Of a stretch of 48,281 nucleotides of DNA, positions 1 to 48,281 are shown one piece after another (position 1 is the stretch's first letter; each line of letters opens with the position of its first letter). The notes beneath the pieces were generated by a model. It worked only from the letters and a program-made list of their open reading frames with translations, had not been told where the DNA came from and did no database searches. The DNA is taken from NCBI GenBank assembly GCA_902608385.1, contig CACLNT010000012.1, positions 1 to 48,281 of the forward strand, written 5' to 3'. The stretch is from an uncultured Pelagibacteraceae bacterium (GTDB lineage Bacteria; Pseudomonadota; Alphaproteobacteria; Pelagibacterales; Pelagibacteraceae). A program made the translations under genes and the position numbers.

Positions 1-942
1 GCAGGAAGACCATTAATGATAATTTCTGAAGATGTTGAAGGCGAAGCTCTTGCAACTTTAGTAGTTAACAAACTTAGAGGTGGTTTAAAAGTTGTGGCAG
101 TAAAAGCTCCTGGTTTTGGTGATAGAAGAAAAGCTATGCTTGAAGATATTGCTATTTTAACTGGTGGTCAGGTTATATCTGAAGATTTAGGTATTAAATT
201 AGAAAATGTTAAACTTACTAATCTTGGTTCTTGCAAAAGAGTAAAAGTAGATAAAGATAACAGCACAATTATAAGTGGAACGGGTAAAAAATCTGATATC
301 GAAGCAAGATGTGCTCAAATCAAACAACAAGTAGAAGAAACAACATCTGACTATGATAAAGAAAAACTACAAGAAAGATTGGCTAAGCTTGCAGGTGGTG
401 TTGCAGTAATTAAGGTTGGTGGTGCAACTGAGGTTGAGGTTAAAGAAAGAAAAGACAGAGTTGAAGATGCATTAAATGCTACTAGAGCTGCTGTTGAAGA
501 AGGAATAGTAGCTGGTGGTGGTTGTGCTCTTTTGTATGCAGCACAAGATTTAGATAAAGTTAAAGTAAAAGGTGATGACCAAAAAGCTGGCGTTGACCTA
601 GTTAAAAAAGCCTTAGAAGCTCCCATCAGACAAATAACAATGAATGCCGGAGTTGACGGCTCAGTTGTTGTAGGAAAACTAATTGAAAAAAATAAAGCTA
701 CACAAGGATATGATGCTCAAGCAGAAGAATATTGTGATATGTTTGAAAAAGGTATTATAGATCCTGTAAAAGTTGTTAGAACTGCTTTACAAGATGCTGC
801 ATCAATTGCTGGATTGTTAGTAACAACTGAAGCTATGGTTGCTGACAAACCTGAAGAAAAAGATAGTGCTGCTGGTGGAATGCCTCCTGGAGGAATGGGC
901 GGTATGGGTGGTATGGGCGGTATGGGTGGTATGGGAATGTAA
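1..942 (+). CDS. groL: GroEL chaperonin, 3' part (5' end outside window)
   Basis: This is the last 313 codons of the 60-kDa chaperonin, which forms the double-ring ATP-driven folding chamber with GroES in the cytoplasm. The reading frame is open from base 1 (AGRPL, then [12 protein letters not shown]), so the first in-frame ATG at 16 is internal and not the true start. Hallmarks are [26 protein letters not shown] and a C-terminal Gly-Gly-Met tail (last ~25 residues), the flexible tail that projects into the GroEL cavity. E. coli GroEL has 548 residues, so roughly the N-terminal 40% is missing. A strong terminator follows directly. groES would be expected upstream, outside the window. Confidence 0.98.
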
Positions 943-970
943 TCCCCAATTTACTCAAACAAAAATTCAA

Positions 971-1000
971 AAAGGGCAGTTTTTACTGCCCTTTTTTTTA
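971..1000. terminator. Bidirectional intrinsic terminator after groEL
   Basis: A perfect 10-bp stem (AAAGGGCAGT, 971-980; ACTGCCCTTT, 985-994) with a TTTT loop is followed by a T run on the plus strand. The A-rich flank on the other side would give a U run on the minus strand, so it can also serve the convergent membrane-protein gene whose stop lies at 1002. Confidence 0.9.
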
Positions 1001-1001
1001 T

Positions 1002-1649
1002 CTATAAAAAAATCTTACCTACAAAAAACAATCCTAAAGCGACAGCAGGTCCTATGCCAAAAGCAAACAATAAAGTTCCTATTCCAACAGTTCCTCCTAA
1101 ATACCATCCAATGCTAACAACTGTAATCTCTAAAAAAGCCCTTACTAATGCAATAGGAAGATTTGTTTTTTTTTGAATTCCGGTCATGAGACCATCCCTT
1201 GGTCCTGGACCTAAATTGGCAACCAAATAAAAACCACTTCCTAATCCAACTATCAAAACTGCAAAAATAGCTAATAATAATTGGGAAATATAATTTTCTG
1301 GAGTTGGTATTAAAACTATTGAAATATCTATCATTATTGCAACTATTAATGCATTAAGTATCGTTCCAATTCCAGGTTTTTCATTTAAAGGTAGCCAAAA
1401 AAATAAAACACCAATACTTATAAATAGAGTAATTGTTCCAATTGATAAATCTATATTTAATGAAATACCTTGGGCCAAAACACTCCATGGAGAAGCTCCA
1501 GTAAATGAAACTATCAATAATCCTTCGCCTAATCCAAATAATGTTAAACCAAAGCATAAAAAAAGAAATGTAGAAATTTTTGGTTTAAAATTCAAAGGCT
1601 TTTCAGAACTCCAAGAAACTTTTGGTATTTTTTTTATAGATAAAAACAT
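1002..1649 (-). CDS. YczE/YitT-like integral membrane protein
   Basis: A 215-residue membrane protein resembling the YczE (COG2364) family. The N-terminal ~25 residues are basic and cytoplasmic, followed by about five or six hydrophobic segments. The family signature is visible as GASPW (51-55) after the first helix and LGPGPRDGLMTG (146-157) before the last pair of helices. No biochemical function is established for most members. The gene converges on groEL and shares its terminator. A run of T on the plus strand at 1650-1659 lies just upstream of the ATG. Family assignment is fairly sure, function unknown. Confidence 0.8.
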   Translation of the reverse strand: MFLSIKKIPKVSWSSEKPLNFKPKISTFLFLCFGLTLFGLGEGLLIVSFTGASPWSVLAQGISLNIDLSIGTITLFISIGVLFFWLPLNEKPGIGTILNALIVAIMIDISIVLIPTPENYISQLLLAIFAVLIVGLGSGFYLVANLGPGPRDGLMTGIQKKTNLPIALVRAFLEITVVSIGWYLGGTVGIGTLLFAFGIGPAVALGLFFVGKIFL

Positions 1650-1693
1650 TTTTTTTTAAAATATTGATAATTTAACTGATATAAATTGTTTAT

Positions 1694-3142
1694 ATGATAA
1701 ATAATTTTAATTCCAAGTATTTCATAATCTTTGCAATTTGTTTCTCGCTACTTTTCGGAGTGATATTAAGATTATACAACTTAAATTATGATAGTTTGTG
1801 GTTTGATGAAATAGTAAGTTTTTGGGTATCGGATCCTTTCATTTCGCTCAGTGAAAGCCATGAAAGACATTTAGCTGCAGAAGGTGTACCTTTCTTATTT
1901 AACTATTTGCTAAAACTAACTCATGAAGTTTTTGGTTACAAATCATATGTAGGAAGATATTTTGCAGCAACATTTGGAATTTTAAGTATAATTTCAATAA
2001 CCTATTTATCAAGATTATTAAAAGAAAATAATTCTTTTATATTAGTTGCTTTTCTTATCTCCTTTAATGTTTTTTTAATTAAATACTCTCAAGAACTAAG
2101 AGTATATTCATTTTTATTTTTTATATGTTCATTATCTATCATTTTTTTAATTAAGGCATTTAAATCTTACGATTCTGGAGAAAATTTATTCTCAAATACT
2201 TTTTTGTACATCCTATTTCAATCTTTAGCTTTTTTGACAAATCCCTTTGCTTTAATATTTTTTTTCTCTTTGATTGCTTACTATTTTTTTTATTATTTAA
2301 AATATAAAAAAAATTTAGTTTTTTTGAATTATATAATTCTTGTTCTGCTAATATTTCTTTTTATATATTTTCCAATATATTTGAGAGAAGATCAGCCATT
2401 TCCTTATTGGATAGAGCAACCAGGTTTAAAATTTTTTACAAATTTTTATTTCTCAACTTTTTTTGGTTCTAGATTATTGGGATTAATACATTTAATTTTA
2501 TTACTAAGCTTAATTTTTAATTTTAGAAATACAGTAATAAAAAATATAAATTTAATTACACTTTTAATTATATTTATTTTCTTATCTTACTTTACACCTT
2601 TACTGTATGGTTGGTTAAATAAACCTGTAATGCATTCAAGATATATTATCTTTGTATTAATTCCTATAATTATAGTTTTGTCATATTTAATATATGAAAT
2701 TAAAAACAAGTATATAAAGAACTCAATAATATTAACTATAGTTTTTTTAACTTTCGGTAATCAATTTGCTGAAACAAATTTTAAACAATTTTATGAAGTC
2801 AGGCCTAAATATAAACCAGACTATTATAATTCTCTTAAAATAATCCATGATTCAGAACATAAAAAATATTTTATTAACCATGGCTTTCAAGATAGAAAAA
2901 AATTTTGGTCAGATGCATTTAATAATTACTTTAGTGTTTTGTCAAAAGAAAATAATTTTATTCTAACTCAATTAAACTTAGACGAGCTAAAAAAAGAAAA
3001 TGATTACATTTGGATTATTTGCCCAAAAGATTTGCAAAATAAAAAATGTGAAAAAATACGTACAAAAAAATTAATTAATTTTAAAGTTTCAAAAAATATT
3101 AATTTTAACAATGTAAATATAAAATTAATTAAATTAAAATAA
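1694..3142 (+). CDS. GT39-like polytopic membrane glycosyltransferase
   Basis: A 482-residue protein with about ten hydrophobic helices and a soluble C-terminal tail of roughly 110 residues. After the first helix it carries SLWFDEI (34-40); the acidic pair Asp38-Glu39 in the first periplasmic loop is typical of GT-C fold, PMT/ArnT-like enzymes that use polyprenyl-phosphate sugars. It would glycosylate a lipid or surface polymer in the inner membrane. The next gene, a secreted protein, starts 2 bases after the stop, so the two are probably co-transcribed. Sugar and acceptor cannot be told from the sequence. Confidence 0.7.
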   Translation: MINNFNSKYFIIFAICFSLLFGVILRLYNLNYDSLWFDEIVSFWVSDPFISLSESHERHLAAEGVPFLFNYLLKLTHEVFGYKSYVGRYFAATFGILSIISITYLSRLLKENNSFILVAFLISFNVFLIKYSQELRVYSFLFFICSLSIIFLIKAFKSYDSGENLFSNTFLYILFQSLAFLTNPFALIFFFSLIAYYFFYYLKYKKNLVFLNYIILVLLIFLFIYFPIYLREDQPFPYWIEQPGLKFFTNFYFSTFFGSRLLGLIHLILLLSLIFNFRNTVIKNINLITLLIIFIFLSYFTPLLYGWLNKPVMHSRYIIFVLIPIIIVLSYLIYEIKNKYIKNSIILTIVFLTFGNQFAETNFKQFYEVRPKYKPDYYNSLKIIHDSEHKKYFINHGFQDRKKFWSDAFNNYFSVLSKENNFILTQLNLDELKKENDYIWIICPKDLQNKKCEKIRTKKLINFKVSKNINFNNVNIKLIKLK

Positions 3143-3144
3143 AA

Positions 3145-3828
3145 ATGAAAAAAATTTTTTATATTTTTTTACTAGGATTAATTTTTACTTCAACCGCTCA
3201 ATCACGTATGTCGCATTACAAAAATATATCAAAAATTGAAATGGAAATTTTTAGAAATGACGAGCTTATCGGGTATAGCAATTATTATTTTGAACACGGA
3301 GATGATGTTATGACAATAAAAAATTATACTCAATTTAAAGTTAAATTATTGGGTGTTATTATTTTTTCTATTTCAAGTGAAGCTATAGAAAAATATCAAA
3401 ATAATAAATTGGTTTTTTTTAAATCAAACACATTTCAAAATAACAAAGAAAAATTTGTAAATCTAAAATATGATAAAAGTTTAAATAAATTTATAATAGA
3501 TGGATCTTCTTTTAAAGGTGAGGCCGAGATACACAATGTTATTGGAAACTGGTGGGGTCATAAAATTTTATCTGCAAATAGTCAAATTAGCCCCCTTTCA
3601 GGAAGCATAAAAGAACAAACAGTAAGTTTGTTAAAAAGAGAAACAATTGAACTTTATGATAAAAATTATGAAGTTTTACATTTTAAATTAAAATCAAAAA
3701 ATGAAAATTTACCTGAAGAAAAAAAACTTAATTTTGATATTTGGATGGATCCACAAAAAAGTTTGATAGTTAAGATTGCTTATGAAAGAATGGGCAAGTG
3801 GGAATATAGATTAAAAAAAATTGAATAA
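3145..3828 (+). CDS. Exported protein, DUF6134-like
   Basis: 227 residues with a clear Sec signal peptide (hydrophobic 4-16, likely cleavage after about residue 20). The mature part is beta-rich and has phrases such as FRNDELIGYSNYYFE and a C-terminal DIWMDPQKSLIVKIAYE that recall the DUF6134 family of periplasmic proteins of unknown function. It lies 2 bases after the membrane glycosyltransferase and 3 bases before the J-domain gene, so it belongs to a three-gene unit. The family name is a recollection rather than a search result. Confidence 0.55.
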   Translation: MKKIFYIFLLGLIFTSTAQSRMSHYKNISKIEMEIFRNDELIGYSNYYFEHGDDVMTIKNYTQFKVKLLGVIIFSISSEAIEKYQNNKLVFFKSNTFQNNKEKFVNLKYDKSLNKFIIDGSSFKGEAEIHNVIGNWWGHKILSANSQISPLSGSIKEQTVSLLKRETIELYDKNYEVLHFKLKSKNENLPEEKKLNFDIWMDPQKSLIVKIAYERMGKWEYRLKKIE

Positions 3829-3831
3829 TTA

Positions 3832-4560
3832 ATGTCAATCTGGGGAAGTTTAATTGGTGGAATGGTAGGCTTGTCACTTGGGGGACCTTTTGGCATGCTA
3901 CTTGGATCTGTAATTGGAGGAAAAATTTCAAGAACAAGATCTAGTGGTGCTAATTTTGGTGCATTTGCTCAGCCTCAGCAAGTTTTTGCTTTATCTTTAA
4001 TAGTTTTATCTGCAAAGCTGAGCAAAGCAGATGGCCAGGTAAGCAAAGAAGAGCTGATTGCAATAAAAGATAAACTAAAAATACCTGAAAACGAAATAGA
4101 TAACGTTGGAAAAATATTTAATAAAGCCAAGGAAGAGAGTTCAGGTTATGAGCCATATGCTCAACAAATAGCTCAAATTTATAAAAACAATTTAAATGTA
4201 TTAGAAGAAGTTATTAATATTCTTTTTTATATTGCTGAAGCAGATGGAAATACAAGTCAAACTGAATTAAATATGATTCAACATACAGCTCAAATTTTTG
4301 GTCTAAACCAATCACAATTTAATTCAATTAGAGAAAGTAGAAAAAGTTCTGAAAAATTAAATCCATACATAGTTTTAGAAAGCAAACCTGAAGAAGATCT
4401 TCAAACTATTAGAAAAAAATATCTTAAATTAAGTAAAGAACATCACCCGGATATATTAATAAGCAAAGGCGTACCAAAAGAAGTCATTGAAGAAAGTAAA
4501 AAAAAAATGAGAGCGATAAATTCAGCTTGGAATAAAATTCAAAAACTTAAAGCCAACTAA
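3832..4560 (+). CDS. DjlA-like co-chaperone (TerB + J domain)
   Basis: 242 residues. The first ~32 are a Gly-rich hydrophobic stretch ([13 protein letters not shown]) that could insert in or lie on the membrane. Residues ~45-155 resemble a TerB-like helical domain with the acidic KADG/EADG motifs, and residues ~179-242 form a J domain with HPD at 205-207. This order matches DjlA, a membrane-anchored DnaK co-chaperone. The J domain is at the extreme C-terminus as in DjlA. The stop overlaps the convergent aceA stop by 4 bases. Confidence 0.75.
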
Positions 4561-5834
4561 AACTGTTCAGATTCTGTTGAGCCATCCATTGCTGTAGTTG
4601 AGCTTTTACCCGAGCTAATAGTGTTTGAAACTGCATCAAAATATGAAGTTCCTACTTCTCTTTGATGTTTAACGCTTGTATAGCCGTCTTTTTCTCTTGC
4701 AAATTCTTGTTCCTGGATTTTTGAGTAAGCTGTCATGCCTTGAGATTTGTACTTCTCTGCTAATTCAAATATTGCAATATTTTGAGTATGAAAACCAGCA
4801 AGAGTAATGAATTGAAACTTATATCCCATTTCGCTAATTTTAACTTGAAAGGAAGCTATTTCTTTATCTGACAAATGTTTTTTCCAATTAAATGATGGTG
4901 AACAATTGTATGCAAGAATTTTTCCAGGAAATTTATTGTGAATTGCGCCGGCAAATTTTTTAGCCTCTTCTAGGTTGGGTGTGGCTGTTTCACACCATAT
5001 TAAGTCTGAATATGGTGCATAGGCCAATCCTCTTGATATTGCTTGTTCAATTCCAGCTTTAACATAAAAGAAACCTTCTGGTGATCTTTTACCTGTCAAA
5101 AAAGGTTGATCATTTTCATCATGATCATTTGTAATTAATTTTGCAGCATTGGCATCTGTTCTAGCTAAAATAATCAATGGCACATCAGCAATATCTGCTG
5201 CTAGTCTCGCAGCCTTTAAATTTTTTATCATAGTAGAAGTTGGAACTAATACTTTTCCTCCCATGTGACCACATTTCTTCTCACTAGCTAGTTGATCTTC
5301 AAAATGAACACCTGCAGCTCCTGCTTTAATAAATTTTTTAGTTAGTTCAAAAACATTCAATGGTCCGCCAAATCCTGCCTCTCCATCTGCAATAATAGGC
5401 AACATATAATCAACCTTATCTTTTGATTGGATGTCTCCATCTTTAATTTCCATATGTTGAATTTGATCTGCTCTAATTAATGCATTGTTCATCGCATCAA
5501 CTAGTTTTGGAGCACTATCAAAGGGATATAAAGATTGATCTGGATACATTTCTCCTGCGCTATTTGCATCAGCTGCAACCTGCCATCCACTTAAATATAT
5601 AGCTTTTAAACCTGCTTTAGCATGTTGCACTGCATGATTTCCCGATAAAGATCCCAATGTATTTATGTAAGCTTCAGAATTAAGAAGCTTCCATAGTTTT
5701 GTAGATTGATGTTTGCACATTGAATACTCAATCTTTATCGATCCTCTTAATCTTTCTACTTCTTCAGGTGTATAGTCTCTTATAATTCCAGAAAATCTTT
5801 TTAAATCGTATGACACTTTAGCTTCAGAACTCAT
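4557..5834 (-). CDS. aceA: Isocitrate lyase
   Basis: 425 residues. Cleaves isocitrate to glyoxylate and succinate in the glyoxylate shunt. The catalytic KKCGH motif is at 176-180 (Cys178), preceded by SGWQVAAD (82-89) and ADGEAGFGG, all diagnostic. It has the short bacterial length and no insertion. A 55-aa ORF lies 48 bases upstream on the same strand, and beyond it is a divergent ScfR/RamB-type regulator with repeated operator-like half-sites. This context suggests the gene is switched by that regulator. No Shine-Dalgarno sequence is visible before the ATG; the spacer is almost pure A/T. Confidence 0.98.
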
Positions 5835-5882
5835 ATATATAATATATATCTATTATAAGTTATTGAAAATTTAAATTAGGTC

Positions 5883-6050
5883 TTATTTGCCTTCACTATA
5901 TTCGTTAGTGAATTCATTCATGCCGCTAGAACCCCAATCACAATGATCGTCTCTTAAGTAAATTCCCGATTGATTATACTGTTTCTGATCTTCCTTTTGA
6001 GTAAACTGAAATTTTCCCTCTTGATTATTGCTATTATTCTTTTTGTCCAT
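5883..6050 (-). CDS. 55-aa small protein upstream of aceA
   Basis: An ATG (6048-6050) opens a 55-codon frame ending in TAA at 5883. The product is hydrophilic and starts MDKKNNSNN. It has a Gln-rich middle and a distinctive C-terminal half with the motif DHCDWGSSGMNEF. There is no signal peptide or membrane helix. It lies between aceA and the operator-like repeats, in the aceA direction, and so is probably the first gene of the aceA transcript. I do not recognise the family. The Cys/Trp/Asp-rich core argues for real coding, since random AT-rich sequence would give mostly K, N, I and F. Confidence 0.6.
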   Translation of the reverse strand: MDKKNNSNNQEGKFQFTQKEDQKQYNQSGIYLRDDHCDWGSSGMNEFTNEYSEGK

Positions 6051-6060
6051 GTAAACCTTA

Positions 6061-6080
6061 TAATTTACAAGATTTACAAA
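6061..6080. promoter_or_regulatory. Operator-like direct repeat, aceA side
   Basis: TAATTTACAAGATTTACAAA holds two TTTACAA half-sites 9 bp apart (6064-6070 and 6073-6079). It starts 10 bases upstream of the small ORF that precedes aceA. The same 20-mer with one change recurs at 6134-6153. It is probably the binding site of the adjacent regulator. Confidence 0.6.
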
Positions 6081-6123
6081 AAATAGAAAAATCTTTAAAA
6101 TGCTTGTAAAACAACAAAATTTC

Positions 6124-6153
6124 TTGTAAATTATAATTTACAAAATTTACAAA
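6124..6153. promoter_or_regulatory. Palindrome plus direct repeat, regulator side
   Basis: A perfect 20-bp palindrome, TTGTAAATTATAATTTACAA (6124-6143), overlaps a second copy of the 20-bp element (6134-6153, TAATTTACAAAATTTACAAA). A further inverted half-site TTGTAAA is at 6104-6110. The site ends 8 bases before the regulator's ATG, a position suited to autorepression. Confidence 0.65.
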
Positions 6154-6161
6154 TAGAAAAT

Positions 6162-7592
6162 ATGAGTCAATTTGATTTAAAGATTGGTCCAAAAATAAAG
6201 GCTTTTAGAAGACAACTGGGTATTCAGGCCAATAAGCTTGCAGAACAATTAAATATTTCACCAAGTTATTTAAATTTAATTGAGAGTGGAAAAAGAAAAA
6301 TAGATGGTGATTTACTTCTTAAAGTTTGCCAAGAATTAAAGATTGAGTTATCTGATTTGACATCAAAATCTGATCTTAATTTAGCAAATAATATTTCCGA
6401 ACTGCTAGATGATCAATTGTTTGAAGATTTAGATATACTGGGTCCGGAAGTTCAGGATTTAGTCAATACCAATCCTAAAATTGCAAGAGCTTTAATTAAA
6501 TTGGGAGATAATTTTAAAAAAAAAGATCATGATTTGATAAATAAAGTTGAAAATTTATCAGGAAAAATAATTGATAGTAGAAAAGCATCTTTTCCTGGAG
6601 AAGTTATTTCTGATTTTCTTCAAGAAAATAAAAACTATTTTCCTAAACTCGAAGAATTTGCAAATGCAGTTTTTGATAAAGTTCAAAAAAATAATAGAAC
6701 AAGATATATAGCTTTATGTGATTTTTTGAAAACAGAATATGCCATAACTGTTAAAGATGTTATTCCTGAAGAGGGAAAGTCTTTTTCAAAAATTTATAAT
6801 CAAGATAAAAAAGAACTTTTGCTAAGTGACTTTAATTCATTAGAAACAAAAAAATTATATGCTGCAGCACAGATAGCTCAAGAAGGTTCGATAAATCAAA
6901 TTAATGAATATTTGTCAAAATTTACTTTTCCATCAGAAGAGTCAAAAAAATTAACAAAGATTGCTTTGCTAAATTATTGTGGTGCTGCAATTTTAATGCC
7001 TTACAAATTATTTCACATGGAGTGTAAAAAGCTTAAATATGATTTAGAGCTTTTACAAAACACATTTGCAACTTCTTTCGAGCAAGTGGCTCACAGGGTA
7101 ACTTGCTTACAAGACCCCAAATTGCCTGGAATACCTTTTCATATGTTAAGAGTTGATGTGGCAGGAAATATTTCAAAAAGATTTTCTTTATCCGGAATAG
7201 AAATACCAAGATATGGGGGTGCATGTCCTAGGTGGAATGTTTATTCGGCATTCACAAGACCAGGCAAAATACAGGCCGCAGTTAGTAAAATGTCTAATGG
7301 AGAAAAATATGTTTGTATTGCAAGAACAGTTGAAAAAGGTATTGGAAGATTTGGGAAATCAAAAAGTATTTTATCAATTGGTCTTGGTTGTGAAGCTAAA
7401 TATGCAAAAGATTTTATTTATACTGAAAATATGGATATTGCTAATAAAAAAACAGAAATACCAATTGGAGTGTCTTGTCGAACTTGTGACAGATTAGATT
7501 GTTCTCAAAGAGCTTTTCCTCCATTGCATAAAAAATTTGACGTAGATATTAATAATAGAGGCGTATCTGTTTTTGTTAGTGATAAAATTTAG
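6162..7592 (+). CDS. ScfR/RamB-type transcriptional regulator (XRE HTH + IrrE-like + DUF2083)
   Basis: 476 residues. An N-terminal XRE helix-turn-helix (about 8-64; LNISPSYLNLIESGKRK) is followed by a long middle region resembling the ImmA/IrrE fold, but without a recognisable HExxH zinc motif. A C-terminal DUF2083-like part ends in the cysteine cluster CRTCDRLDC (439-447). This is the architecture of short-chain acyl-CoA or acetate-responsive regulators such as RamB, which controls glyoxylate-cycle genes in actinobacteria. The gene is divergent from aceA with repeated TTTACAA half-sites between, so it most likely controls aceA and itself. The effector is inferred only. Confidence 0.85.
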   Translation: MSQFDLKIGPKIKAFRRQLGIQANKLAEQLNISPSYLNLIESGKRKIDGDLLLKVCQELKIELSDLTSKSDLNLANNISELLDDQLFEDLDILGPEVQDLVNTNPKIARALIKLGDNFKKKDHDLINKVENLSGKIIDSRKASFPGEVISDFLQENKNYFPKLEEFANAVFDKVQKNNRTRYIALCDFLKTEYAITVKDVIPEEGKSFSKIYNQDKKELLLSDFNSLETKKLYAAAQIAQEGSINQINEYLSKFTFPSEESKKLTKIALLNYCGAAILMPYKLFHMECKKLKYDLELLQNTFATSFEQVAHRVTCLQDPKLPGIPFHMLRVDVAGNISKRFSLSGIEIPRYGGACPRWNVYSAFTRPGKIQAAVSKMSNGEKYVCIARTVEKGIGRFGKSKSILSIGLGCEAKYAKDFIYTENMDIANKKTEIPIGVSCRTCDRLDCSQRAFPPLHKKFDVDINNRGVSVFVSDKI

Positions 7593-7594
7593 AT

Positions 7595-8902
7595 CTAATT
7601 TTTTTTCTCTCTAGTCTTTGCAATTAATCTAGTAAGTGAATCTACCATCATGTCAGAAGCTTTGAATATTTCATTAGGTTTATATTCGTGAGATAAATTT
7701 TTTTCTGGATTAGATTTATCTTCAATTACAATCCCTTCATCAGGTGAATTATTCTTAATATAAATTAAAATTAGCCATTCATCATCATTTGACTCATCCC
7801 ATTTAATAAAAATTTCACCAGTCTCAAACCTTCTATCTATACATCTAAAAATTGACATGTGTCTTGTAATATGTCTTTTATTTAATTGAAAAACTAAACT
7901 ATTTGCACTCCTATAAAAGCTTTCAAGAGAAAGTTCGATTTTATTTCTTGCAATAGTATAATCTTTTTCTTTTTGTAAAAGTGTTTCTCTATCATCATCT
8001 TCTTGAATTTTGACACCTAAAGCTTCTACTCTTTCTCTAATTTTTTGATCTCTAATGATTCTATATTTTTCTTTTAATTTTTCTATTCTCTCTTGAAGTC
8101 CAGCATAATCTTCTCTTTTTTCCTTAAGCGAAATTTTTTCTAATTTTTCAAGTTCTTTAACTTCTCTAATTCTAAATTTTTCAATTTGTTTATCTAATTT
8201 TAATTGTACTAAAAATTTTCTCTGTTTTTCAGCTTGTTCTTTTCTAACAATTGCTTGTTCTTTTCTTAAAAATAATTTTATATCTTTGGCTATTTCTTTC
8301 TCTATTTTTGTGTCTTCTTTAATTGCTTTTTCTTTTAGTTTAATCCTTATTTCTTCTTCTGCTTCTTCTTGTTTTTTTCTTTGTATTTTTTCATTTTCTT
8401 TGCTTTGAATTTCTTCTAATTTTTTTCTTTTTCCTTCTTCTTCCTTAATTATACGATAATCCTCAATAGAATCTTGAATTTTCTGAAAAAAGCTTCCTAT
8501 AAATTTTTTTATAATTTCAAAAAAAGTAAATTTAAATTGAGGCTTTAATTTATCTTGGAGTCTAATAATTTTTAACATCACTCTTTTGGAGCCTGCTGAA
8601 ATTTTCCTTTGTTTCTTTTTTTTATTTTTTACATTTTTTTTGAAAAATCTTATTTTTTTTTTTAATTTAAAAGTTCTTTTACTGGCTTCTTTTTTAATAG
8701 GTTTTTTCTTAATAGCTTTTCTTTTAATCGTTTTTTTCTTAATAGCTTTTATTTTAATAGGTTTTTTCTTAATAGCTTTTATTTTAATAGGTTTTTTCTT
8801 AATAACTTTTCTTTTAATAGGTCTTTTCTTAAGAACCTTATTTCTATTAAATTTTTTCTTAATATATTTTTTTTTACTTAATTTTTTTCTTTTTTTTTTC
8901 AT
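7595..8902 (-). CDS. Lysine-rich repeat / coiled-coil protein
   Basis: 435 residues, unrecognised. Residues ~1-100 are extremely basic and built from a decapeptide repeat of the type KPIKIKAIKK. Residues ~130-310 are a charged Lys/Glu/Arg/Gln-rich, helix-prone coiled coil. The last ~100 residues form a normal-composition globular region (RCIDRRFETGEIFIKWDES, with a C-terminal helix). There is no signal peptide. The basic tail suggests nucleic acid binding, as in histone-H1-like tails, but this is inference from composition. It converges on the regulator (stops 2 bases apart) and lies downstream of cfa. Confidence 0.7.
   Translation of the reverse strand: MKKKRKKLSKKKYIKKKFNRNKVLKKRPIKRKVIKKKPIKIKAIKKKPIKIKAIKKKTIKRKAIKKKPIKKEASKRTFKLKKKIRFFKKNVKNKKKKQRKISAGSKRVMLKIIRLQDKLKPQFKFTFFEIIKKFIGSFFQKIQDSIEDYRIIKEEEGKRKKLEEIQSKENEKIQRKKQEEAEEEIRIKLKEKAIKEDTKIEKEIAKDIKLFLRKEQAIVRKEQAEKQRKFLVQLKLDKQIEKFRIREVKELEKLEKISLKEKREDYAGLQERIEKLKEKYRIIRDQKIRERVEALGVKIQEDDDRETLLQKEKDYTIARNKIELSLESFYRSANSLVFQLNKRHITRHMSIFRCIDRRFETGEIFIKWDESNDDEWLILIYIKNNSPDEGIVIEDKSNPEKNLSHEYKPNEIFKASDMMVDSLTRLIAKTREKKN
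8701..8850 (-). repeat. 30-bp tandem repeat coding a basic decapeptide
   Basis: Five successive 30-bp units (8701, 8731, 8761, 8791, 8821). The middle ones are nearly identical and the outer ones degenerate. Each unit encodes ten residues of the K-P-I-K-x-K-A-I-K-K type in the lysine-rich protein. The array preserves the reading frame. Confidence 0.85.
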
Positions 8903-8932
8903 ATTTATGAGATTTGATAATTTATCAATTTA

Positions 8933-10123
8933 TTATTTATAAATATAGTCTCTTGTAGTGGGTGTTGTTGAAAAATCTTTTGTTAGTTGAAGCTGAAATA
9001 CAACCTGATCTCCCCATTTAAATGCCATTTCGCATGAAGTAAGGTAAAATTCCCACATTCTAAAAAATTTTTCGTCAAACATGTCTATAACTTTTGATTT
9101 GTTATTTAAAAATCTTTCTTTCCAATTTTTTAGCGTATAAGCATAATGCAATCTTAATATTTCTGTATCAGAAAGTACAAGTCCTGACTGTTCAATTGGT
9201 CCTGACAACTCACTCATACTTGGTGTATATCCTCCAGGAAAAATATACTTTGTGATCCAGGGTTGGGGGTCTCTTGGAGGCAAAATTGAACCTATAGTAT
9301 GAATTAGAGCCAATCCATTATCATTAAGCAAATTGCTTACCTGTTTAAAAAAAGTATTGTAAAATTTTCTACCTACATGTTCAAACATTCCAACACTAAC
9401 TATTCGATCAAATTTCGAATTCAATTGTCTATAATCTGCAAGTTTAAACCGAACTTGATTTTCTAAATTATTTTCTTTAGCCTTTTTTAAACTATATTGA
9501 TATTGGTTTTCAGACAAAGTTATCCCCGTAACTTCACATTTTGTTTTTTTGGCAATTTCGATTGCAAGTGATCCCCAGCCACTTCCTATGTCTAAGCATT
9601 TTTGATTAGGCTTAAGATTTAGTTTTTTAATTATATGATCAATTTTATTATTTTGAGCAACTTCAAGAGTATCATTTTCATTTTTAAAATATGCGCAAGA
9701 ATACTGCCTTTTTGGATCAAGAAACAAGTCATATAGATCATCTGAAATATCGTAGTGATGAGCAACATTATCTTTAGATTTTTTTACTAAATTAAAGTTT
9801 GTAAAATATCTATATGTGCCCCTAATTTTTTTTAATATTTGACCAAAAATATTAATTTCATTTATTCCTACATTTTTAACCACAATATTTAAAAAATCAC
9901 TTAAATTTCCATTTTCAATTTTCAATGTACCTTCCATATAAGCTTCACCAAAATACAAATCAGGATAAAATAATAATTTATAATGAAGTTTTTTATCTAA
10001 AAGTTTAAGTGTAATTGGTTTATCTTTTTCTGGAGATCCAATAATATATTTTTTTAAATTAGCATCAATTAAAACAATGCCACCCGTTTTAAATAATTTG
10101 TTTAAAAAACTTGCAAGTTGCAT
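8933..10123 (-). CDS. cfa: Cyclopropane-fatty-acyl-phospholipid synthase
   Basis: 396 residues. SAM-dependent enzyme that adds a methylene bridge to unsaturated acyl chains of membrane phospholipids. It shows the N-terminal lipid-binding region, then VAHHYD (120-125), a SAM-binding DIGSGWGSL (178-186), and downstream VSVGMFEHVGRKFY. Length and order match the family. The ATG immediately follows the stop of the upstream DapA-like gene with no spacer, so translation is probably coupled. Confidence 0.95.
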   Translation of the reverse strand: MQLASFLNKLFKTGGIVLIDANLKKYIIGSPEKDKPITLKLLDKKLHYKLLFYPDLYFGEAYMEGTLKIENGNLSDFLNIVVKNVGINEINIFGQILKKIRGTYRYFTNFNLVKKSKDNVAHHYDISDDLYDLFLDPKRQYSCAYFKNENDTLEVAQNNKIDHIIKKLNLKPNQKCLDIGSGWGSLAIEIAKKTKCEVTGITLSENQYQYSLKKAKENNLENQVRFKLADYRQLNSKFDRIVSVGMFEHVGRKFYNTFFKQVSNLLNDNGLALIHTIGSILPPRDPQPWITKYIFPGGYTPSMSELSGPIEQSGLVLSDTEILRLHYAYTLKNWKERFLNNKSKVIDMFDEKFFRMWEFYLTSCEMAFKWGDQVVFQLQLTKDFSTTPTTRDYIYK

Positions 10124-11008
10124 TTATGCCGCCTCTGTAGTTTGTAAATTAAAATCTAATTTTTTAAGATCTGAAATTAATTTATTTTTATCAACATGGT
10201 CTAATAAACTAAGTGGTGGTAAAATATTTTTAAAAATACTATCTTGGTCCGACATAAAACTATGTAATCCGGATATTAAATTATATCGATCAAATGTTTT
10301 TCTTACATCACATAATTTTCCATTGTGAGTTTGAGATTTTTTAGAAAGAAAATCTTCATATACCTTCCTTGATAGTGATGCTGTAACGTTGCATGTAGCT
10401 GTAATAATTCCACTACAGCCTAATTCTAAACCACTTAGCAATTTTAATTCGGATCCTGGAAAAATTAAAAAATTTTCTATATTTAAATTTTCATATAAAT
10501 TGTAAGTACTGTCTTTTACTCCTATTATTTGTTTTGGAAATTTTTTAACTAATTCTTCAACGCATGGAATGCTAAACCTGTAGCCACATAATTTTTCAAA
10601 ATTGTAAAGAATAATTCTACTATCGGGCACAGCTTCAATAATTCTTGAATAAAAATCTATAACTTCTTCATCTCCATATTTATAATATGCTGGGGGCATA
10701 ATTAAAAAATTTTTAAGATTTAGTGAACATGAAACTTTCATCGTATTAATTGTTTCAATCAAAGAATTAAAACCAGTTCCAATTAAATAATTACTTTTAT
10801 ATTTAGTTGTAGAAAGGTGATTCAATAAATCTATTTTTTCACTTACAGAAATTAGCTGCGCTTGACCTGTGCTTCCAAAAATTACAACACCATGACAGCC
10901 CTGATCAATTAAACTTTCGGCATGTTGAATCGTTCTATCTATATTTAAACTTAAATTTTTGTTTAAAATAGACATTGATGCCGCATAAATGCCCTTAATT
11001 TTGTTCAT
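10124..11008 (-). CDS. DapA/N-acetylneuraminate lyase family aldolase
   Basis: 294 residues, TIM-barrel class I aldolase. Visible are GSTGQ (45-49; GTTGE in true DapA), the catalytic Tyr in ILYN (Y135) and the Schiff-base Lys in GVKDST (K165). The altered GSTGQ motif and its position beside cfa rather than lysine genes make it unlikely to be the housekeeping dihydrodipicolinate synthase. A sugar-acid or keto-acid aldolase is more probable. The substrate is unknown. It directly precedes cfa with no spacer. Confidence 0.8.
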   Translation of the reverse strand: MNKIKGIYAASMSILNKNLSLNIDRTIQHAESLIDQGCHGVVIFGSTGQAQLISVSEKIDLLNHLSTTKYKSNYLIGTGFNSLIETINTMKVSCSLNLKNFLIMPPAYYKYGDEEVIDFYSRIIEAVPDSRIILYNFEKLCGYRFSIPCVEELVKKFPKQIIGVKDSTYNLYENLNIENFLIFPGSELKLLSGLELGCSGIITATCNVTASLSRKVYEDFLSKKSQTHNGKLCDVRKTFDRYNLISGLHSFMSDQDSIFKNILPPLSLLDHVDKNKLISDLKKLDFNLQTTEAA

Positions 11009-11060
11009 AAATTAAATTTATATAAAATATTTTTTTTAGTAAAGGTAATATAAGAACTAT

Positions 11061-12032
11061 ATGAAAATTTTAGCAGTTCAGAATCGAATGGGTATTGGAG
11101 ATATGATTATATTTCTTCCCTTTATTGAAGCCATATCAAAAAAATATAATACACCTATAAGTATACTAGTTAAGGAAAGCACCAAGTCCTTAGAAATATT
11201 AAAAAATAATTCCTATATTAATAATATTATACTTCTAGATAGAAATGATCGCACAAAAGAAGGTAGACATTCTGGTTTTATCGGATCCTTAAATCTAGCT
11301 TCTGATGTTAAAAAATATAATTTTGATAAAGTTTTTATATTCAATTCTTCTTTGAGATTTAGGCTCATTATGAAAATAGCAAAAATTAAAGATATTTATC
11401 AATATAAACTTTTTGATAAAAAAAAACAAAATATAATAAAAGCAGCTCAAAATTTTTTATATAAATCGATCAACTTAGATGTGGAAAGCAAACCTACCAT
11501 TTCAATAAATCCAAAAGATATAAATGAAGCAAATGTTAAATATAATATAGAAAAAAAAAATATTAATATTTTATTAGGAATTGGTGGTTCTGGAAATACC
11601 AAAAGAGTTTCAGCTGAAAAATATATAGAATTTATTAAATTATGTACAAATAGCTATAAATGTAAATTTTTTTTAGCAACAGGAAAAAAATATGAAGAAC
11701 AAGAAATACTTAAAAAAATTTTAAACTCTAATTTCAAAAATCTTTGTATAGCTTTAGATGATTTAACAATTTCTGAAACTTTACCCATAATAAAAAATTG
11801 TAATTTGGCAGTTTGCAATGATACAAGTTTTAGTCATCTCTCAGCTGCTTTGAAAATTGAAACAATTGTACTAATGACTGATAGCCCTCTTCTTTATGGT
11901 AGTTATAGTCCAAAAATGCATCCTATTATTCCTGACGGTGAAAAAACTGTTACTCATAACACTTTGGGGAAAGATAAAATTAACCCAGAAAAAATATTTA
12001 ATAAAATGAAAGAAATTTTAAAATTATCTTAG
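11061..12032 (+). CDS. Glycosyltransferase family 9 (heptosyltransferase-like)
   Basis: 323 residues in two Rossmann-like halves (GT-B fold). The N-terminus has GIGDMIIFLPFIEAI, the C-terminal half has LGIGGSGNTKRVSAEKY, a nucleotide-sugar binding style motif, and CNDTSFSHLSAAL, typical of ADP-heptose:LPS transferases. It likely adds a sugar to lipopolysaccharide core at the cytoplasmic face. SAR11 cells often lack canonical heptose, so the donor should not be assumed. The 3' end overlaps the convergent J-protein gene by 9 bases. Confidence 0.8.
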   Translation: MKILAVQNRMGIGDMIIFLPFIEAISKKYNTPISILVKESTKSLEILKNNSYINNIILLDRNDRTKEGRHSGFIGSLNLASDVKKYNFDKVFIFNSSLRFRLIMKIAKIKDIYQYKLFDKKKQNIIKAAQNFLYKSINLDVESKPTISINPKDINEANVKYNIEKKNINILLGIGGSGNTKRVSAEKYIEFIKLCTNSYKCKFFLATGKKYEEQEILKKILNSNFKNLCIALDDLTISETLPIIKNCNLAVCNDTSFSHLSAALKIETIVLMTDSPLLYGSYSPKMHPIIPDGEKTVTHNTLGKDKINPEKIFNKMKEILKLS

Positions 12033-12533
12033 ATTTTTTAGAACTATTTCTTTCGCCTCATTAACAATAGAAGCAAGACGTGTAAGTTCTGGACTTATGT
12101 CTGGATGTATTTTTTTCATTATATTTTTGTAAGAATTTAATACTTCATCTTTTGTGTATTTTTTCATTGGATCTAAATTTAATATTTTATATGCTTCTTC
12201 AACTGAAATAGTTTGTGTATTTAAATTTTGATTAAAATTATTGAAGTTAAATCTTCCAGAATTCTTTAGCACTCTCAACAAGCTCCAGATTCTTAATAAC
12301 TGAAATAAAGATAAGCCAGCTTTTGTCTTTATTAATGGTAGTATCATTAGAACAAATGGCAAAGAAAATATAAATCTTCCCGCATAAACCATTACAAAAG
12401 CTAAAATTGCAGCTAAAATTATGGTAATAGACCTAATATTTTTAGAAATTTTTTTGCTTGATGTTTTTGCAAACCAATTAAGAGATAAATAAACTATGAC
12501 AAAAATAACAAGTGTAAGAAAAAAAATATTCAT
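12024..12533 (-). CDS. Membrane-anchored J protein, Tim14/Pam18-like layout
   Basis: 169 residues. Hydrophobic segments at 1-19 and about 36-68, a linker, then a compact C-terminal J domain (about 110-169) that begins SVEEAYKILNLDP and carries HPD at 143-145. The order (membrane anchor first, short J domain last, with a LASIVNEAKEIVL helix) is that of mitochondrial Tim14/Pam18 and its alphaproteobacterial relatives, and differs from DnaJ. It would recruit DnaK to the inner membrane. It is a second J protein in the window, besides the TerB-type one at 3832. Confidence 0.75.
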   Translation of the reverse strand: MNIFFLTLVIFVIVYLSLNWFAKTSSKKISKNIRSITIILAAILAFVMVYAGRFIFSLPFVLMILPLIKTKAGLSLFQLLRIWSLLRVLKNSGRFNFNNFNQNLNTQTISVEEAYKILNLDPMKKYTKDEVLNSYKNIMKKIHPDISPELTRLASIVNEAKEIVLKNLR

Positions 12534-12551
12534 ATATTAGATTATAGTCTT

Positions 12552-14633
12552 ATGAAAATACCACGGCTAGAAAAAAAACCAGAAGTTAAATCTTGTCATG
12601 ATACAAAATGGGAAGATAATTATAGTTGGGTGCATCAAAAAAATATAATCGAAGTCTTAAAAGACAGCTCAAAGCTATTACCTGAGGTTAGAAAATATCT
12701 TGAAGAAGAAAATCATTACACTGATTTTTATTTATCAAACACAAAAGATATTCAAAAAAAGTTATTTGAAGAAATTAAAAGTCGTATAAAACTTGAAGAT
12801 GAAGGTTTGCCCTATAAAGATTATGAATATGAGTATTGGACTAAAACAACAACTAAAGGAAATTACTCAATTAAATTAAGAAAAAAAATAGGTTCTAATA
12901 AAGTTGAAGAAATATGGAATGGAGATAAAGAAAAAGAAAAACTAAAAACTGAATACTTTGGTGTTGGTGACTTGGAAGCAAGTTTTAACGACAAATTTTT
13001 AGGTTACTCATTAGATTTAAAAGGTTCTGAATATTATACAATTTATATAAGAGACATTATAGCTGGAAAATTAGTAACTGAAAAAATAGAAGATACGTCT
13101 GGAAGCATTAGTTTTAGCCTAGATGATAAATATGTATATTATTCGAAACTAGACAAACATCACCGTCCAAAAAAAATATTTAGACATAAAATTGGCACTA
13201 CAGTTAAAGAGGATAATTTAATTTTTGAAGAAAAAAATGAACCTTTTACAGTTGGAATCAGTTTAAGCTCAGATGAAAAATATTTTATTATTACTACCTC
13301 AGATCATAACACTTCTGAACAACATTATTTTTCAGTAAATGAAAAAAATCCAAAACCAAAGCTAATTAAACAAAGAAAAAAAGGTGTACTTTATTCTATT
13401 AATTCTTGGGATGGATTTTTTTATAATCATACCAATAAGGACGCTGAAGACTTTAAAATTGAAAAATGTAACAATTTATCTGATCAAAATTGGGAAACAT
13501 TTATTGCGCCAAAAAACGAAGTATTAATTGGAGGATTAACTTTTTTAAATAATTGGATTATTAGATCTGAACAATCAAATGCACTTGAAAAAATTTTTGT
13601 TAAAAATGTTAAAACCAATACTGAAGAAGAAATTAAATTTGTTGATGAAAAAGTAATTGTTCCTGGAGTTTCTTTAATTCAAAGAGATAAAAATACTGAC
13701 TTAGTTCGTTTAAGCTATTCTTCTCCCAAAACTCAAGCAAGAGTCTATGAATATAATTTAAAAACTAAGGAAAAAAAATTAGTCAAAGAACAGGAAATTC
13801 CGTCTGGTCACAATCCTGAAGATTATATTGTTGAACGTTTAGAGTGTAAATCTCATGATGGGAGAGCTGTTCCAATTACAATTACTAGACATAAAAAAAC
13901 TAAAATTAATGGATCTGCTAATTTATTACTATATGGATATGGCTCTTATGGAAGTTCAATGAGTCCAGGTTTTTCATCAACTAGATTAAGTTTAATAAAT
14001 AGAGATATAATTTGGGTGACTGCCCACATAAGAGGTGGCATGGAAAGAGGAATGAAATGGTGGAAAGAAGGAAAACTTTTAAATAAAAAAAATACTTTTG
14101 AAGATTACATTGCTGTTGCAAAGTTTCTAATAGAAAAAAAATATACATCAAGTGGTAAAATTATAGGTATGGGAGGTTCGGCTGGTGGATTATTAATGGG
14201 TGCAGTTGTAAACCAAGCGCCAAAATTATTTTTAGGAATAATAATGGCAGTTCCCTTTGTAGATTCTCTAACAACTAATTTAGATCATTCCTTGCCTTTA
14301 ACCGTTGGAGAATTTGAAGAGTTTGGAAACGCTAAAAAAAATAAGGAACACTTTGAATACATCTATTCTTATGCTCCTTATAATAATATAAAAAAGATGG
14401 ATTATCCCCACATGTTCATTACAACTAGTTTGAGCGATAATAGAGTTTTGTTTGATGAGCCTGTAAAATTTACAGCCAAGCTAAGAGAATACAAAACAGA
14501 TAATAATCTTTTACTCTTAAAAACAGAAATGAATGCTGGTCATGGTGGTAAATCAGGAAGAGATGGTGCTATAGAAGAAATAGCAATTGATTATGCATTT
14601 GCATTAAAAATCTCAAAAAAAATCAATTCTTAA
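12552..14633 (+). CDS. ptrB: Oligopeptidase B, S9A prolyl oligopeptidase family
   Basis: 693 residues. Cytoplasmic serine peptidase that trims short peptides, typically after basic residues. The N-terminal ~410 residues are a beta-propeller gate, followed by an alpha/beta hydrolase domain. The triad is visible as GGSAGG (Ser543), SDNRV (Asp629) and AGHGGKSGR (His664). Also typical are YGYGSYG and AHIRGGMERGMKWW. Length matches the family (~690). The start codon lies 18 bases after that of the divergent J protein, so the two promoters must overlap. Confidence 0.93.
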   Translation: MKIPRLEKKPEVKSCHDTKWEDNYSWVHQKNIIEVLKDSSKLLPEVRKYLEEENHYTDFYLSNTKDIQKKLFEEIKSRIKLEDEGLPYKDYEYEYWTKTTTKGNYSIKLRKKIGSNKVEEIWNGDKEKEKLKTEYFGVGDLEASFNDKFLGYSLDLKGSEYYTIYIRDIIAGKLVTEKIEDTSGSISFSLDDKYVYYSKLDKHHRPKKIFRHKIGTTVKEDNLIFEEKNEPFTVGISLSSDEKYFIITTSDHNTSEQHYFSVNEKNPKPKLIKQRKKGVLYSINSWDGFFYNHTNKDAEDFKIEKCNNLSDQNWETFIAPKNEVLIGGLTFLNNWIIRSEQSNALEKIFVKNVKTNTEEEIKFVDEKVIVPGVSLIQRDKNTDLVRLSYSSPKTQARVYEYNLKTKEKKLVKEQEIPSGHNPEDYIVERLECKSHDGRAVPITITRHKKTKINGSANLLLYGYGSYGSSMSPGFSSTRLSLINRDIIWVTAHIRGGMERGMKWWKEGKLLNKKNTFEDYIAVAKFLIEKKYTSSGKIIGMGGSAGGLLMGAVVNQAPKLFLGIIMAVPFVDSLTTNLDHSLPLTVGEFEEFGNAKKNKEHFEYIYSYAPYNNIKKMDYPHMFITTSLSDNRVLFDEPVKFTAKLREYKTDNNLLLLKTEMNAGHGGKSGRDGAIEEIAIDYAFALKISKKINS

Positions 14634-14671
14634 ATATTGAAAATAACAAATTAGTACCCATATAAAATTTT

Positions 14672-14727
14672 GTAAGTCGCCTAATGGGACTTACATAAAA
14701 TAACCTTGCTAACAAAAGGAGGATATT
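14672..14727 (+). ncRNA. ROSE-like RNA thermometer in the small heat-shock gene 5' UTR
   Basis: Two hairpins precede the Hsp20 start. The first is GTAAGTC(g)CC-TAAT-GG-GACTTAC (14672-14694). The second hides the Shine-Dalgarno: CCTTGCT (14704-14710) pairs with AGGAGG (14717-14722) around loop AACAAA, leaving G14708 bulged, and a lower stem 14699-14702/14724-14727 reaches the base before the ATG. TTGCT opposite AGGA with a bulged G is the signature of alphaproteobacterial ROSE elements, which melt on heating. The pairing was read by eye. Confidence 0.65.
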
Positions 14728-15174
14728 ATGACAAGTAAGGATCTGTCTATATTTAACTCATTACGACCTTTTTCAATTGGTTTTGACGATATGTTTGATC
14801 AATTTGAAAACATGTTGGGAAATGGAGGTTTGAGCATGCAATCAAACTATCCGCCATACAACATAAGAAAAACTGGAAAGGACAAATACTCTATTGAGAT
14901 TGCTCTTGCTGGTTTTAATAAAAAGGACGTAGAAGTCGAGTTTGAAGACAATTTATTAACTGTAAAAACTAAACAAGTTAATAAGTCTGAAGACAAAAAT
15001 GAAGATGGTGAAATTATTCATAAGGGTATTTCTCAAAGACAGTTTGCTAGATCATTTACAATTGCAGATGATGTAAAAGTAGGTGGTGCTGAGCTAAAAG
15101 ATGGTCTTTTAACAATAGCTTGTGAAAGAATTGTGCCAGAATACAAAAAGAAAAAACTTATTGAAATTAAATAA
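14728..15174 (+). CDS. Small heat-shock protein, Hsp20/IbpA family
   Basis: 148 residues. ATP-independent holdase that keeps unfolding proteins soluble. It has the alpha-crystallin domain (about 40-135: YNIRKTGKDKYSIEIALAGFNKKDVEV ... FARSFTIADDVKV ... LKDGLLTI) and a C-terminal basic tail (YKKKKLIEIK) in which the usual I-x-I anchor appears as I-E-I. The start is fixed by a strong AGGAGG five bases before ATG, unusual in this window. That SD can be sequestered in a ROSE-like hairpin. A hairpin follows the stop. Confidence 0.95.
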   Translation: MTSKDLSIFNSLRPFSIGFDDMFDQFENMLGNGGLSMQSNYPPYNIRKTGKDKYSIEIALAGFNKKDVEVEFEDNLLTVKTKQVNKSEDKNEDGEIIHKGISQRQFARSFTIADDVKVGGAELKDGLLTIACERIVPEYKKKKLIEIK

Positions 15175-15186
15175 GTATTTGCCTTG

Positions 15187-15210
15187 CTTGTGGGGAACTT
15201 TCCCCACAAG
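15187..15210. terminator. GC-rich hairpin between hsp20 and the lipoprotein gene
   Basis: CTTGTGGGGAA (15187-15197) and TTCCCCACAAG (15200-15210) form an 11-bp inverted repeat. It sits between two convergent genes. The following sequence is TATTAAAA rather than a T run, so termination may be weak. It may instead protect the 3' end. Confidence 0.6.
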
Positions 15211-15212
15211 TA

Positions 15213-15515
15213 TTAAAAACATCCCTTAGAAGTAAAACCAATTACCATTTCATTATTATCAATTATGAACTTTCTTTCACACTTTATTCCATACTTTTTT
15301 GTACTATAAATTAGAAGTTTTGATCCATTTTCACTTTTACCTTCACTGTCAGGATTGCCCATAACAATTTTTAATTCAGAAACTGGTTGACCAATAAATT
15401 GACTTAACTTTTTATTTTCTTCTTTTGCAATTTGCTCCGACTTTTTATTTATCGTTTCGCATCCAGAAATTAGTATTAATAAAAATATTAACTTAATTAA
15501 TAATAAATTTTTCAT
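15213..15515 (-). CDS. Small lipoprotein
   Basis: 100 residues. A hydrophobic signal ends in the lipobox LISGC, with the acylated Cys at 19. The mature part has QFIGQPVSELKIVMGNPD, which recalls the BamE/SmpA-type small lipoproteins that begin a helix and then G-x-P-D, and then a beta-rich end with two Cys (residues ~80 and 99) that could form a disulfide. Membership of the BamE group is not certain. It converges on hsp20 and is monocistronic, with 169 bases of AT-rich spacer upstream shared with the purine permease. Confidence 0.7.
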   Translation of the reverse strand: MKNLLLIKLIFLLILISGCETINKKSEQIAKEENKKLSQFIGQPVSELKIVMGNPDSEGKSENGSKLLIYSTKKYGIKCERKFIIDNNEMVIGFTSKGCF

Positions 15516-15575
15516 TTACTCGTTAAGTTATCATTTTAATATATATAAAAAATGATTAAAATATTAACTTCAAAG

Positions 15576-15591
15576 TTGTATTAAGATACAA
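15576..15591. promoter_or_regulatory. Inverted repeat upstream of the purine permease
   Basis: TTGTAT-TAAG-ATACAA is a perfect 6+6 inverted repeat 93 bases before the permease ATG. It shares half-sites (TGTAT/ATACA) with the palindrome at 23062-23076 in the uraH-uraD promoter region, so both may bind one regulator. The rest of the 15516-15684 spacer is plain AT-rich sequence; I see no purine riboswitch in it. Confidence 0.4.
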
Positions 15592-15684
15592 TTTAATTAA
15601 ATAACTATGTTTTTTTGATAAATAAATAGAGATTTTATTTGTTAAATAAAATAAATTCCCATTAACTTTTAAATTGGAGGTCAA

Positions 15685-16971
15685 ATGTTGGATAAATATT
15701 TTGATTATAAAAAACATAAAACTAATTTTGAGACAGAAGTAATTGCTGGGGTGTCGACTTTTCTTACCATGGCATACATTATGTTCTTAAATCCTGTCAT
15801 CCTTGCTGATGGTGGGTTTGATTTTGGTGGAGTTTTCACAGCAACGGCTCTTGCAACCGCATTAGCTTGTTTTATAGCTGCGTTTTACGCTAAAACTTGG
15901 CCAGTAGGCCTTGCGCCAGGAATGGGGATAAACGCATTTATTGCATATGGAGTTTGCTTAGGTATGCAATATACGCCTGCTGAAGCACTTGGTGCTGTAT
16001 TGGTTGCTGGTGTAGTCTTCTTAATAATTTCATTAACGCCAATAAGAGCTTGGTTAATAAACTCAATTCCAAAAAGTTTAAAACTTGGAATTGGAGCTGG
16101 TATAGGTTTATTTTTAGGAGTAATTGGTTTCGAAATTATGGGCCTAACCGCCGATCATCCAGTCACTCTAGTTACGCTGGGTGACCTAAGTAATCCATTG
16201 CTTCTTTTAGGTGCTGGAGCATTTATATCAATGATAGTAATGGAGAAAATGAAAATTAAGGGAAACATCATTATAGGAATTGTTGCCTTTAGTGCAATTG
16301 CTTGGGTAACTGGACTTGCTAAATTTAATGGAGTTGTTTCTTCTCCACCACCAATGACACACTTGTTTGCATTTGATTTAGGTGCCGCGCTATCAGCTTC
16401 GATGGTAACAGTAATTTTTACTCTGTTCTTCATTGACTTTTTTGATACTGCAGGAACTTTAACAAGTGTTGCAAATGTCTCTGGCAAAATTGGTAAAGAT
16501 GGAAAAATCCAAGACATTGATAAAGCTATGCTTTCAGATAGTGTTGGTACTGTTGCAGGTGCAGTAATGGGTACTTCAACAGTTACAACTTATGTTGAAA
16601 GTGCAGCTGGAGTAAAAGCTGGTGGAAGAACAGGAATGACTTCACTTGTTATAGGAATTCTATTCTTGTGCTGTCTATTCTTTTCACCATTAGCAACAAG
16701 TCTTCCAAAAGAAATAGATGGAGCTGCTTTAATTTATATTGCAACTCTATTTGTTCGTAACATAGTGGATATTGAATGGGATGATATTGCAGAATCAGGA
16801 CCAGCTGTTTTGGCCATGATTGCAATGCCTTTCACCTACTCTATATCGCATGGAATTGCACTAGCATTTATTTCTTATGCAGCTATCAAAATCTGCACAG
16901 GAAAAACAAATATTAACCCAGCTATTTGGGTAATTGCAATAGCAAGTGTAATAAGTTTTTGGGTAGCTTAA
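15685..16971 (+). CDS. AzgA-type purine permease (NCS2 superfamily)
   Basis: 428 residues with about 12-14 membrane helices. It shows the AzgA/COG2252 hallmarks AGVSTFLTMAYIMFLNP (22-38), LAPGMGINAFIAY and FFIDFFDTAGTL. The family imports adenine, guanine or hypoxanthine with protons across the inner membrane. It stands at the edge of a purine-degradation cluster and opposite a purine phosphoribosyltransferase, so it probably feeds both salvage and catabolism. A clear GGAGG (15676-15680) fixes the ATG. An inverted repeat 93 bases upstream is a candidate operator. The exact base transported cannot be read from the sequence. Confidence 0.92.
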   Translation: MLDKYFDYKKHKTNFETEVIAGVSTFLTMAYIMFLNPVILADGGFDFGGVFTATALATALACFIAAFYAKTWPVGLAPGMGINAFIAYGVCLGMQYTPAEALGAVLVAGVVFLIISLTPIRAWLINSIPKSLKLGIGAGIGLFLGVIGFEIMGLTADHPVTLVTLGDLSNPLLLLGAGAFISMIVMEKMKIKGNIIIGIVAFSAIAWVTGLAKFNGVVSSPPPMTHLFAFDLGAALSASMVTVIFTLFFIDFFDTAGTLTSVANVSGKIGKDGKIQDIDKAMLSDSVGTVAGAVMGTSTVTTYVESAAGVKAGGRTGMTSLVIGILFLCCLFFSPLATSLPKEIDGAALIYIATLFVRNIVDIEWDDIAESGPAVLAMIAMPFTYSISHGIALAFISYAAIKICTGKTNINPAIWVIAIASVISFWVA

Positions 16972-16990
16972 AAATTTAGATTTTTTACTA

Positions 16991-17021
16991 AAAGGGCCGG
17001 ATTTGTTCTGGCCCTTTTTTT
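16991..17021. terminator. Bidirectional terminator between permease and phosphoribosyltransferase
   Basis: AAAGGGCC (16991-16998) pairs with GGCCCTTT (17010-17017), extended inside by G-T and G-C pairs, and is followed by a T run. A and T flanks on both sides let it end both convergent transcripts. Confidence 0.88.
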
Positions 17022-17544
17022 ATTTACTGTGTTTTCTTTTGATTTCTTCTATTCTAATTTCTTCGTAAATTTCAAAAGGCTGCACAATCCAGGGATTATC
17101 TGGAAGTCTAACTGCACAGTAGTCTGGTTCAAATGTTGATTTCTTTTTTTTCCAAAGAGTAGCTGTTTTAATATCTTCAATTTTATCTTTTATAGGTTCA
17201 TATTTTTTTAGCCAATCTACGCTTTTGTTTAATGTAATCCCTGTATCAGAAAGATCGTCACATAATAAAATCTTGCCTCCCATACTTTTTGCAATTGAAC
17301 TCATTTCTCTTGAAAAAACTATGTTTCCCTGTTCATCTTCAATTCCTTTTCCACTGTAAGATTCAACCGCCAAGTATGCGCATTTCAACTTAAAAACTCT
17401 GCTTAAAACATCAATCATTGGAGCACCACCACGCATTATGCCCACTAATAAAGTTGGTTTATAACCACTTTCATGAATTTGTATTGCTAGCTTCTCTACT
17501 GTTTTGTTATATTCGTCCCAACTAACAATTAATTTTTCAGACAT
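17020..17544 (-). CDS. Purine phosphoribosyltransferase (xanthine/hypoxanthine/guanine type)
   Basis: 174 residues. Type I PRTase fold with the PRPP-binding motif ILLCDDLSDTGIT (92-104), preceded by VGIMRGGAPM (34-43). It converts a free purine base and PRPP to the nucleoside monophosphate. It is the last gene of the uraH-xdhA-xdhB-guaD-puuD string, 14 bases after puuD, and faces the permease. The cell can thus send imported bases either to nucleotides or to breakdown. The Gpt/XPRT-like pattern fits best, but substrate preference is inferred. Confidence 0.85.
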   Translation of the reverse strand: MSEKLIVSWDEYNKTVEKLAIQIHESGYKPTLLVGIMRGGAPMIDVLSRVFKLKCAYLAVESYSGKGIEDEQGNIVFSREMSSIAKSMGGKILLCDDLSDTGITLNKSVDWLKKYEPIKDKIEDIKTATLWKKKKSTFEPDYCAVRLPDNPWIVQPFEIYEEIRIEEIKRKHSK

Positions 17545-17558
17545 ATATTTCTATATTC

Positions 17559-18470
17559 TTAATTTTTAAAAATGAAAAGAAAAACTGCAAGTGTTATTAA
17601 AGCCAAAATAGAAAAAATTAAAATATTCAACCTGTGAATGTTTTTTCCTCTTAAATTAAAGAAATGTCTTGCTGTTGCAGAAATTAAAGCAACTACACAT
17701 AAAATCAACCAGTTATATTTGTGATAAACTATAAAGCTATAGTGGCCAGATAGCATAATAAATAAAACTAAGAATGTTGAATAATTATTATGAATAGATC
17801 TTTGTTTTGCAGCTAGTGAAAGACTATCATCGAACTTTTCATTTTTTAAACTACTGTTAATAATATTTTTTTGATTTGGAATAATTACAGTAAAAACATT
17901 TCCAAACATATTTGAGCCAATTATTAAACCAACACTTAAAAAAGCAAATTTTGGACCAAATATTTTTGTCAAAACAAAAGAAACTAAAATTAATAGAACA
18001 AAAATAATTGATACAAAAAGTAAATTATTTTTAATTATTTTAGATTTACATAATAAATCATAAATAAACCAAGAGATAACTAGAGATAAAACTGAAATTA
18101 GTATTGCATTAAAAGAGGTTATATCTAAAACTCGTTTATCAACCATTAAAACTGCAGAATTATGATAGTAAATTATAATTAGAAGAAGAATTCCTGTCAC
18201 AAATGTTAAATAGCTTTGCCATTTAAATATTACCAAACTATTAAGATACTCTAAAGAAGGTGATTTTTTTAATCTTGTTAATTTATAATAGTATCCAGAG
18301 TGCATAAGATATCCTTCTCCATCAATATCATTGCTGGAAATACTTTTGTTAAGTTTATTATCTAGATAGTTAAATAAAAAACTATTACCAACCCAAAGAA
18401 TTGCAAACAAAACATGCCCCCATCTCAATATAAGCTCTAACCATTTTAACGTGTAAGGTATTAATTCCAT
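17559..18470 (-). CDS. puuD: Membrane urate hydroxylase PuuD, lacking the cytochrome c domain
   Basis: 303 residues with about eight membrane helices. The N-terminal LRWGHVLFAILWVGNSFLF and the WQSYLTFVTGILLL segment belong to the urate hydroxylase (former DUF989) family, which oxidises urate to 5-hydroxyisourate at the membrane. Most described members carry a C-terminal cytochrome c domain with CxxCH. Here the protein ends just after the last helix and has no CxxCH. Electrons must go to another carrier. Placement between guaD and the PRTase, in one operon with xdh and uraH, supports the urate step. Confidence 0.85.
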   Translation of the reverse strand: MELIPYTLKWLELILRWGHVLFAILWVGNSFLFNYLDNKLNKSISSNDIDGEGYLMHSGYYYKLTRLKKSPSLEYLNSLVIFKWQSYLTFVTGILLLIIIYYHNSAVLMVDKRVLDITSFNAILISVLSLVISWFIYDLLCKSKIIKNNLLFVSIIFVLLILVSFVLTKIFGPKFAFLSVGLIIGSNMFGNVFTVIIPNQKNIINSSLKNEKFDDSLSLAAKQRSIHNNYSTFLVLFIMLSGHYSFIVYHKYNWLILCVVALISATARHFFNLRGKNIHRLNILIFSILALITLAVFLFIFKN

Positions 18471-18473
18471 ACT

Positions 18474-18944
18474 TTAATATTCAATTTTATCGATTTTTTT
18501 ATCCCAAAGCTCAAAAGCTTTTAAGGCTTGATCTCTCAACATTTGTTTAATTGGAATTTTTCTGTCTTCATTTTTTTTTGGGATCTCAGAATATATTAAT
18601 GAATCATCAAAATTAATTTTTTTTGCATCATCCCTAGTATTTGCATAAAAAATATTATCAATATGTGACCAATAAATAGCAGATAGACACATTGGACACG
18701 GTTCACAGCTTGTATATAAATCACATCCAGCAAGATTAAATGTGTTTAACTTTTTGCAGGCTTCTCTAATAGCCACTATTTCAGCGTGAGCAGTAGGATC
18801 ATTTAAAGAAGTAACTTTATTTGAACCTTCGGCAATTATCTTCTTTTCTTTAACAATAACACAACCAAATGGACCTCCTGCAGTATTAACACTATTTATT
18901 GAAAGTTCTATTGCTCGTAGCATAAATTTATTTTTTGAATTCAT
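18474..18944 (-). CDS. guaD: Guanine deaminase (cytidine-deaminase fold)
   Basis: 156 residues. Zinc-dependent deamination of guanine to xanthine. Zinc ligands and catalytic Glu are HAE (53-55) and PCPMC (Cys83, Cys86). The C-terminal QALKAFELWDKK is typical of B. subtilis-type guanine deaminase rather than TadA tRNA deaminase, whose tail differs. It lies between xdhB and puuD with gaps of 6 and 3 bases, so xanthine goes straight to the dehydrogenase encoded beside it. Confidence 0.88.
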   Translation of the reverse strand: MNSKNKFMLRAIELSINSVNTAGGPFGCVIVKEKKIIAEGSNKVTSLNDPTAHAEIVAIREACKKLNTFNLAGCDLYTSCEPCPMCLSAIYWSHIDNIFYANTRDDAKKINFDDSLIYSEIPKKNEDRKIPIKQMLRDQALKAFELWDKKIDKIEY

Positions 18945-18950
18945 TTTTTT

Positions 18951-21263
18951 CTAGTGTCTATTATAATTAAATCTATTTTTTAATTCATTTAAACTCATTA
19001 AAATTTTTTCTGGGGTTGCAGGAGCATCAAGAATTGGTGTTTTTTTATATTTTCCAATAGAAGCAATAGCATCCTTAATTGCATAAAATACACTCATAGC
19101 TAACATGAGAGGTGGTTCTCCTGTTGTTTTGGCCTTATTAACTACATTTTCTTTATTTTTTCCTTGTTTAAAAATTTCTACATTGAATTTTTTTGGCATA
19201 TCACTGACTGCTGGTATTTTATAAGTTGAAGGTGAAACAGTAGTAATTTGGCCATTATCTTTCCAGTTTACTTCTTCTATTGTTAGCCAACCTTGTCCCT
19301 GAATAAATCCTCCTTCAATTTGTCCTAACTCTAAAGCTGGATTAATGGCTTTGCCTGCGTCATGTAAAATATCAACACGTTCTACTATATTCTCTCCTGT
19401 TAGCGTATCTATTGTAACTTCAGTTACTGCAGCGCCATAACAAAAATATAAAAAAGGTCTTCCTGAAAATGTTTCCTTATTAAAATAAATTTTTGGTGTT
19501 GAATAAAAACCCGATGAAGACAATGAAATTCTATTTAAGTACGCCTCTTTAATTATTGTCTCAAATTTAAAGGATCTTTTATTGAATTTAATTAATCCTT
19601 TTTCATAAAATATTTTAATATTTCTAATATTATATTTTTTCTTAATAAATTTTTCTAAATTTTTTTTAATTTTAGAAACCGCGTCAAGAGCTGCAGCACC
19701 ATTTAAATCTGTTGTAGATGATGCAGCACTAGCAGAAGTATTAGGAACTTTTGATGTATTTGTTGAGGAAATCTTTATTTTTTCAAATGGTAGACCTAAT
19801 TCATTTGCAACAAGTTGAGCAATTTTAGTATTAGTGCCCTGGCCCATTTCTACTCCTCCATGATTTAAGTGAACACTTCCATCAGTATAAATATGTACCA
19901 ATGCTCCTGCTTGGTTAAGATGAGTAGTTGTAAATGATATACCAAATTTAACTGGTGTAATAGCAATACCTTTTTTTAAATATTTGTTTTTTAAATTAAA
20001 TTTTTTAATTTTAGAATATCTTTTTTTGTAGTTTGATTTTTTTAGCAGTTTATTAAAAATTTCTTGAATAACATTATCCTCAATCTTCATTCCATAATGT
20101 GTAATATTTTTTTTATTTTTTTGATAAAAATTATTTTTTCTAATTTGAGAAGGATCTTTACGCAAGTATCTTGAAATATTATCTACTATATTTTCAATAG
20201 CCATCATTCCTTGATTTCCACCAAATCCTCTAAAGGCTGTTGAAGAGGCAGTATTAGTTTTACAAAGGTAATTCTGCACTTGAACATTTGGAAGATAATA
20301 TGCATTATCAACATGTAATATAGCTCTCCCATTAATTGCGCCTGATAAATCTGGAGATATTCCACATCTTGAAGCTAATTTAATTTTTAGCCCTTCAATA
20401 ATTCCTAAATTATTAAAACCAACTTCGTACTCTGAATAAAAATCATGTCTTTTTCCAGTTATAATAATATCATCATCTCTGTCCAATCTAAGTTTAACAG
20501 GTCTCTTAGTTTTGTGAGCAAGCAATGAACAAATGCTCGAAGTCATAAAATTTGTTTCTTTTCCACCAAAACCACCACCAAGTCTTCGAACTAATACTGT
20601 GATTGAATTACTTTTTTGATTAAGCATCTTTGCAATAATTTGTTGTGTTTCTGATGGATGTTGTGTTGAGCTATAAACTAATAAATCTTTATCCTCTTTA
20701 GGTATTGCAAATGCAACTTGTCCTTCTAAATAAAAATGTTCCTGACTTCCTGTGGTAAAGTTGCCTTTTAAATAGTTTTTAGATCTACGAATTGCTTTTG
20801 CAGGATTCCCTCTCTGTACTTTTATTCCTTTTAAAACAAATTTTTTTTTCTTTAATGCTTCTTTTATTGTTATTATAGGTTTTAAAGTCTTGTAAGTAAC
20901 TTTAGCTTTTAAAACAGCTTTTCTCGCAAGCTCAGTAGAAATTGCAGCAACAGCAAATAAAGGTTGTCCATAATACTCAACTTTATTAGGCGGAAATATT
21001 GGGTCGCCATCAAAAACTGGACCTACATCATTTCTTCCAGGAACATCTTTGTACCCAATTACTGAGATAACACCTTCGCTTTTCCATACTTCTCTTAAGT
21101 CCATTTTCTTAATTATGGCATGTGATTTTTTGCTCCATCCAATAGCTCCATGCAAGGTTCCCTTTGGTTCGTTGATATCGTCTGTATAATCTGCATATCC
21201 AGTTACATGCTTAGAGGCGCTGTCATGTGGTCTTTTTTCGTTAATAAAAGAATTTTTTTTCAT
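18951..21263 (-). CDS. xdhB: Xanthine dehydrogenase, molybdopterin subunit
   Basis: 770 residues. Holds the molybdenum cofactor and oxidises hypoxanthine/xanthine to urate. Family marks are QEHFYLE (174-180, substrate Glu), GGGFGGKE (229-236), FRGFGG (344-349, Arg345), GGVEMGQGTNTK, and the catalytic Glu in GEPPL (Glu716). These residues match the XdhB pattern rather than aldehyde or CO dehydrogenases. It follows xdhA after 3 bases. No xdhC (cofactor insertion/sulfuration) gene is in this cluster, so maturation must be encoded elsewhere. Confidence 0.95.
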   Translation of the reverse strand: MKKNSFINEKRPHDSASKHVTGYADYTDDINEPKGTLHGAIGWSKKSHAIIKKMDLREVWKSEGVISVIGYKDVPGRNDVGPVFDGDPIFPPNKVEYYGQPLFAVAAISTELARKAVLKAKVTYKTLKPIITIKEALKKKKFVLKGIKVQRGNPAKAIRRSKNYLKGNFTTGSQEHFYLEGQVAFAIPKEDKDLLVYSSTQHPSETQQIIAKMLNQKSNSITVLVRRLGGGFGGKETNFMTSSICSLLAHKTKRPVKLRLDRDDDIIITGKRHDFYSEYEVGFNNLGIIEGLKIKLASRCGISPDLSGAINGRAILHVDNAYYLPNVQVQNYLCKTNTASSTAFRGFGGNQGMMAIENIVDNISRYLRKDPSQIRKNNFYQKNKKNITHYGMKIEDNVIQEIFNKLLKKSNYKKRYSKIKKFNLKNKYLKKGIAITPVKFGISFTTTHLNQAGALVHIYTDGSVHLNHGGVEMGQGTNTKIAQLVANELGLPFEKIKISSTNTSKVPNTSASAASSTTDLNGAAALDAVSKIKKNLEKFIKKKYNIRNIKIFYEKGLIKFNKRSFKFETIIKEAYLNRISLSSSGFYSTPKIYFNKETFSGRPFLYFCYGAAVTEVTIDTLTGENIVERVDILHDAGKAINPALELGQIEGGFIQGQGWLTIEEVNWKDNGQITTVSPSTYKIPAVSDMPKKFNVEIFKQGKNKENVVNKAKTTGEPPLMLAMSVFYAIKDAIASIGKYKKTPILDAPATPEKILMSLNELKNRFNYNRH

Positions 21264-21266
21264 TGT

Positions 21267-22703
21267 TTAATTTAATCTTAATAATTTATTATTATTAATT
21301 TCCATAAAACATTTCATTAATAAATTTTTTGCTATTTTCATGCGATAATTTTTACTTGCCCTCATATCGCTAATAGGTTTGAAATCTTTCTCTAAGATTT
21401 TTTTTGCTTTTTCAATATTTTCTTTAGATATATTTTTGTTAATAAGAATTTTTTCACAATTAATTGCTCTTTTAGGAATTGGTGCCATGCCACCATATGC
21501 AATTTTTATACTTTTTATTTTTTTATTTTTTATTTCTAAATTAAAAGATGCACAAACTGACGATATATCATCATCTATTCTTTTTGATATTTTATATGCT
21601 TTAAAAATATTTTTTTTAGATATTGGTATTATTATTGAGTGAATAAACTGTCTTTTTTTTAATTTTGTTTTACGATAACTTACGAAAAAATTTTTTAGAG
21701 GCAAAATTGTTTTTTTATTTAAATTCTGCAAAACAACTTTAGCATCAAGAGATAACAATAATGGTAAAGTATCTCCAATTGGTGAGGCTGTTGCAATATT
21801 ACCCGCAATTGTTGCAACATTTCTTATTTGAACTGAACCATATCTATTCAGTATAGCATTGAAGTCAGAGTAATATTTTTTTATAAATAATTCAAATTCC
21901 CTTAATGAAGTTGATGCGCCCACTACTATTTGTTCATTTTTTTTTTCAATAAAATTAAGTTCGTTAATTGAATTTAGAGAAATAATATTATCTATATCTT
22001 TTCTTTCTTTAGTAACAATCAAAGAAAGATCAGTGCCTCCACTTAAAAATTTTGAATTTGGATTATCTTTAATTATTTTTTTTAATTCAATAATAGTTCT
22101 TGGTGCAAAATATTTTTTATTTCTATTATTTATATTTATATTTTCTGGTTTTATTTTCCTTAAAAGATTTATAATTTTTTTTTTATCCTTAACAAATTTA
22201 TCTGAACTGTTTTTATTGTTTAAACTTTTAGCGGCATCTATGATTGGTCTATAACCTGTGCAACGACATAAATTTCCAGAAATAGAATCTTTAATATTTT
22301 CATTATTATAAGATGAGTAATTTTTTTGCATTGCAAACAAAGACATCACAAATCCTGGTGTACAAAACCCACATTGTGAGCCATGATAATCTACCATTGC
22401 TTTTTGCACCGGGTGTAAAGATCCATTGTTATTTACAAGATCCTCGACAATGATTAATTGTTTTCCTTGTAAAACCGTAACAAAAGAAATGCACGCGTTA
22501 ACCGTTTTATAAATTAAGTTATTTTTTTTTAGCTCAGCTAAAACAACTGTACATGCACCACAGCCACCTTCGGCACAACCTTCTTTGGTTCCAGTTTTTT
22601 TTATTTTTAACCTAATAAAATTAAGTAAAGTTTCGTTGGGATCTGGATTATTAATTTTTAAAATTTCATTATTCCAAACAAAATTAATAGCACTGGAAGT
22701 CAT
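21267..22703 (-). CDS. xdhA: Xanthine dehydrogenase, Fe-S/FAD subunit
   Basis: 478 residues. N-terminal plant-type [2Fe-2S] domain (Cys43, 48, 51, 72), a second all-helical [2Fe-2S] domain (CGFC at 112-115, CRC at 147-149), then an FAD domain (SGGTDLSL; IAGNIATASPIGD) and its C-terminal subdomain. It passes electrons from the molybdenum centre to NAD. Domain order is that of bacterial XdhA. It starts at the base before uraH ends and overlaps nothing; uraH-xdhA-xdhB-guaD-puuD-PRTase form one minus-strand operon. Confidence 0.95.
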   Translation of the reverse strand: MTSSAINFVWNNEILKINNPDPNETLLNFIRLKIKKTGTKEGCAEGGCGACTVVLAELKKNNLIYKTVNACISFVTVLQGKQLIIVEDLVNNNGSLHPVQKAMVDYHGSQCGFCTPGFVMSLFAMQKNYSSYNNENIKDSISGNLCRCTGYRPIIDAAKSLNNKNSSDKFVKDKKKIINLLRKIKPENININNRNKKYFAPRTIIELKKIIKDNPNSKFLSGGTDLSLIVTKERKDIDNIISLNSINELNFIEKKNEQIVVGASTSLREFELFIKKYYSDFNAILNRYGSVQIRNVATIAGNIATASPIGDTLPLLLSLDAKVVLQNLNKKTILPLKNFFVSYRKTKLKKRQFIHSIIIPISKKNIFKAYKISKRIDDDISSVCASFNLEIKNKKIKSIKIAYGGMAPIPKRAINCEKILINKNISKENIEKAKKILEKDFKPISDMRASKNYRMKIAKNLLMKCFMEINNNKLLRLN

Positions 22704-23054
22704 TTAACTTCCTCTATAAGTGGAATAACTCCAAGGTGAAACAAGCAAAGGCACATGATAATGTTCTTTAGCGTTAGAAATTCCAAATTTTACAACAACA
22801 TCATCTAAAAAAGGAATTTGGGGTACTTCTGTTATTTTTTTAAAATAATCACCTACAAAAAAAACAAGTTCGTACTGTCCTTCTTTAAAATTTGAGCCTT
22901 CAGCTAAAGGCTGATCAGTTCGACCATTATTATTTAAAGTAACACTATTTAACTTTTCTCTTTTGTTATTTTTAATCTGGTATAAATCAACCTTAATGCC
23001 GCTGCCTGGCTTGCCAGAATAAATATCTAAAACATGTGTAGTTAATTTTGTCAT
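22704..23054 (-). CDS. uraH: 5-hydroxyisourate hydrolase (transthyretin-like)
   Basis: 116 residues. Hydrolyses 5-hydroxyisourate, the PuuD product, to OHCU. The protein starts with TTHVLDIYSGKPGSGIKVDLY, contains the His/Arg active-site pattern (GRTDQPL; HYHVPLLVSPWSYSTYRGS) and ends in the diagnostic YRGS tail (113-116). It is cytoplasmic, with no signal peptide. It heads the minus-strand purine operon and is divergent from uraD, which performs the next step. The shared 70-base spacer holds a palindrome and a TATAAT box. Confidence 0.96.
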   Translation of the reverse strand: MTKLTTHVLDIYSGKPGSGIKVDLYQIKNNKREKLNSVTLNNNGRTDQPLAEGSNFKEGQYELVFFVGDYFKKITEVPQIPFLDDVVVKFGISNAKEHYHVPLLVSPWSYSTYRGS

Positions 23055-23061
23055 AAAGATA

Positions 23062-23076
23062 TGTATATAATATACA
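23062..23076. promoter_or_regulatory. Palindromic operator / divergent promoter between uraH and uraD
   Basis: TGTATAT-A-ATATACA is a perfect 7+7 inverted repeat and contains TATAAT (23066-23071), so a bound repressor would cover the -10 region. It is the only notable structure in the 70-base spacer between the two purine operons. The half-site matches the inverted repeat upstream of the permease. No regulator gene is in the cluster. Confidence 0.45.
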
Positions 23077-23124
23077 ATAAATGCATAATTAAAATATTAA
23101 AACTAAGATAAGAAAAAGTCTTAT

Positions 23125-23619
23125 ATGAATTCAATAGATAAGATTAATAAATTAAGTAAACCTGATTTTATATCCATTTTTGGAAATATTTTTGAAAAGA
23201 CAGAGTGGATTGCACAAAAATCCTACGATTTGAAACCTTATAAAAATTTTGAAGAATTATTTTCAAAAATGATGGAAATATTTGAAAACACTAATAAAGA
23301 AAACCATTTAAAAATTCTAAATGCCCACCCTGACTTGGCTGTTGAAAAAAAATTGACCAAAGATTCAAAAAATGAGCAAAAAAATGCAAGCTTAAACCAA
23401 TGTACTGATGAAGAATTTGCAGAGTTTAAAAAGCTAAATGAAGAGTATAAAAAAAAATTTGATTTTCCTTTTATTATTGCAGTTAAAGGAAAAAATAAAG
23501 AAGAAATATTGAATAGTTTTAGACAAAGAATAACAAATAATATAAATTTAGAATTTGAAGAAGCAAAAAGACAAGTAAAAAGAATTGCGAGCTTTCGTCT
23601 GAGTGAAATAATTAAATAA
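23125..23619 (+). CDS. uraD: OHCU decarboxylase
   Basis: 164 residues, all-helical. Decarboxylates 2-oxo-4-hydroxy-4-carboxy-5-ureidoimidazoline to (S)-allantoin. Catalytic His68 lies in AHPDLA (67-72), and the family motif FPFIIAVKGKNKEEIL followed by SFRQRITN is present near the C-terminus. It is the first gene of the plus-strand operon uraD-alc-allA-puuE. The stop is 5 bases before alc. Confidence 0.95.
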   Translation: MNSIDKINKLSKPDFISIFGNIFEKTEWIAQKSYDLKPYKNFEELFSKMMEIFENTNKENHLKILNAHPDLAVEKKLTKDSKNEQKNASLNQCTDEEFAEFKKLNEEYKKKFDFPFIIAVKGKNKEEILNSFRQRITNNINLEFEEAKRQVKRIASFRLSEIIK

Positions 23620-23624
23620 ATAAT

Positions 23625-24611
23625 ATGAAAAAATTTATCAATGGTAAGATGATTAATTTAGCTGAGCCAAGGCTTGGTTCAAAAGTAATTTTTAAAACTG
23701 ATGACTTTTTTGCATCTGCTAATAGAATAATTAATCCAGACCCACCGATCTTTAAAGAAGGAGTTTTTGATAAACATGGAAAATGGATGGATGGATGGGA
23801 AACAAGAAGAAGAAGAAGAAAAGGTTTTGACTATTTAATAATAAAACTTGGAAGACCAGGTAAAATTTTTAACGTTGATATTGATACATCTCATTTCAAT
23901 GGCAACCAACCAACATATGCTTCACTAGAAGCTTGTCATTCTAATAAAAAGCTAAACGTCAAAACAAGGTGGATTAAAATATTAAATAAAAAAAAACTTA
24001 AGCCAAACAAGAATCATAATTTTAAAATTAAAAATAAATCTATTTTCACTCACATTAAATTAAATATTTTTCCCGATGGTGGAGTCGCGAGGCTTAGAGT
24101 TTATGGAGAAGTTGAAATTAAAAAAATTAATTTTGGAAATAAATTAATTAATCTCACTTCTGTGTTAAATGGGGCTTCGATTATAGGTTGTAATAATGAA
24201 CATTTTGGAAAAGCAGAAAATATTTTAGCACCAGGCAAAGGTAAAAATATGGGAGATGGATGGGAAACAAGAAGAAGTAGAGGAAAAAATTTTGACTGGC
24301 TTATAATAAAGTTAGGAAGAACAGGAATTATTAATAAAATTGAAATTGATACTCACCACTTTAAAGGAAACTACCCAGATAGATGTTCAGTACAAGCAAC
24401 ATATATTCCTAAAAAAATATCAAATTATATAATAGTAAAAAAATCTAATAGATGGAGGTCGCTCTTAAACAAGGCTCAACTTAATGCTAATAAAAAGCAT
24501 AGTTTTAAAAATAAAATAATGAAAAAAAATAAAATTAATTATATTAGGATTAATATTTATCCTGATGGTGGTATTTCAAGAATTAGAACTTTTGGAAAAG
24601 TGATCAAATGA
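23625..24611 (+). CDS. alc: Allantoicase
   Basis: 328 residues made of two homologous jelly-roll halves. Each half has DGWETRR (56-62 and 211-217) and a later PDGG-x-x-R-x-R motif. Hydrolyses allantoate to ureidoglycolate and urea. Length and internal duplication fit the family. Its stop overlaps the allA start (ATGA-type overlap of 4 bases), so translation is coupled. The presence of allantoicase rather than allantoate amidohydrolase means urea, not ammonia, is the nitrogen product at this step. Confidence 0.95.
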   Translation: MKKFINGKMINLAEPRLGSKVIFKTDDFFASANRIINPDPPIFKEGVFDKHGKWMDGWETRRRRRKGFDYLIIKLGRPGKIFNVDIDTSHFNGNQPTYASLEACHSNKKLNVKTRWIKILNKKKLKPNKNHNFKIKNKSIFTHIKLNIFPDGGVARLRVYGEVEIKKINFGNKLINLTSVLNGASIIGCNNEHFGKAENILAPGKGKNMGDGWETRRSRGKNFDWLIIKLGRTGIINKIEIDTHHFKGNYPDRCSVQATYIPKKISNYIIVKKSNRWRSLLNKAQLNANKKHSFKNKIMKKNKINYIRINIYPDGGISRIRTFGKVIK

Positions 24612-25105
24612 AAATCATTATAAAAGCAAAAAAAATAACGCGAAAAAATTTTCAAAAATTTGGTGACTTAATATCTGTAAAAAAAATAAAACCAATAAAT
24701 ATCAACAATGGTTATGCAAAAAGATTTGATAACTTGTGTAAAATCAATACCTCCTCAAAAAAAGGAAAAGCAATTATGAGTATTTTTTCAGCAAAAAAAA
24801 GAAAATTTCCAATGAATATAAAAATGATGGAAAAACACCCGCTTGGAAGCCAAGCATTTGTTCCAATGAATGAAACTACTTTTTTAGTATTTGTTGCTCC
24901 AAAAGGCAAAAGACCAAATACCAAAAAAATAGAATCTTTTATTGTGCCAAAGGAAACTGGAATAAACTACAAACCTGGAATATGGCATTTTCCTTTAATA
25001 TCTACAAAAAATATGAATTTTTTAGTAATAGACAGAAAAGGAATAGGTAATAATTTAGTAATTCATAATTTTAAAAATGAAAAAATATCGCTCAAATACA
25101 AGTAA
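24608..25105 (+). CDS. allA: Ureidoglycolate lyase
   Basis: 165 residues, cupin-like fold. Splits ureidoglycolate to glyoxylate and urea. Family marks include FQKFGDLIS near the start, the MEKHPLGSQAFVPM motif (about 77-90) and GTWH-like PGIWHFPL toward the end. It is the final step of the pathway in this island. The 3' end overlaps puuE by 29 bases in a different frame, an unusually long overlap even for this compact genome. Confidence 0.9.
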   Translation: MKIIIKAKKITRKNFQKFGDLISVKKIKPININNGYAKRFDNLCKINTSSKKGKAIMSIFSAKKRKFPMNIKMMEKHPLGSQAFVPMNETTFLVFVAPKGKRPNTKKIESFIVPKETGINYKPGIWHFPLISTKNMNFLVIDRKGIGNNLVIHNFKNEKISLKYK

Positions 25106-26003
25106 GAAATATCCTAGGGATATGATCGGTTATGGTTCAAAGAAGCCTAAAGTAAATTGGCCTAACAATGCAAGAATAGCTCTTCAAATAGTTTTAAACT
25201 ATGAAGAGGGGGCAGAAAATTGCGTGCTACATGGAGACAAGAGTTCTGAGGTTTTTTTATCTGAAATCATAGGTGCTAAACCAATCAAAGGTCGTCATAT
25301 AAATATGGAGTCATTCTATGAATATGGTTCCAGAAGAGGTTTTTGGAGAGTCCATGAATTATTTCAAGAAAAAAAAATTCCTATAACAATATTTGGTGTT
25401 GGTATGGCTTTGGAAAGAAACCGAGAAGTTTGTGAAGCTATTAAAAAATCAAATTATGAAGTTGCCTCACACGGTTGGAAATGGATTGATTATCAAAACA
25501 TTTCTAAATCTGAAGAAAAAAAACATATGAAACTTGCTATTCAATCTATAAAAAAAATATTTGGTCAAAGACCATTGGGTTGGTACACAGGTCGTTGCAG
25601 TCCTAATACTAGGAGTTTGGTGATGGAAGAAGGGGGTTTTCTTTACGATAGCGATTCGTACAGTGATGATCTGCCTTACTGGGAAAAGAGAGGAAATAAA
25701 AAACAATTAATTATTCCATACTCCTTAGATAATAACGATATGAGATTTGCAACAAATCAAGGGTTTAATAGTGGAGATCAATTTTATACATATCTTAAAG
25801 ATAGCTTTGATGCTTTATACAACGAAGGTAAGACATTTCCAAAAATGATGTCGGTTGGACTACACTGTAGATTAATTGGTAGACCAGGAAGAATACAGTC
25901 TTTAAAAAAATTTTTAGATTATGTTTTAAATCATGAAGATGTTTGGATATGCAAAAGAATAGATATAGCAAAACATTGGATAAAAAGTTGTCCATCTAAG
26001 TAA
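25077..26003 (+). CDS. puuE: Allantoinase, PuuE (polysaccharide-deacetylase fold)
   Basis: 308 residues. Metal-independent-type allantoinase that opens allantoin to allantoate. Starts YPRDMIGYG, then NYEEGAE, ESFYEYGSRRGFWR, SHGWKWIDY and WYTGRCSPNTR, all typical of PuuE. It is unrelated to the amidohydrolase AllB. The first in-frame ATG (25077) lies inside allA. A start nearer YPRD would remove the overlap, but no later ATG exists before that motif except Met16, so the early start is kept. Confidence 0.94.
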   Translation: MKKYRSNTSKKYPRDMIGYGSKKPKVNWPNNARIALQIVLNYEEGAENCVLHGDKSSEVFLSEIIGAKPIKGRHINMESFYEYGSRRGFWRVHELFQEKKIPITIFGVGMALERNREVCEAIKKSNYEVASHGWKWIDYQNISKSEEKKHMKLAIQSIKKIFGQRPLGWYTGRCSPNTRSLVMEEGGFLYDSDSYSDDLPYWEKRGNKKQLIIPYSLDNNDMRFATNQGFNSGDQFYTYLKDSFDALYNEGKTFPKMMSVGLHCRLIGRPGRIQSLKKFLDYVLNHEDVWICKRIDIAKHWIKSCPSK

Positions 26004-26010
26004 TTTATTT

Positions 26011-26907
26011 ATGAAAATTTTTGATTGCTTTATGTTTTATGATGAAGATTTATTGCTTGATCTTAGGTTAAATATCTTAGATCAATATGTAGATTTTTTT
26101 GTAATTGTAGAAAGTAAATATTTTCATAACGGAAAAGAAAGGCAACTCAAATTTGACATAAAAAAATACAAAAAATTTGAGAATAAAATTATATATATAG
26201 TGCATGACAATGAACCACCAAAAATACATAAGGTAAATATAGAAGATGAAGAAGGTATTAAATCATACAAATTAATAACAAATGCACATTTAAGAGAAAA
26301 TGATCAAAGAAATCATATATCCAAAGGGCTAAATAACGCTACAGATGATGATTTAATTTTAATTTCAGATGTTGACGAAATACCAAATTTTGAATCGATT
26401 AAGCTTGAAAAAATTAAGAACCAAATAATTATGTTTGAACAAAGTATTTTTTATTACAAATTAAATAGATACCTTCCAAATTTTACTTGGTATGGCACCA
26501 AAGGTTGTAAAAAAAAAAATTTAAAAAGTCCACAATGGTTAAGAAATATTAAAAGTAAAAAATTTCTTTTTTGGAGGCTTGACACATTATTTTCTGATAC
26601 AAAATATATTAATAAATATTTTGTTAATGATGGAGGTTGGCATTTTTCTAATTTAAAAAATGCTGAAGGGTTAGAACTTAAACTTAAATCATATTTGCAC
26701 CATAGAGACTATGAAGTGGAAGAGATTGGCATAAAAAAAATTGATGAGCTTATTAAAAATAATCAAACAATTTATGATATGTTTGCTGATAAAAGTTCAA
26801 AAAAATATGGAGACAATAAAAGAAAAAAACTTGAAAAATATGAATTTAATTGTTTACCTGAATTTATTAAACTCAATAAAAACAGATTAAAAGAATGGAT
26901 AGACTAA
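26011..26907 (+). CDS. Glycosyltransferase family 17-like protein
   Basis: 298 residues. It has MKIFDCFMFYDEDLLLDLRLNIL at the start, VIVESKYFHNGKERQ, RNHISKGL, and the acidic ISDVDEIPN motif (metal/nucleotide-sugar site), as in GT17 enzymes related to beta-1,4-N-acetylglucosaminyltransferase. Cytoplasmic, no membrane helix. It begins 7 bases after puuE, so it may be co-transcribed with purine genes, yet no metabolic link is evident. The acceptor is unknown. Confidence 0.8.
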   Translation: MKIFDCFMFYDEDLLLDLRLNILDQYVDFFVIVESKYFHNGKERQLKFDIKKYKKFENKIIYIVHDNEPPKIHKVNIEDEEGIKSYKLITNAHLRENDQRNHISKGLNNATDDDLILISDVDEIPNFESIKLEKIKNQIIMFEQSIFYYKLNRYLPNFTWYGTKGCKKKNLKSPQWLRNIKSKKFLFWRLDTLFSDTKYINKYFVNDGGWHFSNLKNAEGLELKLKSYLHHRDYEVEEIGIKKIDELIKNNQTIYDMFADKSSKKYGDNKRKKLEKYEFNCLPEFIKLNKNRLKEWID

Positions 26908-26908
26908 A

Positions 26909-27196
26909 ATGAAAGGATATTGGATAGCTTTATATAAAAAAATTGAAAGTATGGATAATCTTAAAAGTTATGCAGCTAAGGTAACTCCAATAATAAAAAG
27001 TTATGGAGGAAAACCATTGGTTAGAGGTGGAAAATCTATAAAATTAGAAGGAGACGATTTTAAAAGATTAGTAGTTTGGGAATTTCCAACTTATGAAAAA
27101 GCAGTTCAGTGTCATAATTCAAAAGAATATAAAGATGGCTGGTCTCTAGCCAAAGACACAACGGAAAGAAATTTGCAAATTGTTGAAGGTGTTTAA
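26909..27196 (+). CDS. DUF1330 protein
   Basis: 95 residues, a ferredoxin-like alpha/beta dimeric fold of unknown function. Starts KGYWIALYKKI and contains VRGGKSIKLEG and VVWEFPTYEKAVQCHNSKEY, the DUF1330 pattern. It follows the GT17 gene after one base. Its stop overlaps the convergent DNA glycosylase by 4 bases. Confidence 0.88.
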   Translation: MKGYWIALYKKIESMDNLKSYAAKVTPIIKSYGGKPLVRGGKSIKLEGDDFKRLVVWEFPTYEKAVQCHNSKEYKDGWSLAKDTTERNLQIVEGV

Positions 27197-27819
27197 TACT
27201 GTATTGGCTCATCATCTATAGATCTCCATAAATACCAGGTAGCAACTGAACAATAAGGCGAAAATCTTTTATATAATTTATTTATAAAAGTTTTTGGTGG
27301 TAAATATTTTTTTTTATAATTTTTAGATATAGCTCTTAATAAACCTATATCTTGAACAGGCCATATATTTTCTCTGTTAAAAGTAAAAAGAAGTATCATC
27401 TCAGCAGACCATCTGCCAATTTGTCTTAAACTTGAAAGATAAATAATTGCCTCTTCATCATTCATGTTTTTTATTAATTTTGGATTAAATGATTTATTAA
27501 CAAATTTAATTGAAAGTTCTTTTATTCCTTTTACTTTTTGTCTACTTAGCCCGCACTTTTTAAGTTTTGGGTTGCTAATTCCCCTTACAATTTTAGGATT
27601 AATTTTTCCATTACAAACTTTATAAATTTTTTTAAATACTGAACTAGCCGCAGAAACGCTTATTTGTTGGCCCGTAATACTTTTGACTAAAGAAAAAAAA
27701 ATATCTTTTCTGGTAGTTAAAGTTTTGTCTCTATATTTTTTTATTAGAATTTTCATTGTATTATCTTTTTTTGATAGATAATTCTTTGCCTTGTTCCAAT
27801 ATTTTGGAGGCTTAGTCAT
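27193..27819 (-). CDS. DNA-3-methyladenine glycosylase, AlkA-like (HhH-GPD)
   Basis: 208 residues. Base-excision repair enzyme removing alkylated bases. Shows GQQISVSAASS (50-60), the helix-hairpin-helix LRQIGRWSAEMIL (131-143) and the catalytic Asp157 in WPVQDIGL. No N-terminal TATA-like AlkA domain and no Fe-S cluster, so it resembles the short AlkA/Mag1 group. The start overlaps the upstream EamA transporter stop by 8 bases. Confidence 0.9.
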   Translation of the reverse strand: MTKPPKYWNKAKNYLSKKDNTMKILIKKYRDKTLTTRKDIFFSLVKSITGQQISVSAASSVFKKIYKVCNGKINPKIVRGISNPKLKKCGLSRQKVKGIKELSIKFVNKSFNPKLIKNMNDEEAIIYLSSLRQIGRWSAEMILLFTFNRENIWPVQDIGLLRAISKNYKKKYLPPKTFINKLYKRFSPYCSVATWYLWRSIDDEPIQY

Positions 27820-28696
27820 GTCGAGGGGTAGAAACTTCTTTTTGAAGAATAATTTCTCTTCTAAAAATAATTATTGATGAAATAATAACCAATAAAGCGC
27901 CTAATAAAGTTTTAATTGTAGGTATTTCATTCCAAATAAAATATCCAAAAATTATTGCAAACACTAACGCCATATATTTTAATGGTGTAACAAGAGAAAC
28001 CTCACTAAATTTATAAGATTGACTTAACCATAAATTTGCGAAACCACCTAAAACTCCTACCATAGATAGAAGAAATAAATCTTTTAAAGTGGGTAATATC
28101 CAGCCCATAGGTAAAGTAAAAAAACTAACAATCGTTATGGAAAAAGAAAAGTAAAGACCTATAAGCCAAACTGGTTCAGTTGATGATAATTGTCTTATTG
28201 TAATTGCAACATACGAGAGTCCAAAGCAAAAAATTATTGGATATATATAGTAAATATTAAGAGAATTAAATCCAGGTTCTGAAATTATTAATATACCAAT
28301 AAAACCAACTATTACTGCTAACCATCTATACAAGCCAACTTTTTCATTTAAAAAAAAAATTGACATAATTGTTGCAAAAATTGGTGCAGCAAATGAAATA
28401 CTAACAACCGTTGCCAGAGGAAGGTTTCTTAAACCTATAAAAATTGCAACAATTGCAATTAATCCAGATACACACCTCTTAAAATGAAGAAAAAGTCTAT
28501 TCGTTTTGTAAAAATTAAAATATCTTTCTCTAGGGACTACAAAACAAAATAAAGTAAATAGTCCGAAAAAACCTCTGAAAAACAAAACTTGTCCAACGGG
28601 ATAATTTTCCGACCATTTAACTATTAAATCCATTACAGAAAATGCACATATGGAAAGAAACATGTACAAAAAGCCTAATTGATTTTTTGTCAACAT
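27812..28696 (-). CDS. EamA/DMT-family transporter
   Basis: About 294 residues, ten membrane helices in two EamA repeats. The ATG at 28696 (MLTKNQLGFLYMFLS) is chosen. A longer frame back to 28744 would run across the divergent msrA start. Motifs include FFRGFFGLF after helix 2 and ATVVSISFAAPIFATIMSIFFLNEK in the first repeat. Exports or imports a small metabolite; the substrate cannot be inferred. It overlaps the alkA-like gene by 8 bases. Confidence 0.9.
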   Translation of the reverse strand: MLTKNQLGFLYMFLSICAFSVMDLIVKWSENYPVGQVLFFRGFFGLFTLFCFVVPRERYFNFYKTNRLFLHFKRCVSGLIAIVAIFIGLRNLPLATVVSISFAAPIFATIMSIFFLNEKVGLYRWLAVIVGFIGILIISEPGFNSLNIYYIYPIIFCFGLSYVAITIRQLSSTEPVWLIGLYFSFSITIVSFFTLPMGWILPTLKDLFLLSMVGVLGGFANLWLSQSYKFSEVSLVTPLKYMALVFAIIFGYFIWNEIPTIKTLLGALLVIISSIIIFRREIILQKEVSTPRHD

Positions 28697-28731
28697 ACGA
28701 ATAACTTTTAAATTAATTAAAACAATAATCA

Positions 28732-29178
28732 ATGGAAATAGCAATCTTAGCTCTTGGATGTTTTTGGAAGCCAGAAATGGAATTTGATAAATTTGATGGC
28801 ATAGTTAAAACGGAGGTAGGCTACTGCGGAGGGAATGTAAACAAAACAAATTATGAAGAAGTTTGTACGGGCAAAACTAATCATGCAGAAGTCGTAAAAA
28901 TAGAGTTTGATAGTTCAAAAGTATCTTACGAAGATATATTAAATTATTTTTTTAAAATACATGATCCAACTACACTTAATAAACAAGGTCCAGACATTGG
29001 AACACAATACAGAAGTGAAATATTTTATTGTAACAATTCTCAAAAAGAAATTGCGGAAAAAATCTTAAATAAAATTAATCAAAAGCTAAATGGTAAAGCT
29101 GTTACAAAAATATCTAAAGAAAAAAATTATTGTAAAGCTGAAGAATACCACCAAAAGTACTTTAAAAAAAATCATTGA
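28732..29178 (+). CDS. msrA: Peptide methionine-S-sulfoxide reductase
   Basis: 148 residues. Repairs oxidised methionine. Catalytic Cys10 is in GCFW (9-12), with TEVGYCGG, NHAEVVKIEFD, HDPTTLNKQGPDIGTQYRS and EEYHQKYF following in the usual order. Shorter than the E. coli enzyme, cytoplasmic. It starts 36 bases from the divergent transporter start and its stop is 1 base before the sulfurtransferase ATG, so translation is probably coupled. Confidence 0.96.
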   Translation: MEIAILALGCFWKPEMEFDKFDGIVKTEVGYCGGNVNKTNYEEVCTGKTNHAEVVKIEFDSSKVSYEDILNYFFKIHDPTTLNKQGPDIGTQYRSEIFYCNNSQKEIAEKILNKINQKLNGKAVTKISKEKNYCKAEEYHQKYFKKNH

Positions 29179-29179
29179 A

Positions 29180-29998
29180 ATGAATTTAGTTTCAACTGAA
29201 TGGCTCAATAACAACTTAAAAAATGTTAAAATTTTTGATGCTAGTTGGCATATGCCAAATTCGAAAAGAAATCCTAAAAAAGAATATTTAGACAAACACA
29301 TACCAGGAGCAATCTTTTTTGATATTGAAGAACATAGTGATAAAGACTCGCCTTTTCCCCATATGCTTTCCAATTCGGATTACTGGACCAAGATGCTTTG
29401 TTCATTTGGAATTAAAAATAATGATCATATAGTTGTTTATGATTTTAGCGATGTTTACAGTTCATGTAGATTATGGTTTTCTCTAAAATACTTTGGACAT
29501 AAAAAAGTTTCAGTATTAGATGGAGGTTTAATAAAATGGTTAAAAGAAGAAAAACCCACAATAAAAAAAAAAGAAAAAATAGAACAAATAGATAGCTACC
29601 AAACTAATGAAAATACTACTCTTGTAAAAGATAAAAAACAAATTGATGAAAATATTATTAAAAAAGAATTTATAGTTGTTGACGCAAGAAGCAGAGGTAG
29701 ATTTGAAGGAAAAGAATCTGAGCCCAGAAAAGATTTAAAAAGTGGCTCTATTCCAAATTCAATTTGTTTGCCGTTTAAAGAGTGTATTAATGAAGATCAC
29801 ACTTTTAAAAATAAAGAACAACTTTTGATAAAATTCAAAGAAGTCTTAAAGTGTAAAAAACTCCCAGTTAATTTAGTATTTTCGTGTGGATCAGGAATTA
29901 CAGCTACTGTTTTAAGTCTAGCTTATTCCTTAATTAATGATAAATATTTGCCTACAATTTATGATGGCTCTTGGGCCGAATACGGTAAGATAAAATAA
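29180..29998 (+). CDS. sseA: Thiosulfate/3-mercaptopyruvate sulfurtransferase
   Basis: 272 residues from the ATG at 29180, one base after the msrA stop. An open frame reaches back to 29090 but lies in msrA. Two rhodanese domains: the inactive first half (VSTEWLNNNL, HIPGAIFFDIEEHSD) and the active second half with VVDARSRGRFEGKE and the catalytic loop CGSGITA. The CG(S/T)G loop favours mercaptopyruvate over thiosulfate. It transfers sulfur from mercaptopyruvate to an acceptor. Confidence 0.92.
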   Translation: MNLVSTEWLNNNLKNVKIFDASWHMPNSKRNPKKEYLDKHIPGAIFFDIEEHSDKDSPFPHMLSNSDYWTKMLCSFGIKNNDHIVVYDFSDVYSSCRLWFSLKYFGHKKVSVLDGGLIKWLKEEKPTIKKKEKIEQIDSYQTNENTTLVKDKKQIDENIIKKEFIVVDARSRGRFEGKESEPRKDLKSGSIPNSICLPFKECINEDHTFKNKEQLLIKFKEVLKCKKLPVNLVFSCGSGITATVLSLAYSLINDKYLPTIYDGSWAEYGKIK

Positions 29999-30003
29999 TT
30001 AAA

Positions 30004-30873
30004 ATGAAAAGATCTACAAAAATAACTTCTATAATAATAATTATATTTATTATAATTGCTGCTGTCATTGTTGGAAGAACGATGGTTGGAAAACATTTTC
30101 AAAAAAAGTTTAGCAAAAGACCTCCTCCTGGAATAATAGTAACTGAAGTAGTTAAATATAAATTTTCTGAAAAAATTGAAAGTTATGGAACAGCTATTCC
30201 AAAAAAAACTCAATCTTTTAGAATTAAAAAAAATGAATTAATTTCTGAATTAGAACTTAAAGAATATGTAAAAAAAGGTGAGGAAATTATTAAACTGAAA
30301 GAAAGAAGTATTGTAGCTCCTTTTAGTGGAATAGTTGGAAAAAGAGGCTTATCTGAAGATGCACTAGGATCTGAAAACTCAATAATAATTACCTTAGATG
30401 ACACTTCAATAATTTATTGTGATCTTAAAATTCCAGAAACTTTTGTCGCTGTTGTAAAAAAAGGCTTAACAGTAGAAGCAACATTTGCAGGGTACAAAAA
30501 TAAAATTTATAATGGAGAAGTAGATGGTGTTTCAAGTAGAATTAATGCTGAAACAAGAAGTCTTTTAACAAGAGTTAAAATTGAAAATGAAAATTTTGAA
30601 TTAGTTCCTGGATCTCTTTTAGAAGTAACAGTTAAATACAATCAAAGAGATTCTCTTAGTATCCCAGACACGAGTATCTTGTTGGAAGGAAACAAAGCCT
30701 ATGTATATAAAGTGTCTAAAGATAATATCGCAAATAGAACAGAAATTAAATTTAGATCAAGGAATAATGGAAGAGTTGAGGTTATTTCTGGTTTAATTGA
30801 AGGAGACTTAGTTGTAGCAGAAGGTTTAAAAAAAGTCATACCAAGAGGCAAGATAAAACCAATAAAAAAATAA
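30004..30873 (+). CDS. RND efflux periplasmic adaptor (MFP), hairpin-less
   Basis: 289 residues. Residues ~7-28 are a membrane anchor. After that come VTEVVKYKFSEKIESYGTA, a biotinyl-lipoyl domain in which the first half (about 64-95) passes straight into the second (SIVAPFSGIVGKRGL, about 102-116), then a beta-barrel and a membrane-proximal domain. The alpha-helical hairpin normally inserted between the lipoyl halves, ~60-100 residues, is absent. It precedes the RND pump gene by 3 bases. No TolC homologue is nearby. Confidence 0.9.
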   Translation: MKRSTKITSIIIIIFIIIAAVIVGRTMVGKHFQKKFSKRPPPGIIVTEVVKYKFSEKIESYGTAIPKKTQSFRIKKNELISELELKEYVKKGEEIIKLKERSIVAPFSGIVGKRGLSEDALGSENSIIITLDDTSIIYCDLKIPETFVAVVKKGLTVEATFAGYKNKIYNGEVDGVSSRINAETRSLLTRVKIENENFELVPGSLLEVTVKYNQRDSLSIPDTSILLEGNKAYVYKVSKDNIANRTEIKFRSRNNGRVEVISGLIEGDLVVAEGLKKVIPRGKIKPIKK

Positions 30874-30876
30874 ACA

Positions 30877-33800
30877 ATGTATATAACTGATGTTAGCATA
30901 AGAAGACCGGTAGTTGCATGGGTAATGTCTCTAATTTTAGTTCTATTTGGAATTTTTGTTTTTTGGCAATTGCCAGTAAGAGAACTTCCTTCAGGTCTAC
31001 AGCCACCCATTGTACAGATCAAAGTTGAATATAAGTCAGCATCTGCTCCAATAATTGATGAAGAAGTTACGCAGGTAATTGAAGATGTAATTGGTGGTGC
31101 CGAAGGTGTTAAAAATATTGATTCAAAGTCTGAAAATGGAAAAAGTACTATAAATATAGAATTCGACACAGATATTGATTTAGATAATGCGGCAAATGAT
31201 ATTAGAGAAAGAGTTGCCAGAGTTGTAAAAAGTTTACCTAGCGAATCTGAACCCCCTCAAATACTTAAACAAGCAGCAGGTTTTACTACTACAATGTGGC
31301 TAGCGTTATCGTCATCTACTTGGAGTGATCTAGAACTTGGTGATTATGCTGAAAGATACTTGGTCGATCAATTTTCTAGTGTTAAAAATGTTGGACGAAT
31401 AAGAGTTGGTGGATTACGTGAATTATCAGTTAGAGTTTGGATTGATCCAATTAAGTTAGCAGCTAACAATCTAACAATTCAAGAGGTTGAAAACGCTATT
31501 AGAAATGAAAATGTAAGCTTGCCAGCTGGCACATTAGAATCAAACAACATAGATTTAACAATTAATCTCGATAAATCTTATAATGATTTAGAAAAACTGA
31601 AACAATTACCAATAAAAAAAGGTAAAGATAATTTGGTCAGACTTGCAGATGTTGCTAATATTGAATTTGGTCCAGTATCTGAAAAAGCGTTATTTAGAAC
31701 ACAAAGTAAAGATGCATTAAACCTAGAAACAGTAGGAATTGGTATTTACGCTAGAAGTGGAGCTTCAACCGTAGAACTTTCTAAAGAAATTAAAAAAAAA
31801 ATTAAAGAAGTAAAAAAAAATTTACCAGAAGGACTCAATCTAGAAATAGCCTTTAATAGAGCCACATATATTGGAGCTGCAATTAACGAAGTATATAAAA
31901 CTTTAATTATTGCTTTTGTTTTAGTTGTTGCAATTATTTATTTATTTCTCGGCAACCTTAAAGCAGTCATTGTACCTGCTGTTGCTTTGCCTGTATCTTT
32001 AATTGCAACTTTTCTAGGAATTTATTTGTTTGGGTTATCAATAAACATATTTGTTTTATTAAGTTTTATTCTCGCAATAGGTATAATTACCGATGATTCT
32101 GTAATCATGACAGATGCAATTTATAGAAGAATAGAAAATGGAGAAACTCCTTTAGTTGCTGCTTACAGAGGATCAAAGCAGATAACTTTTGCAATTGTTG
32201 CTACAACACTAATTTTAATTGCAGTTTTTTTACCACTTATTTTCATAGAAGGTATAGCTGGAACTTTGTTTAAAGAAACAGCTATTGCTCTTTCTTTTGC
32301 AATTCTTGTTTCATCTTTTGTTGCCCTTACTTTATCACCAATGCTTGGAAGTAAATTTTTAAATAAAAAAACAAAGACAAATTTTTTTGTAGTTAAGTTT
32401 GATAAATTTTTTAAAGGTTTTTTAAATTTTTATAGTGACACTTTAAAATTTTGGTTAAACAAACAAAAAACTATAATCACATTTATAATCTTAATGGTTA
32501 TAGCATCAGGATTATTATATAGTTATGGAAAAAAAGAACTTCTCCCATCAGAGGATAGAGGAGTATATTTGGTTATAGGTTTTACAGATGAAGGAAGCTC
32601 CTTTCAATATACCCAAAAAAGAGCTGAGGATGTAGAAAAAAGACTTATACCATTCCTGCAAACTGATGATAGTACGTACAATAAGCTTTTGATGATAGTT
32701 CCAGGATTTGGTTCCGAAAATAGTTTTTTGATTATTGCACTTTTAGATGAATGGAAAAACAGAAAACAAAGTTCTCAAACAATTATGAGACAAGCAATAG
32801 GAAAAATAGTAACTGTTCCCCAAACAGTAGCATTTCCAATATCTCCTCAGTCAATAAGAGTGTCCAATTATAATAAACCAGTCCAAATGGTTATATTAGG
32901 AAATACTTACGAGGAATTAGAAAGAATCCAGTCAAAAGTAATAAGAATGTTAAGAAAAAATAAAAATTTATCTAGAATAGAATCTGATTATTCAAGGAAC
33001 AAACCGGAGATAAAATTAATTATAAATAAAAATAAAGTAAAAGATTTAGGTGTCTCTACTCAGTCAATTGGGGAAACCCTTGAAAGTCTTTATGGAGGCA
33101 AAACAGTTACAAAATTTAATAAATTAGGAAAAGAATATCCAATTATTCTTCAACAATATTTAAAAGATAGAAAAGATAAAGAAGGCCTGAGTAAAATTTT
33201 TATCAGATCAGAAACTACTAATAAATTAATTTCATTAACAAATTTAGTTAATTTTAAAGAAGAAGGTTCGGCAGATAAATTAGCAAGATATAATAGACAA
33301 AGAGCAGTTACTATATCTGCAAATATAGGCGAAAATTACACCTTATCTGAAGCAATAAAATACTTAGAAAAAACTATGTCTGAAGTTGCGCCTGAAAAAC
33401 AAATTACATGGAAAGGCAAATCAGAAGAATTAAAAGAAACTAGTAATGAATTATATATTATTTTCGCATTAGCTCTATTAACAGCCTATCTAGTAATGGC
33501 AGCAACTTTCAATTCATTTATACATCCATTTATAATAGTTCTTACAGTTCCATTAGCCGTATTTGGAGGCTTGGTGTTTATTTTATTCTTAAATACTTCT
33601 ATAAATATTTTTTCTCAAATCGCACTCGTTATTCTTATTGGAATTAGCACTAAAAATTCTATACTAATTGTCGACTACACTAACCAGCTCAGGTTAACAG
33701 GAAAAAATATTGAAAGCTCAGTTAAAGAAGCATGTGAACTTAGATTTAGACCTATTATTATGACATCTCTAAGTACCATGATTGCAATGATGCCTTTGGT

Positions 33801-33987
33801 TGTTGGAAATATTGGACCTGGGGCCGGTGAAGGATCTAGGCTTGCCGTCGGTGCAACAATATTGGGCGGAATGATAATTTCAACATTTTTTACATTATAT
33901 GTAACTCCAACAATGTATTTAGCATTAGCAAAAAATACAAAAAGAATAGACGTTGTTGATATAGAGCTTAAAAAACAGTTACGTTAA
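30877..33987 (+). CDS. RND efflux transporter, AcrB/HAE1 family
   Basis: 1036 residues, twelve helices in two repeats with large periplasmic loops. The N-terminus is ITDVSIRRPVVAWV. The proton-relay Asp pair is in GIITDDSVIMTDA (helix 4), and the partner Lys is in GISTKNSILIVDY (helix 10). It would drive export of amphipathic compounds from the periplasm. It forms an operon with the hairpin-less adaptor. Its stop overlaps the convergent lipoprotein gene by 4 bases. The substrate is unknown. Confidence 0.95.
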   Translation: MYITDVSIRRPVVAWVMSLILVLFGIFVFWQLPVRELPSGLQPPIVQIKVEYKSASAPIIDEEVTQVIEDVIGGAEGVKNIDSKSENGKSTINIEFDTDIDLDNAANDIRERVARVVKSLPSESEPPQILKQAAGFTTTMWLALSSSTWSDLELGDYAERYLVDQFSSVKNVGRIRVGGLRELSVRVWIDPIKLAANNLTIQEVENAIRNENVSLPAGTLESNNIDLTINLDKSYNDLEKLKQLPIKKGKDNLVRLADVANIEFGPVSEKALFRTQSKDALNLETVGIGIYARSGASTVELSKEIKKKIKEVKKNLPEGLNLEIAFNRATYIGAAINEVYKTLIIAFVLVVAIIYLFLGNLKAVIVPAVALPVSLIATFLGIYLFGLSINIFVLLSFILAIGIITDDSVIMTDAIYRRIENGETPLVAAYRGSKQITFAIVATTLILIAVFLPLIFIEGIAGTLFKETAIALSFAILVSSFVALTLSPMLGSKFLNKKTKTNFFVVKFDKFFKGFLNFYSDTLKFWLNKQKTIITFIILMVIASGLLYSYGKKELLPSEDRGVYLVIGFTDEGSSFQYTQKRAEDVEKRLIPFLQTDDSTYNKLLMIVPGFGSENSFLIIALLDEWKNRKQSSQTIMRQAIGKIVTVPQTVAFPISPQSIRVSNYNKPVQMVILGNTYEELERIQSKVIRMLRKNKNLSRIESDYSRNKPEIKLIINKNKVKDLGVSTQSIGETLESLYGGKTVTKFNKLGKEYPIILQQYLKDRKDKEGLSKIFIRSETTNKLISLTNLVNFKEEGSADKLARYNRQRAVTISANIGENYTLSEAIKYLEKTMSEVAPEKQITWKGKSEELKETSNELYIIFALALLTAYLVMAATFNSFIHPFIIVLTVPLAVFGGLVFILFLNTSINIFSQIALVILIGISTKNSILIVDYTNQLRLTGKNIESSVKEACELRFRPIIMTSLSTMIAMMPLVVGNIGPGAGEGSRLAVGATILGGMIISTFFTLYVTPTMYLALAKNTKRIDVVDIELKKQLR

Positions 33988-34599
33988 AAAATTATATATT
34001 TATTTCTATTAAGTTTTTTATGACATTTTTTTAACTGCAATTTATACTTATCGCCTTGTCGTTGTACTTTTTTGGCTAATAAAATTGCTTTTTGATCTGT
34101 CTGATATTTTTTGTTTTTATAACCACCCCAGCCTAAATAATAATTCAGATACTGGCGATAAACATCGGTAAGAGATATCTGATTAATTTCTTTAGTTTTA
34201 TTTGTATACCAACCTATAAAATCTACACTGTCTTTAAATCTTACTCTAGTTGCTAATTTGTTATTAGTTTCTTTCTTATATTGTTCCCACGTTCCTTTAA
34301 CCGCTTGAGAATATCCTAAGGAACTTGATGGTCTTTTATATGGAATTATTTTAAAAATTTTTTGTCTAGGTGGTTTAGCTAACCAGTCAAAATCAGATTC
34401 CATTTTAATAAATGCAATTTGAATATAAACTGGTGTTCCCCATTTTTTTTTCAACTTTCTTTGCATGTTTATACCAGAGATACCTTTCAGAAAAGATTGA
34501 ACAACCATCAGCGGTATTTTTTGGAATTGAAGAACAGGCTGAAATTAAAAAAAATAAAAATACTAGAAAACTACTTAAATTCAGACTTTGCTTTTTCAT
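33984..34599 (-). pseudogene. Lipoprotein lytic-transglycosylase-like gene with a frameshift at A9
   Basis: The 5' part (from ATG 34599) encodes a lipoprotein signal with lipobox ISAC, then CSIFSERYLWYKHAKKVEKK. The downstream part in another frame continues KKKWGTPVYIQIAFIKMESDFDW, then PSSSLGYSQAVKGTWEQYK and FIGWYTNKT, as in SLT-domain lipoproteins of proteobacteria. The frames meet at nine A residues on the coding strand (34443-34451); eight would give the continuous reading VEKKWGTPV. It could be a true frameshift, a sequencing error, or a slippage-rescued gene. The rest of the frame is intact, which argues against old decay. The start overlaps the zeta-subunit gene by 29 bases. Confidence 0.8.
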
Positions 34600-34879
34600 T
34601 AAGTTCATTCATTTTTTTTCTTATATCTTCATCAGAAATATTGTGGTCTACTAAGTCTGCTTTTAATTTTCTAAAAACATCCTCATCTCCTGCTTCTTCA
34701 AAATCAGCTTTTATAACTGATTGTATATATTCTTTTTCTTTTTCAAGATCATGACCTAAAATTTGAGAAACCCACTGACCTAGATATTTATTTTTTCGTG
34801 CACTAATTTTAAATTGTAACTCTTCATCATGTGCAAATTTTTTTTCAAAACTTTTTTCCCTGTCATCAAAAGTACTCAT
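34571..34879 (-). CDS. F1-ATPase inhibitor zeta subunit (DUF1476)
   Basis: 102 residues, helical. Starts STFDDREKSFEKKFAHDEELQFKI, the DUF1476 signature. In alphaproteobacteria such as Paracoccus this family is the zeta subunit that blocks ATP hydrolysis by F1, through its N-terminal segment. It lies with unrelated genes rather than in the atp operon. Its 3' end overlaps the lipoprotein gene. Its ATG overlaps the VanZ-like gene's stop by 4 bases. Confidence 0.9.
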   Translation of the reverse strand: MSTFDDREKSFEKKFAHDEELQFKISARKNKYLGQWVSQILGHDLEKEKEYIQSVIKADFEEAGDEDVFRKLKADLVDHNISDEDIRKKMNELNEKAKSEFK

Positions 34880-35253
34880 CTTTTTCTCCTATAATTAAAT
34901 ATATTCATTATCATAATTGACAATAAAACTCCTAGGATATTACCAAACAAGTCTCCAAATTGAAATCCTCTGTTTGGAATAATTAAATGTAAAAGTTCAA
35001 GAATTATTGAAATTAAAATTAAGTAATTAATAATAAAAATTTTTTTATCGTTGTGGTACACAAAAAGACCTAATACTGATAAAAAAAAAAATGTATAAAC
35101 ATGATTTGATGATATTTCAAAAAAATCAGTAGTTAATTGTGGTTGTTTGCCAAAATCTCCAAAAATTAAATAGCCTAGTATACTGCCTGGATAAATGTAT
35201 AAAATAATGAGAATTACATTGAGAGCATGAAATAATATTTTTGTCTTTGACAT
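34876..35253 (-). CDS. VanZ-like membrane protein
   Basis: 125 residues, four hydrophobic segments. The arrangement HVYTFFFLSVLGLFVYH, then ILELLHLIIPNRGFQFGDLFGNILGVLLS matches the small VanZ-like family: the E-x-x-H/GD-x-x-x-N motif between helices 3 and 4. Function in Gram-negatives is unknown. It overlaps the zeta gene by 4 bases and is divergent from gpmA (26-base spacer). Confidence 0.75.
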   Translation of the reverse strand: MSKTKILFHALNVILIILYIYPGSILGYLIFGDFGKQPQLTTDFFEISSNHVYTFFFLSVLGLFVYHNDKKIFIINYLILISIILELLHLIIPNRGFQFGDLFGNILGVLLSIMIMNIFNYRRKR

Positions 35254-35279
35254 AATTATTTTATACTTAAAATTTATAT

Positions 35280-35999
35280 ATGAGTCATTTGATATTAGTA
35301 AGACATGGACAAAGTGAGTGGAATCTGGAAAATAGATTTACAGGATGGGTTGATGTAGATCTTGCTCCAAAAGGTAAACTTGAAGCATGTAAGTCAGGAG
35401 AACTTATAAAAGAACAAAAATTTAAAATTGATTATTTTTTTACCTCATACCAAAAAAGAGCAATAAATACTCTTAAATTAATACTTAATACTTTGAGAAT
35501 TAAAGACATTGAAACAATTAAAGCTTGGCAATTAAATGAACGACATTACGGAGCACTAACAGGACTGAATAAAGATGAAATGAAAAAAACTTATGGAGAA
35601 AAAAAAATACATGAGTTTAGAAGGTCATGGAATACTGCTCCTGATCCTTTAAATAAAAATAATCCTTATCACCCAATCAACATTGAAACTTATAAGGATG
35701 TACCGTTAGAAAATATACCTGATACAGAATCTCTTAAAGATACATATGAAAGAGTATTACCTTATTTTAAAAAAGAAATTCAAAACAAATTAGAAAATAA
35801 CAAAAACGTGCTTGTGGCCGCACATGGTAATTCTATAAGAGCCATATGTAAATTTTTATTCAATTTGGATGAAAAAAAAATACCTCTACTTGAAATTCCT
35901 ACTGGAAATCCATTGATGATTGTGTTCAATTCAAAAAATGAAATTACAAAATGTAATTATTTAGATCAAGAAAGAGCAAAAGATTTAATAGCTTTTTAA
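35280..35999 (+). CDS. gpmA: 2,3-bisphosphoglycerate-dependent phosphoglycerate mutase
   Basis: 239 residues. Interconverts 3- and 2-phosphoglycerate in glycolysis/gluconeogenesis. The phosphorylated His9 is in RHGQSEWN (8-15), followed by NRFTGWVDVDL, ERHYGALTGLNK and AAHGNSIRA, all classic for dPGM. It ends by overlapping the convergent nucleotidyltransferase by 15 bases. Confidence 0.96.
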   Translation: MSHLILVRHGQSEWNLENRFTGWVDVDLAPKGKLEACKSGELIKEQKFKIDYFFTSYQKRAINTLKLILNTLRIKDIETIKAWQLNERHYGALTGLNKDEMKKTYGEKKIHEFRRSWNTAPDPLNKNNPYHPINIETYKDVPLENIPDTESLKDTYERVLPYFKKEIQNKLENNKNVLVAAHGNSIRAICKFLFNLDEKKIPLLEIPTGNPLMIVFNSKNEITKCNYLDQERAKDLIAF

Positions 36000-36686
36000 C
36001 AATTTATTATAGATTTCTAAATCAGTAACATGATAAAATTTATTTTTGCTTTCATATCCATACAATTTATTTTCCTTAATTAAATCATTCCATATTTGCA
36101 AAATTGAAAAACTTTTATTTTTAACTGATGAAAATAATTTTTTATTTATAATTTGGCATCCTGTAAAAATGTACTGATTTAATTTTTTTTTATTTAATTG
36201 ATTCTCTAATAAACTAAAATCACCATTTAAATTCTTATCAAAGCTTAAATTTTTGTTTACAACCATTAAAATATTTTGAATTTTTTTCGAAAAATAAAAA
36301 TTTTCCATTTCTTTAATACAATTTAAATAGTCAATGCTCCATACTGTGTCTGGGTTAAAAACTAAAAAATCTTCCTCATTTATTGAATTGGTCATATTAA
36401 GAATTCCACCACCAGTGTCTAAAATTTGATTTCCATCTTCAATTATTTCAATTTTTACATCAAAATTTTTTTGCTCAATAAAAATCTTTATCTGATCTTT
36501 TAAGTAAAAAGTATTTAATTTAATATCACTAATACCTAATTTATTTATTAAATTAATTGTATTTTCTAACAGTGTTAAATCATTTAATTTTAAAAGTGGT
36601 TTTGGATTCTTTAAAGTTAATGGGTTTAATCTTTTACCATAGCCTGCACATAACACTAATGCTGTATTAATTTTAAACATTTTCAT
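35985..36686 (-). CDS. Sugar-1-phosphate nucleotidyltransferase (MurU/GMP-like)
   Basis: 233 residues. N-terminal LCAGYGKRLNPLT...PKPLL is the NTP-binding signature, with DTGGGILN and FNPDTVW (metal-binding Asp) later. The short length fits MurU-type N-acetylmuramate-1-phosphate uridylyltransferase or a mannose-1-phosphate guanylyltransferase. The usual partner kinase AmgK is not adjacent, so the peptidoglycan-recycling role is only a possibility. It overlaps sbcB by 14 bases and gpmA by 15. Confidence 0.8.
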   Translation of the reverse strand: MKMFKINTALVLCAGYGKRLNPLTLKNPKPLLKLNDLTLLENTINLINKLGISDIKLNTFYLKDQIKIFIEQKNFDVKIEIIEDGNQILDTGGGILNMTNSINEEDFLVFNPDTVWSIDYLNCIKEMENFYFSKKIQNILMVVNKNLSFDKNLNGDFSLLENQLNKKKLNQYIFTGCQIINKKLFSSVKNKSFSILQIWNDLIKENKLYGYESKNKFYHVTDLEIYNKLLKSY

Positions 36687-38115
36687 ATTTTTTTTGTACT
36701 GACATTATATATTCGTTAAGTTCATCTAAGAATTTTAGTTTTTCTTCATCGTTTTGATCTGAATATTTGTCTCTTAGAGTATCAATTTCTGTAAAACATG
36801 TTGAAACTGTCCACCATTTTTCTCTCTTTTCGCTTAAAATTCTTTTTGCTATTCCGCGTTGAATTGTTTTAAAAATATCTGGAGGTAATACTTCTGGCGC
36901 TTCTTGAAAAATTATTTTTTTTCCAAAACCTATTAACCTTTTATCCTCAAATTTATCCAGTAAATTTAATTTATCTTTCCAGGAAGCAGCGTGCCAGGCT
37001 CCAAATCGTGAAGTATCTTTATTTGATGTAAATTTAGTATAAATGCTTTCCTCCGCATAAATGTCTTCTTGAGATTTTGATTGCTCTTTTTCTTCTGCTA
37101 TCTCTCTTAATGCTGTTAGAATATTCTTAGAAAATTTCTCATTATTTCTTACTAGTTGAGCTCTTTGTTTAATTAAGCTTGGATCAATTGCGTTATATGG
37201 CTCTACCTTCATTCCATATGCAGCATCAATAATTATTGGTGCTTTATTAGATCTAATTGTTCTTAAAAATTTAGGTGTTTTTTTCATCTCAATTTTTAAT
37301 TCATTGATTGACATTTTAAACAATGGTTCAACATCAACTCTAAGATCTACTGCCTGGCCCCATTTATAAATGGGATGAATGCAATGTTTTGGGTGCAAAG
37401 GGGCACATAAATACAATCTAGATTTTCCATAAAAATATTCATTCAAAGTTATTATGTTCTCTTTCTGAAAGATTGTTTCAGTATCTGCTTTGCTAGCTGT
37501 TCTTAAAAACATGTCCCAAGTAGTGGGTTGTTTTTTTTTTATTAATCTTAGTATTTTCATAGTTAATGTTGCATCAAAAAAAGCGGAGTGAGCATCACTA
37601 GAATCAAATCCATTCATCCGACTTAAGGATTCAAGTTTAAATACCGGGTTATTTTTCTCATTAATCTCTGTTTCCAATACATTTGAGTCTATAGCGTAGG
37701 CTCCTCTTGCAATATTAATACCATCATGTCTTTTATTGGGTGATGCATTTGTAATATAAGGATATCTAATCCCTTTAAAAAACTCCTTCCGAAGCATTTC
37801 ATCGTCAAATCCAATGTTACTCCAACCAAGAAAAATTATAGGTCCCCATTTCTTTCCCCAATGAGTAAAGATTCGCTCTACTTCACTAAGCATTTGATAA
37901 TGACTTAAATTAGTTTTGGTTAATTGATCAATAGTTGTCTTGTTAACAATTAAGGCCATTGCCTGAGGAATCTCACCTTCTGGCAATCTACATCTTAAAT
38001 TAAACCTGTCTTTTTCTTTAAAATTTTCATCAACCAGCACGCCTCCAATTTCAATTATGCTGGCCCAGTCTGTTGCTGCCGAACTACTTTCTATATCCCA
38101 AATAGCTAAATTCAT
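36673..38115 (-). CDS. sbcB: Exodeoxyribonuclease I
   Basis: 480 residues. DEDDh 3'-5' single-strand DNA exonuclease. Asp7 and Glu9 in WDIESS are the first acidic ligands, GWSNIGFDDEMLRKEFF holds the second motif, and SSDAHSAFFDATLTMKI the H-x-x-x-x-D motif. The C-terminal helical domain is also present. Length matches E. coli ExoI (475). Acts in recombination and mismatch repair. Confidence 0.93.
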   Translation of the reverse strand: MNLAIWDIESSSAATDWASIIEIGGVLVDENFKEKDRFNLRCRLPEGEIPQAMALIVNKTTIDQLTKTNLSHYQMLSEVERIFTHWGKKWGPIIFLGWSNIGFDDEMLRKEFFKGIRYPYITNASPNKRHDGINIARGAYAIDSNVLETEINEKNNPVFKLESLSRMNGFDSSDAHSAFFDATLTMKILRLIKKKQPTTWDMFLRTASKADTETIFQKENIITLNEYFYGKSRLYLCAPLHPKHCIHPIYKWGQAVDLRVDVEPLFKMSINELKIEMKKTPKFLRTIRSNKAPIIIDAAYGMKVEPYNAIDPSLIKQRAQLVRNNEKFSKNILTALREIAEEKEQSKSQEDIYAEESIYTKFTSNKDTSRFGAWHAASWKDKLNLLDKFEDKRLIGFGKKIIFQEAPEVLPPDIFKTIQRGIAKRILSEKREKWWTVSTCFTEIDTLRDKYSDQNDEEKLKFLDELNEYIMSVQKKYENV

Positions 38116-38246
38116 ATTTTTAAAAATCTTCTATAATGCTATGTTTTGATGAATGTTTAGATTATTTTTATGAGGACTAAACCATTTGCATCTAAACGAG
38201 TAGCTTCTAGTTAGTAATATCTCTTGTAAGTACTGGTATTTAAAAG
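38116..38246. other. 131-base intergenic region with a plus-strand micro-ORF
   Basis: Between the divergently unlinked sbcB and the MGME1-like gene. On the plus strand a TATAAT (38136-38141) is followed by a 14-codon ORF starting ATG at 38170 (MRTKPFASKRVASS). The piece from 38172 to 38215 is less AT-rich than its surroundings. No tRNA or clear hairpin terminator is seen. It could be a small RNA, leader or nothing. Confidence 0.25.
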
Positions 38247-38933
38247 TCAAGATAAATTATTCATTTCATTAAATTTCTTTAATCTTCCTAGAAATAAATT
38301 TTGATACATGAGTAATTCTGGTCCTTCAATTTTAAAATCCTGAAATAAATTATCTACAGTACATAGTAAAATTACTCCTAAAGTAATATTAGTTTTATAA
38401 ACAACATTGTGTGCCAAGGTATAAGCGCCTAATTGAAGAAAATAATCTTGTATATAATCAACCTTTTTTGGTTTATTTGCTTGTTTAAAATCTATAATTG
38501 TTTCTTGTCCTTGGTAAATACCAACTAGATCAGCTGTCCCAGCATATTTCTCTGGATAATATAACGTAGTTTCCATTCCATAAATTTCTTCTAACTTGCC
38601 TTTAATTCCTTTATCTATTATTTCTTTAGACATTCGAATATATTGTTCATTGTTATCAAAAAAACTTTCATTAATCCTTCCTCTTAAAAAATCTTCTATA
38701 TAAGAATGCATTGATGTTCCTCTGCTAGATGCTTCATTTTTAATTCTGTTCGCTTCTTTCTGTCCAACTCGTTCTTTCCAATTTTCTAGAGAAGCTTTAT
38801 CCTCTTCAGATTTAGTGGCTTGCAAAATAGAAGTAACACTTGGCAATTTTTCTTCACCAAATAAATATTTTCTAAAGCCATTTTCTATTGACCGTGATGA
38901 TTTTGGATAAGTAAATTTGTTATTCCACTCCAT
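38247..38933 (-). CDS. MGME1-like PD-(D/E)XK exonuclease
   Basis: 228 residues from ATG 38933 (MEWNNKFTYPKSS). A longer frame to 39002 would lie in rmuC. It carries LPSVTSILQATKSEEDKASLENWKERVG and RGTSMHSYIEDFL, then the nuclease core: GTADLVGIYQGQETIIDFKQANKPKK (Asp...D-x-K) and the LQLGAYTLAHN helix. This resembles MGME1, the mitochondrial 5'-3'/3'-5' single-strand exonuclease, and some phage exonucleases. It probably degrades or trims DNA ends. It lies downstream of rmuC. Confidence 0.75.
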   Translation of the reverse strand: MEWNNKFTYPKSSRSIENGFRKYLFGEEKLPSVTSILQATKSEEDKASLENWKERVGQKEANRIKNEASSRGTSMHSYIEDFLRGRINESFFDNNEQYIRMSKEIIDKGIKGKLEEIYGMETTLYYPEKYAGTADLVGIYQGQETIIDFKQANKPKKVDYIQDYFLQLGAYTLAHNVVYKTNITLGVILLCTVDNLFQDFKIEGPELLMYQNLFLGRLKKFNEMNNLS

Positions 38934-38970
38934 TTTGTAATTTATAATTGTATTTGATTTAAAAATGAAA

Positions 38971-40026
38971 TTAATTTTTAAGTTGTTTTGAGTGGTCAAC
39001 AAATTTTTCTACATTTTCTGTTTTAGCGGCTATTTCAACTTGCTCGGGATCTTTTATATTTTCTAAAGTTCTTGTAATTGACCTTGCATCTTTTCCAAAA
39101 CTATCAACAACACCCATAGCTTCTTCTAATTTTTTTCTAAGAAGAAGCACGTTATCAAAATGTTTTGAAAATCTCGTACTAATATTTCTTAGATGATCAT
39201 AAATTTCGGTTGCATGTTTTTGAACTTTAAGTGTTTGAAAACCCATATGTAAAGATTGTAAGTAAGCTGAAAGAGTATTGGGTCCTAAGATCACAACCTT
39301 ATACTTTTTCATTAACTCCTGCGTTAATAATTCTTTTGTGCTTGGATCTTGATATGAGCTCAATTCTGAGAATAAACTTTCAGTTGGGGCATAAACTATT
39401 GCAAAATCTGTGCTTTTTGGTGGAACAATATATTTTTCATTCACACTTTTAGCTTTATCTCTAAACGCTCTAGCTAATTTTGTTCTAGCATCTCCAGCAG
39501 CTTTTTTGTCATCAGCTTGATAGGCATCATCAATGGCTTTAAATTTTTCTACTGGAAAATGACTATCCACGGGAACCAAAACTCCATCTTGAAGTTTAAT
39601 CGCAAATTCAACATTTTCGCCTGTATCCTCTTTCATCTTAACATTTGAGATAAATTGAGAGGCAGGTAATAAATCTTTTAATAAAGAAGCCAAACTAAAC
39701 TCAGCCAAGGTTCCATATTTCTTAACTCCAGCTAAAATCTTATTAATCCCATCTTGGCTTTTATTTAAATTTTCAACTTGAGTATTAAAAGCAGAAACTT
39801 TTTCATTAACAGAGGTTAATGTTTGTGTCATGTCTCTTGTAACATCCTTGGATAAATTATTAAATGAAGCAGACATTGTGTTAAAAGAATTATTTATACT
39901 TTCTTTTAAGTTATTGAGCTCCTGAGTGTTATCTATAGGCTCTTCCTTTTTTTTACGCTGAGTAATTAATAGATAAATAACGACTCCTATTAGAGCTAAA
40001 ATTATATAAGATAACGAATCTTGCAT
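38971..40026 (-). CDS. rmuC: DNA recombination protein RmuC
   Basis: 351 residues. N-terminal membrane anchor (about 5-22), a coiled coil (about 35-95), then the RmuC nuclease-like core with SLLKDLLPASQFISNVKMK, VEFAIKLQDGVLVPVDSHFP and KSTDFAIVYAPTESLFSE. RmuC limits inversions and rearrangements between short repeats. Shorter than E. coli RmuC (475), the loss being in the coiled coil. The stop lies 37 bases upstream of the MGME1-like ATG. HisG ends 24 bases upstream. Confidence 0.93.
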   Translation of the reverse strand: MQDSLSYIILALIGVVIYLLITQRKKKEEPIDNTQELNNLKESINNSFNTMSASFNNLSKDVTRDMTQTLTSVNEKVSAFNTQVENLNKSQDGINKILAGVKKYGTLAEFSLASLLKDLLPASQFISNVKMKEDTGENVEFAIKLQDGVLVPVDSHFPVEKFKAIDDAYQADDKKAAGDARTKLARAFRDKAKSVNEKYIVPPKSTDFAIVYAPTESLFSELSSYQDPSTKELLTQELMKKYKVVILGPNTLSAYLQSLHMGFQTLKVQKHATEIYDHLRNISTRFSKHFDNVLLLRKKLEEAMGVVDSFGKDARSITRTLENIKDPEQVEIAAKTENVEKFVDHSKQLKN

Positions 40027-40049
40027 AAGTAATGAGATACTAAAATAAA

Positions 40050-40739
40050 TTATCTGCTAAGCAAGTTTATAATCTTTTTAATTCCTGATTTTTTTGAAGA
40101 AAATTTTGATATCATTAAACAAGCTTGTGATTTTAAAATTTCACCATCCTTTAAAATTCTTAAATTATTAGCTTTTAATGTTGCACCTGTACTCGTTATA
40201 TCTGATATTGCTTCTGCTGTACCGGTAAATGGCGACACTTCCGTACTTCCTAGACTTTGAACTAATTGAAATTGCGTCACTCCTTTGGAGTATAAAAATT
40301 GTCTAGTTAAGTTTGGATATTTTGTTGCAACTCTTAAAAGTCTTTTTTTCTTTTTTTTAAATTCGTCTGCAACTTCATCTAAGTCTAATAATGTTTGAAC
40401 ATCTATCCACAAATCAGGAATAGCTAAAACCAAATTTGCATTACCAAAATTATACTTTTTCCTAATTAAAATTTTGTTTTGTACATTAACTTCACTTTCT
40501 TTAAACAAATCATATCCTGAAAAACCAATATCAATATTACCTAATGATAACTGTTCAATGCATTCTCTAGCATGCAAATAAATAATTTTAACATTTGGAA
40601 TTTTTTTAATGTATCCAAATAAATCTCTCTCTCCTCTTTCAGAATAAATATTTAATTTATTCCTTTTAAAGATATTAATTGTGTCATGCTTTAATCTTCC
40701 TTTGGATGGAAGTCCTATATTGATAACTTTTTTAGTCAT
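40050..40739 (-). CDS. hisG: ATP phosphoribosyltransferase, catalytic subunit (short form)
   Basis: 229 residues. First step of histidine synthesis: ATP + PRPP to phosphoribosyl-ATP. It starts INIGLPSKGRLKHD and has SPFTGTAEAISDITSTGATLKAN, the PRPP-binding loop. It is the short HisG form, lacking the C-terminal regulatory domain, and therefore requires HisZ, which is encoded directly upstream with an 8-base overlap. It is the last gene of the tRNA-His/hisS unit. Confidence 0.95.
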   Translation of the reverse strand: MTKKVINIGLPSKGRLKHDTINIFKRNKLNIYSERGERDLFGYIKKIPNVKIIYLHARECIEQLSLGNIDIGFSGYDLFKESEVNVQNKILIRKKYNFGNANLVLAIPDLWIDVQTLLDLDEVADEFKKKKKRLLRVATKYPNLTRQFLYSKGVTQFQLVQSLGSTEVSPFTGTAEAISDITSTGATLKANNLRILKDGEILKSQACLMISKFSSKKSGIKKIINLLSR

Positions 40740-41787
40740 ATAAATTCATATTTACAGCAGCACCTACCGCAGAAACTTTTCTAAATCCTAAATTGGTTGT
40801 TAATTGATCGTATCTTCCTCCAGATATGAAATTTTTTAATTTTGATTTTATTTTAACTTCTATGGAAAAAATCATAGAACTATAAAATTCAACTTCTCTA
40901 CCATTAGCGGCTGAAAATTCTATTTTTATACTCTTATTATTATTTTTGCTTAAAGGAAAAAAACCTTTTCCAACAATTATATTAATTTTATTTTTTTTAA
41001 AAAAAGCATTTAAAACATTTGGAGCATTTTTTAATGGACATTTTATTTTTAAAAACTGTTTTATAATATTCGTATTTTTTTTTCCTGTTGAAGATTTTCT
41101 TGGGTCTTTAATCTTCATATTAAATCTGCCTAATACCTCATTATAAGTTCTGCCAGCAATAATTTTATTTTGGTTTTCTTTTCTCATTTTTTGATATCTT
41201 GATTTATCCGTTTCAACAAATACTGGATCAATATCTGAATTTGTTTCTAATCTTTTTAATAATTCGTTAAAATAATTTTCATTCCAATAATATCTTTTAA
41301 GTCTATTTTTCCATCTTCTTGGAATGTCTAGTTTGTTAATTAATAAATTAAACAACTCAACATTGCCAATTTTTAAAACTGACTTTTTAAAACCACTGTT
41401 TTTTAATATTTTTAAAGACGTGTCTATAATCTCCTTGTCGTCTTTCTGTTTATTGTTAGATCCTAAAATTTCATAACCAATTTGATTTTTTATAATACTG
41501 TCCTTTTTTTGGTAAGTTTTTCTAAATGCTTCAGCGCTATAAAAAACTTTTTCTCTAATATCTTTTTTGTTTTGTATAAATCTTATTGCTGAGGAAATTG
41601 TTAAATCTGGTCTTAAACAAAGTTCTTTTCCATTTAAATCATAAAATGAAAATAAGAATTTCTTAAAATTTTCTCCAGATCTTTGAAGTATATATTTGGT
41701 TTCAAGAACTGGATCTAAAGCAATATTACTAAAACCCTTGGACTTGATAGATCTAAGAATTTTTTTAGATAATTTTTTTGATTTCAT
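40732..41787 (-). CDS. hisZ: ATP phosphoribosyltransferase regulatory subunit
   Basis: 351 residues. HisRS-like paralogue without tRNA charging; it activates short HisG and carries the histidine feedback site. The class II core is seen in CLRPDLTISSAIRFI and ISGGRYDQLTTNLGF, but there is no anticodon-binding domain and the usual HisRS YY-G motif is replaced by SAANGREVEFY. The start overlaps hisS by 23 bases. Confidence 0.93.
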   Translation of the reverse strand: MKSKKLSKKILRSIKSKGFSNIALDPVLETKYILQRSGENFKKFLFSFYDLNGKELCLRPDLTISSAIRFIQNKKDIREKVFYSAEAFRKTYQKKDSIIKNQIGYEILGSNNKQKDDKEIIDTSLKILKNSGFKKSVLKIGNVELFNLLINKLDIPRRWKNRLKRYYWNENYFNELLKRLETNSDIDPVFVETDKSRYQKMRKENQNKIIAGRTYNEVLGRFNMKIKDPRKSSTGKKNTNIIKQFLKIKCPLKNAPNVLNAFFKKNKINIIVGKGFFPLSKNNNKSIKIEFSAANGREVEFYSSMIFSIEVKIKSKLKNFISGGRYDQLTTNLGFRKVSAVGAAVNMNLYD

Positions 41788-43156
41788 TTATTAAACTTTC
41801 TTTTGTAACGATTTTTTGATCGTTTTCTTTTGAAGACTTTAGGTTTTTTAAAGTAAATTTATTTTCTTTAATCTCTGACTCGCCTACTATAATTGCTAAT
41901 GGGCAACCTTTTTTATCTGCATAAGTTAACTGTTTTTTTAAATTTTTTGATGAATCTAAATATAATTCAGAGCTTATTCCATTTTCTCTTAAATAATCTA
42001 AAATTTCATAATATTTTTTTAAATATTTACTATCTAAAATACAAATGAGGACTGGCTCATTATTTTTTGTTTTAATTAAGTTAATTTGACTCAAAACAAA
42101 TAGTAATCTATCAACTCCAATACTCATCCCAGTTCCTGGAAAATCTGCGCCTTTAAATCTTGATATAAGTTTGTCATAACGACCTCCTGAGGCGATACTT
42201 CCTACATCAATTTCTTTCCCTTTAGGATTTTTAACCTTAAAATTAAGATTAGTTTCAAAACAAAATCCATCATAGTAAGCAAGACCGCGAACTATTGTAA
42301 AGTTGGGTTGAATTACCTTTTCATAGTTTCCATAACTTAGAATTTCTAAAAGATCTTCAGTTTCCTTAATTCCTTCAACAGATAATGAATTTTTTAAAAT
42401 AGATTTTAAATCTTTAAGGTTTTTAATTTTTAAAAAATTTAAAATTTCTGACGCCTGCGTATCAGATAGGTTGGCGCCCCTTGTAATTGCTCCAGAAGGA
42501 TCTACTCTTTCTTTTTTAAGTAAATCTTCAACTCCTTTTAATCCAATTCTATCTAACTTATCAATAGCTCTAATTACTTTTAATTCTTGATTCTTGTCAG
42601 TAATCTTCAGCTGATTAATTAATCCTTGAACAATTTTTCTATTGCTTATACTTACTTTAAATTGTTTTTCACTCAATCCACATTTTGTTAAGGTATCAGC
42701 AATAATATTGCAAATCTCTCCATCAGCTTGGCTCTTATTTACATTTCCAATAATATCAACATCTGCTTGTGTAAACTCTCTGTACCTTGCATTTCCACTT
42801 TTTTCATTTCTCCAAACATTTCCTGTTGCATATCTCTTGTAAGGAAAAGGAAGAAATCTATATTGTCCAGCAACAAATCTACTTAAAGGACTACTTAAAT
42901 CATATCGAAGAGTAATTTTTTCTTTACCGTCATTAAATGTGAATACATCTGACATAGAATTATCTTCTTCGTCTGCCAAAAACGATCCTATATTTTTGCT
43001 AATCTCAAAAGATGGTGTTTCTAAAGGGCTAAAACCAAACTTTAAAAAATTATTTTCAATTATCTCAAGCAATTTCTTTTTAAGCGATAATTGTTTATTC
43101 CATCTATCTTCAAAACCTGAAGGTAATCCAGGTATTAATTTTTCTTCTTTTTTCAT
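41765..43156 (-). CDS. hisS: Histidyl-tRNA synthetase
   Basis: 463 residues from ATG 43156 (KKEEKLIPGLPSGFED). A longer frame to 43204 is excluded because it runs through the tRNA-His gene. Class II core: RYDLSSPLSRF, motif 2 GNVWRNEKSGNARYREFTQAD, HisA-type LAYYDGFCFE, and SIASGGRYDKLI. A C-terminal anticodon-binding domain is present. No SD fits in the 4 bases between the tRNA 3' end and the ATG. Order: tRNA-His, hisS, hisZ, hisG. Confidence 0.95.
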   Translation of the reverse strand: MKKEEKLIPGLPSGFEDRWNKQLSLKKKLLEIIENNFLKFGFSPLETPSFEISKNIGSFLADEEDNSMSDVFTFNDGKEKITLRYDLSSPLSRFVAGQYRFLPFPYKRYATGNVWRNEKSGNARYREFTQADVDIIGNVNKSQADGEICNIIADTLTKCGLSEKQFKVSISNRKIVQGLINQLKITDKNQELKVIRAIDKLDRIGLKGVEDLLKKERVDPSGAITRGANLSDTQASEILNFLKIKNLKDLKSILKNSLSVEGIKETEDLLEILSYGNYEKVIQPNFTIVRGLAYYDGFCFETNLNFKVKNPKGKEIDVGSIASGGRYDKLISRFKGADFPGTGMSIGVDRLLFVLSQINLIKTKNNEPVLICILDSKYLKKYYEILDYLRENGISSELYLDSSKNLKKQLTYADKKGCPLAIIVGESEIKENKFTLKNLKSSKENDQKIVTKESLINEIKKII

Positions 43157-43160
43157 TTTT

Positions 43161-43235
43161 TGGTACCGCCTCTTGGAATTGAACCAAGATTGAGAGTTCC
43201 ACAAACTCCAGGATTAACCATTATCCGAAGGCGGC
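43161..43235 (-). tRNA. tRNA-His (GTG), CCA encoded
   Basis: 75 nt including CCA. Acceptor GCCGCCT/AGGCGGT (G1-U72), D arm GGAT/ATCC, anticodon stem GGAGT/ACTCT with loop TTGTGGA (anticodon GTG), T arm CTTGG/CCAAG with loop TTCAATT, discriminator A73. The base before G1 is T, so there is no encoded G-1, and A73 replaces the usual C73. This is the derived alphaproteobacterial tRNA-His type. The hisS ATG starts 4 bases after the CCA. Confidence 0.95.
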
Positions 43236-43288
43236 ATTCCTTCCTTTGTTTTATACTAATTGTTATTAATTTTAAATTTATAAAATGA

Positions 43289-43363
43289 TTAAATTGCTAG
43301 CGTGCAGCCAGCATGAGAATGATGTCTGTGAGTGTTTCTTAATACTTTAATTGTTCTAACCAT
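43289..43363 (-). CDS. 24-aa His-rich leader peptide
   Basis: ATG 43363 to TAA 43289. The peptide contains RNTHRHHSHAGC: four His in six positions (12, 14, 15, 17) among 24 residues. It is 53 bases upstream of tRNA-His and the hisS-hisZ-hisG genes, all on the minus strand, so it resembles a hisL attenuator peptide. The 3' half is richer in G+C than the surroundings. No SD is evident, and no textbook terminator follows. A metal-binding micropeptide is an alternative. Confidence 0.55.
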   Translation of the reverse strand: MVRTIKVLRNTHRHHSHAGCTLAI

Positions 43364-43404
43364 TGCGAGTTAAATAACACTTATTCTTATAAATGCAAGT
43401 AGGT

Positions 43405-43456
43405 TTTGTATAGGAACAAAAAAAGCTTACTTTAGTTTTTAATATTCCTATACAAA
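43405..43456. repeat. 12-bp perfect inverted repeat between csp and the His leader
   Basis: TTTGTATAGGAA (43405-43416) and TTCCTATACAAA (43445-43456) flank a 28-base A/T spacer with a possible inner AAAG/CTTT stem. As RNA it would form a long hairpin after the cold-shock gene, without a following T run on the minus strand. As DNA it could be an operator for the downstream His transcription unit. Confidence 0.7.
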
Positions 43457-43472
43457 TTTATGTGAATTAGAT

Positions 43473-43682
43473 TTAAGAGGTTTTTTGCAATTTTACTGCA
43501 GATGGGCCTTTATCTCCGTCTTCAACTTCAAATGTTAATTCGTCACCTTCATTAAGAAATCTTAACCCAGCTTCTCTTACCGCGCTAGCGTGAACAAAAA
43601 CATCTTTTTCTTTATCTTCTCGTTCAATGAAACCATAACCTTTTTTGCCATTGAACCATTTTACTTTACCTTTTAGACTCAT
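43473..43682 (-). CDS. cspA: Cold-shock domain protein
   Basis: 69 residues, five-stranded OB fold that binds single-stranded RNA/DNA. RNP1-like KGYGFIERE and RNP2-like DVFVHASAV are present. An AAGGAAGAG sequence precedes the ATG. The 5' UTR from 43683 holds a perfect 8-bp hairpin AAGCTAAA/TTTAGCTT (43711-43727). Long structured leaders are common on cold-shock genes, but no thermoswitch can be proven here. Located after tRNA-Phe. Confidence 0.95.
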
Positions 43683-43710
43683 TTTACTCTTCCTTTTATT
43701 GTTTTACTTT

Positions 43711-43727
43711 AAGCTAAACTTTAGCTT
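43711..43727 (-). other. Hairpin in the cold-shock gene 5' UTR
   Basis: On the minus strand AAGCTAAA-G-TTTAGCTT is an 8+8 inverted repeat 28 bases before the ATG. It could shape the leader of the cold-shock mRNA or act as a binding site. The A/T composition makes function uncertain. Confidence 0.4.
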
Positions 43728-43792
43728 GTGACTAATTATTAGATTTTAATATTGATTGCAAGATTAATTAAATTAACTTTTATTGGAATATA

Positions 43793-43867
43793 TGGTGCCT
43801 CGGGAAGGATTCGCACCTCCGACACAAGCCTTTTCAGGGCTCTGCTCTACTCCTGAGCTACCGAGGC
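43793..43867 (-). tRNA. tRNA-Phe (GAA), CCA encoded
   Basis: 75 nt with CCA. Acceptor GCCTCGG/CCGAGGC, D arm GCTC/GAGC, anticodon stem GAGCC/GGCTT with loop CTGAAAA (GAA), T stem GGAGG/CCTTC, discriminator A. The T loop reads TGCGAAT: position 55, almost always U/pseudouridine, is G. The 5' end is 5 bases after the infA stop, so the tRNA may be processed from an infA transcript. Confidence 0.95.
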
Positions 43868-43872
43868 AAAAA

Positions 43873-44088
43873 TCAAAATCTAAAAATAATTCTGCCTTTT
43901 GTAAGATCGTAAGGAGTTACTTCAACAGTAACGTTATCACCTTGTAAAACTCGAATTCTATTTTTTCTCAACTTTCCAGCTGTATGTGCTGTAACAATAT
44001 GATTGTTTTCTAATTTCACTCTAAACATAGCATTTGGTAGCAAATCAATTACCTTGCCTTTAAATTCAAGTAAATCTTGTTTTGACAA
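43873..44088 (-). CDS. infA: Translation initiation factor IF-1
   Basis: 71 residues, OB fold, binds the 30S A site. [45 protein letters not shown] and the C-terminal YDLTKGRI are typical. It lies 2 bases after hisD and 5 bases before tRNA-Phe, the order seen in many alphaproteobacteria, though the usual Maf and Rng genes are absent. Confidence 0.97.
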
Positions 44089-44090
44089 AT

Positions 44091-45374
44091 TTATTTTCTC
44101 CTAATTCTTAATTCGACAGATTTAGCATGTCCTTCTAACCCTTCGAAATTTGCAAGAGTTATAACTGAAGGACCAAGAGTTTCAATACCCTTTTTTGATA
44201 AATTTATATATGAAATTCTTTTATAAAAATCATAAACGCTTAATCCTGATGAAAATTTGGCAGATCCTGCTGTTGGCAATACATGATTAGTTCCAGCTAA
44301 ATAATCTCCTACTGCTTCTGTAGAATATTTTCCAAGAAAAATTGAACCAGCATTTGTAATTCGATTTACATAATTTTTATAATTTTTTATATTTAATTCT
44401 AAATGTTCTGGAGCAATCATATTAATTATTTCAATCAATTTTTGATCTGATGAGACGCTTATTAAAATGCCATTAGATTTTAAACTCTTCGTTGCAATTG
44501 ATTTTCTTGGAAGTTTTTTTAATTGATAAAACAATAATTTTTTAACTTTATTAATAAGATTTTTATCTTTTGAAATTAATATACTTTGTGATTGCTCATC
44601 ATGTTCTGCTTGAGCAATTAAATCAGATGCAATCCAATTAGGATTACTATACTTGTCGCCCACAACAGTAATTTCTGATGGTCCAGCAATCATATCAATT
44701 CCTACATCACCAAATATTTCTTTTTTGGAAGTTGTTACATATAAGTTGCCTGGGCCAACAATTTTACTAACTTTAATAATTTTTTTTGTACCATATGCAA
44801 GAGTCGCTACTGCCTGAGCTCCACCAATAGAGTAAATTTCTTTAATTCCACATTTTTTTGCAGCATATAAAACACCTGAATTTTGCTTTCCTTTATTTCG
44901 TGGATTAACCATAACTATCCTTTTAACACCAGCAATGATTGCTGGAATTGCATTCATTAAGACAGTACTTGGATAAGAAGCAGTTCCTCCAGGAACATAT
45001 ATTCCTACTGAATCTAACGGTATATATTTATAGCTTAATTTATTTTGTAATTTATCCTTATAATAAATATTTTTTACTTTTTGTTTTAAGTGAAATTCAA
45101 AAATTCTTTTATATGAAAGATCGATAGATTTTTTAACTTTTTTATCTAGATTTCTAATTTGTTTTTTAATTTCCTTAGGTTTTAAAAAAATTGTTGAATT
45201 TTTTGAAAATTTTTTTTCATATTTTTTCAAAGCTTTGTCTCCATTTTTTTTTATATCTTTAATTATATTTACAACTATGCTGCGATTAAATTTTATCTTA
45301 TTTTTTCTTTTTGAAAGCAAATTATTCAACAATGGATTGAAGTTATTTTTTTTACTATCTAAAATTTTAATCAT
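44091..45374 (-). CDS. hisD: Histidinol dehydrogenase
   Basis: 427 residues. NAD-dependent zinc enzyme of the last two histidine steps. Family motifs are [38 protein letters not shown], and the AEHDEQSQS and AGTNHVLPT blocks with catalytic His. It directly follows the DUF2948 gene (0-base spacer) and precedes infA by 2 bases; no other his gene is in this operon, while hisZ and hisG lie 3-4 kb further downstream. Confidence 0.96.
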
Positions 45375-45770
45375 TTATAAATCTTTGGTTTGGTCTTCTA
45401 AAGTAACCTCAACTATTTCAGTTGATAATGTTATATACGCATTATCAGAAAAAATTAAGTTTATCTCGAAGTTTTCTTTATTTTTTAAAACTTCAATAGT
45501 AAATAATTCCAACATTAAATTTAAATCATTTTGATCAATGTTTTTTGACCTAACACTATCTACAAATTCAAATTTACAAATACTATTAATTTTTAAACTA
45601 TCATCATTTGATTCTTTGGTAAGTCTTTCTAAAGATAGTAAAAATATTTTATTTCTAGACAAATACTTTATATCAGTTATTTTTGCCTTTGCACCAGCAC
45701 AACAAGCCGATATCACTTGCAAGCCTTGTCTGTCTTTAGCTAGAATTTTTGCTAAATATCTTTTTATCAT
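45375..45770 (-). CDS. DUF2948 protein
   Basis: 131 residues of unknown function, conserved in alphaproteobacteria between murA and hisD, as here. Starts with KDRQGLQVISACCAGAKAKITDIKYLSRNKIFLLSLERL and has no transmembrane segment. Spacers to both neighbours are zero, so it is translated as part of the operon. Confidence 0.88.
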   Translation of the reverse strand: MIKRYLAKILAKDRQGLQVISACCAGAKAKITDIKYLSRNKIFLLSLERLTKESNDDSLKINSICKFEFVDSVRSKNIDQNDLNLMLELFTIEVLKNKENFEINLIFSDNAYITLSTEIVEVTLEDQTKDL

Positions 45771-47033
45771 TTAATAAGATAATCTTTTTATTTTAGCTCC
45801 AATTTTTTTTAATTTTATTTCAATTTTTTCATACCCTCTGTCCAGATGGTAAATTCTATTAATTACAGATTTATTTTTTGATGTTAATGCAGCTAAAATT
45901 AAAGAAACTGATGCTCTCAAATCAGTTGCCATTAATTCCGCTCCTTCAAATTTAATATTTCCTTCAATTATTGCTCTATTGCCTTTAATTTTTATTTTTG
46001 CCCCCATACGATTAAGCTCAGAAACATGCATAAATCTATTTTCAAAAATTTTTTCAATAATTTGAGATCTTTTATTAGCTTTGCACAACAAAACCATCAT
46101 TTGTGCTTGAAGATCAGTGCTAAAACCTGGGTAGGGCGCCGTCTTTATATTGACATTGTTAATTTTTTTATTTCCCTGAATAAAAATGTTATTATTTTTT
46201 AATTTTATTTTTGCTCCTATTTTTTTTAAGATATCTATTTCTGTTTTAATAATTTTAGGATCAATTCCTAATATTTTTATCTTTCCTGTTGTTATAGCCG
46301 CGGCAATTAAATAAGTTCCTGCTTCTATTCTATCGGGCATTATTTTATAATTTACTTCATTAAATTTTTTAACTCCTAAAATTTTTACTGTTCTTTTTCC
46401 AATCCATTTAATTTTACATCCCATTTTATTTAGAAAGTTAACCAAATCCTTTATTTCTGGTTCAATAGCACAATTAGACAAAATAGTTTTTCCTTTTGCT
46501 AAACACGCTGCAATGATTAAATTTTCAGTTGCTCCTACTGAAATTTTTGGAAATTTTATTTTAGTTCCAACTAAACCTTTTGGAGCTTTGGCGTAAACAT
46601 ATCCTTGAGAAATTTTATAATTTACACCAAGTTTTGATAACGCTTTTAAATGAATGTCTATAGGTCTTGTTCCAATTGCACAACCGCCTGGCAATGACAC
46701 TTTAGCATTTGAATATCTTGCAAGCAATGGACCAAGAACTAAAATTCCAGCTCTCATAGTTTTAACTAAATTATAGGAAACAAAGGTTTTATTTTTTTTA
46801 TTATTTTTAATTGAAACTAATTTCTTGTTTTTAATATATTTTATTTTTGTATCTAGAGATTTTAAAAGCAATAACATAGTTTCAATATCTTTTACTTTTG
46901 GAAGATTGCTTAAATGTATTTTTTTATCTGAAAGTAAAGTTGCAGCCAGTATTGGCAATGAAGCGTTTTTTGAACCTGAGATTCTTACTTGTCCTTTGAG
47001 CATATTTGCTCCAAAGACTTCCAATTTTTCCAT
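45771..47033 (-). CDS. murA: UDP-N-acetylglucosamine 1-carboxyvinyltransferase
   Basis: 420 residues. First committed step of peptidoglycan synthesis. Shows SGSKNASLPILAATLL (Lys near 22), the Cys-bearing loop GGCAIGTRPIDIHLKAL and PGFSTDLQAQMMVLL. EPSP-synthase-like double fold. Zero-base spacing to dcd upstream and DUF2948 downstream. Confidence 0.96.
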   Translation of the reverse strand: MEKLEVFGANMLKGQVRISGSKNASLPILAATLLSDKKIHLSNLPKVKDIETMLLLLKSLDTKIKYIKNKKLVSIKNNKKNKTFVSYNLVKTMRAGILVLGPLLARYSNAKVSLPGGCAIGTRPIDIHLKALSKLGVNYKISQGYVYAKAPKGLVGTKIKFPKISVGATENLIIAACLAKGKTILSNCAIEPEIKDLVNFLNKMGCKIKWIGKRTVKILGVKKFNEVNYKIMPDRIEAGTYLIAAAITTGKIKILGIDPKIIKTEIDILKKIGAKIKLKNNNIFIQGNKKINNVNIKTAPYPGFSTDLQAQMMVLLCKANKRSQIIEKIFENRFMHVSELNRMGAKIKIKGNRAIIEGNIKFEGAELMATDLRASVSLILAALTSKNKSVINRIYHLDRGYEKIEIKLKKIGAKIKRLSY

Positions 47034-47588
47034 TTATACTTTAGGTAAAGTTACTCCAGTTTGTCCCATATATTTTCCATTTCTATCAGAATAGGTTGTT
47101 TCTGGAGTTTCATTTCCTTTTAAAAATATAAATTGAGCAACACCTTCGTTAGCATATATTTTTGCAGGTAAAGGTGTTGTGTTTGAAAATTCTAAAGTTA
47201 CATGACCTTCCCAGCCTGGTTCTAAAGGAGTAACATTTACTATTATTCCACATCTTGCATAAGTTGATTTTCCTAAACAAACAACCAAAACATTCTTTGG
47301 TATTCTAAAACGCTCAACTGTACTTGCTAATACAAATGAATTAGGTGGAATAATACATTCTGAAACATTTTTTGTAATAAAATTGCTTGCCTTAAAATTT
47401 TTAGGATCAACAATCTCTGAATTAAGATTAGTAAATATCTTAAATTCATTTGAAACTCTTGCGTCATAACCAAATGATGATAGTCCATAAGAAATTTTGT
47501 TTTCCCTTATTTGCTTATCTTCAAATGGAGAGATCATCTCATGTTCAGATGCCATTTTTCTTATCCATTTATCAGAAAGAACAGCCAT
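47034..47588 (-). CDS. dcd: dCTP deaminase
   Basis: 184 residues. Deaminates dCTP to dUTP for thymidylate synthesis. [22 protein letters not shown] near the start, [38 protein letters not shown] and GVAQFIFL are the family signature. It follows the 35-aa ORF with no spacer and precedes murA with no spacer. Confidence 0.96.
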
Positions 47589-47696
47589 CTATTTATTCTT
47601 TTTCTTAAGTTTTTTTTGAAATAGTTTTCTTTTTTTTAAATTTTTCCTTAAAGCTAATTCAAGTTTATTAATTTTGTCTTTATCGCTATTATTCAT
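47589..47696 (-). CDS. 35-aa basic small protein
   Basis: ATG 47694-47696 overlaps the stop of the upstream 66-aa gene (ATGA), and its TAG ends at the base before the dcd ATG. The product is Lys-rich (KLELALRKNLKKRKLF) and helix-prone. Not a recognised family. The perfect fit between coupled neighbours suggests a translated gene, though 35 codons in AT-rich DNA can occur by chance. Confidence 0.5.
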   Translation of the reverse strand: MNNSDKDKINKLELALRKNLKKRKLFQKKLKKKNK

Positions 47697-47893
47697 TTTT
47701 TGTCTGGATTTGTTAAATCATCAAGAGTAATTGGTTTAGTAACATCTGAGATCATATTGATATCAGATTTTTTTTTAACTCCTTCTTTAGCCTGTCGTTT
47801 AGCCTTCCTTTCAGCAAGTTTTTTCTCTCTCTTGGCTTGCTTCTCCATAGCTTTCATGCCTCTTGTTGATTTATAATCGTAATGAATTCCCAT
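47693..47893 (-). CDS. Small conserved charged protein, 66 aa
   Basis: Starts MGIHYDYKSTRGMKAMEKQAKREKKL, a beginning I associate with small alphaproteobacterial hypothetical proteins, followed by a basic amphipathic helix of Lys/Arg/Ala/Glu and an acidic end (TLDDLTNPDKK). No membrane segment. It heads the run of genes to hisD. Function unknown. Confidence 0.65.
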   Translation of the reverse strand: MGIHYDYKSTRGMKAMEKQAKREKKLAERKAKRQAKEGVKKKSDINMISDVTKPITLDDLTNPDKK

Positions 47894-47998
47894 AACAATT
47901 TTTCCTATGCTAGATATAGATCATTATAAGAAAAAAATTAAGGCAATAATTTGAATAAATTTGTTTAATACATTAGTTTCTTTAAGATAGTCAATTTT

Positions 47999-48072
47999 GC
48001 CCCTATAGTTAAATGGCATAACACATCCATGGTAAGGATGAGTTTCAAGTTCGATTCTTGGTGGGGGCACCA
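47999..48072 (+). tRNA. tRNA-Thr (GGT), CCA encoded
   Basis: 74 nt with CCA. Acceptor GCCCCTA/TGGGGGC, D arm GTTA/TAAC, anticodon stem CATCC/GGATG with loop ATGGTAA (anticodon GGT, reads ACC/ACU), T arm TCAAG/CTTGG with loop TTCGATT, discriminator A. It stands alone on the plus strand. The preceding 100 bases hold no other feature I can name. Confidence 0.93.
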
Positions 48073-48085
48073 TTATAATAAAATT

Positions 48086-48280
48086 TTATTTTTTACTACA
48101 AAAGTAGATATTTCTTTTTGAAGATATTTCTATCTTATCTAAAACCTTTAAGTATTTTTTTATATAGTTTGATTTTTCTTTACTTAAATTAATTAAAACT
48201 AAATACTTTTTTTTCTTTATTCTTAAAATTTTATTAATAAGTTTTTTTAAGTCAGAAAATTTTTTAAGAGGATCATTAAT
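48086..48280 (-). CDS. 3' end of an unidentified gene (partial)
   Basis: A minus-strand frame runs open from the window edge to TAA at 48086, 64 residues. It starts NDPLKKFSDLKKLINK and ends NIYFCSKK, with predicted helix-strand character (KKKYLVLINLSKEKSNYIKKYLKVLDKI). No family recognised. The start is outside the window. The length without a stop in AT-rich DNA makes coding probable. Confidence 0.55.
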   Translation of the reverse strand: MNDPLKKFSDLKKLINKILRIKKKKYLVLINLSKEKSNYIKKYLKVLDKIEISSKRNIYFCSKK

Positions 48281-48281
48281 T

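Follow-up and report, generated by a model that had tools for sequence, protein, structure and literature searches.

A candidate histidine attenuator upstream of the tRNA-His and hisS genes of the Pelagibacteraceae

Why should the gene for tRNA-His end four nucleotides before the start codon of hisS, the gene for the synthetase that charges it? This arrangement occurs in an uncultured member of the Pelagibacteraceae, in a 48,281 nt stretch of DNA (contig CACLNT010000012.1, positions 1 to 48,281) that is referred to throughout as the window. The initial annotation of the locus supposed that there is no room for a Shine-Dalgarno (SD) sequence before hisS and proposed that tRNA maturation, or binding of the synthetase (HisRS) to the tRNA part of the transcript, could set the output of hisS and of the histidine synthesis genes behind it, so that feedback would link tRNA supply with charging and with histidine synthesis. 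We compared the locus with its counterparts across the family, in the sister family of the order and in the wider Alphaproteobacteria. The stronger signal that emerges lies upstream of the tRNA, in a short histidine-rich reading frame and an adjoining hairpin.

The tRNA-His and hisS junction

The proposed succession of tRNA-His CCA, AAAA and hisS ATG on one strand is borne out by ARAGORN, by Rfam and by reading of the minus strand, on which the start codon occupies 43156-43154 (Table 1). By the same sequence reading, G1 of the tRNA pairs with U72, position 73 is A, and no G-1 is encoded. The reading frames behind it overlap at both the hisS/hisZ and the hisZ/hisG boundaries; the best NCBIfam match of hisZ, NF008953, falls below its curated cut-off of 384 bits. 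The DNA behind hisS reaches far enough in 68 of 77 loci, and in every one of the 68 hisZ and then hisG follow on the same strand. Two other start sites were considered and dropped: a TTG at 43204 within the tRNA, which would open a 479-aa frame, the starts of relatives aligning instead with the ATG at 43156; and a small SD-like ATG overlapping the tRNA 5' end (AAGGAAGGAATG, encoding MPPSDNG and then a stop), of which both ATG and frame are lost in many relatives.

Table 1. Features of the hisS locus, in window coordinates
Feature	Position	Strand	Basis
hisG, ATP phosphoribosyltransferase catalytic subunit	40050..40739	-	TIGR00070, 176 bits
hisZ, ATP phosphoribosyltransferase regulatory subunit	40732..41787	-	PF13393; NF008953, 286.8 bits
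hisS, histidyl-tRNA synthetase, 463 aa	41765..43156	-	TIGR00442, 350.7 bits (cut-off 286.75)
Junction AAAA, tRNA CCA to hisS ATG, 4 nt	43157..43160	-	sequence
tRNA-His (GTG), CCA encoded	43161..43235	-	ARAGORN 43161-43235; Rfam 43164-43235
P2 -10-like element TAGTATAAAAC, starting 23 nt before tRNA 5' end	43248..43258	-	predicted; without convincing -35
His leader ORF MVRTIKVLRNTHRHHSHAGCTLAI and stop, 24 codons	43289..43363	-	ORF reading, conservation
Hairpin II, UGCUGGC(UGCAC)GCUAGCA	43295..43313	-	-9.3 kcal/mol; covariation
His codon cluster CAC AGA CAT CAT TCT CAT	43313..43330	-	sequence
P1 -10-like element TATTTA, ending 7 nt before leader ATG	43371..43376	-	predicted
P1 -35-like element TTGCAT, 35 nt upstream of leader ATG	43393..43398	-	conserved spacing; predicted
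Inverted repeat behind upstream cold-shock gene	43405..43456	-	sequence reading; TTTGTATAGGAA and TTCCTATACAAA complementary

Conservation was assessed in 110 HisS loci, comprising the window (L001), two loci of the sister family (L108, L109), one from outside the order (L110) and otherwise members of the Pelagibacteraceae. ARAGORN called a tRNA-His before hisS in 99 of the 110, and eight more (L003, L007, L009, L011, L013, L019, L025 and L030) carry a tRNA-shaped element with an altered T-loop and the same end position. A further 39 upstream regions were picked for diverged members and other genera, and the tRNA is seen in every one of them, in L222 and L226 by motif without an ARAGORN call. 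The sampled loci span 11 of the 14 Pelagibacteraceae genera met, those left out being g10, g11 and g13; for some loci the same genome had been fetched twice (L244 and L008, for example), and 49 representatives of less than 85% identity were therefore also used. Of the 146 Pelagibacteraceae spacers between tRNA and hisS, 141 measure 3-6 nt: one is 3 nt long, 118 are 4 nt, 21 are 5 nt and one is 6 nt. The same range covers 44 of the 49 representatives (4 nt in 30, 5 nt in 13 and 6 nt in 1). The remaining five, at 11, 28, 29, 29 and 47 nt, are found in L227, L219, L220, L222 and L226, and the most frequent spacer is AAAA (109/146). Such short spacing is not a product of chance, and both the 4-nt spacer and the linkage itself, on whose presence in other SAR11 genomes the original proposal had been made to depend, are kept in close relatives.

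The gene at the junction is also the only tRNA-His that we found. When the tRNA-family matches of three genomes were typed (29 in G000, the genome of the window, 33 in G003 and 30 in G063), a His anticodon occurred in each only in the neighbour of hisS; G000 is 85% complete, a 33-bit fragment of G003 (L212) defied typing, and for G003 and G063 the anticodon was read from sequence, ARAGORN making no call. The eight loci with an altered T-loop lack both the TTC motif of that loop and the GG of the D-loop, and G003 and G063, both near-complete, yielded no tRNA-His other than the degenerate form. Were these eight loci of the genus, none of them called by ARAGORN, considered alone, a regulatory mimic of a tRNA might be suspected in place of a working molecule; we consider this very improbable and reject it, because the element is the only gene with a His anticodon found in G000 and also, with the degenerate form, in G003 and G063. 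A derived pair of tRNA-His and HisRS has been described in seven of eight SAR11 strains (PMC3937112); gene order is not discussed in the main text of that paper, from which the words 'upstream', 'operon', 'synten' and 'adjacent' are absent.

The supposition that hisS has no room for an SD holds for 137 of 146 loci, in which no SD-like tetramer lies 4-16 nt before the ATG, and fails for the window and seven close relatives, which have GAGG in the paired acceptor stem of the tRNA, in the window at a distance of 12 nt from the ATG. A ninth locus, L219, has AGGA in its long spacer. An SD inside the tRNA would have spoken against the proposal; the only SD-like motif there is confined to the window and its nearest relatives (8/146 loci), and in substance the objection does not apply. 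Among 47 long ORFs of the window, 6 have an SD-like motif in front, compared to 4 of 47 for a control stretch, which suggests that initiation in this genome is mostly SD-independent; for this reason the absence of an SD before hisS tells little. Nonetheless, hisS has the layout of a near-leaderless message, with the 3' end of the tRNA a few nucleotides from the start and no free SD. RNase Z was considered as the enzyme that might cut behind the CCA; at its cut-off, the RNase Z model TIGR02651 matched none of four SAR11 genomes, with weak matches in three, compared to nine of 14 control genomes.

A histidine leader and hairpin before the tRNA

The cold-shock gene upstream is separated from the tRNA by 237 nt, within which lies a short ORF with a cluster of His codons (Table 1). 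An ORF beginning with ATG is present in the tested frame in 48 of the 49 non-redundant loci. Over the ten codons before the last His codon, the representatives have a mean of 2.08 His codons in the leader frame, compared to 0.36 in the other two and 0.10 in a control of unrelated CAY triplets (n = 306), the anchor His codon, which was picked beside the hairpin, being excluded from the count. Both CAT and CAC occur at conserved His positions (at position -5, for instance, 17 CAC and 9 CAT), and the leader frames of relatives include MIRTIKALKNTHRHHFHAGCTLAI, MTKIVILNKETHRHHFHAGCTLAI and MIIKNKISTLRTHTHSVHAKLLLSL. The cluster pattern CAYNNNCAYNNNNNNCAYGCNNGC has a single match in the genome of the window, at the leader, and none in G003, G063 or G009, where the leaders are spaced differently. 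The locus thus shows a mark of attenuators, a short ORF in which codons for the regulated amino acid are clustered, and this feature is weak in one group, marked by a short ATAGCC hairpin, which has just one or two His codons (L005, L008, L012, L018-L024 and others). In another group (L002-L004, L007, L009, L025, L030) the leaders are longer and abound in Arg, Gly and Thr, that of L025 being repetitive (TNRGTQRSTLRGTNRGTHRHFHAG).

Upstream of the leader, 45 of 48 non-redundant loci have a TTG at 33-37 nt from the ATG, 29 of them at exactly 35 nt. Since the -10-like element of this putative promoter, P1, ends in the window 7 nt before the ATG, the predicted RNA start falls at the leader ATG, and the leader ORF may be leaderless. 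A second putative promoter, P2, lies between leader and tRNA: the motif TA[AGT][AGT]ATA is present at 45 of 48 loci in the interval 8-30 nt upstream of the tRNA, compared to 1 of 48 for a control stretch, and is among the invariant columns of a longer leader alignment, A2, made from 23 of the 49 representatives. We infer promoter activity for both from these patterns; a simple consensus scan listed neither, the P1 hexamers being weak. Just upstream of the P2 element, DnaA-box-like sequences (TTATCCACA, TTTTCCACA or similar) were seen in L039, L041, L048, L099, L218, L239 and others. A link between DnaA and his in Escherichia coli is the subject of PMC10989985; the reading of TTATCCACA as a DnaA box was dropped, the sequence being missing from the window and from other loci. 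On the far side of P1, the inverted repeat behind the cold-shock gene is probably the end of the cold-shock transcript. In several genera tRNA-Phe (43793-43867 in the window) stands just upstream of the leader (L227, L230, L231, L245-L247); in the window the cold-shock gene separates the two.

The hairpin, hairpin II, adjoins the last His codon. Its stem has 6-8 pairs and, counted from the first base of that codon, starts 1-3 nt downstream, either within the codon or just behind it; in the window it begins at the last base. Among 48 aligned loci, 90.6% of hairpin cells are paired, compared to 75.6 +/- 1.3 in shuffles, and the covariation score is 0.489, compared to 0.249 +/- 0.019, in an alignment with one hairpin group out of register. 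Sliding the partner by 1-3 columns reduces the score to 0.123 or less, and six of the seven pairs have changed on both sides. Of the five covariation measures, two do not clearly exceed the shuffles, namely double changes in pairs (57/500) and extra pair types (254/500). RNAalifold returned zero pairs on A2, an alignment in which MAFFT leaves the hairpins of different groups in different registers. Taken whole, the window leader is no more stable than shuffled sequence (z -0.50), and folds of segments reach z < -2 in 18 of 48 loci, the window segment standing at -1.54.

A covarying hairpin is thus placed within reach of a ribosome stalled on the His codons, as in an attenuator. The U run of an intrinsic terminator is not a property of the 48 loci: at least five T occur in the 8 nt after the hairpin in 14, the longest T run within 15 nt is usually 2-3, and a simple scan of the minus strand from 42900 to 43900 listed no terminator. 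Without a U run, hairpin II is not a classical intrinsic terminator. A non-exhaustive search of the window leader fold, A2 and the segment folds found no competing antiterminator pairing. Rfam covariance models gave only tRNA at the gathering threshold in the window, and between 43150 and 43480 no leader or T-box family at E values up to 5. Eight loci (L102, L225, L232, L235, L236, L248, L249, L250) have an extra stem directly before hairpin II, with the His codons in or beside its loop; its arms differ between loci yet stay complementary, and it is found in other genera of the family. The His-codon leader and its hairpin, 60-130 nt upstream of the tRNA and absent from the initial annotation of the junction, are probably the sensor of the locus.

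Sister-family leaders and other tight tRNA junctions

We read 11 hisS loci of the sister family (L256-L266), one more being too short. None of the 11 has a tRNA before hisS, and all have an 11-codon leader with 3-4 His codons (MFKFKHYHYHI, MLIIKHHHSHI, MIVFTHHHIHI and similar), a hairpin of 9-12 bp right behind the leader stop and a TTG-to-ATG distance of 35-36 nt. A conserved ACCCC(C) followed by a T/A-rich stretch lies between leader hairpin and hisS in these loci. Outside the order, no tRNA was found within stretches of up to about 1.5 kb on each side of hisS in 30 class-wide loci (the best-scoring 30 of 142 genomes), nor in 20 further hisS upstream stretches. ORFs with at least three His codons in ten were found in one of the 30 and one of the 20, neither of them leader-like by eye; the orientation of four of the 20 stretches was taken from the strands of the hisS search. 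The simplest history would be that the His leader is ancestral to the order and that the tRNA gene arrived between leader and hisS in the Pelagibacteraceae.

Tight junctions behind tRNAs are not peculiar to hisS. Of the 29 tRNAs of G000, 28 have enough flanking sequence, one lying too close to a contig end, and a frame of at least 60 aa starts within 15 nt behind nine of these and within 10 nt behind six: Pro-NDUS4, Gln-cca, His-hisS, Leu-nadK, Leu-AMP-binding ligase and Leu-tig. Because SD-less starts close behind tRNAs are common here, autoregulation by HisRS is not implied by the junction alone. The proposed feedback loop of tRNA supply, charging and histidine synthesis remains the likeliest meaning of a locus with conserved linkage, a conserved short spacer and the only tRNA-His found, but the junction is not supported as its specific cause, the other five pairs being arranged alike.

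Two junctions are unusually strict, hisS behind tRNA-His and cca behind tRNA-Gln. The cca product, the CCA-adding enzyme, has an NCBIfam match below the curated cut-off and a Pfam head domain above its own. In the family, cca begins exactly 3 nt behind the CCA of tRNA-Gln(TTG) in 21 of 22 loci and 4 nt behind it in one (L156:1501-2849; L352-L373), the letters of the spacer themselves varying freely; no tRNA precedes cca in eight of eight sister-family loci. The tig gene (trigger factor) starts 6-11 nt behind tRNA-Leu(TAG) in 18 loci of the family (L165:63-1582; L322-L351). In the sister family this distance is 10-21 nt at 11 of 12 loci, and the twelfth locus is truncated.

Such strictness might be expected if HisRS or tRNA maturation acted on the tRNA part of the precursor, an attached or bound tRNA blocking ribosomes from the hisS ATG and a cut behind the CCA freeing a near-leaderless message. 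Autoregulation by bound HisRS may coexist with the leader; as the explanation of the locus, feedback at the junction seems unlikely to us. It would fit the spacer, which is 4-5 nt long in 43 of the 49 representatives, and the occurrence of a second acceptor-end enzyme at a fixed short distance behind a tRNA, with the looser spacing of tig for comparison. However, genes unrelated to tRNA (tig, nadK, the AMP ligase and NDUS4) also stand 10 nt or less behind tRNAs, and the five representatives with spacers of 11-47 nt still keep the leader. In a bolder form, the tRNA genes of SAR11 might serve as processing gates for acceptor-end enzymes, with HisRS and the CCA-adding enzyme each binding its own precursor, delaying the cut and so limiting its own translation, in a layer stacked on the proposed attenuator at hisS. 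We regard this as quite unlikely; if true, one transcript would meter tRNA, synthetase and histidine synthesis twice.

Genome streamlining could also yield a shared promoter and tight spacing through minimal non-coding DNA, the junction then having no regulatory role and the leader being separate or decaying. The frequency of frames close behind tRNAs, the little or no SD enrichment and the overlaps within hisS-hisZ-hisG all accord with it, but it leaves unexplained why 237 nt are kept upstream of the tRNA, with a conserved His frame, a covarying hairpin and near-fixed promoter spacing, and why the sister family has a related leader. Streamlining alone is therefore, in our judgement, an improbable account.

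Proposed histidine sensing and its relation to known systems

The reading we consider likely is that a histidine attenuator, sensed by the ribosome, controls a segment comprising the only tRNA-His gene found, hisS and hisZG. The unit would run in the order P1, His leader ORF, hairpin, P2, tRNA-His, 4-nt spacer, hisS, hisZ and hisG. The P1 transcript would have its 5' end on the leader ATG or beside it, and the leader would accordingly be translated without an SD. When charged tRNA-His is scarce, the ribosome would stall on the leader His codons with its footprint over the 5' arm of the hairpin; the hairpin could not then form, and transcription would extend over tRNA-His, hisS, hisZ and hisG. 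With charged tRNA-His in good supply, the ribosome would clear the leader, the hairpin would form, and transcription from P1 would stop or the RNA be destabilised. P2 would provide a basal supply of tRNA and hisS. The tRNA would be excised from the transcript, and the cut behind its CCA would leave hisS RNA with a 4-nt leader, to be read like a leaderless message. A counter-point is that a promoter right before the tRNA would let most transcription of tRNA and hisS bypass the leader.

Leader and hairpin might instead act without termination, for example by way of RNA decay or processing, through access of Rho, or by a small RNA or a peptide working in trans. This overlaps with the attenuator reading and, as a replacement for it, appears somewhat unlikely. 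The missing U run would suit such a route, and in Sinorhizobium meliloti both trpL RNA and its peptide act in trans (PMC7298713); on the other side, the codon cluster adjoins the hairpin in every scored locus, as suits occlusion by a ribosome in cis, an adjacency that is partly by construction, the anchor codon having been picked next to the hairpin.

Leader-peptide attenuators of the hisL type are known in enteric his operons. In common with these and other amino acid operon leaders, the proposed SAR11 leader has a short ORF with clustered codons, an adjoining hairpin and amino acid genes downstream. It differs from them in having no U-run terminator, no antiterminator that we could find and no Rfam leader match, in an ORF that looks leaderless, and in a controlled segment that starts with the only gene found for the tRNA of the sensed amino acid. 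T-box leaders bind tRNA and sense its charging to control synthetase genes; control of a synthetase by tRNA charging would be shared, whereas the sensor proposed here is a ribosome stalling on codons, and no T-box was matched. In the punctuation of mitochondrial transcripts by tRNAs, a tRNA abuts a start codon and its excision yields a message with a short leader; the SAR11 case differs in concerning a handful of junctions on a bacterial chromosome, where processing is presumed from the layout. No other attenuator is known to us in which the regulated stretch starts with the tRNA that is sensed.

Among published systems, the uORFC-8-2 motif of Rhodobacterales, a Cys-codon attenuator before cysS (PMC8632094), is likewise an alphaproteobacterial synthetase gene behind an ORF in its own codons and stems, the first of which holds the codons; it differs in its Cys codons and in the U run, marking an intrinsic terminator, at its end, and its description there includes no tRNA gene. 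His leader peptides, with a stretch of His codons, are reported before the hisS-family genes hisS* and hisZ in bacilli (PMC2965389); these belong to the Firmicutes and come from a search for premature terminators, in an account that mentions hisS T-boxes, describes leaders as being without similarity between Firmicutes and Proteobacteria, and in the part available makes no mention of a tRNA gene. The trp leader RNA of S. meliloti starts at its own leader ATG (PMC7298713) and so shares a leaderless leader ORF, but has Trp codons, a terminator/antiterminator pair and trpE(G) downstream. In a limited and largely open-access literature we found no account of a hisS leader or attenuator, or of the tRNA-His and hisS junction, in SAR11. 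A survey of structured RNAs in Pelagibacter ranked intergenic regions that exclude those with tRNA or rRNA (PMC2704228), which may explain why the leader went unseen.

Leader-peptide attenuators themselves are known; what would be new here is an attenuator-type leader that lacks a U run and carries the only gene found for the tRNA of the sensed amino acid. SAR11 count among the Earth's most abundant bacteria, and their set of regulators is believed to be small. The tight spacing between tRNAs and start codons makes tRNA-dependent, leaderless-like translation directly testable in a free-living bacterium. If the proposed control is real, a histidine gauge governing the only tRNA-His found together with HisRS and the entry step of histidine synthesis would give these organisms a compact form of control that needs no regulatory protein.
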